A DNA stretch of 64,000 bases, from NCBI GenBank assembly GCA_026874595.1, contig CM049307.1:64410870-64474869 (forward strand). The letters run 5' to 3'. Positions 1 to 64,000 of the stretch are shown here, piece by piece (the stretch's first letter is position 1; the number at the start of each line of letters is the position of its first letter). The translations under genes and the position numbers were made by a program. The notes below the pieces were generated by a model. The model searched no databases. It was not told the origin of the DNA and worked only from the letters and a program-made list of their open reading frames with translations. Source of the DNA: Sipunculus nudus (lineage: Eukaryota; Annelida; Sipuncula; Golfingiida; Sipunculidae).

Positions 1-398
1 TGCAATGTCCATTTGCTTATCAAAATTCCTGGTTACAAAGCAATTTTCTGGACACCCTTTCAAGTGATAATATCCTATCAAACGTGATTTAGATCCAATT
101 TTATAAATTTTATGACGAATAAAGGCAATAAAAGCAACTGTAGTCGTCTCTGTATGATTATACATGTATATATTTTTTTGGTGTTTACATCAGTTCTCTC
201 AGCGTCTGTGGTATTTTTGTATTTAACCGTAATTACTTTCGTTAGAGGAAGAAATCCTAGGTAATTTTTTTTCATTGTTTCAAATAATTAATCTGATTTC
301 TAAAACGTAGTTGCTTTGGTAATTTTTATTTTATTACTGAGACCATGTCTTCAAGTGCATTTTCCTTTTAAATTGAAAACAATGGAGAAACAGAATAT

Positions 399-593
399 CA
401 GTGGCGGATTCAGCCGGGCTCAGGGGGTCCGGACCCCCTGATTTTGAGCCGCAATAAAATTTATTTAAGGTTTAATATCAATTTTTCAGGGCAAGACACC
501 TCCCTTTCGGAATCAGCGGACTTTTGATTTAGGTTTTCTTATTAGTCTTCCCGAGTTAGACCCTCCCCTTCTTAAATCCTGAATCCGCCCCTG
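399..593. mobile_element. hAT-like MITE, 195 bp
   Basis: The left end reads CAGTGGCGGATTCAG and the reverse complement of the right end reads CAGGGGCGGATTCAG, giving 15-bp terminal inverted repeats with one mismatch. CAG(T/G)GGCGGAT is a common terminus of non-autonomous hAT elements in animals. The interior is non-coding and opens with a GGGGGTCCGGACCCCC palindrome just inside the left TIR. The flanking 8-mers do not match well, so a target-site duplication cannot be shown and the insertion is probably old. Confidence 0.7.
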
Positions 594-1210
594 ATTTATA
601 CCACGTTCGTCCATGTCTCTTCTCAGAAGCTGGGATCAAAACAGGGTGTACACAAAACAAATTCATAAAGTATGGTAAAATAGGATATGCAGACGATTTT
701 ATTATAAACATAAAAATAGTAACAATATAAACTCACTAATCAGAATACACCGAACACCTGGACATTCTGACAGTCTCAGATAGTCAGCTCACTCACGCTC
801 AGGTAGAACAACCCTCTGGAAATCTTGACAGTTTGGCATTTTTCTGTTACCCTTCACATAAACGACTGCTCTGTTTGAAATGAGGGTGCTATCATATATT
901 ATACATATCATTACTAAGAATGCTCTAGACAAGTCAATACAAAACGCATGTATACCCAACGCTTCGTTTATATAGAAAAAGATACCCAATGTACCCAATG
1001 TACCCAAAGTAAAAATAATATATTGATATATAGATATATAACATTAAGATTTAGATGCTCAAAACATAGTACATACATATTTCAAATTGACAGCCCATAA
1101 ATATACCTCATATGAAAATAGACTTATGTTGATATTTTTTATCACTGTACAATTAATCTATACAAGTATGTGCATTGATAAAAGTCGCCTGTGTGAATAT
1201 ATTTAAATGT

Positions 1211-1213
<3 letters not shown>

Positions 1214-1266
<53 letters not shown>
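1214..1266. repeat. (AT)n microsatellite
   Basis: Uninterrupted alternating A and T for about 53 bp. Confidence 0.95.
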
Positions 1267-1272
<6 letters not shown>

Positions 1273-3336
1273 CACATCAGCAGGCTCATGAATACGTATG
1301 AGTTACAAACATTTGCATACAATTATGTACACTAATCAGTGTTTGTCGTCAGTATAAGGAAACAAAGCTGGCGGAGCGGAACAGGTGAACAGATCACAAA
1401 TGTAAGACACTCGACACGAACAATGTGAACAAGATGCTGATAAGATATGCAGGGAAACCTGCCAACTGTTTCAACCGCATTCACTTTAGGAGTTGTCATA
1501 TCATGAAGGTGTACGTGTATATATAGATTGTGCTGAGGCAAGGGCCATCAACCGGTGCAGCTGATAAGATTGTAATCTTCCGTTCTCTTTCTTATCAACT
1601 TCACCGACCAATAGTGTATGCATATAGGCCGTATGAAAATAACATGACAGAGAACGCTCCACGTAGGCCCTGTTGTTGAGAAAATATAAAAATATCCTTT
1701 GTGACTCTTGCTATGGTTATCGTGATTGCACATAAACTAGGAGAGACCTGTCAAGCGCATGAGACGTGACTTATACATGTCGTATACATCCAGTTCATTT
1801 ACTCCAATACCTCATTTGAATTTTCATGATGCAAAATCTGATATTTTATATCTTCAGATCTATCTACCCATAATATATTTCGTTAATGAAATTAGCACTT
1901 CCGTTTGTATCTCTTGATAAGTTTACCATATTGTGTTATATACGTTCATGGCTATATCACAAGTTACATGTACACTGCAGGTAAAAGCTGAAGCACGCCG
2001 ACTTTCGATTCATCCATATATATAGCTGCCTAACGACTACACAGTTTCCTGATTTATCCTGGCGAATGTTTTGGCTACGTGGCCCTGATAGAAAAGGAGT
2101 GACATTGTTACTTGTCTCCAATAAGTATTTGCCTCAAACTGGCAATGTATCCAGACTGTCAGACCTACATCTGCTCGTTAACTAGGCTGATTGAAGTAAG
2201 GAAAGTTTTCAGCTGCACGGATCGTTCATTATACCTAGGTCCCTACTTAGTAGCGACAAATGGCCTGTGATCCATGCAGCATATCAAGTGATTTATTAAT
2301 AAATGGAAGTTAATCATGGCACACGATAATGTTTCTGAAAAAAAAACTGGCAAGTTACGATCAAGGCGCACAGCATCAGCGCTGACGGAAGTGACGTAGT
2401 CCATGGCATGCGTACCGACTCAAAGACTAACGTATATTCGCAACCCATATTAATACCGCCAAGGGTTTTATCAGGATGAATGGAAAGTCTTTTTCCCTAC
2501 GTCCTTCATCCCAAAGTGCCATATATTTTCCTACACAACCATTCGGTTCTAAAGAGTATGACAATAGAAGCGCATGTATACTGCTTATAGAAAGTTCCTG
2601 ATAAACTCCGTGATTGATGTCACAACAACGTTTTACTTAAGCAAACAATATTATATGTTTATGGTCAATATCTGGAATATCTGCAGGAGCCTTTATGTTT
2701 CAGACTAGCTCAGTTACAGTTTTAAAGAATTATCCATTTAAAATTTAATTAACTACAAATTATAGAAACATGTGTTGCTTGTATGTTTAAACATTAAACA
2801 AATTTAGTCTACAAGCGCAATGAACGTCATTCTGTAAATGAAGGTAAAAAATAGTTAAACTTATGATGAACCTAGAATGGCCTTTGAATAAATAATGCAG
2901 ATTCTGAAGGCTGCAGCTTTAAGTTACTTGTGCCACGTGTACGGTAAATACTATGTAAACAATGAGTGACTTCACATTGTCTTGGTGTGTAGCATAAAAA
3001 AATGCAAATTTTTACACATCCCAATCTTTTCATCTGTTGTAAATAATCATTTAACCAATAAAGTCTCTCAGGAAAAATTGTGATAAAATATAATCCAAAT
3101 AATGAATACACTGACTGCTGTGAGACAAAAACAGACCCCTTTCCTCCAAGTATTTTCCATAAATGATTAAAAATAAAGGAACTTGTAAAAATAGTGTCTG
3201 TAATATACAAACCAGCGCAGTACTGCCTTGAGAGTGCCACCAGTCTCACAAACAACAGACACACATCTGTTGGTCACAACACAAATGGACGCAGCAGCGG
3301 GTCGACCTTGACCCTACCAGGGCTTGCCGTAGAAGA

Positions 3337-4395
3337 TTATGAATTGGCAACCAGAAGGTGATGCAACTGTGTCTGCGGGGAAGGCATTGGGGTTAGGTTG
3401 ATGCTGTCCAGCAGCGCTGGAGCACCCTCTGGTGAGGGGCTACCCTGCATGATAGGGGTCCGGCCCCCACTGTACATGTCGTTCATTCCCCAACCTGCGG
3501 GGAGTTGACTTGTGCTGAAAATATCACCGGCGGACCCTGTGACCCCTGGTCCCGGGGCTAGTTGTAGCGGTCTCTGTGCAAGGACCATGCGACCCTGGGG
3601 ATCTATGAAGTCCTTTCTTGGGTCTCGGGGACTTAAGGTACGAGAACGGGGACTTGGTGCCCCTGGTGACGGGAAACCCATCTGATGCACGGGACTTCGG
3701 TTCTTAGGGAAAGTCATCATTTCCGTGGGGCTCAGTCTCGTCGGTCGTTTGGCCTGAGACTTCAGCTTTGTAGAGCCGAACTTTGTTTGAGCGAAGCTTG
3801 CAGCCGTAAAGTTTGGAGTGCTGCTGGACTTTCCCGCAAAAGGTGCCGACAGTAGATTTGATGGGGACGTCGGACTCGTACGCCAGCCTGTTGTCTGCGG
3901 AGTCGGAGAAGCGGGAGACAAATTCAGGTTGGTCATTGAGGCTGACAGTGAGTCGATCGGCTTAAAGCTCTGGGCCTCAGGATTAAAACCCCGACTGGCT
4001 GCCTGCACTTCCGTGTCCACCGATTCTTGATCTTCTGTTGTTTTTTTATCAGTAAAGAGGATTTTGACCACCCCTTTCTCGCCGATGCGATAGGACACCT
4101 CACATGGATCTATCCATATTGTTAAGTCTTTTGGAAGGTAATCCTTGATTTCTTCGATATCAAGTCCACAGTCCTTGGCAGCATTCACCATGACTGGATC
4201 CATGTTTTCTCCACTCACTCGAATGCATCGGAAAGCCGAACCTTTGAAGGGTTTTTCTGGGTACCAATGGCCTTCAAACTTCTTTTTCAATCCTTTCTCG
4301 AGCTCCTCGCCGAACACATCAACTCTGCGCCTCGGTAACTTATTATACAGGTATGAGATCACAAAGTTCAGGGCTACCGATACTTCAACGTGCAT
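3337..4395 (-). CDS. Tob: Tob-type BTG/TOB antiproliferative protein, 352 aa
   Basis: The family bridges the CCR4-NOT deadenylase (through the BTG domain, binding the CNOT7/CNOT8 nuclease) and poly(A)-binding protein (through PAM2), speeding mRNA deadenylation and restraining proliferation. Visible features: the BTG domain at about 1-115, with the SYLYNKLPRRR helix (14-24), box A around GHWYPEKPFKGSAFRCI (42-58) and box B LTIWIDPCEVSYRIGEKG (91-108); a PAM2 motif GFNPEAQSFKPI (136-147); the Tob-typical TKFGSTK segment (204-210); then a Ser/Pro-rich disordered tail ending in LVANS. Vertebrate TOB1/TOB2 are about 345 residues, so the length fits. The frame stays open 30 codons upstream to another ATG, but the start at 4395 (MHVEVSVALNF) matches the family N-terminus (MQLEIQVALNF). 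The CDS is intronless, as in vertebrate TOB genes. The TAA stop is at 3337-3339. A second PAM2 seems eroded (LSPTEMMTFP, 221-230). Whether it is orthologous to Tob1 or Tob2 cannot be said; invertebrates usually have one. Confidence 0.95.
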   Translation of the reverse strand: MHVEVSVALNFVISYLYNKLPRRRVDVFGEELEKGLKKKFEGHWYPEKPFKGSAFRCIRVSGENMDPVMVNAAKDCGLDIEEIKDYLPKDLTIWIDPCEVSYRIGEKGVVKILFTDKKTTEDQESVDTEVQAASRGFNPEAQSFKPIDSLSASMTNLNLSPASPTPQTTGWRTSPTSPSNLLSAPFAGKSSSTPNFTAASFAQTKFGSTKLKSQAKRPTRLSPTEMMTFPKNRSPVHQMGFPSPGAPSPRSRTLSPRDPRKDFIDPQGRMVLAQRPLQLAPGPGVTGSAGDIFSTSQLPAGWGMNDMYSGGRTPIMQGSPSPEGAPALLDSINLTPMPSPQTQLHHLLVANS

Positions 4396-4625
4396 TGCTG
4401 ATCTGTTGTTTGTTTCGTTCTGTTTGTTATAGATACGCCGCCACTGCAAGATGAGGAAGCCGAGCCAGTTCAGCAACACAATCACCCGGGGTCCAGCAGG
4501 CCGTGGAATTGACAGTGAATGTATCTGCTGGCGTTTCTACTTGGCAGCACCTGGGAATATAAAGAGAGAGCACACCTGACTAAATGTGATCACAACAACA
4601 CCCCTCGTTTCATACACACGTGAGT
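4396..4625 (-). other. Probable 5' UTR of Tob
   Basis: This segment lies between the chosen start codon and the position about 30 bp downstream of the candidate TATA box. On the minus strand it contains CTTCCTCATCTTGCAG ending near 4447, which looks like a splice acceptor. A 5' UTR intron is therefore possible, although no convincing donor could be paired with it. Confidence 0.35.
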
Positions 4626-4652
4626 TATACCTCCCCCAGGCATCAGAACAGA

Positions 4653-4658
4653 TTTATA
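4653..4658 (-). promoter_or_regulatory. Candidate TATA box for Tob
   Basis: The minus strand reads TATAAA (context GATGTATAAATCTG), about 258 bp upstream of the Tob start codon. The spacing would put the transcription start near 4625. The sequence around 4600-5400 is richer in CpG than the AT-rich DNA further out, which fits a promoter. The evidence is motif plus position only. Confidence 0.35.
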
Positions 4659-5040
4659 CATCAGCCGCGATGAACTTTGTAACGCTGTCGCTGGTGAAAC
4701 AATTATTACGAGTATCGCGCTCGATATGTAGATCAGGGCCGACGCTAAAATGTTAAATCCCAATCTGGAACGAACTCGGTATTAATCTACCACACGGCGG
4801 AAGATAAACACAGCCAGGAGAGAGAGACAACGCAGCAGGCCAGTATACAGGACAGGGTATTGACGGCAGCAGTGCTGGTGACGTCATACAGCTATGTTTA
4901 CATCGCCTGCCCAGCCCGAAGAATCGTTCGAACGTTTGGGATTGCGCTGTAACTGAATCACTCAATCGACCTCTACTCGTAGCTCGCTTCAGCCCTGCTT
5001 TTCTCTGGCTATTTCTGTTCACATCGCCTGCTATTTTGGT

Positions 5041-5950
5041 AAGCTCTTATCGGCATAGCCAACCAGTAAGAATTCCTACATATTATTATCTCCCCTTGTC
5101 TGACATAAGTATACCTTGTCGTTGCATTTGTAGGAACCACGCCTGTCCGGCTGCCAGGAGGGCGGAGGGAGGGGTGACATCAACCCTTATATCACTCACT
5201 GAGTGAATCTGACCGGTGTTCCCCCGATACCTTGTCCTCTGTGATCAGATATGCGCAATACTAATTTAACTCGTGTGAAAACCTGACACGGGGTGCCTGA
5301 GTATTGCTGAGCGCTAATATCGTGCTCAGATCGATGGGCTGGGCGGATGGTACGGATCTCGAATGGCTCCTGCCGTATAAATTATCACCCATATCACACA
5401 AGCCTGGTCAGGGCTTACGTCATGGCTTCAGTCAATGATACTGTCCGATGAAGCTCACGAAACAAAACTCTACTGGATGAAGAGTCCACGTGTAAGTGAT
5501 TAATACAAGTAAATAACCGTTAAGTACCAATCAGTAGGGGTACTAATCATCCAGTTCTATCAGCATATAAACATGGAGCCAATGAGTTTCTGCTGTCATA
5601 AATATAATGGTTCTGCCTCGGCTGATAGGATGATATATATACACCATTAATTCAGGAGTGCTCACGATTCCCGCAGCTCAGACTGCACCAATAAAAATGA
5701 TAAATTAATAATGCGCTGTTCAACACCAGACCAGCGATATTAGTTGGCATGGTAACCGCAATAAATCTTAACAGGGCCTGATTTAGGTTATACAAGTATA
5801 TAAAATCATGAACAAATGCATACTTGACACAGTATAACACGCGTGCACATTATTATTTCACAATGTATCACATATTCCGATAGGACAAAGTACGAGTATT
5901 GCACATCAAATGATAGATATATAAAGTCTCTCTCTCTCTCTCTCTCTCTC

Positions 5951-5997
<47 letters not shown>

Positions 5998-8900
5998 ATG
6001 AGCTGATATTTATACTCATGCATGTATATACACATATATAATTGCGCACAAAAACATGAAGCCAGCATATATATTTATGCTAGTACTGTGTGTATAAATA
6101 AATACATATATATGTATATACACACACACACGTATACACACGTATCTATATTACCGCACATTCACAGCTGAAATCAGCATACAGTTTTCCAGTCACCACG
6201 GTCTTAACAGATGGTGAACAGTTTTCACAGTTTTCCAATGCAAAAACAGTTATCCGTGGTGTATATCTCTCCTGATGCAGATGTTATTCAGTGTACGTAC
6301 CGAATGAAGGCGTGTTTTCCAACAAGTATAAACATAAGGCCTAATAAACATAGGAGCTCGCTTACAATTTTATTGATAGCATTCATTCAGCGTGTTTTGG
6401 CACCTACATGATCACTCGATAAACGCTTTGTACGTGACATTTCGAGCAATATATGGTCAAAATAGGGGTCCCCGTTAAAGAGTACAATTTTGCAACTGCA
6501 TGCGCCGATAATCGGATACAGAACTCCTTTAAAAGAAACCTTTATTTTACAGCATTTTAAATCCAGAGATTTGAAGGTTTCATGGGGGAATTAAAAACAT
6601 GATGGAAACCGTGTTTAACGTCTGTGAATCTGATGACGGCATTTGAGGAGAGTGATAATTTATTGGTTACGCTGTGAGTTTATTTTCATATCAGGTACTT
6701 AGTTTGTAAGGTATAAGGCATGGACCAGAAAATTTTCAAAGTATGCAATGTGACAGATGATTTCTTGACGCTGGCATCACCTTTCTTCACTTGAAGGGTT
6801 TTTAGATATATACATGTATATCCAGGTAATAACCTTTAATGTCCTCATTATTTAAATGCATACCAATCAGTCCCAGGTATGGTCACCTAGACTGTGGTAA
6901 GCATTATTCAGCGCTGATGGCCTATTCCCATATGGAATTCATAGCGACCATCTCAGGGCGCCAGCTGACCTACCTGTCAACAACGCACTTATACATAACA
7001 CCAAAACCCAAAACTGACAAAATTTTACCTACCGCCACTCAGTTCAGTTCTAGCCTCTTATAGACGAAGCTTAGTTCCAGTTCGGGTATAAAAATAGCTC
7101 GAGTACAAAAATATAAAATTTCACTGGAAACCACGGCACGGTGACTGCTCGGGCTCTTGCATTGATTCTGTTCATTTCGACCCAAGCTATTTATACACCA
7201 CTGGCAGCTGCTCCGCAACCATTCCGCGCGGGACTACTTGCAGCCCGATATTGATTTCGTGTGACGTGAGCACGTTTGGCCATCTTGTTTTGCGCTGTAG
7301 ATACTCACGAATGGCTACTGTACCTTAATCGACAGTCTACCTCCACATGATGGTCACAGCCTATTAGGAATACGACAGCTGGCGCTACTTTGCAATGCGG
7401 TGGGATTTAATTTCATTAATAAAATGGTTTGTGATCTGGCCCTCTTTCAGTTATCACACGCTGCGGCGAAGGTCAACCTATAGGCTATACATGTGTTCAC
7501 TCTCAGCTGTTTCAACAATATTATATTGTACATTGAATTTCAGTTTAATAATACGCCTCGCCTGCTGTCCACATCGCGCTGCAGCATTATAGTTTTTCGA
7601 TACAAACAGCTGAGCAAGGCACAAACTGGGTTAAGTGACGGCTGCGTGGTTTGCCAGTTAATTTAAACAGTGACAAGTACATTCAACATTAATTTGACTA
7701 AAGGATCGTTGTGTGCCAACGCATTAACCGTTCTTTTCTATCGGTTTAATCAGCCTGTTAATATTGTGACAGATTGGACAGACCGGTGCGTTTAATTACT
7801 AGGATTTTAAAATGACAACAGTGACACATTCAAGTCAATGTTTTTAACAAATAACCAGCGAAGTTCCAGTCTAATTATAATCGAAATTTTCATTTTCTAT
7901 CGCACAACAGCTTCATTCTGTAAAATATGAGTTTCAGGTATAGGCCTACATCTGTTTCGGGTGTGTAAAATTTTCGTTAACTTGAATAAACTGTTTTAAA
8001 AAAAAATTATGTCGTAAGTGGAAGCGAGAGGCACTTGTATGTAGATGTCAGCGATTTAATTAACGGATAATTAGGCGGTGATACAGCTGACAGTGTTTTG
8101 TATTTCGCAGGTGGGATGAACCAGTATCCTGTCCCTGTATCATAAACAACTCCATTTACGCTGCTGTATCCATGGCCACGAGGCCGCAGGAGGCCTCTGA
8201 TATAAAATGTCACGCCAGCCTTGCCTGTTTAAATGACAGCACTTCCTCTAGCACGTTGATAGGGGACACTTTAATTATTCGTCACCGTAGGATTGTGTGT
8301 TTCTCAGTAATTGTCCCGCCCCCGTGGGCTTCGGTCTCCCACTTAATTTGGAGGATGACCCGGAAACGAAGGCCTACACTGCACACCGAGGACCGCAGCG
8401 ATCCCAATACTTGGATCAAATTGGAAGCTCGTGCTCAAGTGCGATCTCCTTGAGCCCAGAACAACGGCCTCTTATTTTCACCTGCTTCAACGCTGCCAGG
8501 AATTCCTGTTACAAAACGTGTCTCTGACGTCAATACTGCAGCCGATTCGCCAGCTATTTGCGCCAAGGTGAATTGTGCTTCTCAACTGTTGTGGGCTGGC
8601 GGCACTTCCAGCCAGGTGTAGATGTTTGCTTGCCGCCAGCTCCTGATGGTAGCTAGCCGCAGCCCCCTTCCACCTTTCAGGCCGGTGTTTACGCAGCATT
8701 GTACGGCAAAACATCTGACAACTATTTCTCTACTACATCAAACAATGCATATTGCTGTCCTGGAAATAACCCCCAACACAATATATAGCTACAAACGTAG
8801 GTGCCGCTTGATGGCCCCCATTTTGCGGTAGAGGGTGTATATTTAAAGCGTGACTACTCAGTCTACATAAGAGGAGAAACACAGCTCCCGTGATTGAGAG
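5041..8900. other. Intergenic region upstream of Tob, no gene seen
   Basis: No supportable gene. Parts (about 7100-7600 and 8150-8720) are less AT-rich and contain short open frames on both strands, but the frames overlap each other, resemble no family and show no exon structure. The region may hold regulatory sequence for the divergent Tob gene; nothing specific is recognised. A (TC)n tract followed by an (AT)n tract sits at 5927-5994. Confidence 0.4.
5927..5994. repeat. Compound (TC)n-(AT)n microsatellite
   Basis: About 27 bp of TC dinucleotides pass through a short spacer into about 38 bp of alternating AT. Confidence 0.95.
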
Positions 8901-11900
8901 CTGTATATATTAATCACCCTCAGGTTCATTGTCCGATCGAGTAGTATTCGCTCACTTAACTCTTTGTGATACGTACACGTACGAGCATATCCATTTCACT
9001 AACATAGGGGAATAAAAATTGACTTCCAGAATATTCAAGAGATCTGATTTATTCAATGTGTACTATGAAAATTGTCTATTTTTTTCACATTCAACTCCAC
9101 TGACATCAGCCTGAGAGATAAGTCGCATGTAGAACCATTTAATATCTGAAAATTGGATTGTGTTAAAATACTTAACTAGGAAAGATTGCTACTCATGCAT
9201 AGATAACACCTGGTCTGTCAGCTCACAGTGTTAAAAAATTCCAATATATGGATTTGTCATTCAGTAATCAAATTTTTCATGCCATATCAGTGTTTCATCC
9301 CGATGAGCGGTTTTTCATTAACGTTATATATTTATAATAATATAAATTTTCCAGAACTGTATTGACAAAACACGAAATTTTGAACCAGAACCTGAAACTT
9401 TACAATTCAGAGGGAAGCTGGCCTGGTTGGTGTGTCCTTGGAACATGATCATGTGATTAACAATAAAGCTTATGGAAAAAGAAGAGAACAACAAACAACT
9501 AACAATGGTTGTATAGCTGAGGACTATTTTGGGAGTCGAGAACATGTTTATGCACTTTCCAAACAGGGCAGTTAATGTTGTGTTTGTATGGTTTGTCCCT
9601 GTTACAGCAACAAGGTCACTGAGTGTGCATATGATGACGTCAATTTGAATACAGAGAGCCGGCGTTCGGTATCTGCAACTTGCTTCTGTAATAAAAACAA
9701 GATAGACAAGACCTCCCACTCTAAATTTTAAAGGTAGATTGCATCTGTATATTTCATGTGCTGTCGTGTTTTCTCACTATAAAGCTTCCATATTGCTGTT
9801 TGCGGCCTCATTCATACACTCTTGAACACATTCCGGTTGAATGTTGATTGGTTTGATGTCATATTTTTAAAAACGGTACTCATCCAGTGTTATTTATAGC
9901 ACATATATACTAATCTCATAATCTGGGGGCTTGTCTAAATGAGGAAAAACCCCCTGCGGAGACTGCTAGTTGTTGTGTTTTTAGGCCTGTAACGCAAAAG
10001 AAAAAATCATTTTTTTAAATGTTTTACCTGTTTGCGTTGAAGCTCCTATAGTGGAGAGTCTACCCTGTAAAGTATATGGTCTGACCAAAATGGTCAGAAA
10101 CACGATGTCCGACGTTCAGCGTGAGAACATGCAACAACCCCTACACATTACGTATCATACAGTTGTGTTGAATCCGTTGGGACTTAAATTGTAACTTAAT
10201 AATCACTTTATATTAATGTATTTCACTTACTCTCAAGAAAATCAGATATTTGTTGTTTTCAGCCTGGCAAGGTATGATGGGATGGCTTAGGAAGGTCTAT
10301 CCTTAGGCGACGTCATGGCGACATATATGAGGGAGCCACACTATATTGGGTGATTTTAGGTTATTTGCATAGACCCATCTGTTAATTTGCATAAGGTTCC
10401 CGTTTTGGGCAATCTGACACCATTCCAATGAATGGAGGCATAATGTTCGGGCTACTAAAGGTGACACCTTTACGCCCACATCAGTCAAAAAAAGCCAATA
10501 TATGGCAAATTACCGTGATATGACATATAAGTAAATATTCCTTTTTAGGTAATTACCTTCGCCAACGGGGTTTCCCCGTGTGATCACCGCTGTTTTGGTG
10601 TTTGATTGTTTATCACAAGTGCCTGCCAACATTTTCGACTAATTTCAGAGAACCTTTGGCGGAAAGAGAGCCGCTGCAAGACTCTAGCGCCAACACAGTG
10701 ATGTCATATCAAATGGACATAGGAAGGACAACAGCATGAAGTAACTTTTAATTACGACGCCCTTTTCTGTTAAGGGGTGACAGGTGGGGATGGGGTTGGC
10801 CTACAGCTTCATGAGCTGGTGGTTGTGCCCCATTCTTAATATTTTGCAGCTTCGCTAACCAAAGAAAGCAAGATTCATGTAGAAAACAAGTGCTATAGTA
10901 TCGTAGAGAGCTGGAACTCTTTTTCCTGTAATTCACTCGCTGCAAACAATCAAGGTCCAGGCAAGTTACAGGAAGTGATGTATGATGAACACTTACACGG
11001 CTCTCTGTCTCATCACAATGTGTATTTTTACTATTTGTGTCATTTTTTATAAGGGTTCTTTCCGCTAAAATCCCTACCTGTACCCATGGTTTACCCTGCC
11101 TCCTGGTGCTCCCGGTGAAGCCTATATAGATGAGCTTAACAAACTTCCTTGGCAAGCATCAGGCATCAAGCTGTTACCCTGGCAACGGATTCCCTGCAAT
11201 GCTTTGTTCATTTCTGTCTACTGATAAACAAGGAAAACCCAAATTGATTTCCTCTCAGGAGGGAGACAACAACACAGGAAACTTAATTTTGTAACGTTTA
11301 TATAATTTAAATAATATGCATTTACGTAATGGTCCAGAAAGCATAGTTCATAAAAATATGTCAACTGAACTTGATCTAAAAATTAATCGTGAAGGTTTAG
11401 TCTGAATTAATCTTTTTGGTTTAATGATTTTAAACAATCAGCAAATCTACAATCAGAAATATCTATGAAGCCAGTAATGTCATGATGTCCTTTCGTATGA
11501 AAATTCTTTCACAACTTTCCCTGGGCATGTTGTTATAATTAATAAGACATTCATGACAAATCATGTTTTGATATTGATTAATTCAATTTGAAGATCAAGG
11601 TTTAACATGAACAATATTTTGGCTATAATGTAATGATGTAAACGTTTTTAAGTATGGTGCATGTGGTGTTTTTTTATAAAACCTTAATAAGAGAGTTTAA
11701 CATTTGTAAACTATATATATATATATATTTTTTCTTCAAATAGATGGAATGGTCCTTGTTCTAATTGTAACTTTGACACCCTGTTGAAGGTCATTCTTCA
11801 GATTAAAGCTATGTCACTTAAAGGACAGATTACACATAACTATGGAATATTAAGAATACATAATTGGTCACGAGTTAATCAGGTCAAAGGTTTTGTTTAT

Positions 11901-13530
11901 TTTATTCTTGTATACCAGTCATTGTGTAAAATCAAAGCATTTAATTTGGCTTTCTTCAGACAAACTAGTCATGTATATAACAGTCATCAACGGTTTGCTC
12001 TATATGCATGATGAATCCCTATCTGTCAGATATTTATAATCATTATTATTAAAACTTTTTGACGCCAAATTCATTATAAAATGCTCTTAGGCGCTTTATA
12101 TATAATACTAAGAAAGTATAAAATACAAGTAAATACAAGTAAATACAAAATGTTGCAGTAAATCCGTTCATAATTACGATAACATTTTTAAAAGTAGTTC
12201 AATACGAAAACCCGCAAGATCTAAAAGTATCAGTCAATTAGCACTTCATCCTTCGGAAAGCTTCTCTAAATAAATATGTCTTCAGTTTTGATTCGGAAAT
12301 TGACAAAGTTTGACCAGATCAAGTGTTTAGAAGAAGACCATTCAGTTATAAAGTTCTCCCTGCAAGGAATGCTCTGTCACCACACGAATCCCTGTATATA
12401 GGTCCTTGGCCGTAGAAACATGTCTGTCACCTGACCGTATAAGATGCCATGTTCCCTACGTAAAGACCACGGAAGAATCAATATTTATGAGGAACAAAAT
12501 TTTTCTTCAAATCTGAATAACAGGATCTGATTAAATAAACATTGGAATAATAAAACTGAATCATTTCTGTCGCGTAAGATTTAAAAAGGCCGGGATTTCA
12601 AGGAACTGATGGCGACGTTAAGTTTGTAACATACAGATGCATGATAACAGAATTTAGAATCAAACTCCTGCATAAATTTAACATTATATATAATTATGAT
12701 GTGTACACATTATATCGTTAATTGTTTATACCTCGCCAGAGGGCACCAAATATGCATCATGCGTATGTCAGTGAAGTAAGGCGTCCTGCTATATATATAT
12801 TATATAGTGTCATTTCTCGCGTACATAAACATACAGTGTGGAAAATGAAGACCTTTAAGTATATCTGAAATATGGGATAATAATTTGCATGCGCCATATG
12901 GTTTAACGGTTCCTAGATCCATGCAGGGATATCTTGTATTATTATACACAAAGGGAACTAGGGAAAATATAGTGCAAGAAAAATTACCTTTTATAGCTTT
13001 AAAAATACCTTTTATAAAACTGAACAAACAGCGGGACTTTGTTTTGTCGAAAGCATACCTTATCCATCATTTTTATATAAAAATCACTCGTAACACTTCC
13101 AGTGGTCACTCGATAAAACATTCTGGCCCATCACTTTATATAATAAGTTCACTAGCAGGCTCCACGGTTAAACAATCATACCACTGAATCGTCCATGATG
13201 GTCAGGAGGAACCATGGTGATTTCTTTCATTCATATGCTGTGCATGTGTTTAAATGTCACTGTAATTACATATATGTGTAACTAAAGTAGATATACTTTT
13301 GTCATTATATTAAATTAAAATTAATATTAATTAAATTAGATATTGTAAATTCTCTACATGTGCGAAAACATATTGAGAACATGTATGCATGCGAATTAGG
13401 GGGCTAGATTCCCTATTAAAAACAGTGCATGCATGATCCAGGGATACATCAGATAGAAATATGTCCGTTTTTGTTGATGTATCATAAATATAAGACCTAC
13501 CGTATTGCACATATATGGTTTAACTTTTAG
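8901..13530. other. Intergenic region, repeat-derived in part
   Basis: No gene can be supported. Open frames at 9324-9719 (minus) and 10748-11155 (minus) lack family resemblance and have the AT-rich composition of their surroundings. The segment at about 12055-12560 resembles a class of repeats widespread in marine invertebrate genomes (phrases such as GGCGCTTTATATA and AATGCTCTGTCACC). That recognition is from memory and its superfamily is not assigned. Confidence 0.4.
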
Positions 13531-14556
13531 CTCAGCTAACTAAATGTCAACTTAGGTATAAAAATGGCGATTTGTCCTTCGTCCGTCCGGTCGCCCGTTA
13601 GCAGGGCACAAACCGTAACCGCTGGCCCAAGAAACTTCAAAGTGAACATCCAGTGAGATCAGTAAAAAATCTTAAATTAGGTCACTGTGACCTATATCCT
13701 CCGAGCTATTGGGCTTGTTTATAAGTAAACCCCGGAATATTTAAAATTATGATACAAAACCATCAGTATCTTGATAATTAATGCATGAATTGCCATGAAT
13801 CTTGCCTTGAATATTGACCATGACTAGTTTTGTCAGTTCCCGAAAACTGGTGGCTCCACCTGTATTTTTTTCATTTTTACGATTTTTAAATTATTTTGGG
13901 ACCGTCAAATGATAGCAATCATGCAGTTTCCCAGCTTTGGTTTCATCTATTGTCCCTAAACCTATTGTGTTTATTGATTATGACAGTTCCTGAGACGGTG
14001 GCCTCACTTGTATATATTTTCTTCTTTTTTATGCATTTTCCCCCTTTATTTTGAGACTGCCAAATTATATTGATACTATCAGATTTGCAGCTGTGGTTTC
14101 ATCTAGTGTCCTGAATTAGTGTGTGTTTATTAGGCCCCACTTATAGTAAGGGGGTGTCCTATAGTAATCACCCTGTCCGTCTTTGGATTGACATATGGAT
14201 TTCAAAATTTACTTATATATGGCTCACGACTAAAGTAAGAATTCCTTGATTTTGGGGTCATAAGATCAAAGGTTAAGGTCACAGGACCCCCTTCTTTAAA
14301 AGAAGATTATGGATACATTTTAAGCCAAACTTTTCATCCCAAACATTTCACCTTTTACATGTTGCTCACCTGCCAATAGAGGAACATTTTGTTTTTAATT
14401 TTACGGCCACAAGGTCAAAGGTCACAGGGCCCATTTATTATGGACGATAACAGATTGGCTTCAAACGTGATCACAGGAACCACATTTTGAAAAAGCTCAT
14501 AAGTATCCTTATTGACAAATTCAGCTGAGCGTCGAAACCCGTGGGTCCCTAGTTTT
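13531..14556. repeat. Dispersed repeat bounded by AGCTCAGCT and AGCTGAGC
   Basis: It starts with TTAGCTCAGCT and ends with TTCAGCTGAGCG followed by CCCGTGGGTCCCTAG. Similar starts (near 41620 and 48316) and a similar end (near 51909) occur elsewhere, so this is a family with short inverted termini. The interior carries GTCCGTCCGGTCG, GCAGGGCACAAACC, a perfect AGGTCA-n3-TGACCT palindrome at 13679-13693 and a perfect DR1 (AGGTCAAAGGTCA) at 14412-14424. No coding capacity was found. The superfamily is unknown. Confidence 0.55.
14412..14424 (+). promoter_or_regulatory. DR1 nuclear-receptor-type motif inside a repeat
   Basis: AGGTCAAAGGTCA is two exact AGGTCA half-sites in direct repeat with one-base spacing, the consensus bound by RXR heterodimers and HNF4. 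It lies in a dispersed repeat, so it may be chance or exapted; function is not shown. Confidence 0.35.
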
Positions 14557-14654
14557 GTCTCACATTTCCTTGATTCGTTTCCTTGTCTTATATTGACTTG
14601 TCAGTTAAAACGTGATTGATAGCTAGTTGTGTAATATATTTGTATGAAATATTC

Positions 14655-14668
14655 GGGGGGGGGGGGGG
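14655..14668. repeat. Poly(G) tract
   Basis: Fourteen uninterrupted G on the plus strand. Confidence 0.95.
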
Positions 14669-15123
14669 ATGTTCAATCATTCAATCAGTGATTTTATTTA
14701 TATCCCCCTATAATATTGATGTTGGGTTAAACTCTTTCCTGCCAACACATTGAATAATCTGATTTCATTTTACATGTGGCCTGATTAGTACATTGTATCT
14801 TATTTGAAACTTATTCTTGAAACTCATTGAAACTTTATCGTAATTATATAAAAGCCCAGCTGACATCTGTACCACGGCTTGACCCAGCGCCATCTACATA
14901 CACTGGAAAATCGCCAGCTGCATGCTGTGATATAAGGCGGCATGTGCCAACACGCGCTGACAACAGGGGAGTTTTCCCAGATGGCATCTTTTGTGAACTA
15001 TAAATATACGGCACAAGCGCGCTCGTGACCCATATAGTGAATGTACAGTTGGATATAAAGTCTATTATTTCTCCCGCAGCAGAAACCATTTATTTCTAAT
15101 AATAACATAGGATAATGTACACA

Positions 15124-15126
<3 letters not shown>

Positions 15127-15171
<45 letters not shown>
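15127..15171. repeat. (AT)n microsatellite
   Basis: About 45 bp of alternating A and T. Confidence 0.95.
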
Positions 15172-15173
<2 letters not shown>

Positions 15174-17157
15174 CATGATTGTAGTCTGTTATACATTTGG
15201 GGTGCATGCACACTGGACTTTGGCAATTGTTTCTTAACATTGCAGATCAATTAAAGATGGTAGGCCTAAACTTTTGAGGCAAAGGCATAATTATATATGG
15301 TTTCTTCCACCAAAGGGAACCGATTAAAATTTTGGGAATATTTTGATAAGGTTGATGGTCTAATTATGAATTTAAGCTGCAATGAAGGCATAAGATAAAG
15401 ACCTCATAAATTAAAATGAATCTCACCAGACGCTGACTATTTTAATAAATGTACTAAAATCAGTTTGTGAGAAAACAGTATAATCCCATTGAGGAAATCC
15501 AGGATACATGGTCAAATGCATATAGGACTGGATTTATATGTTGTTGATTGTTGTTTAATGTTATTTTCTTTTAAAATAAATATGAAGATGAGGTTGGAAA
15601 CTGATGTATATACTCGACAAAAAGATAACTAGATTGAAAATAAAAATGATGGTTCAATGTTTTTTTTTCTCTTGATATAATAGCCTTCTAGTCCCTGAGG
15701 CAACCCAGGACAGACGCCATATATGACTTGGCCACAAGACCAGATGGACAAGGTTTTTCAATATAAATGTTGAATTTGTCATGAGCTTATATCTCTCATA
15801 CTATATATGCATAGCCCTTAATTCTCTCATGCACGTTATTATCAAACCACATGATCCTTTAAAAACAATTTTTCAAGTTTCAAGGGCACCCACTGGTGGA
15901 ACAAACTGTAACACAAGATATACGTTATATGTACGTTATATAAATAGTATTACGTTAGATATAGTGATGTAAATTAATTATAAATATGACCAAATGCAGA
16001 AATAGATATTTTATTATATAGTAAATCATTATTGTTTAAGCACATAATACCCGTTATACCAGACAAGAGATAAGTTTTAGGCCTATAGCCATTTTTGTGA
16101 ATGAACAAAAAATGATATACATGTACACTTATGGCTTTCGATATATTACGATATATTAATATATATACTATTGTTTCGAAAAATATGACACATGCAATAT
16201 ATAAATCTGATTCCACCCCAAAAGGTGTGATCAAAAGAGGGATCTTATTCAATTAAATCTTGATATATTTACGTTCATCCACGAAAAAAATAAAAAAAAA
16301 ATTTACCACGAAAAGAAATTGACATCGATGTGCTTAACTCAGTAACCGATAAAAAATGGTCAAAACCAGCTTTGACACGAAACTTACAAGGTAAGATTTG
16401 TTAATTTCACGTCCCTGGACGCACCTGTACAGATTCACTAGGCAATGGTTGCTTTTTAATCCCTTCCGCTGTATATCAGTCGAGCTTATTGTCCTTTTGG
16501 AAATTATTTATATAAAAAGACTGGAAATTTAGCGGTCGCACTATATATGAGGCATCTGGAAACTTGATTTTGGAACTTGAAACCATTACTTGGCCCACAC
16601 ATTTAGATTTAAAAAAAAGCGCACTTTAAGGTTTTGAAACACTAATATTATGTATGTGCACAACATCAGAATGAATGGAGTTTCGATTACCCATAGTATA
16701 ATTTTTAATAAAAGCTTACAGTTCAGATCATGCAATTCTTTTCATTTGCATATATAGGCTGCAGTGTAAACCAAAAATGTCCCCGGCCAAAAATGTGTTT
16801 CCAGTAAGTACACCTTGAATTTGTTTTATACAGAAAGTCATTTTATGCACACTGGTTTACATCTCATTTGTTTTGCAAATTATCACATGTATATATGTAC
16901 ATACATATACCGACGATCATTGTTGTAATGGCTTTATTTCTTCACCTATGAGGTGTAGGGTAAAATCTTCTCGACTTAAAACAATACATTAATTGATACA
17001 TTCTTATAGAATTCTTACTTTGAAAAGTATCGCCTTATTTTATTTAATGATTTGCTGGGATTTATTTGATATGTTTGTAAACGAAGGTGAACTTTCAATC
17101 TTATACAGAAGCTCGTTCGAAGTTTTCATATAGGCCTAATTAATATGTCACACTGCG

Positions 17158-17271
17158 CATTATCATCATATATATACATATATATATATTTATATATGTG
17201 TGTGTATGTATGTGTGTATGTATGTGTGTATTTATGTGTGTGTCTGTGTGTGTCTGTGTCTGTGTGTGTGT
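17158..17271. repeat. Compound (TA)n-(TG)n microsatellite
   Basis: A TATA-rich run passes into TGTGTATG-type and then TGTGTCTG-type repeats for over 100 bp. Open frames on both strands here translate to low-complexity strings and are not genes. Confidence 0.9.
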
Positions 17272-18125
17272 CAGGATTGCGTGGAGATATATCGATTAAT
17301 GTATATAAGAGAACCGATAGATTATCCTTGGCGGTGACAATAATCAATACTGCATTGACAGCTTACATAAAATGATCCGATTTTCCATGAATGTCGACAC
17401 ACATGCGAACTAGAACTGCAAATCACGCAAGTGATAATACTTTTATGAATCTATATCGCACGCAGTTATATATAGCGACAAATCATAATGTGTAAAGATA
17501 GTTCTATGGAAACTAAGTACAATAAGGACATCTTGCCTTTTTGGCGCCATCCTGCAGACAAATATGATACTTATTTCTTAACTATATACAGCTGCGCTGT
17601 TACCACGGGAGCGATTAATAAAATAAATTATAAAGACTCTCCTGTCGTGACAATATGTTTTTTTTTTCCAAACTAAATATTAATTAGATATAAATATTAA
17701 TTATATATCCAGCAATTCACCACTAAATTGATCGAAAATCGATAAGCGAAACGAGGCTCGATAATCGATATTAAAGTTTCTCCGGGTAAACCATACATAA
17801 AGTTTACTATTCCTTTTTTTTTGGCCAAATATGGAACTTTCTAGAGGCTCTGTCATATATAGTATGTTGCGTCATGACCCCATTTTAAATATTATTTCCT
17901 CTCACCCATATCTAAGAATATGTTGCACAGCAAGAACAGATCGGTCAAATAGGCTAGCTGTGGAGTTATTTGGCGGGGAGCGACAATAAAATGTGTATAA
18001 TCATACATCTCAGGCTGGTTTGTTAGAAAATAAACAAGAAAGAGTGCAGTGTGGATTTTCCACCAAAAACAATCTATCACAATCTTGTATTGAAATCAAC
18101 AACACTTCTAACATATATGTGTGTC

Positions 18126-18140
18126 GGGGGGGGGGGGGGG
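18126..18140. repeat. Poly(G) tract
   Basis: Fifteen G in a row on the plus strand. Confidence 0.95.
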
Positions 18141-18609
18141 AGGTTGTATTATGAACCTGATATATAATGCAGTTATATTCCTTATTCCTAATATCTGGAG
18201 TAGCTCTGCGCATATAATACTGATCGAGCCAGATAATGATACACCAGATATGACAATTTAACCTTTGTCGAGTATTTTCAAGGTTAGCGGCATTAGAGTG
18301 ACCTTCACCTTGGCCCTCTTCGACACGGTGTGACATGACATCTGCCATCTGCATGCGGATGAAATGACATGGAGCTCCGGTTCCTCCACTTTACCAATTA
18401 ACCAAGCATCGTTCTCATCAATGATAAGTAGGCTATAAATAGATCAATATTATAGACAAACGGTACGTACGTCATACATCTTGTATGTTGGTGATAAAAT
18501 GTTGGATTGTTTACTCTTATAAGTGTACAATTACTGTAACATACCTGTCAAACGTAATCAACTGCAGTGAGTGCAGAGCCTATACCAGTACAAGTACCAA
18601 TATAACTCA

Positions 18610-18656
18610 ATATATATGCTGCTATTTGCAATTTAGATATGAGAATTCTGTTGTTT
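18610..18656. repeat. Direct repeat, copy 1 (partner at 19136)
   Basis: The first 39 bp, including GCTGCTATTTGCAATTTAG, are identical to 19136-19174. One mismatch follows and then both read GTTGTTT. The copies are 526 bp apart in the same orientation. Probably a local segmental duplication or the ends of an unrecognised insertion. Confidence 0.85.
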
Positions 18657-18760
18657 GTCAGACGAAATTATTTTTTCTATTCCGTTCACCAAACAAATAC
18701 AGGCGCCACGATCGCTATAGGTGTACGTAGGTGTAATAGAGTATTGATCCATGCACCGAC

Positions 18761-18782
18761 AAAAAAAAAAAAAAAAAAAAAA
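18761..18782. repeat. Poly(A) tract
   Basis: Twenty-two consecutive A. It could be the tail of a retroposed sequence on the plus strand, but no retroposon body is recognisable upstream. Confidence 0.9.
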
Positions 18783-19135
18783 CGGAAACTGGCATTATTA
18801 ATATCATACACTGTCTAAATAAGTTATTATACATTAAAGTTTAAAGAAATGGCCTGACATGTATAATATCCCGGCCGGGTGATCGAGTAGGCCTAAACCA
18901 AAACAGAATACTCAGCGTAATACCCAAATCTGGTAAGGTCATTCTCATACTTAAGCGTTTATTCATTTTATAATATATATTATAATATATATATATGATA
19001 TGATATATCATGATGCACATGAATAAAGTTAGATATAATTATATAAAACAAAATTAAATGATTATACAATAAATATATATTACATAAAATATATAGTATA
19101 TAATAACACATAGAAATTGTAACATACAACTATGA

Positions 19136-19182
19136 ATATATATGCTGCTATTTGCAATTTAGATATGAGAATTCAGTTGTTT
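19136..19182. repeat. Direct repeat, copy 2 (partner at 18610)
   Basis: Matches 18610-18656 with one mismatch (GAATTCA versus GAATTCT). Confidence 0.85.
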
Positions 19183-20347
19183 TTTATTTTAATAATCTCT
19201 TTTTTTCCAATATATATATTCAGAAAATATTGTTAAAATATATTGAAGTTTTTACGACCTCACCCGTATTGACAAAATAATAAAACTATAAGCAGTAAGG
19301 TGTGAAAATAAACCAGTAAGTTTAAAGGCAGAACTAAAAACTTAGTTTTTTATCCGATATCGGTGTGTGTATTTTCTCTGTTAGACATTCTGTACTCTGT
19401 CCCCAGTTATATAACCCTGGTGGTGCCACCTGGCGCGTGTGTGAGCAACATATGCGGCCCGAAAGATAGGCCTGTACGTGCCAGGATATCACACGCATGC
19501 GCATAAATTGTGCCGCCCACACCCAGAAAGTGATCGATTTGTGACTGAGGCCATTACATGATGTAGAGGCGCACCAGCTGTGTTGCTGAATCCACAATGA
19601 GGCCGATCGAGCACAATAGTACAGTTTACTCCCACCATTTATCCATGCAGCCTGGGTCACACGCCTTGTCATCCACAAATCTATACGTTTGTCAAGCCTG
19701 TCACTGCTGTCTGCCTGAATAAGGCAGCATATATGATGATATTTTATGGAGCTGTGCAGCATTGTCCAATTAATGCCTTATACAGGAATATTGATATTTC
19801 ACTACCCAGCTAATGTTACGGTGTAGAGTGTGTCATCTGTAATCTGGAAAAGACTTTTATCATCGTTGGTGCCGTTGGAAATTTGGATCTTGTGAATTTT
19901 ACATCATTATTATCTAAATGTTTCACTGGTTTATCAAGATTATATCTAGATATCAAATGATCAAGGAATGCATAAGAAATATGGTGTCTTATTTTCCAGT
20001 TAACTGTTAAAAAGAAATCTTTGTTACCTTATTTGTATATGAAAATTTTGATTTTTAAAATTCTATTATGATATTGTTATTTTTGTATTGTTCATTAAAT
20101 AACAGGAATAACAGTATTCTGTTATGTTAGAGGTCTGAATCTTGATTTAAATTATATGAAAACGTGGTTGATTATTATACTGTAAATAAACATGATCACC
20201 TTTCATACCTTATAACGTTATGGAGATCGGCGGTGGGTGTGATTAAAATCACGGGCGCTTGAATCCTTAAATATGAAGCCTTTTGTGGTTATATAACTAC
20301 TGCAACACATACCTATAACCTTATCGCTTTATTATAACCAATTTATA

Positions 20348-20378
<31 letters not shown>

Positions 20379-20398
20379 AATGTATATATGTGTGTATT

Positions 20399-20406
<8 letters not shown>

Positions 20407-20446
<40 letters not shown>
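20407..20446. repeat. (AT)n microsatellite abutting a transposable element
   Basis: About 40 bp of alternating AT run directly into the TACACT terminus of the dyad-rich element at 20445. Confidence 0.9.
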
Positions 20447-20449
<3 letters not shown>

Positions 20450-22514
20450 TAAAAACAGATTGTTTGAATCAACCAAAAAATTGGTTGAATTTAACCGATT
20501 TAATTGGTCAAAATATGTCCAAACAATTTATTGTTTAAAACAACCAATTTATTTTGGTCGTAATCAAACAACAGGTATTGGTCAAATCAACTTATATATT
20601 GGTCAGAGCAACCAACACAGCTGATCATTTAAACCAACAAAATTAGTCAGTTTGACCAAAATAATTTGGTTATACTCAACCAATGTACTTTGGTTGAGGT
20701 CAACCAAAACAAATTGGTTAAATCAGATAAAAAACTGGTCACATGAACCAATTCAAATTGGTCAGACTAGTGGACACATTTATTTGTGCACTGCTACTTT
20801 TAGTTCCATTTTCAGTTGTTCATTTTTCAGATTGATTGGGCGTCTTCTTGTAAGTCATTTTTCAGTATCGTGTTGCTCTGGTGTGGGTTTCAAGAGGAAA
20901 CACAAATTCCGGGCAGTGTGTAAAACCCGGACCCCACGGATCCCGGACCCCGGACCCCCAAAACCTATTTCCACACTGTCGATTTTATATACAGATAAAA
21001 GCACCCCTCTTGCTGATATAAGAACAAAGTAAAGTCACCTAATGTTAAAACTTTGTAAATAACCATTTCAATGAAAGATTTAAGTATACAAAATATTTTG
21101 CTGGAGACGGACCCCAACTGCTTGACTTATAGGTGAATGTTACATTTTGACGGACCCTAGTAAACGCCGCTCATATTTTCATTTATGACTCAATGAGAAA
21201 GAATAAACACTCGTGTCAAACATTAAATATGATTATTTGTTATTTTACGTGAAAATATTATATAGTGCAGGCACACTCGGAGAGATTTATTTGAAGTGCG
21301 CCAGCGGTCATTGCATGCGGACCTGAGACTGATAGTATATATCGATATTAGAGCTCTTCCACATAATACAGGTTTCGTGTTCCATTCATGAACAACCATC
21401 CGATTTAAAGTTGGTAATAACATGATTACCCAAAGGAATTGTTGATTACTTGCATTGTAAGAAACTCCAGGTACAAACATAATGATTTTATAAATGTTCT
21501 TATTATTTTTTTATTACGATAAACATGAATCAAATAGCAAATATAAGAATATGAAGAAAAAGTAAGACAACATGAAAATATATAAAGAAATAAAAACAGA
21601 ATAACTAAATCACATGGGTGTTATGCCTAAACGTGATGTTAAAATATGTACTAAAGAAATGGTAAAACAACGAGTAAAAGCAAGGGGTCCTTGGGATCCG
21701 TGAGGTCAGTGCGCCAGGGTCCGTAAGTGTTAATTATAAATTTTTTTGCAAAACTTGCCATTTTTATGGATTTTTAACACACATAATATAAAATACGTCT
21801 TTAGATACCATTCTGCTAAATATCTCGACAAATTACCCTGAAAGTTTTAAGAATTATAAATTTTTCTTGGGGTCCGGGATCCGGGGTCCGTGGGGTCCGG
21901 GTTTCACACACTGCCCAAATTCCGCCCGGTCTTGGACTCGAACCTGTTACCGCTCGCATACAAGACAGACGTTTTGCCCTTCAGCCAGTGAAGCTTGCAT
22001 CTCTTGTGTCTGATTTGGAGCACTTTTGTGCCTGATGTTAAAACTGACAAATCGGTTTGGTCAGTGCTTGACCAATCAGTTGGTAAAATAACCAACATGT
22101 TGATAAAATCAACCATTGTTTAACTCAACCAAGAAAACTGGTTAAATATATGCAACCAAATGGTCGACCAATCAAAATTGGTCTAAATGACCAATGAGTT
22201 TGGTTACAAGTTGGTTAAAATTACCAATGTGTTGGTTTAATCAACCAATATCATCTCAACCAACCAAATTGGTCATGTATGTGTGCTAAAGTAACCAATA
22301 TTTTGGTTATCAATTGACCAATATATTGGTTAAACCTATACATACAGTATTTTTATTCTGTTTACCAATAAAAATTGGTCAAAACAACCAACTGGTTTGG
22401 TTAGTACTTTAACAATGAATTGGTTAAGATAAACAATATCTTGGTTAAAACAACCAAAACTGGCTTAACCAATTAAATTGGTTATATATTTAACCAATCT
22501 GTTTTTTGAGTGTA
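20445..22514 (+). mobile_element. Dyad-rich TTGGT/ACCAA TIR element, copy A (interrupted)
   Basis: Termini are TACACTAAAAACAGATTG on the left and, on the right, the inverted form ending in CTGTTTTTTGAGTGTA. Between them lie many closely spaced TTGGT...ACCAA inverted motifs with short AT-rich loops. A tRNA-like stretch on the minus strand includes the B-box GGTTCGAGTCC (21934-21944) and an A-box-like TGGCTGAAGGG about 32 bp before it. The element is split by a second transposon at 20911-21916; without that insertion and its 7-bp duplication it is about 1,057 bp, matching copy B. No transposase frame is seen, so it is non-autonomous. Flanking TA at both ends would fit a Tc1/mariner-like target, but the superfamily is not established. 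Confidence 0.8.
20911..21916. mobile_element. 1,006-bp non-autonomous TIR transposon nested in copy A
   Basis: The left end GGGCAGTGTGTAAAACCCGG and the reverse complement of the right end GGGCAGTGTGTGAAACCCGG belong to inverted repeats of roughly 48 bp with only a few mismatches. The motif GGACCCC/GGGGTCC is repeated in and near the ends. It is flanked by the direct repeat AAATTCC (20904-20910 and 21917-21923). The uninterrupted copy C reads ACACAAATTCCGCCCG at this point, so the empty site confirms the insertion. The duplication can be read as 7 bp, or as 8 bp if one terminal C is assigned to it; 8 bp would suggest hAT. The interior is AT-rich and non-coding. Confidence 0.85.
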
Positions 22515-22641
22515 TATATATGAATCAAATTTTGGTGTAGGTCCAAAGCTTCAATTCCTCTATATTTGTATAATTATAAAGCTCTGGTGTAATTCCATAG
22601 AGCTCTCTTGTACTTGTTTATTGCAGGAAACCTGACAAATA

Positions 22642-22644
<3 letters not shown>

Positions 22645-22701
<57 letters not shown>
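22645..22701. repeat. (AT)n microsatellite
   Basis: About 57 bp of alternating AT. Confidence 0.95.
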
Positions 22702-22702
<1 letters not shown>

Positions 22703-23105
22703 GTGAATGTGAAAAGACAGACCCAGGTTCCAACAGTATTAAATGTTTGTCCTGAGCTTTGTTGATTGTCATGGAATAAGCAGGTTTGACCAAAAAATGG
22801 ACAATGCTGCCAGATAAAAAGTAGGTTACCATCTTTCGGTACAAATTTGTAACTAAGAAATATGTTTTGACACTCGCCATGCAGGCGAACCCGTGTTACT
22901 GAAGCGTGACAGTGTTTTTCGTGAAACGTTTACCTATTAACACATGACTGATTTTGGAGATTTGAGCGAAGAGCTGCAAGCTCCGACTACACAGAATCTA
23001 GTTTGTTAATTGAATTTGAATCGCTATCTGTTTAAAGAAATACTGTAACATGTTTACATGTTTCATCGTCTCTGGAGACTGCGGATCCCTATAACATGTG
23101 TTGCA

Positions 23106-23124
23106 CCCCCCCCCCCCCCCCCCC
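23106..23124. repeat. Poly(C) tract
   Basis: Nineteen C in a row followed by ACACACACAC. Confidence 0.95.
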
Positions 23125-24800
23125 ACACACACACAAGTCATGTGGTCTTTGTCATGCTTTTGAACCCTTTACTTCCTTTTGATGCATGGAGTAAAATCCC
23201 ATAGAGGTGTTACGGTGGACATTTGGATCAATGATGATTAATGTGAATCTTTGACTGAGAATTGCAAACAAAACCGCATAGGATCCCCGGCCTGGTCATG
23301 GTCTGGTTTGTGATCTCGGAATGCAGAAAAATCCCCAAGGGACCCCCAGTAAAAGCGTGACTTGCGCGGAGGTCATTAAAGCACAAAAGAAAGAGAGGCA
23401 CTTGTGAGAAAAAAATATTAAATTATTAATTGTGCTAAACAACTCCCTTTTTTTCCCTAAGTTCTAATCCTGGTCTTCATCGGATATGAAATGCATGTGC
23501 AATGTGACGAGCATGACTCCAATCACTATTAAACCTTATAGGACGAATTAATAATTTATGGTTTAACATTTAACGCAAGATATGTTGATGACCTTATGAC
23601 AAGATTATATTACCACTTATTCAGCAAACATCCACAGACTTGAGTCGTTAAGCTCCTGGCTGCTCCATAAGGTGGCGCTCAGTCACGGGCTTCCAGATAT
23701 TGCCTTCCGGAAATCGATTGGTCTTCAATTACAGATATATCATAAACACGGGCTGCTGGATCTGGAGTTATGGGTTAAAGAGTATAATACGCGAAAGACA
23801 GTAGTAGCAACAAATATACTTCCATAACAATAAATATAATTAAATCAAAAAGCACAAAAGAGGTCCATGAAATTCTGATATCAATAAAAGTTACATGCTG
23901 AAATTTTTACACCTTACAAATGTAATTATGGACACATTGATCACATATACACTACCTGGAAGACAAACCGAATGCGAATGTATTAAATTACCATTGTTTA
24001 GCCATTCATCTGTACACGTCCAGCTAGAACTTTCAACAACAAGATGAGCATCATAGAAGTTACAAAAGTATTTCCTGAATTTCTACTTTTACGGTCATTG
24101 AGATGTATATGTTGTTTAGTCGTACCCGCAAACTTCCACGACAAAAGAAACCATCGGCTGAATGTGGTAGGGCTTTATAAATATATAATCAAGTATTATC
24201 GGTCGCAGAGAATAGTGTTGTTTCAGGGATCGCCCTTTTCTCCAAAGATGTTTTGTCGTACAATACACGTGAATATCAAGTGGGCATTTAAGGACGTCCC
24301 CTTGGCAGTTCTGTCTCCATTTTCTCACAAGTTTTCCAGGAGGATTATTTTGAAAAATTGGTATAAAGAGGTACCCGGTACTCAAGTATATATAACCATG
24401 TAGATATAGTTGATCGAGCGTACAAAATTTTCACGACAACCGTGCGACTGTCATAAGACGCAGTCATAGTCGTAGGATTGAGCCACGACAGTAGCAGAAA
24501 CGACGATAATTGAACATTTGTAGGTCCATATGGCAGTCTTAGGATTTTCGTAGGAAATAATTTCCATTCTGCGCACTACCAAAACGGGCGAGGCTGGAAA
24601 ATTTCGAACATGAACAAAACTGTGTTGCAAGCTAGGGTCTACAACAGCAAAAGCACACCCATAACTGCTCCAGGGATTTCCAATTTTCGGCGTATGTTAA
24701 GGCCCATGTTAACTGGCCTGACACTATGCGATTTTTTCCCATGATATTTTCCGTCGCGATGCACCACGATTTTCTACATATATATCATAACTTCTAGGCC

Positions 24801-25851
24801 TACACTCAAAAAAACAGATTGGTTAAATATATAACCAATTTAATTGGTTAAGCCAGTTTTGGTTGTTTTAACCAAGATATTGTTTATCTTAACCAATTCA
24901 TTGTTAAAGTACTAACCAAACCAGTTGGTTGTTTTGACCAATTTTTATTAGTTAACAGAATAAAAATACAGTATGTAGGTTTAACCAATATATTGGTCAA
25001 TTGATAACCAAAATATTGGTTACTTTAGCACACATATATGACCAATTTGGTTGTTTGAGATGATATTGGTTGATTTAACCAACTTATTGGTAATGTCAAC
25101 CAACTTGTAACCATGGTCATTTTGACAAATATTTATTGGTCAACCGTTTGGTTGCATATATTTAAGCAGTTTTCTTGGTTGAGTTTAACGTTGGTCAATT
25201 TTATCAACACATTGTTTATTTTACCAACTGATTTTTCAAGCACTGACCAAACCGATTGGTCAGTTTAAACATCAGACATGAAAGTTCTCCAAATCAGACA
25301 CAAGAGATGCAATCTTCACTGGTTGAGAGGCAAAACGTCTGACTTGTTTGCGAGCGGTCACAGGTTCGATTCCAAGACCGGGCGTAATTAGTGTTTCCCC
25401 TTGAAACCCACACCAGCGCTACCCGAAACTAAGGAATGACTTACAAGAATACTCCCATTCATGTGAATAATAAAACAACTGAAAAGGGGACTGAAAGTAG
25501 CACTGCACACATTAATGTGTCCAGTAGTCTGACCAATTTGAATTGGTTCATGTGACCAATTTATTATTTGATTTAACCAATTTGTTTTGGTTGACCTCAA
25601 CCAAAGTACATTGGTTGAGAATAACCAAATTATTTTGGTCAAACTGACCAATTTTGTTGGTTTAAATGATCAGCTGTGTTGGTTGCTCTGACCAATATAT
25701 AGTTTGATTTGACCAATACCTGTTGTTTGATTACGACCAAAATAAATTGATTGTTTTAAACAATAAATTGTTTGGACATATTTTGACCAATTAAATTGGT
25801 TGGAATCAACCAATTTTTCGGTTGATTCAACCAATCTCTTTTTTGAGTATA
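24801..25851 (-). mobile_element. Dyad-rich TTGGT/ACCAA TIR element, copy B (intact, inverted)
   Basis: The left end TACACTCAAAAAAACAGATT is the reverse complement of the right end of copy A; the right end closes with TTTTTTGAGTATA. The copy is about 1,051 bp and is inverted relative to A and C. It contains the clearest tRNA-like promoter of the three: A-box-like TGGTTGAGAGG (25320-25330) and B-box GGTTCGATTCC (25363-25373), a perfect match to the Pol III consensus GGTTCGANTCC, with 32 bp between them. Dense TTGGT/ACCAA dyads lie on both sides. No transposase is encoded. Confidence 0.82.
25320..25373 (+). promoter_or_regulatory. tRNA-like internal Pol III promoter (A and B boxes)
   Basis: TGGTTGAGAGG resembles the A-box (TRGYNNARNGG) and GGTTCGATTCC equals the B-box consensus. 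Their spacing is in the normal tRNA range. The flanks do not fold convincingly into a full cloverleaf, so this looks tRNA-derived as in SINE heads rather than a working tRNA gene. The matching position in copy A has GGTTCGAGTCC and in copy C GGTTCGATACC, so the box is kept across copies. Confidence 0.6.
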
Positions 25852-26541
25852 TACAGTCGTGTAAATAACCGCATGAAAACCACAGTTCCCTGCATATGTC
25901 AGTCACTGACAGTGTACAGGATTTTCAACAACTACTCTACATACGCTGTGATTTGGCACCATTGTTTACAACTGCCTCCTATACAATGCAGTTTCCTATA
26001 TAGTTTTCGTCAGATACGAAATCGTAGCGTGTGGTGGCTGCTTACGACTTTCTTTACAGCGCTACTAGGGTCTCAATCCGCCACTGGTACCGGAAATATG
26101 TGGGAGGTGTGGCAGGCATTTTACTGGCTTGATCTGTAACTCAACATCAGAACTAGCTGACTTGCTTTCATCATTATTCTGCATAACTGTAACTGGTTAT
26201 CTAGGATTCTTGCAGGCGGCCGCAGTATCAGAGCACTCACTACCTTAATTGTGTATTTTATATTTGAAACATACTAACTTACATTCCTGTATAAAATCAG
26301 TTACACAAACTATAAGTTAGCTGCATGACTCACATTCTCGAATAATCTTTTGGCGTACATATTAATTATTCAGTTGGTTTTTGCTCTAAATTCGAATTTA
26401 TATTGCTCATATGATTTGGCGAGACATATCCGGTACTTGTGTTTCTCTGAAAAGGTTCAATCAGCATGGGGTCATTCACTTTTACCTTTGCAAAAACGAA
26501 ACTTGTGCCATATACAAATGCATTATAAATACCTACAGTGG

Positions 26542-26575
26542 CTCTCTCTCTCTCTCTCTCTCTCTCTCGCCATCA

Positions 26576-26606
<31 letters not shown>

Positions 26607-26607
26607 T
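26542..26607. repeat. (CT)n followed by (ATT)n microsatellite
   Basis: About 27 bp of CT dinucleotides, a short spacer, then about 30 bp of ATT trinucleotides. Confidence 0.95.
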
Positions 26608-27660
26608 GCTTTATAAGGTTTGCCTCATTGAAAATAATTTGCTCTGACCGTAATGAGATAATTATACATATAAAAGGAAATAAACAGCCAGAGAGACAGG
26701 CAGGCAGTGGTTACTACATAAATCTAGCTTATTTCACACAAGTTATAAATAAACAAAACAGAAATCAGAATGTCACGCAGCCTGCATCCCTCTGGCAAAA
26801 CACTTTTCTGAATCATTCCTTTGTCTGGTTCAGCAGCAACACTGAAGGGGGTCTTCCTGCCAAAAAAAAAAACAAACAAACAAACAACCATGCAAAAAAC
26901 CTCACATGGGCCAAAATATATGTACTTCTTTGTGGAGCGAGTACCTTCTGTAAAGATTAAAGCATGAATGATTTATACATTGCTAACCTTCAAAAGTTTA
27001 CAAGCTTTCTCTTCACGTACATGTCCACTGAATGTCACTGATATTTGTACAATGACAATATAATTTGTACAGTGGTGAAAAAAAAGGTTACACAGACATG
27101 CAGGGGTCCACAGTTTTATAGCCCAGATTGCATTTGTTGTGCGAGCTAATTACACAATTCAAACAAGGATTGGTCAAGTCCTTGACCAAGAAATTAAACT
27201 GCTGACACAGGCTGAGTTATTGATCTATCCATCACCAGGAGGACGCAACACAGTCAAATACTATTGAATATCGGATTAAGCTGAGCTCACAAAGTTGTTG
27301 CAACAGAGAAAATCTATGGAACTGTTCAGCTAAACCAGGCCAGTCAAGCTTATAATAAACCTTGTGTTCATGTGCAGTCAGCTGGACTTGGCCTTCCTAT
27401 CAGAAACCTTCAACAAAGCAATTTCGTTTAGAGTTCTAAATATCAGGAGAATATATATATATATAATATATATTTATATATTAGTTAAGTACAATGGGAT
27501 TATTTTCTTGTTGATTTGTTCCTTAATGTTTTACGGGTATTGCTTGAACAACCGTCATAACGCTCTCGTACATATATATTGGATGTCCCAAAATATATTT
27601 GACTCTCAGACGTAACTGTTCCTATTCCATTGAAATTTCTCGATGTGTAACCATTTAATA

Positions 27661-28050
27661 TTACCTACAAGCTTTTAATATACCATAGAAATAAGATGCA
27701 TATCTTGCGATTACAATTAAACGCAGACTTTTTTTTTGCAAAGAAGGGATGCTTCTCCGGTTTAATTTTACAGAAATGTCCTCCCACGATGCACGTATCC
27801 TGTCTACTAACCCCTGTTCCTTAAAATGTCCAAAAACTGCTTGGTTAACGTTTTCATTTAGGGAATCCCAAATGGTATATTTCATCAGGTTACAGTCAGG
27901 GTTTTTATGAGGCCACTCATCCTTCTTGGTAGATTCAGGTGTGGCTTCCTCCAAATAGTCCTATGTTACTTTACTACTATGGAAAGGGGCTCCATCTTGT
28001 TGAATAACATAATTATTTCTATAGGATAAAGTATCCTATACAATCCGGGA
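27661..28050 (-). pseudogene. Tc1/mariner-type transposase relic (C-terminal part)
   Basis: Reading the minus strand from about 28050 gives a segment ending NNYVIQQDGAPFHSSKVT, an in-frame TAG, then a frame to the stop near 27661. That frame contains DEWPHKNPDCNLMKYTIWDS and a helical C-terminus. QQDGAPFH is the second catalytic Asp region and WPxxxPDxNxMxY the third acidic motif of mariner-family DDE/D transposases. The spacing between the two Asp (about 32 residues) is slightly short of the usual 34, so there may be a small deletion besides the stop codon. GGATGTCCCAAAA at about 27580 could be the 3' terminal inverted repeat. The N-terminal DNA-binding part and first catalytic Asp are not recognisable. 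The copy is inactive. Confidence 0.75.
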
Positions 28051-28254
28051 GCAGAGGGTCTAAACGAATAGTTACTACAATAAAACTACATCCTTCATAA
28101 ACTAGTCCCGAAGACTGAACGTTCGCTAGTTTATATTGTTCAACCTGCAATGCAAGGCATTAAAGTGAGACATTAATTTAGAGTTAACCAAAATACATAT
28201 ATTAAGGCAAATTTCAAAGGCAAACATTTGGTCTCTCTCCTGCCTTTATCGCAT

Positions 28255-28279
<25 letters not shown>
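28255..28279. repeat. (CA)n microsatellite
   Basis: About 25 bp of alternating A and C. Confidence 0.95.
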
Positions 28280-28287
<8 letters not shown>

Positions 28288-30481
28288 GTGAGGCAAATGT
28301 CCATGAAACTCCGTTTCACAAAAGTAACAGATGTACACGTCTGTCTCAGACTGTTGTTGGTCATGTCCTTTGTATATACTATATACTAGTATACTTCTAC
28401 CAATTGGCAAAAAAGAATGTTGTTAATGTAGGTATGCGTCTGGTAACAATTCGCAAGAAAAGATGCGAATGTACAAATTGCGAATGCATCTTGCAATGTA
28501 AAATTGCGCATACTTCTTTGCGAAAATCCGCTGAGAATCCGTTACCAACTTATAGATGCGAATCTTCGGTTATTTCATAGGACCGGCACTGCCTCCCCGC
28601 CGCCCCCACCCCCTACTTATATAGAAGCCTAACCTGGTTGGAATATTCTAAGGAGTCCTGACCACTTTAATCAACTTGTCCACTTGTATATGGATACCGT
28701 TGCGGATACGTATTTGTGTGTCCATTTACACGTTCTCGGGGGTATATATACATGCATGCAGTGGACTACCTTTCTTGCTTATCCCTCTCCTGACAGTAGT
28801 TTATGGTGCATCTGTTCCGTGAGTTTTTCATTTGCATTGTATTTATCTTTTAAAACTGACTGTTTCTGTAGAAGAAGATTTCAAATTTTCTTTAATACAC
28901 AAACACACCCTCACACACACACATATATGTATATGCGGGTGTGTGTTCGGGCACACTGAATCAGTAAAATTCAAATTTAGAATAAACAAAAAATTAAAAC
29001 AAATAAAAATAAGCAATCAACTGTGACAAAAAATATAATCATTTCTAGGTAGCCTTTTTAATATGCCATTAAAATAAGAAGTATATCTGAGTTTAACTAT
29101 GCGAGATATCGCTACGCCTATAGAAATGGTTTATGGAAAGACAGACGGAGAGAAAGACAGACTGACCAAAGGAGCTGATAATCATCTCCTTGGTTACGTT
29201 GAGGTGGGGAAAATGATAAAATTGGATTTTGACAAACAATCAACACTGATGGTTTAACATAACATTGCTTTGTCAACATCCCAATATTAAAATTGTTGAT
29301 TTTATTAAGGTTTATGTTTAGTAATTCACCTTACGGAAATGAAATAGAAAATCGCATGTTAAATATGTAGTATGTCCAGATCTATGACGGTGTATCCACA
29401 ATTATGTATAGCTTAGCCTAACCTTCATTAGTTTTCACATGAAGATCAGATTACTTTCATCCAAAATACGACATGCAGATGGCGTTTTATTACGATGAAG
29501 TTAGGCTAAAATATTTTAACATCAATATATTACACAACAAAACACACGTTACAGATGAACACTTTGTTGCACAGGCCATAGGAATAACATGCTTAGAGAT
29601 AATTTGTAAATTAACAAACAGAAAAAGAAAATTTTTATTTTAACCCCTATAGTTACTAGCCAAATATTTCAATTTCATCTGTTACTGTTCAAGGAACAAG
29701 TTAACATTTTGTAATGCCTTACTCTATGAGTCTAAAAAATATAAAAGAACAAACATTTGTTTCGGCATTTCGAAATTTGCGTTTACTAGCTTAACGTTCG
29801 ACAAATTGGACAACTTCGTCTGGAACAACATGTATGTGTCCTCGTTTTGCACTGCCTCAGTTGCCGACAGATGGCGTTGCAATATTCCCTTCGAAAATTG
29901 ATTTGAAAAATTTATCGATTTATAAAGAAATAATGCAAAATGACCCCCTTAGGATACACTTTATATCAATCTCGATTATAGACAGTTCAAGACAAACCAC
30001 GTGCTTACCTAGCTAAGGCGTGACCACAGAGGATTTCCCTTACAAAAGTCAAGTGCGACCACCGTCATTTATAATATAGATGATGACTAAACCTGACACT
30101 GAAATTAATGCCAGCGAAGAGATACAATGCGAATAAGTGGATATTCATTTTGTCGCCATTTTGTTCACCCATGTGCTGTCATCTTTTGACCCAGATTTAC
30201 ACCAATCGAATTTTTTACTACGGAGATGTTCGACGGTGCAGAGGAGAAATTAAGAATAGCCACCAAATGCTACGCTTAGTTTAACAATTAAATCCATGTA
30301 ATTTTTCAAATATATTATTTTTTCACTATAAAATCTTCTGCTAAGAATGTGATATATAGCACGTTTGTAGATGAAAAAAAATTTACGAGTTTAATTTAAT
30401 TTTAATTTCTCAGGATTAGCTTTACGAATTATTATTGCCTCCACCAGGAGGGTATGCGTTCACCTCCGTTCGTTTGAATGT

Positions 30482-30575
30482 GGGGGGGGGGGATATTTGT
30501 GTGGCTTTGTGTAATTGTTCACATTATAACTCATGCAATCAAACGGAATCTAATGAATTCCCCCCCCCCCCCCCC
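30482..30575. repeat. Inverted poly(G)/poly(C) pair
   Basis: Eleven G at 30482-30492 and sixteen C at 30560-30575 lie 67 bp apart on the same strand, so the strand can fold into a G/C hairpin. Open frames across it translate to poly-Pro or Gly and are not genes. Confidence 0.85.
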
Positions 30576-32711
30576 AGTAGCGGAGACTTGCCTTCATTGG
30601 AATTTCTATATATTTTTATGTATTTTTTTGGTTCTAACTCTTCTCGGTGTACCATACTTTTTAACATGACAATATAGCACCAATATAGATATGGACAATG
30701 GCCTGTCTAAAGGTGGAAGAGCCAAAGTCCATGCTTTGGCCTCTCCGATGACAGAATTAGGTTTCGAGGATTCTCACGTCAGGAGAATCGCATGCCTGAC
30801 TTGGTCCAAGCCCTGGCGATTCGGCGGACACGCAATGTACGTGGCTTGTCGACAGCCATTATATAGTTCAGTATTGTGAGGTGTCATCCATCTAATGTTC
30901 TATATAGTGCACATATTTTCTTTGGATTATGTTTCTGTATACTACCTGTGTATATGAAGATTTATCACTGCCAACGCCTTTATCCTTTGTTTGTTTCAGT
31001 ATATAGACATAAATTCACACATTTCTTATAATTGTTCGGTTAATTGTTATATGTTAACTTTGGGAAGCAGGATAGTTTTGGGTGGAAGTCACAAGATAAC
31101 ATTAAAATTCTCTAATATTAAATTATTCGGAAATAAGTTTTGATTAGACTAACATCCAAATATCTTTTGATTAGACTAACATCCAAATATCATATATTTT
31201 CAAAATTAGTCCTACTCTATTGGCGATCAGTAATATAATTAGAAAGTAGGTGGGCGTTCTTGCACCAGACCCCACCCTATAGGTATTTGTATAAAGATTT
31301 TTAAAATTATCGCAGTTTTAACAAGGGGTTCCCATGACTGAACATTTTTTTATGAGAGTACAAGTAATGAAAGGATTATAGCTAACCTGTGAGCTTAAGC
31401 CAAAGCGCGGCGTCCGTTAACTGCTGGCCTCAGCAAAGGCTGGGCAGATTCACTCAGAAATCTGTCCACATGTGTATTAGGTCAATGTGGTGGCGCTCCA
31501 TGCAATTTTTTAAATGATTTGTTTGCGTTTTTTTTTCTTCCTTGAGCATTGGTGTCTATTATACGGTCACCGTGTGACAAATTTAAACAAATGCAGCTAA
31601 ATGTTATATCACTACATATATCCCTTCCGTGTATAATTTGATGAAAATTGGTCCAACAGTTTACCAGAACTGTTGCAGACAAGTAGCTAGTAAATAAACT
31701 GAATTTTCGCCCTTCTTCTTTCATTTATTTTATTAGCAGTGGCTATGCTGATTATCATATTAATTCGTTCATATATTTATCTGGATGAAAATAGGCCAGT
31801 TGCTGAATTTGATGGCGCCATCTTCATTTTTTACAATAATACAAAGTTTTTTTTCAAATCTGTAAACTGCCAGTCATGACTGCCATGAAACAGGATTATA
31901 TAGGATAAAAATTAAAATAAAGGCGAATCGTCACTGAAAGGAAGAACCTTTTCATTTTGGTTTCAGAAAGTTAGAGTGCAAGGTCACAGGTGAAAATTAT
32001 CCTCAGTATTTTTTGAGATGATATATATACCTGTTTGGGATAGTGATAGTGACTTCACATGTGTATAACCAATCACTAAAGAGGAACCTTACTGGTTTTG
32101 GGAACTTACTCATTTTGGGGAGAAAAAAAAGTCACAGGTAAAATATATGATCATTTTTTTCTGCATTTAGATTATGAACTCATGTTAGGATAAAATAATT
32201 CATTTGATTCAGAGCTCACTTTTACTGTCTAGGGTGTCATCACTCGGGAAACCAAAACTTGCTGGTCACAGTTATTCCCATTCATACATGTATCAGTTAC
32301 AAGGTTATAACTGCAACTGAAAGTGATCAGATGAGTTCAGAATTCGCATTTGGGTTACCCATCTCTCGATCTGATTCTTAATTGTTTTGGGTTACTTTTT
32401 TATTCTTATTCTTTGGGTTAATTTGGGTTATGGTCATAGGACAGGGTTGTTAACAAGTGGTATGTAAATTATAATTTTTATTTTTATATTTAACTTATGT
32501 TTAACTTTACCTATATACTCGCCACAGGTATAGCCTCTCCGAGCCTATGGAGCTCGGATATACGCGGCGAGGGAAAACATGAACCCCCCCTTTCCATTAA
32601 TAAAGAGTGATAACAATGCTAATAGATTTTCGATAAAAGATATAGAGCCTGTTATGCTGCAGCAAGGCTGTAACAAATTCAGTTGTTCACGTTTCCTAAG
32701 ATAAACGCCTA

Positions 32712-33686
32712 CAGTGAAACATCGACTAACGACCACCTCGGTAAAGCGACCACCTCGAAATTACGACCACTTTTCATTGTCCCGATATTTTTGCTCTTTA
32801 TATCATAAATTTTAACCTCGGAATAGCGGTCATCTCGTTTTTCCGTTTTACGGCGACTTATTTGGTCCCAACACGTGACATGAACCTCTATGCGACCACA
32901 TAGTACATAGTAGGCCTAAACATTGCCTTGCCAGGCGAGGCGGAGGGTCTGGCACAAACCAATGCATTACATCACTAATTGGTAAAAGGTAGTTGGTGAA
33001 ACAAGTGACGGGCTTAGGTCAAAGCGTGTTCACGGATGATCACACAAGACCAGGGATGTTTACGTCACAGTTTCATTACTTTTTAAGAAGGCTAACTGTT
33101 TATAAACTTTACAGGCTAAGGAAAGTGAGTACTCCTCGATTAACTCAGTGATGCAAAGTGTCTGCGCTGGAGGACAAGCAGCAGTAGCGAGCTGCAGTAA
33201 GCTAAGTGTTAAAGTCGGCAACTTTGTATGGATCTGTTTTCAAGGAAATAGACTTTTTTCAGGGCAATGTAGAATGAATCTGTTTGACCTGATGCTAATG
33301 TTTATTATATATCAAGTTTAAGTATCGTAAAAGCATTTACTGTATATATAGTAACAATTTTTAATAAAAAGAAGTTGTGCTTGAGATGTGCGTGGAGATG
33401 AATATTTTATTTTTGAAAGTTTCACTTTTTCTAAATTTTCAGTATTAACAAAATTAAAAAAAAAGTATCGTGTTTATTTCCTGTTTTATTATGCATATTT
33501 TGGTGGAAAACATAATATGTAATTCCAAATTATATTGTATAGCTCGTGGCAGGACACTTAAAGAAAGACGTAAGGCAAGACGAGGTGTTGTTACACCCTC
33601 GATAGTCAAACCTCACTTGGGCAACCACAACGGAAATGCAACCACTTTATCGTGGTCCCGTTGGTGGTAATTCCGGGGTGTTACTG
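32712..33686. mobile_element. Possible pogo/Tc1-like TIR element
   Basis: The left end CAGTGAAACATCGACTAACG continues with CGACCACCTCG repeats; the reverse complement of the right end reads CAGTAACACCCCGGAATTAC. CAGTGAAACNTC with repeated GACCACCTC is a frequent terminus of pogo/Tigger-type MITEs in animals. TA lies just outside the left end. Terminal similarity is weak, so the right boundary is uncertain. No transposase frame is present. Confidence 0.4.
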
Positions 33687-34794
33687 ATATTAATATTAGG
33701 TGAATATTTGTCGATTATTTCCAGGTAGCATACCTGGCGAAAAATAATATACACTACAAAAAGTGGCCATTGGGCCATGACGCTCAGCTGAATCTGACTC
33801 AAGGCGGTATGTGACATAATTTGGGATTTGTAATAAGAGTTTACTAGATGGTGTCTGTATATTAGTTAGTTTTAACATCCTAGTAGTAATGTACATATCA
33901 TTTACGTATACGCCCTGCTATAGAGGAGCGATCTGTCAGTCTGAACATGGCATAAATGGTAACTAAAGAACTCGAGAAAAGCCAGCGTCCTTCATTCAAG
34001 TTAACAGCTAAGGCATGAATTGTAAGGTTCGCAAGAATCTTAAAAACTCAAACTTCACGTGCTGAAGGTCCTGAAAGGTCCTCTATGGAAATTAAAATAT
34101 AGGTCACTGTGACCCTTTTTTCTCTATATTAAAATTTAGATGAGCCATCTGTCAGTCTGAACAGGCGTAAATGGTAACAAAATAAAATTTTTGCCGAACT
34201 GGTCCAGACGGGCCCTTTGTTGAATATTAAATGTAGGTCAACGTCACCTATTAGTCAGGGGGCAACATTACAAGGAGCATTTTTTGTAAGAGCTCTATAC
34301 ATTTTTGCGTGATTAGCCCCATTTGGCTCTCTCTTTTCCCAAATGAACTAAAACAGCAAGTTATATCTTAAAATGTGTAGGTATTTAAATGCACAAATAT
34401 ATTAAGGCACACAAAGTTGGTTTTAAAAAATACTTCATTCATATATGTGTAAATTTATGGTTTACAAGAATCAAAATACACCCAAATTTCTTTTGAGCAA
34501 TCTCAATAAATGAAAACAGTTTCTGTACGCTTTACACAGAGGCCTTGTTAAAGCATTAAAATTTTATATGATTATTCCTCTTTCTGAAAGTAACATGCAT
34601 TAGTTGCTAAGGTGTAAGGCAGATATGTAACAATGCCTTTTGTACCCCTACCCCCTTATTCATGAAAATGAATGCTAAAACGGGAGACATCAGATAACAT
34701 GGAATTTTACCTAAATATATACTCATACGAAACTTCTTACATTTGTAAGCATAAAAATTACTAATCAACAAATCAGAATCAATATACAATTATA

Positions 34795-35700
34795 TCTGAA
34801 CGGAGATGTGCTTAAATCATCCAATGAATGAGAAAAAAACTAGAGCGCGGATTATGTTTAAACTGTTTATAGTGTCTCTTACATGACTTAACCTGAACTA
34901 ATATAGTAAGAGCTATTCTGTTTTAAGAGTAATCTTTATGCATCCTGTCCCATTATTTAGAAGGTAGCAAACAAATCAGGAAATCAGTATTGACACCATT
35001 CAAAGTTAAAGCCCTTCATATATCTAAAATATGTGCTAAAATCATCCAATGAATCAGAAAAACTAGAACGTGGATCATGTTTAAACTGTTTATATAGTAT
35101 CTCCTAAATGACTTCACCTAAACTTATAAAGTAAGAGCTATTCTGTTTCAAAAATATTCTTTATGCACCCTTTCCCCTTTTTTAAAAGGTATGTAACAAA
35201 GCAGGAAATCAGTATTGACACCATTCAAAGTTAAAGCCCTTCATATATCTAAAATATGTGCTAAAATCATCCAATGAATCAGAAAAACTAGAACGTGGAT
35301 CATGTTTAAACTGTTTATATAGTGTCTCCTAAATGACTTCACCTAAACTTATAAAGTAAGAGCTATTCTGTTTTAAAAATATTCTTTATGCAACCTTTCC
35401 CCTTTTTTAGAAGATATGTAACAAAGCAGGAAATCAGTGTTGCACCATACAAATTTGAAGCCCTACATATATTTAAAATATGTGCTTAAATCATCCAATG
35501 GATGAGAAAAACTAGAACGTGGATCATGTTTAAACTGTTTATATAGTGTCTCCTATATGACTTCACCTAAACTTATAAAGCAAGAGCTATTCTGTTTTAA
35601 GAGTATTATTTTTGCACCCTTTCCCCTTATTTTAAAGGAAGCCAACAAAACAAGAAATAAGTATTGACACCATACAAGGTTGAAGCCCTTCATATATCTT
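34795..35700. repeat. Four-copy tandem repeat, unit about 224-225 bp
   Basis: The marker ATCATCCAATGAAT (or GGAT in the last unit) recurs at 34817, 35041, 35266 and 35490. Each unit continues with GATCATGTTTAAACTG (one change in the first unit), AAGAGCTATTCTGTTT and a CCTTTCCCC-like segment. Units 2 and 3 are almost identical, while 1 and 4 diverge, which suggests unequal exchange in the middle of the array. No open frame spans the units. Origin unknown. Confidence 0.88.
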
Positions 35701-38248
35701 CAAGCAAAAATAAAACCAGAAAATCACCTGTACCATTAAACATTAAAAATAATTCAAGTAGCAAAAGTAAACGTATTCAGCCATTACAACGTTCATCTCT
35801 TTTGCCATTTATAAATGGCTGTTGTCAATTAGACATATGTTGTTCACAAAGACACTTATCATGTTTCATTATCAGAAGATTAGTCACCAGACACAATTCT
35901 TCCGCTCATCCTTTTTCCCAAATAGTGCTGTAGGGGACTTTTGAAAAAGGCCATATTTAAGGAGATAGCGGCATCAATATATATATAAAGGATAATTGGT
36001 ATAAAAATGTTCGTATGGGTCTCAATTATAAGTATCTGCCTGATGTCAGTGTCAAAATTGAGGGCGTGTTTTAGAAAATCGCATATGTTTTGGGCACGGG
36101 AATAGACATCCGAACTGTCACAGATATGGGGGGTGGAGTTACCTAAATGTCCCTATAACTAACTTAATATTCAACGTATAATTCTCGAATAGAATGAAGA
36201 GACCCATTGATTAATTATGTACATTTATTTGGCTGGGTTATTGATGTGGGAGATAACTGGTTAACTACGAAAACCGTTTTTGCTGTGTTTTTAAACTCAT
36301 CTTATTTTTTAATTCAGGACCAATTAAGAACACCCGTATCTTGGGATATCTTTTAAGTTGAACAGCGCAAACCTCTTCCAATGCAAAAAAAACAACTGGA
36401 TCCGCAATGCGCTTTTTGCACCAACATTCAATGATTTTTTTAAATATTTCTACCCCGCAACCCAACAAAATTTCGTGAAAATCAGTTAAGTCTGTTTTAT
36501 GCATGGTCTTGATAAGTAGAGGAACAGAAGCCAAGCGCTAACCCGTGCAAGTTTTCAGTGATATACATCCCAGATTAACCTGCTTGAAAATAATCGTCTT
36601 TGAGGGTTAACTGATATTTACATAGATTAATATCAAAAGTGTGATCTGAACATAGGCCGACCGATTTCAATATTCTAGCAACCAATAATCACACAGAGCT
36701 GAAAACATAACCTCTTCGGTCGCAGGAGCGAGTCGCATGTGCATGAATACAGAAGTGAAGTATCATTTATGAATTTGTGGATAGCACGTATATAATAATT
36801 ATTGGCAGGGCACAAATCATATCTACCATACCAAGAATATTCTGTTCTAACATTCACTCAGATCTTAATTGATTCTTCTTGATAAAACACAGTAAACAGG
36901 AGTTTATATTCTATGGGTATAAGGTATAGAAACATGATATGAAACACATTGAAAATTCACGCCATTCTTTGTATCCAGGATTGTTTAATAAATATTTTGC
37001 ATGGCTTGCTTTATAGCAAATACTAGGCCGCATTTAAACAAGTATTCCCGTAATGAAATGTTATAAAGAATTTTGCAACCCTGCTTTCAGAATAATATTG
37101 CATCATCATACTTAGTACAAAATCATAAAGAGCTGATGATCAGATCAAATTAACCTTGGTCTTGTATAGATTCATCTTTGGCAGCAGGTCTGTGGCTTAA
37201 CCTGGATTTTTGTTTCATTTTTATCGCGGTTTGGGAACAAACACTCATTAAATAACAACAAATAACAATATGTGCCAGGCAAAAAGCTGGTTTGGATTGA
37301 GAGATAATTAAAATATCTCGTCAACACCTTTATCCACATCTTAAACATTGTTCAAAAATAAATGTCAGTCGGACCATTTCTTTAACAATGTCCTGAACTC
37401 TTAAGAGCATCTCTGTAATTTTTTTAAATATCTTTTAAGTTTCCTTTAAAAGATTTCTTCTGCTCAGCATGTCATCGTCATTTTGTCCCTCTCTCAGAGG
37501 GGTTTGGATTTATACGATCAGTTTATGCTAATAAGTTGAGCGACATGATTCTTTGGGCTTGTGTTTTGCATATTTGTACTACTTTTTAAGTTATTGTCAA
37601 TTGAGTTTTGCTAATATTTCTTCACAGTTTACTTTCAGCCTTTCAATAGTTTGCAATGGATCATAAAAATGAAGTTTGAATAAATTCAAGGCAACCCTCT
37701 CTTTACAGTATTTACCAATAGTTGTAAAATTTCGCATTGGATGGTCCCCTTTTGGTAAAAGGCCTATTCATTCTTAACATTTCTTATAAAATCGATTCTT
37801 TATAAGGGTAGCACGAATTGACCTTGAATTGACTAAATATATTGATCTTGAATCTAGTTTAACCTTTGAAAGAAAATTATGACAATCATTAAACAGAAAA
37901 TGAATGCATGTTCAATGGTTATTTTGAAAATTATAAATATATCAACCATTCTACAGTTATTCCTGGTCATTTTATATTTTGCATCAAACCACAAAACTGA
38001 ATAAGAAAATTTCAGTCAGACCAATTTTAGTATAATTGGACCACCTTGAATTATAATTCGCACAAAAAACATTTTCCAAACAGAAGTTACATGGATTAAC
38101 TTAAAACATCCTAATTCAATTTGAGAAAAAAAGATTTATCTTTTCTTGAAATGGCTTTATACTGCATGCTGAAGCTTGCACGTGATGCCACCTAAGTCAA
38201 TTTGTTCTTGCCTTTTCTTACTTATTTTTTTGTTTTCTATACATGCAG

Positions 38249-38250
<2 letters not shown>

Positions 38251-38285
<35 letters not shown>
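38251..38285. repeat. (AT)n microsatellite
   Basis: About 35 bp of alternating AT. Confidence 0.95.
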
Positions 38286-38292
<7 letters not shown>

Positions 38293-39400
38293 TCACATAT
38301 ATATGAGGAGAGCAAATAAGGTTTGTGTTGAATTAGAAATATAAAATAATTGTATAGTGTACAGTTTCTGTATTACGAATGCAGAAACATCCTTTTACGC
38401 ATTTTGTTGTCCTACGTTTACAGGACACAGTTTTGTTAATGTCTGGCTTTGCTGATTTGGACATCATTACTGGTAAATGTTTTCCTTTATCTACGATCCG
38501 GCCAAACTTTGCTGTTGGTGGCAGATCTGGATGACTTTCTTGTGCGCTTTTGTAAAGTGCTATAGATATATAGTTGGTACAAAGCCTTGAGTACATGAAA
38601 TCTGAACACATCCTCTGTGGGAGGTATAGTGCTCTGAGGTCTGGCTTTGTCGAGGCATACATGTGTTGTCTGAGACTGTCGAAATAATCAAAACCACTTA
38701 GTCTGTATCTGTGCTTTCTGTATCTATGCTGCTGTAGAGGTTATCTTGAATATAACCAGCAAAGGCGCTGACGTGCTGAAAATTACAATCGGATGAACAA
38801 TTTTTCTTATTTGAAGCAATTGAAGAAAGTATGAAGATTTCAGTAAGAATAGACATGCATTTGATGGAATATCCCATGCATGGCCATTGCATAATAATCT
38901 ACAATTAATCCTAAGCTGAAACATGAAAAAAATTTCTAGAATTTTGGAAAATTTGAGGGGTGGGAGTAAGTTATAGGACTCACAATCGCTCACATATAAA
39001 TGATGCCGTAAAAATTCTTACAGCTGTCCAAGCCCTAGTTCCTAGCTAATCAATGGTACAATATTTGTGAAAATATATACAAGCAACTAGCAGCTGTGAG
39101 TTAAAAACGGATCAGAAGTAGGTAGCAAAAAAGTCATAAAATAACTCAACCTTCCGAAACAAAAGCAATACTAAAAGTACTTTTGCAAGAGTATTGAGAC
39201 TGCCAACATTACTTTCCAATCTATAGGGTAGGATCTTCTAAACATGTAAGGGGTGTAAAATTTTATATATGAGGCTATAAGGTACAACCCTATTTCTGCG
39301 CAGTACAGAGTTTGGCCCCCTGACATATATTAACTGAGTTATTGAGCGAAAAGGAATCGTCCATTCATGAACAAGACCCGAGTCATAAACGTAAGACCAA

Positions 39401-39420
39401 GGGGGGGGGGGGGGGGGGGG
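39401..39420. repeat. Poly(G) tract
   Basis: Twenty consecutive G on the plus strand, about 70 bp from copy C of the dyad-rich element. Confidence 0.95.
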
Positions 39421-39492
39421 TTCTGAATATTTTAAGCCATTCTAGCTGACTGAGTGTAAATTGAGTTGTATTGTTTAAAAAATGGCTTTCTT

Positions 39493-40474
39493 AGCAGATT
39501 GGTTTAATCAACCAAAGAATTGGTTGAATCCAACCAACTTAATTGGTCAAAATATGTCCAAACAATTTATTGTTTAGAACACCCAATTTATTTTGGTTAA
39601 AATCAAATAGGCCTAACAGGTATTGGTTAAATCAACCAATATATTGGTCAGAGCAACCAACACAGCTGATCATTTACACCAACAAAAATAGGTCAGTTTG
39701 ACCAACATAATTTGGTTATTCTCAACCAATGTACTTTGGTTGAGGTCAACCAAAACAAATTGGTTAAATCAGATAATAAATTGGTCACATGAACCAATTC
39801 CAGTTGTTCAGGCTAGTGGACATTTAGGTGTGCACTGCTACTTTCAGTCCCCTGTTGCTTAATTCTACATATTGATTGGGGGTCTTCTTAAAAGTCATTC
39901 TTCAGTTTCGGGTTGATTTGGTGTGGGTTTCAAGGGGGATACACAAATTCCGCCCGAACTTGGTATCGAACCTGTGACCACTCGCATACAAGTCAGACGT
40001 TTTGCCCCTCACCCAGTAAAGCTTGTATCATTTGTAATTGATTTGGAGCAAATTTGTGCTTACTGTTATTAAAACTGACCAAACTGGTTAAATATATGGA
40101 ACCAAATGGTCGATCAGTAAACATTAAAGTTGGTCAAAATGACCAATGAGTTTGGTTACTACATAATCAAAAAGTTGGGTGAAATTACCAATGTGTCGGT
40201 TAAATCTACCAATATCATCTCAACCAACCAGATTGGTCATAAATGTGTGCTAAAGTGACCATTATTTTTGTTATTAATTGACCAACACATTGGTTAAACT
40301 ACACACAGTAGTTTTATTCTGTTAACCAATAAATATTGGTCAGAACAACTAACTTGTTAGGTAAGTACTTTAACAATGCGTTGGTTAAGATAAACAATAT
40401 CTTGGTCAAAAATAAAAAAATTGGCTCCACCAATTAAATTGGTTACATATTTAACCAATCTGTTTTTGAGTGTA
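39493..40474 (+). mobile_element. Dyad-rich TTGGT/ACCAA TIR element, copy C
   Basis: Same orientation and order as copy A: a left end at CAGATTGG (outer terminus eroded), TTGGT/ACCAA dyads, the conserved central block ACACAAATTCCGCCCG, a minus-strand B-box-like GGTTCGATACC (39962-39972), more dyads, and the right end CTGTTTTTGAGTGTA. It shows the undisturbed state of the site that holds a transposon in copy A. Several small deletions and substitutions mark it as an older or less constrained copy. Confidence 0.8.
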
Positions 40475-42720
40475 TGTTTTCACAGCGTAATTTGGAGAAC
40501 ATATATGTCACAGTGACAGAAATTTCTATATTTTGATTTCCACAGATAACCTATCTGGACCAGTTAGCACGTGAAGTTTGATGTTCTTGGGTCTTCGGGT
40601 ATGATTTGTGCCCTGTTAACATACTCATGACTTGATTCTGATGTTTTCTCTACATAACTTGGGGAATATAAGTCACAATCACCAACTTTTTTATATCCAC
40701 AGAGAGAACCTGTCGGCATTTGAAGTTTGAACTTCCTTTGCCTTGTACGGTTTAGGTTTGTGCCCTGTTAACCGACAACTGGACGGGTGGATGGCCGGAC
40801 GACGGACAAACCAGTATTTCTCATGTGACTTTTAGTCATTTCAGATAACAAGAAAAGAATAAGATCAAAGTCAAGATCGCCAGTTTTCGAACTACACTGA
40901 GAACTTTTTTTAAACATTTTGTCTATCAAATTTGGGGACAAAGTAGAAGTTATCACGTTCACAAGAAATCCTAATGATGAAGAACTATAATTGCGCTGAC
41001 TTGACCTTGTAGATTAAGGTCACCAGTTTTTTAAACTCTTCTGAGAACATGGCCAAGGTAATTGGTGTGTCGTATTTGAAGAAAAAATGCTGTACTTCAA
41101 AGGTTATAGAGCTCATACTAATCCTAAAATTGTGCAGGTTTGACGAAGACTGATGACAACAACAGATAATAAGACTGAAAACAATATCTCAAAACCAAAA
41201 TAATAAACACACCAGGTTTCAGGAAATTTGATGGAACCAAAGGTGAGAAACAGACACCTTTGCTGAAATATGGCAATCTTTATCAGGAACCGAAAAAACT
41301 AGTCATGATTGATAAACATATGAGGTTTCAGGAAAATGAAAATTTAGGGGAAAATGCGGGAAAATTTGAAAAAAAATACCAGTCTTCGGGAACTGATAAA
41401 ATAGGTCATGACCAATATTCAAGGCAAAACTAAAGACAATCCATTCATTAATTATTGAGATACAGGGATTGTGTATCAAATATTTAATTATTCTGGTGGT
41501 TACTTACAATTAAGCCCCATAGCTCGGAGAATATAGGTCGCAGTGACCTACGTTCAACGGTTATGATTTGTGCCCTGTTAAGGGACACCCGGAGGGTTGG
41601 ACGAAAAATGATCGCTATAGCTCAGCTGACTGAAAGTCATTACAGGTGGTACCAAAAGTCTCAAGCAACTAGTAAAGCCAATCTTGATCATTGGACGTAC
41701 GAGTTAAAAAAAAGCACAAGTTGGAACCACAGCTTAGAAAATGATACGACTGCTCTTATTTGACCGTCTCAATAATTGGAGAAAAATATATATATGCTTG
41801 AAAAATAGAAAGATAAAGTTGGCGCTATCAGTCTTCAGGAATTAATAAAACAAGACGTAATCAGTGTACACATGAAGTTTCAGGACACTATGGATGAGGT
41901 CACATCTGATACGATTGCTGTTATTTGACGGTCTCTAAAATAGAGCAGAAATGTGGGAAAATAGAAAAATACAGGAGGCACCACCCGTCTTCAGGAACTA
42001 TAATAAAACAATTTATGATCAATAGCACAGCGAATTTCGGGATACTAGATGAAACCACATCTTAGAAACTGAGAATAAGACTATATCAAAAAGTCTAGAT
42101 CAATAAGCCTGCCCTATTTCATGACAATCAATTCAGCCCTTCCTGAGAAATCTTACCTTTTGTATTAAAATTTCCGGAAAGGAGTCTTCGTTTCTCAGGT
42201 GCTGCCTGGAGCACGTGGTTTTGTTCTGTAGTACAAAGAATACAGAATACAGTTGATGACCTATCGTTATCTGTCAACATATAACGTTTGAACTTCCTCT
42301 GCCTTATGGTAGTGATTTGGCCACGCTTTGACTCCTATTGCTGTAAACTGTCATCTTAAAAAATATACAGGTAAAAATGCGTATAACAAAAATAATGCGG
42401 GTGGCGCTTCAGGTTTTCTGCAGCATTAAAAGTCCTTTGTTACAGTCAATTGGCATTCCGGATTTCAAGGCTATCATGCAGTCAAACCGTTCCAGATAAA
42501 TCTCCAAGGCTATTGTGGATTTTTGTTTGTTTGGAGCTTTGGCTTCAGAGGTGCTGATACACGTTTTCGCACCGTAACTCGGAGAATACAGGTCACAGTA
42601 ACATGACCTCATTTTTTGTGTGCAAAAAGATTTCATCAATGTCAGACAGACTGCCCATTTTAGTGTTTCGATCATTAATCCTTACGGTTTAGATTTGTGT
42701 TATGCTGGGGCGGGCTGTTG
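40475..42720. repeat. Diverged dispersed repeats (AGCTCAGCTGA / GTGCCCTGTTA family)
   Basis: Phrases shared with 13531-14556 recur: TTTGTGCCCTGTTAA (40750, 41567), AGCTCAGCTGACTGAAAGTC (41620) and the IR3-like AGGTCGCAGTGACCT (41535-41549). Several fragments seem to be joined in tandem. No coding capacity is seen. The family's superfamily is not known to me. Confidence 0.5.
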
Positions 42721-42940
42721 TAGTATGCTCCCCAGCCGGTGTTTGCATTTACTTATTCGGCCCAGTAATTCCCACGGCAGGTTCATTCGAGCATAATTAA
42801 CTGTAAATTTGTGAATTAATATTCCTCGATCGAATAACCACATGCGCATACATTCACCCCCCCCCCTTCACGCACAAACACACACACGAACAGGGATGAA
42901 GCCTCTCGAAGCCCATTTAGTCAAACGTTTCACTCAGAGT

Positions 42941-42941
<1 letters not shown>

Positions 42942-43012
<71 letters not shown>
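42942..43012. repeat. (AT)n microsatellite
   Basis: About 70 bp of alternating AT. Confidence 0.95.
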
Positions 43013-43014
<2 letters not shown>

Positions 43015-46000
43015 CCCTATACTTGTTAAAGCGTTCGATCTAATGTGGTACGGAACGTATATGTGTTATGTCAATAAAACTTCAAGTTCCACATTCTAAT
43101 ATGGTGCTAGGCCTATAATTAATATTTATGATTATTTAAGAATCCGTGTTGTTTAACAGATTGTTTCAAGCACCGGTATGAGCAGGCAATTTATTTTAGA
43201 AGCGAATATTAATTAAACTACGTCATAAAAATTGAAATACTTTCGTTTTTGCTTAAAATTTGAATTAAATTTTTTTTCAATAAAAAAGCATCAGATTTCA
43301 TTACAGCAATAATCTTAAATTCCAGACGGTTCCAATTGAAAGGTTTGTCAAATAAAATACATTTCCCTCCATCCAGGGGAGCTTGATCATTTAATTTTTT
43401 CACAAAATTGAAACTTGATAGTGATCTCGAGGCTGTTATAAAATTTTATTTTTATTTTTGCTGTATAAGAAAATGAATGATCTTTCCTTTTTTTGGCATT
43501 GCGTTTCATGTGTCGTGATTTGTAATATTATGGTTACTGGGAATGTTGGGGGGGGGGGGGGGGCTCATATTCCGGACTCATTCTCCCTTTCAACAAGAAA
43601 AGAAGAGTACGCTCATGGACCGGTAATCGGTATATATAGGCCTAATAATAACGATCACGACTTCGTGACACAGAGCCTCATGTTTGTCGGGCATAACCTA
43701 ACAATCATATAATGACCTTGAGAGAAACTTGCAGTGTTTGTACAAAAGCAAAGTGGTGTGAATAACGATATGTCTCAGTGAAGGTAGGCCTATAAGCTTC
43801 CGACTTGCTGCTCCCATCTTCTGATTACGCCGGATGCTTGTGGCTTCCATCTATTTATAGACATGTCAACCTACAACGCAGTACCCTGATTGGTCAAAAT
43901 CACTAGAAAACCGTAAGCAGCCAATCGTGTACTCTGAAAGTAGGTCACCGGGATTCCCACTGGCTAAGGGTTTTCCCACCGATGTTAAACAAGTTATGAG
44001 AAGGGGAATTTTTCAACATAATCTGAGACGTCAACAAATGCCTGATTCAGTTTCAACAGGAGTTAACGACACAGGTTAAACAATTTCAAGAAATCTGCAC
44101 AGAACCCTCAGGTATTTGATCAGTTTCATTCGTACATCCACGTGGTATGAATTCCGTGTGTTTGTGATTGAACACAATCTAAAAAAGTCACCACTCAAAG
44201 TCAAACTGATACTTCCTGTGTAGATTCCTAAGTTATGGCGTGTTGGGGCAAATTAGTGGCCATCTACTATGGAAAACTAGCCACAACCGACATTATGACG
44301 AAATAGTCCTCACTTTTACATCAGGTAGCTGTCTGGCTAATGTAGGAGAATAAATAGAAACAGTCAAAATCTACCGATTGCAGTTTGCAGATCTTAAAAG
44401 AATATCAGGCTGGATGTATACTATATCTCCCTCCAATACTATTATTACTAAGTTGATATAAACTGAAAGTGAAACTTCACATTGTTACCAGGTCGTCAGA
44501 TACCCTGGCTGGATGACTAAGTATTTAATGACTAATCATTACATCACAATGGCAAACTTGACAACATGAACCTTATGAACCAATTTATACATATCACTGA
44601 ACCAAAAAACTATAATAATATTAATTATCTGTTTGTTGTGAATATTTGCTGAAATAATTTCTTATTGAAATGAAAGAGTTATCTTTATTAGGGGCACCAT
44701 ACAGAATCAATTGGGTGTTGAGAGATATGTCAGGATAACTTGCTTCAGGTTGTGAAGATGTAGGTGTCTTTTATTTTTATATAATGCACACTCAAGGAAA
44801 TAATGATTAATGGTAGGCGTCTCTTGTCAAGGATCCAGATCTACAGGAAGGATTGTCAATGATATGAAATTGTGTTAAGTGGTAATTTAGATTGCTAAAT
44901 TTCAGTCGAAATCTTGTAGGTTATATTTGACATTTTCATTTCCCAATTACAAATAGTACATTGCCTATATAAAACAAGTTGTCATGATTCCGAGTGCTTT
45001 GCTGATGTCATCAACCCACTGTCTTGAGTTGTCAGCAAGTACTTTTGTAAGGTCCCATATATACAGTAGTCTGTCAGTTAATCATTTAGATATTGATAAT
45101 TGGTGATCATTGGCCATTTATTTTCTTTCATGATCAATAAATTTAGTTGCATTTTTGCATAATGTGGTTGTCTTAATATTTGCGGGTTTAAAATTTTACT
45201 ATCTTCATATCATTATTGTTTTGGGAGGGTTATATTTTTTTGTTCATCAATAATAAAAACTACACATTGTATAACCAATAAAACTAATATGATTGAGTTA
45301 TATTATATAATCAGTATGCAAATCATAAAATTGGACGATGACTAAAGGCAACATCGAAGAAATGGAAATTCCTCTTAATTATCAGCAGATTATTTGAAAT
45401 ATTTGATATCATTATGAATAGCAAACTTTGATTAAGGGGTATTATACAAGATCTTTTATTATTTAAATATCAAGCTTTTATCATGTATATATCAATAATT
45501 TGCTTTACAACTTCCCTTTGGTGATTTGGCCTCTTTTTTAAGTGGGTTTTTATTTTCATGATAATTTTCCTTTTGCAAATATTGCAAATTTGAAACCCTT
45601 GGGAATAAACAGGCAATCACCATAATTGTTTATATGGTTGTAAGAACTTGTATGATGACCAGTTGCAGGTCAAGTTTGCATTCAGCCAGGCTTGGCTAGT
45701 TCTGATGGTATTAGTAAATTGAGAGCTGAATTTTTAAAAAATATCATGAATATTTACTTGTATCACAACACACACTTCTTGAAAAAAGCTTTTTGACTCT
45801 TTTAATCCAGAATTCCTCTGATTGTTTAATCAAGGAGTTAATATAGATGGAGATACAACTCTGGCCATGTCGAATGTTACTGACAGGGGTCATAAAATTT
45901 TACTTACCTCTCAAAGGCACAGAAAGATATCTGCCACTTTTAAGCGGGATGCTAACTGATACAGTGCAAGAAACCACCCTTGGGAGTGACTTTGGAAAGA

Positions 46001-46204
46001 CTGGTAAATTTCTGGAGCCCAAAAGCATTTTTAATCAAATTAGAATAATTAATACTTGTTAGAAGTTTGTAGACTGATGTGCACTTACAGAAATCTTACA
46101 TTTTTTCGAGGAAAATATTGTTCAAATACTTACCAGAGGTCCCTCATTTATCACTGCAAATATTGATGAAGAGTGACCGCATCTCTAAAATCGCGCCAGG
46201 GATT
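43013..46204. other. Intergenic region, no gene seen
   Basis: AT-rich DNA with a poly(G) tract at 43548-43563 and three exact TAGGCCTA palindromes (43108, 43637, 43785). No coding region is supported; the 71-codon frame at 45847-46062 has no recognisable similarity. Confidence 0.4.
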
Positions 46205-47816
46205 CAGGGTTGGGGCTATGTACCTGTACCTGGAAATAAAGTACCTGTACCTGGTATAAGGTACTCCAGGTACATGTGTGATACTGGAAATGGACACCAG
46301 GCTTGGGTCAGTTTCACATGTACAAGGCTGTCTCCCCTGTCGGGGCAGTTACCTATCTCAGCTTTGGGTTATAACCAAGCATTAATCCCTTCTGTCTTTG
46401 AAAATAAGTTGACTAAAATAAGCTGCTGATCTTCCTCCAGCCTCTGAACAAGAAATCATTTGTTGTATTATCAGCACAAGTAAAGGGCAACTAGCAAAGG
46501 GTTTCAACAGGATCACTCACATGCCCAGTATAAAGGTTGGTCTAGTATACACAGAACACTGGTGGAGAGTAATTGGGGGAGTAAAGAAAATACATGTTAT
46601 ATCCCTGAACTTTCAGCTCAACTTCATGTATTTATCACTTTTCTTTAAAGCAGTCCAGTATATCTGCAAGGCCTGTAGTGTTGGGACGATATGATTTTTT
46701 TAAATCATGATAACTATTTAAATTTTATCGCGATATACTGTGATATCGTGATATTATTAATAATATATAATGGCATTAATAAGCCATCAATAATGTTATT
46801 AATAACAGCCACCTTTAAAGTCTTGACTTTATACAAGGGGTTAAGTTTTAATATCATAAATACTCATTGTGCCAGTACCACAGAATGACTCAATAAGTGA
46901 TGTAAGTTGCATAAAGGCACTGTAGGTATGCAAGCTTGAGGCGCGGGAAGTCCTGCCCCCATCGTCAAATCACGCTTGTCAGAACTTTCCACCATATTTC
47001 CTTTAGCTAGATAAAAGCTGGAGAATTCTCATACCCATCATGGCTAAATATTCCAACCCAATTTTATAAGGCAAAATATTTAACCCGTAAGGAATGTTTG
47101 ATCCAGTGGTGACATTTATATGTTGAAATTTTTGTTCCATGCAATAAAAGCATAAATATGTTTATAAATTGCTCTTTCTTTATAATGTTATTTTCTCCTG
47201 GAATTCTCCAACGTTTTGTCCTCTCTGATTCATCTTGCTACTTCGGGACATTTCTGACTAATCCAGAAGTCCGTAAGCACACGGTTCCGCCCTAACGCAG
47301 GTATTCAAATACATGTGGTTTATAAAAATAAATGTGATTCTTGAAAATAAATTTATTTTGAACATGGACAGACTCTTATGATGCCAATTTCTCAGAAAGT
47401 ACACTTCAAGGGCTTGCTTGTTAACAAAAATCATGCACAGAAATTGCTATTGTGATATCGCGATAATAGTAAAGTTGACGGTATAATTACTGTAGCTGTC
47501 AGATATCGTGATAATACCGTATACGGGTAACCGTCCCAATCCTAAAGGCCTGTATTTTTCCTGAAGACATAGGGAGTGATCATTAATTTAATACTTTTAA
47601 ATATATTTTCTGCCCTCTCACTTTAACTTATTATCTCATATTTTGATTAAATTTATGCAGTAAGGATAAGTTTGAATCGCTTTCAAAAGTACCTGTATCT
47701 CGGTACTTTCAAATGTACCTGTACTTAGGTACTCTACAAATACTCTGGACCTGTACCTGGCCTTTACACAAGTACCTGTACCTAGGTACTGTCACATGTA
47801 CTTGGCCCCAACCCTG
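46205..47816. mobile_element. Non-autonomous hAT-like element (outer of a nested pair)
   Basis: The left end CAGGGTTGGGGCTATGTACC and the reverse complement of the right end CAGGGTTGGGGCCAAGTACA form terminal inverted repeats with few mismatches. Multiple GTACCTGTACCT motifs sit just inside both ends as subterminal repeats. Flanking 8-mers CAGGGATT and CAGTTATT match at 6 of 8 positions, consistent with a decayed 8-bp hAT duplication. The interior is non-coding and contains a second element (46676-47544). Without that insertion and its duplication it is about 735 bp. Confidence 0.72.
46676..47544. mobile_element. Non-autonomous hAT element, 869 bp, with exact 8-bp target duplication
   Basis: The left terminus TAGTGTTGGGACGAT and the reverse complement of the right terminus TAGGATTGGGACGGT are inverted repeats. 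Imperfect GATATCGTGATA / TATCGCGATA palindromes lie near both ends. The element is flanked by identical 8-bp direct repeats AAGGCCTG at 46668-46675 and 47545-47552, the size typical of hAT transposition. No transposase frame is present. It sits inside the older element 46205-47816. Confidence 0.85.
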
Positions 47817-49680
47817 CAGTTATTTCTCAACAGGAGACCTTTCTAAATATACCTGATGTCCATAATTCTTAACAAAAAGAACAATCTGCACATTCATATT
47901 TCTGATCAATGTTATTACTGTGATTTACTGCTCAGCTACTAGACATATCTCTCTACCTGCCTGAAAGTGCATAGTAGGGTTAATTGGCTTATCTCATCTT
48001 AATTGCAATAAGGGCACGGCTGACACGAAAGTGCTGACAGTGCTTCCTGGAGTATGATCTCCATTTATACAAACCCCTTGGCTTAATATTTGGCCTACTT
48101 TGAAGGATTGCATGCCTTTTGCTGACCATTTGTGTACTAGGAAGTTAAATACAAGGGCCCAGCATTTTTTCCAGGGTGCATGTACAGCAAACAAATCTGG
48201 TTGTGACAGTAAGTAGATGAAAATACAGGTTCCTGCGATGATTTATCAAATGATTTCACTAATAACATCATGTGACTGAATATTTTGCTTTCATGGATTT
48301 TCCAGCCGATCATTTTTAGCTCAGCTGACTGTAATTTTAACTGAGCTATAGCAACATGTCAGTGTTTGCCATCTGGATTAGCATGTTTGGACACCACTGA
48401 ACCTACAAATCTGGAATTTGGCATACAGTTAGAAGTTTTCCTACTGAACCCATTAACGAAATTTAGGTCTCAGTGACTTGATTTCTAAATGTAATTTAGC
48501 AAAACATTCCATTTATCATAAAATAATCTTGTTGTAAGGCCAAAACAAATAAAAGGTATGGTTCTCAGGCACAGCCTGCATCAATTTTAAACCCCCACAT
48601 CAAAAATTTTTTATTTTAATTTTCATAAGAAACTTACCAATTTTGAGCTCCAGCCTCTTTGACATTTCCTTTCAAGAAGATAAAATCATACAATTTTGAT
48701 AAAATTTCCTTTGTTATGTATTGCTTTAACTTGTTTAGCAAAATAAATCTGTTATTATCATGCTTTTCCCTTATCATTTGAAATTTTAATCGAAACTTAC
48801 AAACAAATTTTAAATAAAAAAACTGCCCGCCCGCACTGATTTCTGAAAAAAGTGCCAGAGAACCAAACATTATTTTTTTGGCCTTATACTTCAGGACAGA
48901 CTAAAAATACTAGTGTTATTTTTGTTCATATTTAGCATATATATGGTCCTCAATACATTTTCTATGCACATGAAATTTGGTCAGTATTGCATAGTCCTCA
49001 GAACATTATATACTTTGTCAAAACAGCAGGAAAGATGTTTCTTCCCTTAACATGGTAACTGTTTAGGTAGATTTTTTTTCAAGCATATAACTATATTTAA
49101 TTTAGGTTTTATTTTGATACCAGAAATTAGATCAGAATTTTGTAACTTTAAAGTTGGTACTATAAATGTTAAATCATTACCTTAAATTTTGCCCAACTTT
49201 GACCATGTCATATTTTTTTCTGTGAACACTGTTGATTTTATTTCCATATGATGCATACATTTGGATTTAAGCTATTAAATCAAAAATTGGAAAATAAAAG
49301 CTCTAACATAAAGCTAGTTACTGAAGATTTTTTTCTAGGCTATATCATATTGCACTGTCAAGCTCAGCCAGCCCACTTCTAATCACTCATTCTCAAATCA
49401 CACACACACGATTACACCAAGTGTAATTTCCTTAATTGTAAAGCTGTTTCCACTCCAATGTACAAAACTTTCTTGAAATAATAATTCAAGGAGTAATCAA
49501 GAGTGTGCCATGCTGTAGTAATGTAACATTTTTAAGATGTCAATTTCTTTATTAATAACTTTAACAAATTGAAAATAATATGATAAAAATAATGTATTTT
49601 ATTAAGGTGCAACATGTAATATTAAAAAATCAAAATTAGAAACTGATGAAAATTCACATTCAGCCACAGAGGGCTGATTC
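47817..49680. other. Intergenic region with a repeat start
   Basis: No gene is supported. TTTTAGCTCAGCTGACTG at about 48312 matches the start of the dispersed repeat family at 13531. The only frame of note (48634-48870, minus) lies in AT-rich sequence and resembles no family. Confidence 0.35.
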
Positions 49681-49689
49681 AACACCACT

Positions 49690-51530
49690 CACCATTTAAA
49701 GTATAGTGGGCTGGGCCAGATCAAAATTTTAATCAGGGCTAGTCAAGATTACAATCCTATGGTGGGCTGATTGTAAACTGGGCCTACCCAGATCAGAATC
49801 CTAATCTCATCTTAGGCTAGCTTGTTTTTTAAAATCTTAAATCAGAGAATACAGTAAACATTTATTCCAGATACACCAATATGAAGGGCACAAAACACAT
49901 AATGATCAAGACCATTTAAAATTTATTATTAATATTTTAGTGAGGAAAAAGCTAACAAACAAATGTAATGTGCTTCTTTGGTTTCATCTATTCTTCAAGC
50001 ATGCAAGTTCACATTTGAACTTCACCTAAACCAACTACCATAATTAATCACAGTTTAGAATATGTGTCAGTTTTGAGACATCTACTTGACTTAATATCAA
50101 AATTTTCAACTTAAATGAGATAATTTTCTGTTCTAAATATCAAAATTATATGTGTAATATTAAATTTATACATGCATAATTAAAGACCAGCTTTACTCAT
50201 TTATAAGTGAACTAAAGTAATTCATCAGTCTTGATGCTCATTGGGTGAGCTGCATGACATTGTGCCCTAATATAGGGCTAGGGAGAGCTTTGTGATACCA
50301 TTACTGTAATTTTCAATAGCAGAAAATCCACAGCTGAGAAAATGATATAATTGCTGTCATTTGGCAGTCTCAAAAAATAGTGGTGAAAATTGGATAAGAA
50401 TTTTATTTCAGAGGGTGACAAACATGGTGGAGGTTTCACTTTGGAGTTAATAACTTAAAAAAGCTAATCTATTAACTGTTAACTACCCTAAATTGAAGAT
50501 AGTTAAATGCTGCAATACAAATACTCTCTACCTTCAATTGTTAAAATGCTGAGTTGGTGAATATTGGTCCCACTGTTCTATCTAAATACATTATGATCGT
50601 GTTAATAATTCACACAAATTAGCAAATATCAACCTAATTTATGTACACTAGATATATATTTTTCTGTTTGCTAAATTTCAGTCACCTAATTTCAATGACT
50701 TAAGTTCAGGTATCTTAATATATGATTCAGGGCCTTCTTTCCTTAATGTGTAGTATGTTATAAGTTCTAGGTCCAACGTTACAATATGTGCAAATTTTTT
50801 AATGGGTAACAGTGGGGGGGGGGGGGGGGGGGGGGAGATCACAGACCAAAAACCCCAACTTATGATAAATGAGAAATAACTTTAAATAACAAATAAAATT
50901 TTGAATTTACAGGTCTTGGATCACAAGCTTAACATTGTGTAACATATATATTAATAATTATTGATTAAATTTTGCAAGCTATATTTGTAGTTTTTAGCTG
51001 TAAAATACCGATGTTTAACATGATTATTTTATAATTATAATTTAGAAATTTCACATAAGAGGTAAAATTACAAAATAAATATGACAGGAGTCCAACCAAT
51101 GATATATTCATAGAATATGAAATAAATTCATAAAATATTAACTATTATTGACTTAAAATGTTTTACAAATTCTTGGAATTGATTAAAGGCCAGCTAGGTA
51201 AATATAGTGTAATAGAAGCCAGCCTAGGAGCAGATTAGGATTCTGACCAGTTTAAAATAAGTCCTCCACAGGATTGTTAACCTGACCGGCCCAGATCAAA
51301 ATTCTAATCTGGGCCAGCCCCGTTTAAAATCAGTCCAGACCAGATTTAAATCCTGAAGTCTTCACCACAGGATTTTAATCTGGACTGGCCCAGATCAAAA
51401 TTTTAATCTGGGCTGGTCCAATTTAAAACTGGTCTGGCCCAGATTAGAATTTTGATTTTGGCTGGTCCAAATCAAAATTTTTGATCTAGGCTGGCCCAGT
51501 TTTAAATTGGGCCAGATTCTATATACAGAG
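49690..51530. repeat. Repeat with GGCCCAGATYAAAATTTTRATCTGGGCC dyad arrays at both ends
   Basis: About 49700-49815 and 51185-51530 carry several tandem, imperfect palindromes built from CCCAGATC, AAAATTTT and ATCTGGGC, each roughly 30-35 bp. The two arrays are related and lie about 1.4 kb apart, so they may be subterminal parts of one element. The middle is AT-rich with a poly(G) tract (50814-50835) and no coding capacity. A frame at 51395-51616 simply reads through the array. Confidence 0.6.
50814..50835. repeat. Poly(G) tract
   Basis: Twenty-two consecutive G on the plus strand. Confidence 0.95.
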
Positions 51531-51539
51531 ATGTTTAAA

Positions 51540-54093
51540 CTCCAACATCCCCCTTCCCCGCCATCAAGTGCTTGCATCTGTGCACTTGGGACATCAATTA
51601 TTTTGCAATTGTTCACATTTTATAAAAAAATAAAAAATAATAAAAAAGAGGATCTAATTAAATGTGTTTATTGCTGAACTGTCAAAGAACCAACCAATGA
51701 TCACAGTGATAGTGCAGATATTATGTTTACAAACTGCTCACATGCTTAAGTATCAACATGACAAAACACATGATCAGATAAAAAAAAATTATTTGCAAGT
51801 GACTCATTCATCAGTACAAACCAATCATATTAACCAGCCATTCCCTGTATTACCTTTTCCTCTCAGACATTATCTCTATTTGTTATTATTTTAGATTTTT
51901 ATCTTTGAGGTCAACTTCAGCTGAGCACCGTGACCCATGGGTCCCTTGGTTATAGGTGTTATTCTGTGCTCCCAGTGTTGCATACAATGCCAGCAGCCAC
52001 AATTTTGATAGAAATTTACACATTTGTTTCGTTATTTGTTATCTGTCCAAGACTTACTCGTAAATTATTGAAGAGGGACTAAGAGGGTGCATCTTTTTAG
52101 TAAAGGCTTTGGTCAGTAGGTTGAGTGTGGAGTAGTCTCAACAACTTACAAACCCACAACCTTCACCAACAGACTTACAATTACATGATTACAGTGTAAT
52201 ATAGAAAAACACTTCAGTTTTCTGCTGACATATAGCTGTCATGAATCAGGAAGCGTGTTTTGTGGATTTTTCAGCTCACAAGATCACAAAACTACGATCT
52301 ATGACAGCTGGTTTTCCCATGGTTTTATAATGTATCACAGGCCACACCTGGGAATTTAAAAAAAAATTCTATACAACCTTAGGGATAATTCATCCATCCA
52401 ATGAGGTCATTTAACATGACAGGTTTTAGGAGATTTACTACAGCAAACTTGCAATTTTGTAGACTCTTTACTTTTGGGCAAGTTCTCTTGTCATACTTTA
52501 TCTCATTAGCTGAGCACTTGTTAGGTCTCCTTATACATCTGTCTATATGACAATATATAAACTTTGAATTAGATTTTAAAAAAAAATAATGAATTGATAT
52601 CAGTGTAATTGCGAGTGATAAGGGTAAAATTCATCCTACTAAAAAGGATTCCCACAGACCTTATGTATATTGATAAGAAAGGGTCACGGTGCACAGGGAT
52701 GAATGCAACACTCAGGTGATTTGTATTGAGGATATAAACACATCTGTTGGTACCTGGTATATTAACTTTTCTTGCCTACACACAGGAAGTACTATACATA
52801 ATAACTTGTATCATTGTAACACATTCAGTTGATCATTTTCATTTATAACCACAAAACCTCCAAGCATGTAATAATCTGCAAGTGGTTTCATAATATTCCA
52901 TGCAAGATGCACAAATTTTGTTTGAGTGACAGTCAGTTGCTTGACTTTCAGATGATGCGTGACATTCCAGCTGGATGACGTGCCATATAAGCATCAATAT
53001 ATAATAATCAAATAAGGACTTATATCTTGTTCTGGTTAAAGCTATTTCTAGTGGTTATACCTGAGTCCGGAATGAATAGATTGAAAATATGCGAAGTTGG
53101 CAAAATAAGTAGGGCAGATCATGTAGGCTGAAAAATGTCTGAATAATGAGGAAAAGTAGATGTGGATAGACCTCTGATCTATTATGCCAGTTTATCAAAT
53201 GTATACCGTGCAGTTCAGTCTTAAATTTTCATTATTATCTTATTAGTTGTCATGGTGACCTGGTGAATGTTAGCTAAAATATAAGCAGGAAGTAAAAAAA
53301 TACTGGTATTGGCATTTCCTTTGTGGTTATGATGTACATTTATTACTTTGCATACCAGTACATTATCTTGTCATGTACAGATATCTTTCTGGTTATTCCC
53401 TTATATTTTCACTTATGATTAATTTTTAAGGAGTATACATAAAATTTAATTTGCCCAGGTTACACATTTATCACTATCTTTAAACATTGTTTGCTGGCAA
53501 ATTGCTGCAATCAGCTGGCCACGGTCAGTACCTGTCTAAAGTCATATCCAAAATACCATAAAGTCCATGGAGGAATTATAATTTTATAAATATTTATTTC
53601 AATTTGAGAAACGCTGGAATTTTTTTTAAATGTCGAGTAAATTGACCAGATATTTCATTTTCTTCTGTTGAAGAGATTGTATTTTCAACTTCGAGGTACT
53701 TGTAAATCTTCTAGGTCTGTAAGAGTTGGAGATGTGTAAAATATACTTACCATTACACATCTCATTGTTCAGATATTTTAAAATACTATGATGATTTAGA
53801 TTTAAGCTTAAATGTTTAAATATACTCTTTGTGTATATCATGGTATATGATGTCCCTTATGATAAACAAGGGACTTATTCCCTTACAGGTATATTTATAA
53901 CACATTAACTATATAATTTACGTTTTCTCTTTACAACAGTATATCACCCTAAAACCATTTGCTTACTCCTGTGCAAAAGTGGAAAAAAATTGCATAGAGC
54001 ACAATCAGTGCCATAAACATAAACATATCATCCATGTCACCTGGATGCTGTACCACTCAACTACACAAATCAAGATTTTTCAAGATCCCAACC
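51540..54093. other. Intergenic region, no gene seen
   Basis: The end motif of the AGCTCAGCTGA family (TTCAGCTGAGCACCG, then CCCATGGGTCCCTTGG) is at 51909-51944. Otherwise the sequence is AT-rich with short frames only. From about 53955 it becomes similar to 62985-63060 (shared AAACCATTTGCTTACTCCTG), marking the start of a dispersed repeat that contains the 33-bp minisatellite. Confidence 0.4.
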
Positions 54094-55327
54094 CTGTTAT
54101 GGTTATCAGACCTCTGTTCAAGCAGTCTGTTATGGTTATCACACCTCTGTTCAAGCAGTCCGTTATGGTTATCACACCTCTGTTCAAGCAGTCTGTTATG
54201 GTTATCAGACCTCTGGTCAAGCAGTCTGTTATGATTATCAGACCTCTGGTCAAGCAGTCTGTAATGATTATCAGACCTGGTCAAGCAGTCTATTAAGGTT
54301 ATTAGACCTCTGGTCAAGCAGTCTGTTATGGTTATCAGACCTCTGTTCAAGCAGTCTGTTATGGTTATCAGACCTCTGGTCAAGCAGTATGTTATGGTTA
54401 TCAGACCTCTGGTCAAGGAGTCTATTAAGGTTATGAGACCTCTGGTCAAGCAGTCTATTATGGTTATCAGACCTCTGGTCAAGCAGTCTATTATGGTTAT
54501 CAGACCTCTGGTCAAGCAGTCTGTTATGGTTATCAGACCTCTGGTCAAGCAGTCTGTTATGGTTATCAGACCTCTGGTCAAGCAGTCTGTTATGGTTATC
54601 AGACCTCTGTTCAAGCAGTCTGTTATGGTTATCAGACCTCTGGTCAAGCAGTCTGTTATGGTTATCAGACCTCTGGTCAAGCAGTCTGTTATGGTTATCA
54701 GACCTCTGGTCAAGCAGTCTGTTATGGTTATCAGACCTCTGGTCAAGCAGTCTGTTATGATTATCAGACCTCTGGTCAAGCAGTCTGTTATGATTATCAG
54801 ACCTCTGGTCAAGCAGTCTATTAAGGTTATTAGACCTCTGGTCGGGCAGTCTGTTATGGTTATCAGACCTCTGTTCAAGCAGTCTGTTATGGTTATCAGA
54901 CCTCTGGTCAAGCAGTCTGTTATGGTTATCAGACCTCTGTTCAAGCAGTCTGTTATGGTTATCAGACCTCTGGTCAAGCAGTCTGTTATGGTTATCAGAC
55001 CTCTGGTCAAGGAGTCTATTAAGGTTATTAGACCTCTGGTCGGGCAGTCTGTTATGGTTATCAGACCTCTGTTCAAGCAGTCTGTTATGGTTATCAGACC
55101 TCTGTTCAAGCAGTCTGTTATGGTTATCAGACCTCTGTTCAAGCAGTCTGTTATGTTTAACAGACCTCTGATCAAGCAGTCTGTTATGGTTGTCAGACCT
55201 CTGGTCGGGCAGTCTGTTATGGTTATCAGACCTCTGATCAAGCAGTCTGTTATGGTTGTCAGACCTCTGGTCAGGCAGTTTGTTATGGTTATCAGACCTC
55301 TGGTCAAGCAGTCTGTTATGGTTATCA
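54094..55327. repeat. 33-bp minisatellite, about 37 units
   Basis: The unit has three parts: CTGTTATGGTTATCAGACC, then TCTGGTC, then AAGCAGT. Variants include GTTCAAGCAG, GGTCGGGCAG and TATTAAGG. Because 33 is divisible by three, frames stay open for hundreds of codons on both strands (for example 430 codons on the minus strand from 55349 and 344 on the plus strand from 54328). A 2-bp deletion near 54271 shifts every frame, several frames are open together, and the product would be a pure 11-residue repeat; coding is unlikely. A block with CTATTAAGGTTATTAGACC followed by the GGTCGGG variant recurs at about 54817 and 55012, a higher-order duplication. Confidence 0.93.
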
Positions 55328-55782
55328 TACAAATGTGGGCTGGTTGCATAACAGCATATTAAACAAGTGAACTGGAGGAAGTTATTCTGTTGGCTGGGAT
55401 GGTGTTGCGAGGAAGTTTTTGTATTCAGTCAGAATGAACTAATAGCCTGAGATAATACACATTTTAAACCATCCTGCTCTATGGCTTTTCTTGTTTCTTG
55501 AGCACAAGCACATTATTTTTTTTTTAAAGGAAACAGAAAGATAGAATAGTCTACCATACAAAGAAATGAAAGACAGCTACCAACATGTCTGTCAGGTCTG
55601 GATGAAACTCAAATAGCAGCTCAGTTGTTAGCAGACTGGTGTCAGGAAATCACAATATTTCCATGGCTTCTGTGAAGTGTGCAATATTTCATATGAGACA
55701 GGCATGGAACTGAGGCATAGGTTGATGGTACTGACAGATGTAGAACACTCAACAGAAGCCCTCATAATGCTTCATCACTTTG

Positions 55783-55784
<2 letters not shown>

Positions 55785-55845
<61 letters not shown>

Positions 55846-55872
55846 TATATATATATTTATATATATATTTAT
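55785..55872. repeat. (AT)n microsatellite with T interruptions
   Basis: About 45 bp of pure AT, then TTATATATATA-type repeats. Confidence 0.93.
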
Positions 55873-56249
55873 ATTCTTGCATTATAATCTTGTTTTGATT
55901 ATTGGCAACTTACTCATGGCCATCAAACACCCTTATTGTCCATCATATATGAAGGCAATGTTCCTTGAAAGTCTTTCATTTTGTAATCATGTTTTAAGTG
56001 GGAACCATGTAGGCCTATTACAGAATACGATAAAATATTACTGAAAATCTTGATTTCCTGAATATGCATGTGTGGGGGAACTAATCATTGTTAGACATAT
56101 TACAAATCAATAAAAGCTTTGATGTTTGAGACTGGGGTGCAGTTGGAAGATTTTGTTATCTTAAATGGTTAATGATGAAAAGAAAGATCGCTCTGTTATC
56201 ATTCAGTATGAAGGTTCTGGACTAGCACCAAAACTGTCTGTATGCTGGT

Positions 56250-57113
56250 GGCTGGGGTGCTCAGGTGTTTGTTACAGAGTACTGGTAGACATGGTTCCTG
56301 CTGCTCTGCCAGCTCGTCCTTGGCTGGGGTGCTCAGGTGTTTGTAACAGAGTACTGGTAGACATGGTTCCTGCTGCTCTGCCAGCTCGTCCTTGGCTGGG
56401 GTGCTCAGGTGTTTGTTACAGAGTACTGGTAGACATGGTTCCTGCTGCTCTGCCAGCTCGTCCTTGGCTGGGGTGTTCAGGTGTTTGTAACAGAGTACTG
56501 GTAGACATGGTTCCTGCTGCTCTGCCAGCTCGTCCTTGGCTGGGGTGCTCAGGTGTTTGTTACAGAGTACTGGTAGACATGGTTCCTGCTGCTCTGCCAG
56601 CTCGTCCTTGGCTGGGGTGCTCAGGTGTTTGTAACAGAGTACTGGTAGACATGGTTCCTGCTGCTCTGCCAGCTCGTCCTTGGCTGGGGTGCTCAGGTGT
56701 TTGTAACAGAGTACTGGTAGACATGGTTCCTGCTGCTCTGCCAGCTCGTCCTTGGCTGGGGTGCTCAGGTGTTTGTCACAGAGTACTGGTAGACATGGTT
56801 CCTGCTGCTCTGCCAGCTCGTCCTTGGCTGGGGTGCTCAGGTGTTTGTAACAGAGTACTGGTAGACATGGTTCCTGCTGCTCTGCCAGCTCGTCCTTGGC
56901 TGGGGTGCTCAGGTGTTTGTTACAGAGTACTGGTAGACATGGTTCCTGCTGCTCTGCCAGCTCGTCCTTGGCTAGGGTGCTCAGGTGTTTGTTACAGAGT
57001 ACTGGTAGACATGGTTCCTGCTGCTCTGCCAGCTCGTCCTTGGCTGGGGTGCTCAGGTGTTTGTCACAGAGTACTGGTAGACATGGTTCCTGCTGCTCTG
57101 CTGGCTCGTCGTC
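56250..57113. repeat. 72-bp minisatellite, 12 units
   Basis: Twelve nearly identical 72-bp units begin GCTGGGGTGCTCAGGTGTTT and end CCAGCTCGTCCTTG. The plus-strand frame 56165-57262 is open across all twelve (24-residue period, WLGCSGVC...LPARP). The only frequent variant is one base in TGT(T/A/C)AC, giving Tyr, Asn or His in the order Y N Y N Y N N H N Y Y H. A second plus-strand frame is also partly open. Absence of family similarity, of splice context and of divergence outside one base argue for a recent satellite rather than a gene, though a repeat-protein exon is not excluded. Confidence 0.9.
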
Positions 57114-58398
57114 AGACTTCTTGTCTTGACCTGGGTGCCAGTTGTTCTGGAGCTAACCTGGGAAGGCATCTTGGAGACCCTTGCACTTGGCTTGGGGTAG
57201 CATCTATAAATTCACCTTCAAAGATTTTCCATCCAATTCTCCTTACAATATTTGGAGGCTGAATACCTGGAAACTAATTCCTGTGAACATTTTGTTGTTG
57301 GTGAGAGAATGGATATGGACCCCGGCTTTCTGGAATCAACATGATGGGCTCAAACCCCAACTCCACTTTATCATTGGTTTAATAACCTAAGCATCAGAAG
57401 TGGATTTGTCCAGGGACATTGTTAAGCAGGAAGTATTCACTAACAATATGACTGGGATTATATTAATGACAGGTCTGTATATGAGATCATAATCAGCTTC
57501 ACCATGGCCAGCATTGACATTGCTGGCAGTATAGATTTATATATTAAATACAGTGCTTTTTGACTAACTGGAAATTAACTGAAGCCAATAAAGAATAACA
57601 GAAATGAAGGTGTAATTGTTCCAAAAGATGGAATAGCGGAGATGGGGAATGACCACTTTGTCCTTGCCCATTTAAAAGTCTCAGGACTTCAGTTCACAGG
57701 ACAGGATTGCATATTTAAGTCAGATTTCATACATAAAATTTCATACTTGTACCTACACTTTTACATACTGGTTCGGGATATGATTATTACAACTTATATT
57801 GGTCTCCTTCTGCTATATTTCCTATACCAGTAGATTTAAATCTGAAGGGCTGTTTAAGTGGCCACATTTGGTTTTTATAGCTAAAAGTATGTAGGGAAAG
57901 AGGCCTAATTTCACATGTCCACAATTCCTTGTTCTGTCTGAAAGCCACATTCAAATTTTCTCATTAATGTAATGGCAGTAAAAGGATCCTGGCCAACTCA
58001 CAAAAAGCCAGGGAAATGATTGGCAGAATGTATATGGGTTGAAGAATGATGACAGGATCTGAAAAGATGAACTTCTGTCAGCCTACCTAAAATACCCCCC
58101 CCCCCCCCCATACTGATATGAAAATAAGATACTGAGATGTGTTAAGGAAAGTAAAATGAAATTCCTTTAATGTATTTGCCTTAACAGTTAACTGACAGGA
58201 TGTAATCATAGATGTGTGGTATCGATAAAGCTTATGAACAAAAGTGTTATGTTTTAGATTTCATTGATTTTGTGTTGTATTATGGGGTTTGTCAACATGA
58301 TATTTGCAACAGGAAGTTCCTCAGACAGCCCAGACAGATGTCACATCTGTGAAACCATAGTATTCTCAACCAGTTATATCTTTTTAAGGCTTTCGCAG
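57114..58398. other. Region immediately upstream of the NF-kB coding exons
   Basis: No coding exon is recognised. It probably belongs to the first intron or 5' region of the NF-kB gene, because the exon with the start codon is preceded by an acceptor-like TTTCGCAG (58391-58398). A poly(C) tract lies at 58095-58109, and GGAAGTTCC, loosely like a kappaB half-palindrome, at about 58311. Confidence 0.4.
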
Positions 58399-58402
58399 CA
58401 AC

Positions 58403-58514
58403 ATGTCTGAAAACGGAGACAGCGACGACTCTTACGAGGTCCCCCCAGAGGTTATTGAGTTAAGCCAAGGAAACCATGAGATTGAATTCAACCCTATCGT
58501 GAAAAATGTCAAAG
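58403..58514 (+). CDS. NF-kB coding exon 1 of this model
   Basis: It encodes 37 residues plus the first base of codon 38. The ATG follows CAGCAAC; an acceptor-like TTTCGCAG four bases before it suggests an upstream non-coding exon. The donor is AAAG|GTATGG. The leader is acidic ([11 protein letters not shown]), as in other NF-kB N-termini, and has no recognisable domain. Confidence 0.8.
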
Positions 58515-61500
58515 GTATGGGGACTTGACAACTGTTAATAATAATTTTGCCCCTGTCATATTGTTACTCAGTAATACAGTAATAAATTAAGTGCTTCAGT
58601 TATTGGTCCTTATCAAGGTAAATGACAAATAAAGTATGTGTGCATGTTCACTCTTTTAGTTTTACGTTTGAAGGGTCTCTCATGAGAGAACATAATTGTG
58701 TGTGTGTGTGTGTGTGTATTTATTCTATGGACTGTTTGCACCACATGCCTCTTTTTCCAGTTGTTTTCCTCCCCGTATATGAACATTATATGAACATGTT
58801 ATTTTCTAAGAGCTCCTTGATTTATTGATGTTCATCACATCAGCCATACACATTAGTCATGATCCTGGGGCCCTTGACAATAAACTTTATTTCCTTATTA
58901 CTCATAATTATCACTTGTCGCTGTTTGCGTCATGATAATGATCAGTTTGTTTGATCTAAGAGGACAGTGTTTTGTGTAATGTTTTATGAGCTTAACAGAC
59001 AGGAAAATGCTGTGTCATGTCTAATGGGGTTTCCAGAAAGGAAATTTTATTTAGGGAACTGACTTTCAGTCATGCAGAGCTATACCAATGGATCTTTGTT
59101 GGTTATCCCTCTGCCCAACTGCCTGTATGTCTGCTACCATGGCATAACAGCTAATTGGACCCACAATTTTAACACTTCAGATACAATTTCATCCTCATGA
59201 TATTTTTATGCAAACCCAAAATTAGGTCATAGTATCTGATGAAATCTCCTTGCATACCAAAAATTAGGTCACAGTGACCTATTATCCTGCTATTTATGCA
59301 AAAAGTTACCTTAATGATGTCTGTTACAGAAGGGCATCCATATATAGAAATAGTGGAACAGCCCCAGGAGAGAGGGTTCAGGTTTCGGTATGTTTGCGAG
59401 GGAGCATCTCACGGTGGCATACAGGGAGCCAGGAGTGAGAGAGGAAAGAAAACCTACCCCTCCATTAAGGTTTGTGGATACTGATGATTGATTGTACTAT
59501 ACCTTCAGATTAATGTTTGTGATTTTGCAGATACCACATTTTACCTCCAAGTTTGTGTGAATTGTTTTTATAAAATTTCACTGTGATGTCCATTAGGATT
59601 ATGTTTTAATTGTTGAGACTACATTATGCCATTCTTTAAAGGTGTTTTGTTCATACTTGGCTGTTACTCAAGTATCAGTACTGTAAGGCTCAGTACTAGT
59701 TAGTATTCATAATACATGGACTGATACAACTAAGGCTGTCATGATGCCAGTCATTTGTAGAACTGCATCACTGTGGCTGAAAAATCATAATGTTTTTTAA
59801 TGGCTAAAAATTGTTCTTTATGTGCACTATATTATGCACTCAGTAACATCAAACTAGTTAAGTAGGATAATAGTGTAATAAATCTCTAAATGTTTTTGTT
59901 TTTCCTCTGCTATGTCTTGTTTGTTAAGAATAACTGAATTTTTTAATTAAGGGGTGTTCACGAGGGATTCTACCCTCACTCTTATAGATGTCATCCCTGA
60001 CCTTAAGGCTCAGGATTGATATGGCTTGTGACCCTTTAGCTTTATATGCAAATATACCACAAAACCTGATTGCACTAACATCCTGTATTTGATTAACTGG
60101 TGCTGATACTCCCTACAGCCAGGTACCAGGAAGGTGAAACAATGTGTATATATGCATTACTGTGTGAGGTCATTGATTTAACAAAGATAGCACACATATA
60201 ATGCTTGTTGGCCTAAAGGGCTCTCTGTAGTTTCCACTTTCAGAGTCCCAGTGTTTTTAGATTAGGGCTGAAACAGGTAAAAAAAAATCTTGTTGGACTC
60301 AGATATTTGTACTTATTGCATGACCCTGAGGACCTGGATACTTATTGCCATGGTTGCAATTTACAAGTGATCATATATTAAAAATAAAAAATTATGAAAC
60401 GGTAATTTCACTTTTTTTCCTGATGTGACCCATGTGCTGTTTGCATTTAAGAAAGTACAACAGCTGTTAAAGCATGTTAATGGACGTGTGGCATGGTAAT
60501 GGGCAAAATGATTTTACAGACATGATTAATACCTACATGAAGAACTGCTTTAATGTCTCAAAATGCAGGCCATTATCAATTATGGAGTCTTTCAGACTAT
60601 AATTCTTGGTTAGAATTATTTGGGCACAGATGCTCAGCACTAGTTATTAAGATACAAATTTCCTACTTATTAAGTGACAACTTGTTTCAAGTGAAGTATA
60701 TGGCACCATCTGGTGGTAAACCAGAGAGTCAGTCTGTCTGTGAAGAATAATTTATTTTTTCTGTCTAATTTTAGTTTAGAGAGGCAATCTGTCCATCTAG
60801 CATAAATTGTTTTTTTTCTGTTTATTTTAGTTTAGAGAGGTGTAAAATTAACCTCTGTCTTATTTTAGTTTAGAGAGGTGTAAATTGTGCCTCTGTCTAA
60901 TTTTAGTTTAGAGAAGTGTTAATTGTACCTTTGTCTAATTTTAGTTTAGAGAGGTGTAAAATGTACCTCTGCCTTATTTTAGTTTAGAGAGGTGTATATT
61001 GTACCTCTGTTTAATTTTATTTTAGAGAGGTGTAAATTGTATCTCTGTCTAATTTTAGTTTACAGAGGTGTAAATTGTATCTCTGTCTAATTTTAGTTTA
61101 CAGAGGTGTAAATTGTACCTCTGTCTAATTTTAGATACACAACTACCAAGGGGAAGTACAGTATGTGGTGAGTCTAGTAACAAATGAAAAACGACATCGG
61201 CCTCACGCCCACGAGCTGATCGGCAAAAATTGTAAGGATGGGAAGTGCACTGTCAGGACCAGAGTTAATTACAACACAGTCACAAAGTAAGTCATACTGA
61301 TGATCACTTCATGAGAAATTTCCATTCAAGATTGCACAAGTTAAATTGTGAACAAACACAGACACACACAAACAGGAATGAATGCATGTCCTCTCATATG
61401 GTAGAACTCCTCCATTTAACTAGTGACAAATGAAAATTTGATATCATAGTTAAGCCTGTCTGTTTACATTCAGAGGTCAGTTGACCCTGCAAACCTTGCC

Positions 61501-62108
61501 CCTCCTCAAACAGAGGCAGTATGCATGCTTGTGGAAAAGGTATATTAAAGAGAAACTTTTGTCACACTTGCACTTGTATAAATTTTGTGGGCTTCTTAAA
61601 TTTGCAGAAATTTACATACCATGAAAAACAAATACCATGAATAATTCTAAACCTAAACACAATAAATGCTGTAAAGGTCATCCAAGGATTATTTTTCCTT
61701 AGCCTGCCTGCAAAGTTTATAACAGGTTCTCAGGTATCTACTGAACAGTCTAGTGATGATTTCCTGCACTTGTATTTATAGGGGAATATTGTGAATAAAA
61801 CAGAGTTAAGTTCAATCAGAAAGCAATTAAAATTCTTCAAGATAATGAAATTTTAATGTATTTGGTTACTTTTAAGTAATTCCATGATGATGTATAGAAG
61901 TGGCATCTTCTAATGATATTAGACAGTACCTTCCACAGGTTGTGTCTTACTGTTTTGATTATTGTTTACAGTTTCCCTAACCTGGGCATCCAACATGTCA
62001 CCAAGAAGAAAGTGATAAACATCCTGACCAGCCGGATACTGGAGGAGCTCCGCATGCAGAAAAGGCTCAGTCATAAATGTCACATCGAAGATAAACCCAG
62101 ACTCCAAG
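58403..62108 (+). CDS. Class I NF-kB protein (p105/p100/Relish type), 5' part, four exons, incomplete at 3' end
   Basis: NF-kB proteins are Rel-domain transcription factors that bind kappaB sites as dimers in immune and developmental signalling; class I members normally carry a C-terminal ankyrin inhibitor region. Exons 58403-58514, 59330-59469, 61135-61286 and 61972-62108 join in frame (phases 1, 0, 2, 1) to give about 180 residues. Residues 1-37 are an acidic leader. The Rel homology domain begins at [10 protein letters not shown] (40-49) and has the DNA-contact loop [13 protein letters not shown] (55-67) with the redox-sensitive Cys60. It continues with [17 protein letters not shown] (108-124) and [14 protein letters not shown] (136-149). 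HVTKKKV and the lack of the YYEAE-type insert after CKDG point to p105/p100/Relish rather than Rel/Dorsal. The intron after YPSIK matches a conserved vertebrate boundary. The rest of the Rel domain, the IPT domain and any ankyrin repeats lie beyond the window. Loop residues IQ replace the usual LP. Confidence 0.93.
59266..59280. promoter_or_regulatory. Perfect AGGTCA-n3-TGACCT palindrome in the NF-kB intron
   Basis: AGGTCACAGTGACCT equals the IR3 consensus of estrogen-receptor-type nuclear receptors, and the symmetry extends to TAGGTCAC-A-GTGACCTA. It ends 49 bp before the Rel exon at 59330, inside a fragment of a dispersed repeat. Binding is inferred from sequence only. Confidence 0.45.
59330..59469 (+). 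CDS. NF-kB coding exon 2: Rel-domain DNA-binding loop
   Basis: The acceptor is CTGTTACAG|AAGGG and the donor CATTAAG|GTTTGT. The exon completes codon 38 (Glu) and adds 46 residues with the Rel signature [13 protein letters not shown]. It ends in phase 0 after TYPSIK. Confidence 0.92.
60793..61134 (+). repeat. 38-bp intronic tandem array ending in the NF-kB exon 3 acceptor
   Basis: TTTTAG recurs with its G at 60830, 60868, 60906, 60944, 60982, (61020 mutated to TTTTAT), 61058, 61096 and 61134: exact 38-bp spacing. A unit reads roughly GTTTAGAGAGGTGTAAAT, then TGTACCTCTG, then TCTAATTTTAG. Each holds a pyrimidine-rich CCTCTGTCTAATTTTAG (acceptor-like, with a CTAAT branch-like motif), a donor-like GAG|GTGTAA and a short AGAGGT...ACCTCT stem. 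The last unit supplies the real acceptor. One more related TTTTAG lies at 60774, 56 bp before the first regular one. Confidence 0.92.
61135..61286 (+). CDS. NF-kB coding exon 3: Rel domain
   Basis: It follows CTAATTTTAG directly and ends at ACAAA|GTAAGT. It encodes 50 residues plus two bases, from [19 protein letters not shown] to the NTVT preceding [22 protein letters not shown] aligns with the class I Rel-domain core. Confidence 0.92.
61972..62108 (+). CDS. NF-kB coding exon 4: Rel domain, [11 protein letters not shown] block
   Basis: The acceptor is ATTGTTTACAG|TTTCCC and the donor CTCCAAG|GTAGGT. It completes Asn135 and adds 45 residues, including [14 protein letters not shown] and a basic, probably lineage-specific stretch (RMQKRLSHK). 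The next exon is not in the window. Confidence 0.9.
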
Positions 62109-62280
62109 GTAGGTGGACCATATAATAAAATATCGGAGTCTTTATTGTTCTCGCAAGAAAGAGCTAGAACTTGAAGTTTGAACTGCATCACAGAGCTACA
62201 TGATCCTGTCCTCATCATGTCTTTGAGGGGATGGTCATAGTTACAGCTAGAACTTAAACTATAATATGAGCGGTCACTTT

Positions 62281-62795
62281 GACACAATGAATGAGTTTAT
62301 TTATTATAGTGTCATGTACAATAATACATGAAAAATATAATAAATGTCTGCTTATAGTACCCAACCCTCGCAGGGGTTTATATGACACTCAATTCTCTAG
62401 TCGATAATGGTGGTACAGGCGTACAAACAGTTCTTTCTTATCTCCGTTGCTTTGGCTACAAAGTCACTGATTTCTTTAACACAGTTTTGAAGCAGGTATA
62501 TAAATTGACTTTTAGGAGATAATCCTAACAACTCGGTTTCACTGTTATGAATAGATTTGTAAAGTTCCTCTCTTATTTCCTCATATTTTGGACATGAGCA
62601 TATGAAATGGATTTCATCTTCAATTGAATTGTCCTCACACGTGCATATTCTTTCCTCGGGTTTTAATTTTCTAAATTTACCTGTGATTGCGTCTCGAATA
62701 TTTTTAAACCTCCCGGGTGACACAACACCTGTTAGTTCATCACTTGTCTTCCAAGTGGCAGCATTATCTTTACCCCATTTGTGACATGATGTAGA
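62281..62795 (-). pseudogene. Non-LTR retrotransposon (LINE) 3'-end remnant, antisense in NF-kB intron
   Basis: On the minus strand a frame open from about 62795 down to the stop at 62397 reads SCHKWGKDNAATWKTSDELT and on to a Cys/His cluster, CTCEDNSIEDEIHFICSC, then PKYEEIREELY. This C-x-C...H-x4-C arrangement followed by P-x-Y is typical of the extreme C-terminus of LINE ORF2 proteins. After the stop comes a short 3' UTR with a tail of TAATAAATAAA character near 62300. Only the 3' end is present, as in 5'-truncated LINE insertions. No reverse transcriptase motifs are seen. The clade is not assigned. Confidence 0.7.
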
Positions 62796-62817
62796 TAAAT
62801 AACATCACATGCAGATT

Positions 62818-63613
62818 AAAGGCAGGGTTTTCATTTTTGTGTATACTGGTATATAGTATATTGTAGCCAGCAGTATCATCACATGCAGACTAAAGGGGCC
62901 CAATCACCTATAAAGCAAGATGAGTTAACATGAAAAATAGCTTCTTCCCTTTAAAATAAATCTGTACCTGCCTAAATATTGCCTTGAAACCATTTGCTTA
63001 CTCCTGTACACAAGTATTAAAAAGAGTGAACCAGGCACTGTCACAGGTGTAAACATAAACAGTGCGTCAGGCCGCATGCTGCCCGGAGCCACAACATGTG
63101 CCAATCAGGAGATGCTCTGACTGACTTGACTCAGAAATGTAATACATGTTCCCACTGGCTGAAACACAGCGTGTTGCCCCTCTTAATCAGACCTCCGGTC
63201 ATGCAGCCTGGTTATGGTAAACAGACTGTGTTTACCAACACGCAGGGTTATAACATGGTGTTAAACTGTCATATGCAGGGAAATATACTGTGTGCTTGAA
63301 TAGTTTTGCTGGGAAACTTTTGTATAAAGGAAAATTGAACTGATATGTGAAATAAAAGGAATAATGTTGCTCCTGATTATGTCCCTTTAAAGTCAGTGTT
63401 TTCATTTTGTGTATACTGGTATATAATAATATATTGTAGCCAGCAGTATCATCACATGCAGATTAAAGTCAGTATTTTCCTTTTTTATATACTGATATAT
63501 AATATATTGTAGCCAGCAGTACCATCACATACAGATTAAAGTCAGCTTTTTCATTTTTGTGTATCTGGTATATAATAATATATTGTAACCAGCAGTGTCA
63601 TCACATGCAGGTT
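62818..63613. repeat. 75-bp tandem repeat split by a MITE-like insertion
   Basis: Units with AAAG(T/G)CAG, TTTTCATTTT, GTATACTGGTATATA, TTGTAGCCAGCAGTATCATC and ACATGCAGATT occur at 62818, 63389, 63465 and 63538, the last three in tandem with 73-76 bp spacing. The first is separated from the others by 62892-63388. Confidence 0.8.
62892..63388. mobile_element. MITE-like insertion carrying one 33-bp minisatellite monomer
   Basis: The left end AAAGGGGCCCAATCACC and the reverse complement of the right end AAAGGGACATAATC are imperfect inverted termini; TTAA-like bases flank. The interior shares AAACCATTTGCTTACTCCTG and TTTTGTAT-type flanks with 53955-55440. It contains a single monomer-like stretch at about 63187-63225 (CAGACCTCCGGTCATGCAG, then CCTGGTTATGGTAAACAGAC). 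It is probably a relative of the element in which the 33-bp array expanded. Confidence 0.55.
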
Positions 63614-63631
63614 AAAGTCAGTATTTTCTTT

Positions 63632-64000
63632 TTTAGCCCTCAGGGCTATTGTCGTCACCCAAGCTGTCTGTCCGTCCGTCCGTCCAACGTCCGTTAACTT
63701 TTACCTTGTGAGCGTGATATCTTGAAAAGGATTCACCGTCAGAATTTTATTTCCTCGTAAAGATGTATATCGACAAAATCTCAGTCAAGTTCGAAGATGG
63801 GTGACCTTGACCTATTTTTCTACATTTCAGAGCTGATTATAGAAAAACACTTAGATGCTTATTACTCAGGAACCATTTGGTGGATTTTCACAAAACTTAC
63901 TATGATTATTGGGACTGACAGTCTGTACCTGCTTCACAAGTCTGGTGGCACCACCTACAATTTCTGATTTTTAATGAATTTTTATCAGATTTTTCAACTT
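63632..64000. repeat. Dispersed repeat start (CTCAGGGCTATTGTCGTCACC)
   Basis: GTCCGTCCGTCCGTCCAACG, GGTGACCTTGACCTATTTTTC and similar phrases match the style of the dispersed repeats at 13531 and 40475. It runs off the window edge and presumably lies in an NF-kB intron. No coding exon is seen. Confidence 0.45.

Follow-up and report, generated by a model that had tools for sequence, protein, structure and literature searches.

An exon encoding part of a Rel domain in Sipunculus nudus is preceded by a run of nearly identical, evenly spaced acceptor-like sites, the last of which abuts the exon. This locus, situated in a 64,000-nt stretch of genomic DNA (hereafter, the window), raises the question of whether the repeated sites control the splicing of an immune regulator or are simply carried by the intron. 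It is argued below that the array is likely to be a tolerated minisatellite, formed by serial duplication of the last 38 nt of the intron, and an instance of a general habit of this genome. The features discussed are collected in Table 1.

Matches to PF00554 were obtained for the window exons and for one exon in L017, a 9-kb segment that adjoins the window and carries later exons of the gene; PF16179 was matched by three L017 exons and ankyrin (Ank) families by one. The Rel homology DNA-binding domain, the dimerisation domain and the ankyrin repeats occur in that order, a combination that, as judged from the predicted product, identifies the gene as one of the NF-kB p105/p100/Relish class. The Rel profile is contiguous over the junction, with positions 1-42 before the intron and 43-87 after it, and the frame is in phase 0. 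This continuity identifies 61134 as the real, phase-0 acceptor of the predicted Rel-domain exon, as the preliminary description of the locus had proposed. A paralogous Rel gene on C3 has an intron at the same phase-0 place (YPAVK/LHNHTG; slashes mark intron positions or splice borders), in which no tandem repeat scoring 50 or more was found. It follows that the intron is old, whereas the array is a derived feature.

Table 1. Exons, intron and repeat features of the NF-kB gene, and arrays found at putative splice sites of myosin and dynein genes. Positions are those of the window unless a segment is named.
Feature	Position	Strand	Basis
Upstream Rel-domain exon, profile positions 1-42, phase-0 end, donor GTTTGT follows	59330..59469	+	PF00554, E 1.4e-17 (query 59278-59469)
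Intron, 1,665 nt	59470..61134	+	Flanking exon matches, splice-site sequence
Older, off-register copy of acceptor segment, TTTTAG at 60774	60757..60785	+	Lag-56 self-match, exact pattern match
38-bp tandem array (array 1), 8.2 copies, units end TTTTAG (one TTTTAT)	60822..61134	+	TRF, lag-38 self-match, unit table
Unit end without on-grid AG: TTTTAT 61015-61020, TTTTAG displaced to 61020-61025	61015..61025	+	Unit table
Exon-proximal unit k0, real acceptor AG 61133-61134, 9-bp hairpin (z -3.76)	61097..61134	+	Unit table, folding, Pfam junction
Downstream Rel-domain exon, profile positions 43-87, followed by donor GTAAGT (61287)	61135..61286	+	PF00554, E 5.5e-13 (query 61135-61290)
Next Rel-domain exon	61972..62108	+	PF00554, E 5.6e-4, 20.4 bits, under curated cut-off 27
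Second acceptor array (array 2), 28 bp x 4.4, ~10.5 kb after array 1	L017 7041-7161; genome G000:C2 64481909-64482029		Scan of adjoining DNA
Myosin donor array, 36 bp, donor CAG/GTCAGT copied ~28 times, 95% matches	L048, G000:C7:52357284-52360541	-	
Myosin donor array, 30 bp x 14.2	L059		
Myosin donor array, 83 bp x 1.9	L061		
Myosin donor array, 35 bp x 3.1	L071		
Myosin donor array, 35 bp x 2.0	L072		
Dynein donor array, 92 bp x 2.9	L094 1948-2214		
Myosin acceptor array, 82 bp x 5.8, unit copies exon start	L053 3433-3964		

TRF reported a period of 38, with 8.4 copies, 90% matches and a score of 496, at 60817-61134. The self-match at lag 38 spans 60822-61134 and halts at the intron-exon border, the last base of the array being the last base of the intron. 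TTTTAG was present at eight of the nine grid points, ending at 60830, 60868, 60906, 60944, 60982, 61058, 61096 and 61134. The 38-bp spacing noted earlier is thus real, and this periodicity excludes chance. The preliminary description had placed the start at 60793; 60793-60821 lies outside the register, and strict periodicity begins at 60822. An off-grid TTTTAG is present in addition, at 60774. The unit said to have lost its AG at 61020 does read TTTTAT there, but TTTTAG returns 5 nt further on, at 61025.

The other elements attributed to the unit are present but less uniform than had been described. CTAAT is exact in five of the nine grid units rather than in nearly all, the remainder having CTTAT, TTAAT or TTTAT, with its likely branch A just 6 nt upstream of the AG of the same unit. 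The donor-like GAG/GTGTAA is exact in 6/8 full units; against the consensus it is a weak donor, having neither A at +4 nor G at +5. The stem formed by AGAGGT and ACCTCT is exact in four of the eight full units and preserved through G-U pairing in three more, and no compensatory change in it was found across the eight; the hairpin was rejected as a conserved element on that ground. Recursive splice sites or 9-nt microexons were likewise rejected, the donor being too weak and the intron from donor to next AG only 29 nt long. Neither a strong donor directly following an acceptor (AG/GTRAGT) nor a short exon ending in a good donor was found in the units when these were read by eye.

The origin of the array was approached through searches of the 1.43-Gb genome with words taken from the unit, in a procedure that passes over very common words. 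All seven matches to a 31-mer, with up to 3 mismatches, lay inside the array. A 24-mer gave 13 matches, eight of them in the array or the old copy; the other five all had 3 mismatches and equalled in number the matches to a reversed 24-mer control (five). A mobile element or dispersed satellite was rejected, as the unit has no copies elsewhere in the genome searched; being unique, it therefore arose on the spot. The exon-proximal unit differs from k1 at 1 base and from k2 at 2, and the distal units differ among themselves at up to 7. That the near-exon units are the most alike fits growth next to the exon. The decayed copy at 60757-60785, which precedes its partner at 60813-60841 by 56 bp in the lag-56 self-match, is off register. 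The suggestion that the array records the duplication of an acceptor has held up well: it looks like a serially duplicated acceptor, probably produced by slippage or unequal exchange near the exon. Each duplication would have copied the whole 3' splice-site segment, with its possible branch sites, pyrimidine tract and AG.

Comparable structures have been described in amphioxus. The so-called mirages (PMC3087553, PMC3902484) are minisatellites of variable length situated across exon-intron borders, and many of their units contain AG or GT. They have been proposed as a source of new introns, and regular splicing is reported to be unaffected by them. The genes named there are Adh3, the globins BflGb6 and BflGb9, troponin C and PGBD5, and the units, some of them homogenised, measure 10-72 bp in Adh3 and about 150-160 bp in the globins. 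Array 1 resembles the mirages in its place at a border and in carrying a splice signal in its units (TTTTAG in 8/9 grid units, the last being the acceptor); mirages occur on the acceptor or donor side, and array 1 is on the acceptor side. It differs from them in that they span the border, whereas exon sequence is absent from its unit and the array ends with the final base of the intron. The host gene, NF-kB, also differs from the amphioxus genes named. Array 1 is best interpreted as an acceptor minisatellite that is tolerated, and as a variant form of the mirages known from amphioxus.

A second acceptor array was found in the same NF-kB gene. It ends at the acceptor TGTTTCAG/TCTCCG (end of the AG at 7149 in L017), and the exon that follows fits the previous exon in phase 1. 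A PDB search with this exon returned three matches, the best with an E value of 0.13, and was uninformative. The unit copies the exon start (about 15 nt) in register, at 12 of 15 bases, a figure reached by 3 of 20,000 shuffles and by none of 540 coding 15-mers; when array and exon were instead aligned locally with no register imposed, significance was not reached (224 and 152 of 2000 shuffles). The upstream AGs at L017 7067 and 7121 would give stops. For array 1, the exon start matches the unit starts at just 3-4 of 15 bases, and that array therefore holds intron only. In the second array, as in the mirages, the unit spans the border and includes the putative splice site.

Two further repeats were noted in this gene. 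A possible donor array at L017 1380-1499 (38 bp, after the first RHD_dimer exon) was rejected, since it starts 34 nt past the donor and has no in-register GT. A 29-bp array with 64% matches at L018 29-246 ends approximately 15 nt before the acceptor of an ankyrin exon of the NF-kB gene and is perhaps an old junction array; being too degenerate, it was left out of the count.

Splice borders elsewhere in the genome were surveyed with 109 exon matches. The myosin head profile contributed all of its 75 listed matches, and a dynein profile 34 of its 84. Seven arrays with a putative splice site inside the unit were identified among them (Table 1), their sequences being read by eye and the sites assigned from frame and motif; two of the seven have only about two copies. 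In holding such a site they too are mirage-like. The gene with the ~28 copied donors is one that we take to be MYO18-like, and the exon start copied in L053 presumably encodes the ERNYHIF motif.

The frequency of such arrays was compared with that of tandem repeats at large. A zone was defined as the 30 bases beyond a match end, and repeats with a period of 20 or more and a score of 50 or more were considered. Arrays touched 9/218 zones, as against 159/2826 control windows, for myosin and dynein together, match ends not always being splice junctions. The corresponding figures were 7/150 match ends and 114/1950 flank control windows for myosin, and 2/68 and 45/876 for dynein. The overlap count and the set of seven are not the same: at L093, L078 and L079 the arrays adjoin a junction without including it and were not counted as mirages, although L093 and L078 enter the zone overlap, and L059, a mirage by reading (its exon extends past the profile match), falls outside it. 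Enrichment at splice junctions was not seen by overlap; the frequency of arrays at splice borders is close to that in the rest of the introns. In an exploratory test, the near ends of arrays lay nearer to exons than expected under uniform placement (7 of 14 within 30 nt; null mean 3.1, P 0.022), the arrays not being independent, as 4 of the 14 come from one C9 region (L078, L079). Array placement may, then, not be fully random. During the survey, four neighbouring matches to the same myosin head stretch (profile positions about 109-153) were observed at G000:C2:44849337-44852248, an arrangement that suggests alternative exons of a muscle myosin gene.

Two further cases are also relevant. A 1995 title in the reference list of PMC2572611 reports a minisatellite that supplies multiple splice donors to an interferon-induced transcript. 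To the extent that a title allows, the resemblance lies in a minisatellite unit with a splice site in an immune-related gene. In that transcript, presumably 6-16/G1P3/IFI6, the sites are donors provided to the message, whereas those described here are candidate acceptors. In human segmental-duplication genes, internal tandem repeats at exon-intron borders are able to alter gene structure or create introns (PMC2812944). Tandem repeats at splice borders are common to both settings; for the recent human paralogues, alternative introns have transcript evidence. The literature searched, in which few subscription journals were covered, yielded no description of such arrays in NF-kB genes or in invertebrates other than amphioxus.

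How the last of several near-identical acceptors would be chosen is not apparent from the sites themselves. Of 16 positions, 11 are pyrimidines at the real site, and 13 and 14 at the two most distal copies; the ten other acceptors of the NF-kB gene and its paralogue have 8-12. The sequence gives no reason for the last copy winning. A branch A located 6 nt from an AG is too close for use. One proposal is that the array forms a structured 3' splice-site module, in which each CTAAT serves as branch site for the AG of the following unit, 44 nt on, while the hairpin in between masks the AGs inside it and reduces the effective distance to about 19-23 nt; with the AG at 6 nt too close, the last acceptor would need at least two units, which would keep the array in place. 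The k0 hairpin has a predicted energy of -11.5 kcal/mol, with the z value given in Table 1 (-3.25 for k1). Effective distances are 19 nt for k0 and k1 and 23 nt for k3, k4, k6 and k7, and the AGs at distances of 13 and 15 nt from the branch site of k1 have an unpaired probability of 0.01 or less, compared with 0.40 for the real AG. Yeast spliceosomes use 3' sites 10-45 nt from the branch site, and comparable folding acts in yeasts (PMC9508853). The hairpin does not form in k2 and k5, however, for which the effective distances are 36 and 44 nt, and CTAAT precedes it in only four of eight units (k0, k1, k4, k5). Besides the lack of compensatory change already mentioned, the outer C-G pair occurs in only 2/8 units; 218 of 500 single-base shuffles reach an equal or shorter distance, although only 4 of 500 reach its energy, and in longer context the last two TTTTAG sites are mostly paired (unpaired 0.04-0.09). 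Such a module is considered rather unlikely. Exon definition through the strong downstream GTAAGT donor would be a simpler reason than the hairpin, and neither of these readings of site choice speaks against the array having originated neutrally. An alternative branch-point candidate is TGTAAAT, some 23 nt upstream of the AG.

The consequences of using an upstream copy were examined by translation in the phase of the upstream exon. For every one of the 39 upstream AGs in 60701-61133, translation runs into a stop codon before the following exon has been read through. For the nine upstream TTTTAG sites, the stop comes after four codons in five cases (FREV* or FTEV*) and after 8 to 35 in the others; copies that are in frame also meet one. 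The earlier argument that upstream copies would add multiples of 38 nt, mostly out of frame, is right as arithmetic but secondary and understated; since the protein is truncated from each upstream AG tested, the argument is superseded.

These stops could be taken to favour a poison-acceptor rheostat, in which upstream copies compete for the donor, early stops bring about message decay and copy number sets the dose of NF-kB; the decoys match the real site in sequence, some with better pyrimidine tracts. Summed over five arrays (L048, L059, L053 and arrays 1 and 2, real sites included), a splice dinucleotide was changed at 4 of 120 positions, versus 142 of 2224 others; every single-array Fisher test gave p of 0.16 or more. 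Decoy splice dinucleotides are thus neither preserved nor lost beyond background, which weighs against the rheostat: the decoys have not been purged, nor is there a clear sign of their being kept. Since homogenisation within an array also preserves splice motifs, any argument from the lack of erosion is weakened. Comparable arrays in myosin and dynein genes, one with ~28 donor copies, show that the phenomenon is not tied to immunity, and amphioxus arrays of this kind are reported to leave splicing undisturbed (PMC3087553, PMC3902484), although one of the two papers adds that cryptic sites could be used. The rheostat is quite improbable. Copy-number tuning of NF-kB is possible yet unsupported, the decoys bearing no sign of selection and junction arrays recurring at about the background rate. 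Nor does the array appear special to an immune regulator, such arrays recurring in myosin and dynein genes at about the rate of tandem repeats in general.

A broader version of the idea is that the genome carries spare donor or acceptor arrays on ~3% of exon ends (7/218 match ends), that a 'copy nearest the exon' rule is robust, and that leakage at arrays, that of NF-kB included, makes copy number a fast-mutating dosage dial. This is regarded as very improbable; if true, individuals would differ in the setting of the dial, and new introns or exons could arise from it. An assembly artefact, with copy number inflated or collapsed, is extremely improbable: tandem arrays are prone to such errors, and a mis-assembled mirage in the amphioxus draft is reported in PMC3087553, but most units here differ, at up to 7 of 38 bases, the array is about 320 bp long and its place is unique.

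Most probably, then, the array arose as a by-product of the genome's richness in repeats and is tolerated, and is not a special immune switch. Tandem arrays of this genome would come to lie on donors and acceptors at roughly the frequency seen for the rest of the introns. Array 1 would be tolerated because the spliceosome uses, presumably exclusively, the exon-adjacent copy, probably because the strong donor downstream helps to define the exon; splicing to an upstream copy would truncate the message. Near-identical splice sites beside an exon amount to a natural experiment in site choice by the spliceosome when the candidates are equal. That several genes of a single genome carry them, in addition to the published amphioxus and human cases, bears on the gain and shift of intron boundaries. 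If neutral, they warn against reading regulation into periodic splice motifs.

Other repeats were observed in the neighbourhood. Two minisatellites with long open frames on both strands occupy 54094-55327 (33 bp x 37.5) and 56249-57110 (72 bp x 12, 98% matches) of the window; Pfam matches in the former were judged spurious, arising from its repetition. A satellite of ~28 bp, in ~167 copies, lies just before the window (L020 1-4771). Within the span of the NF-kB gene, at L018 2403-5594, long frames were seen that by eye resemble a non-LTR retrotransposon.
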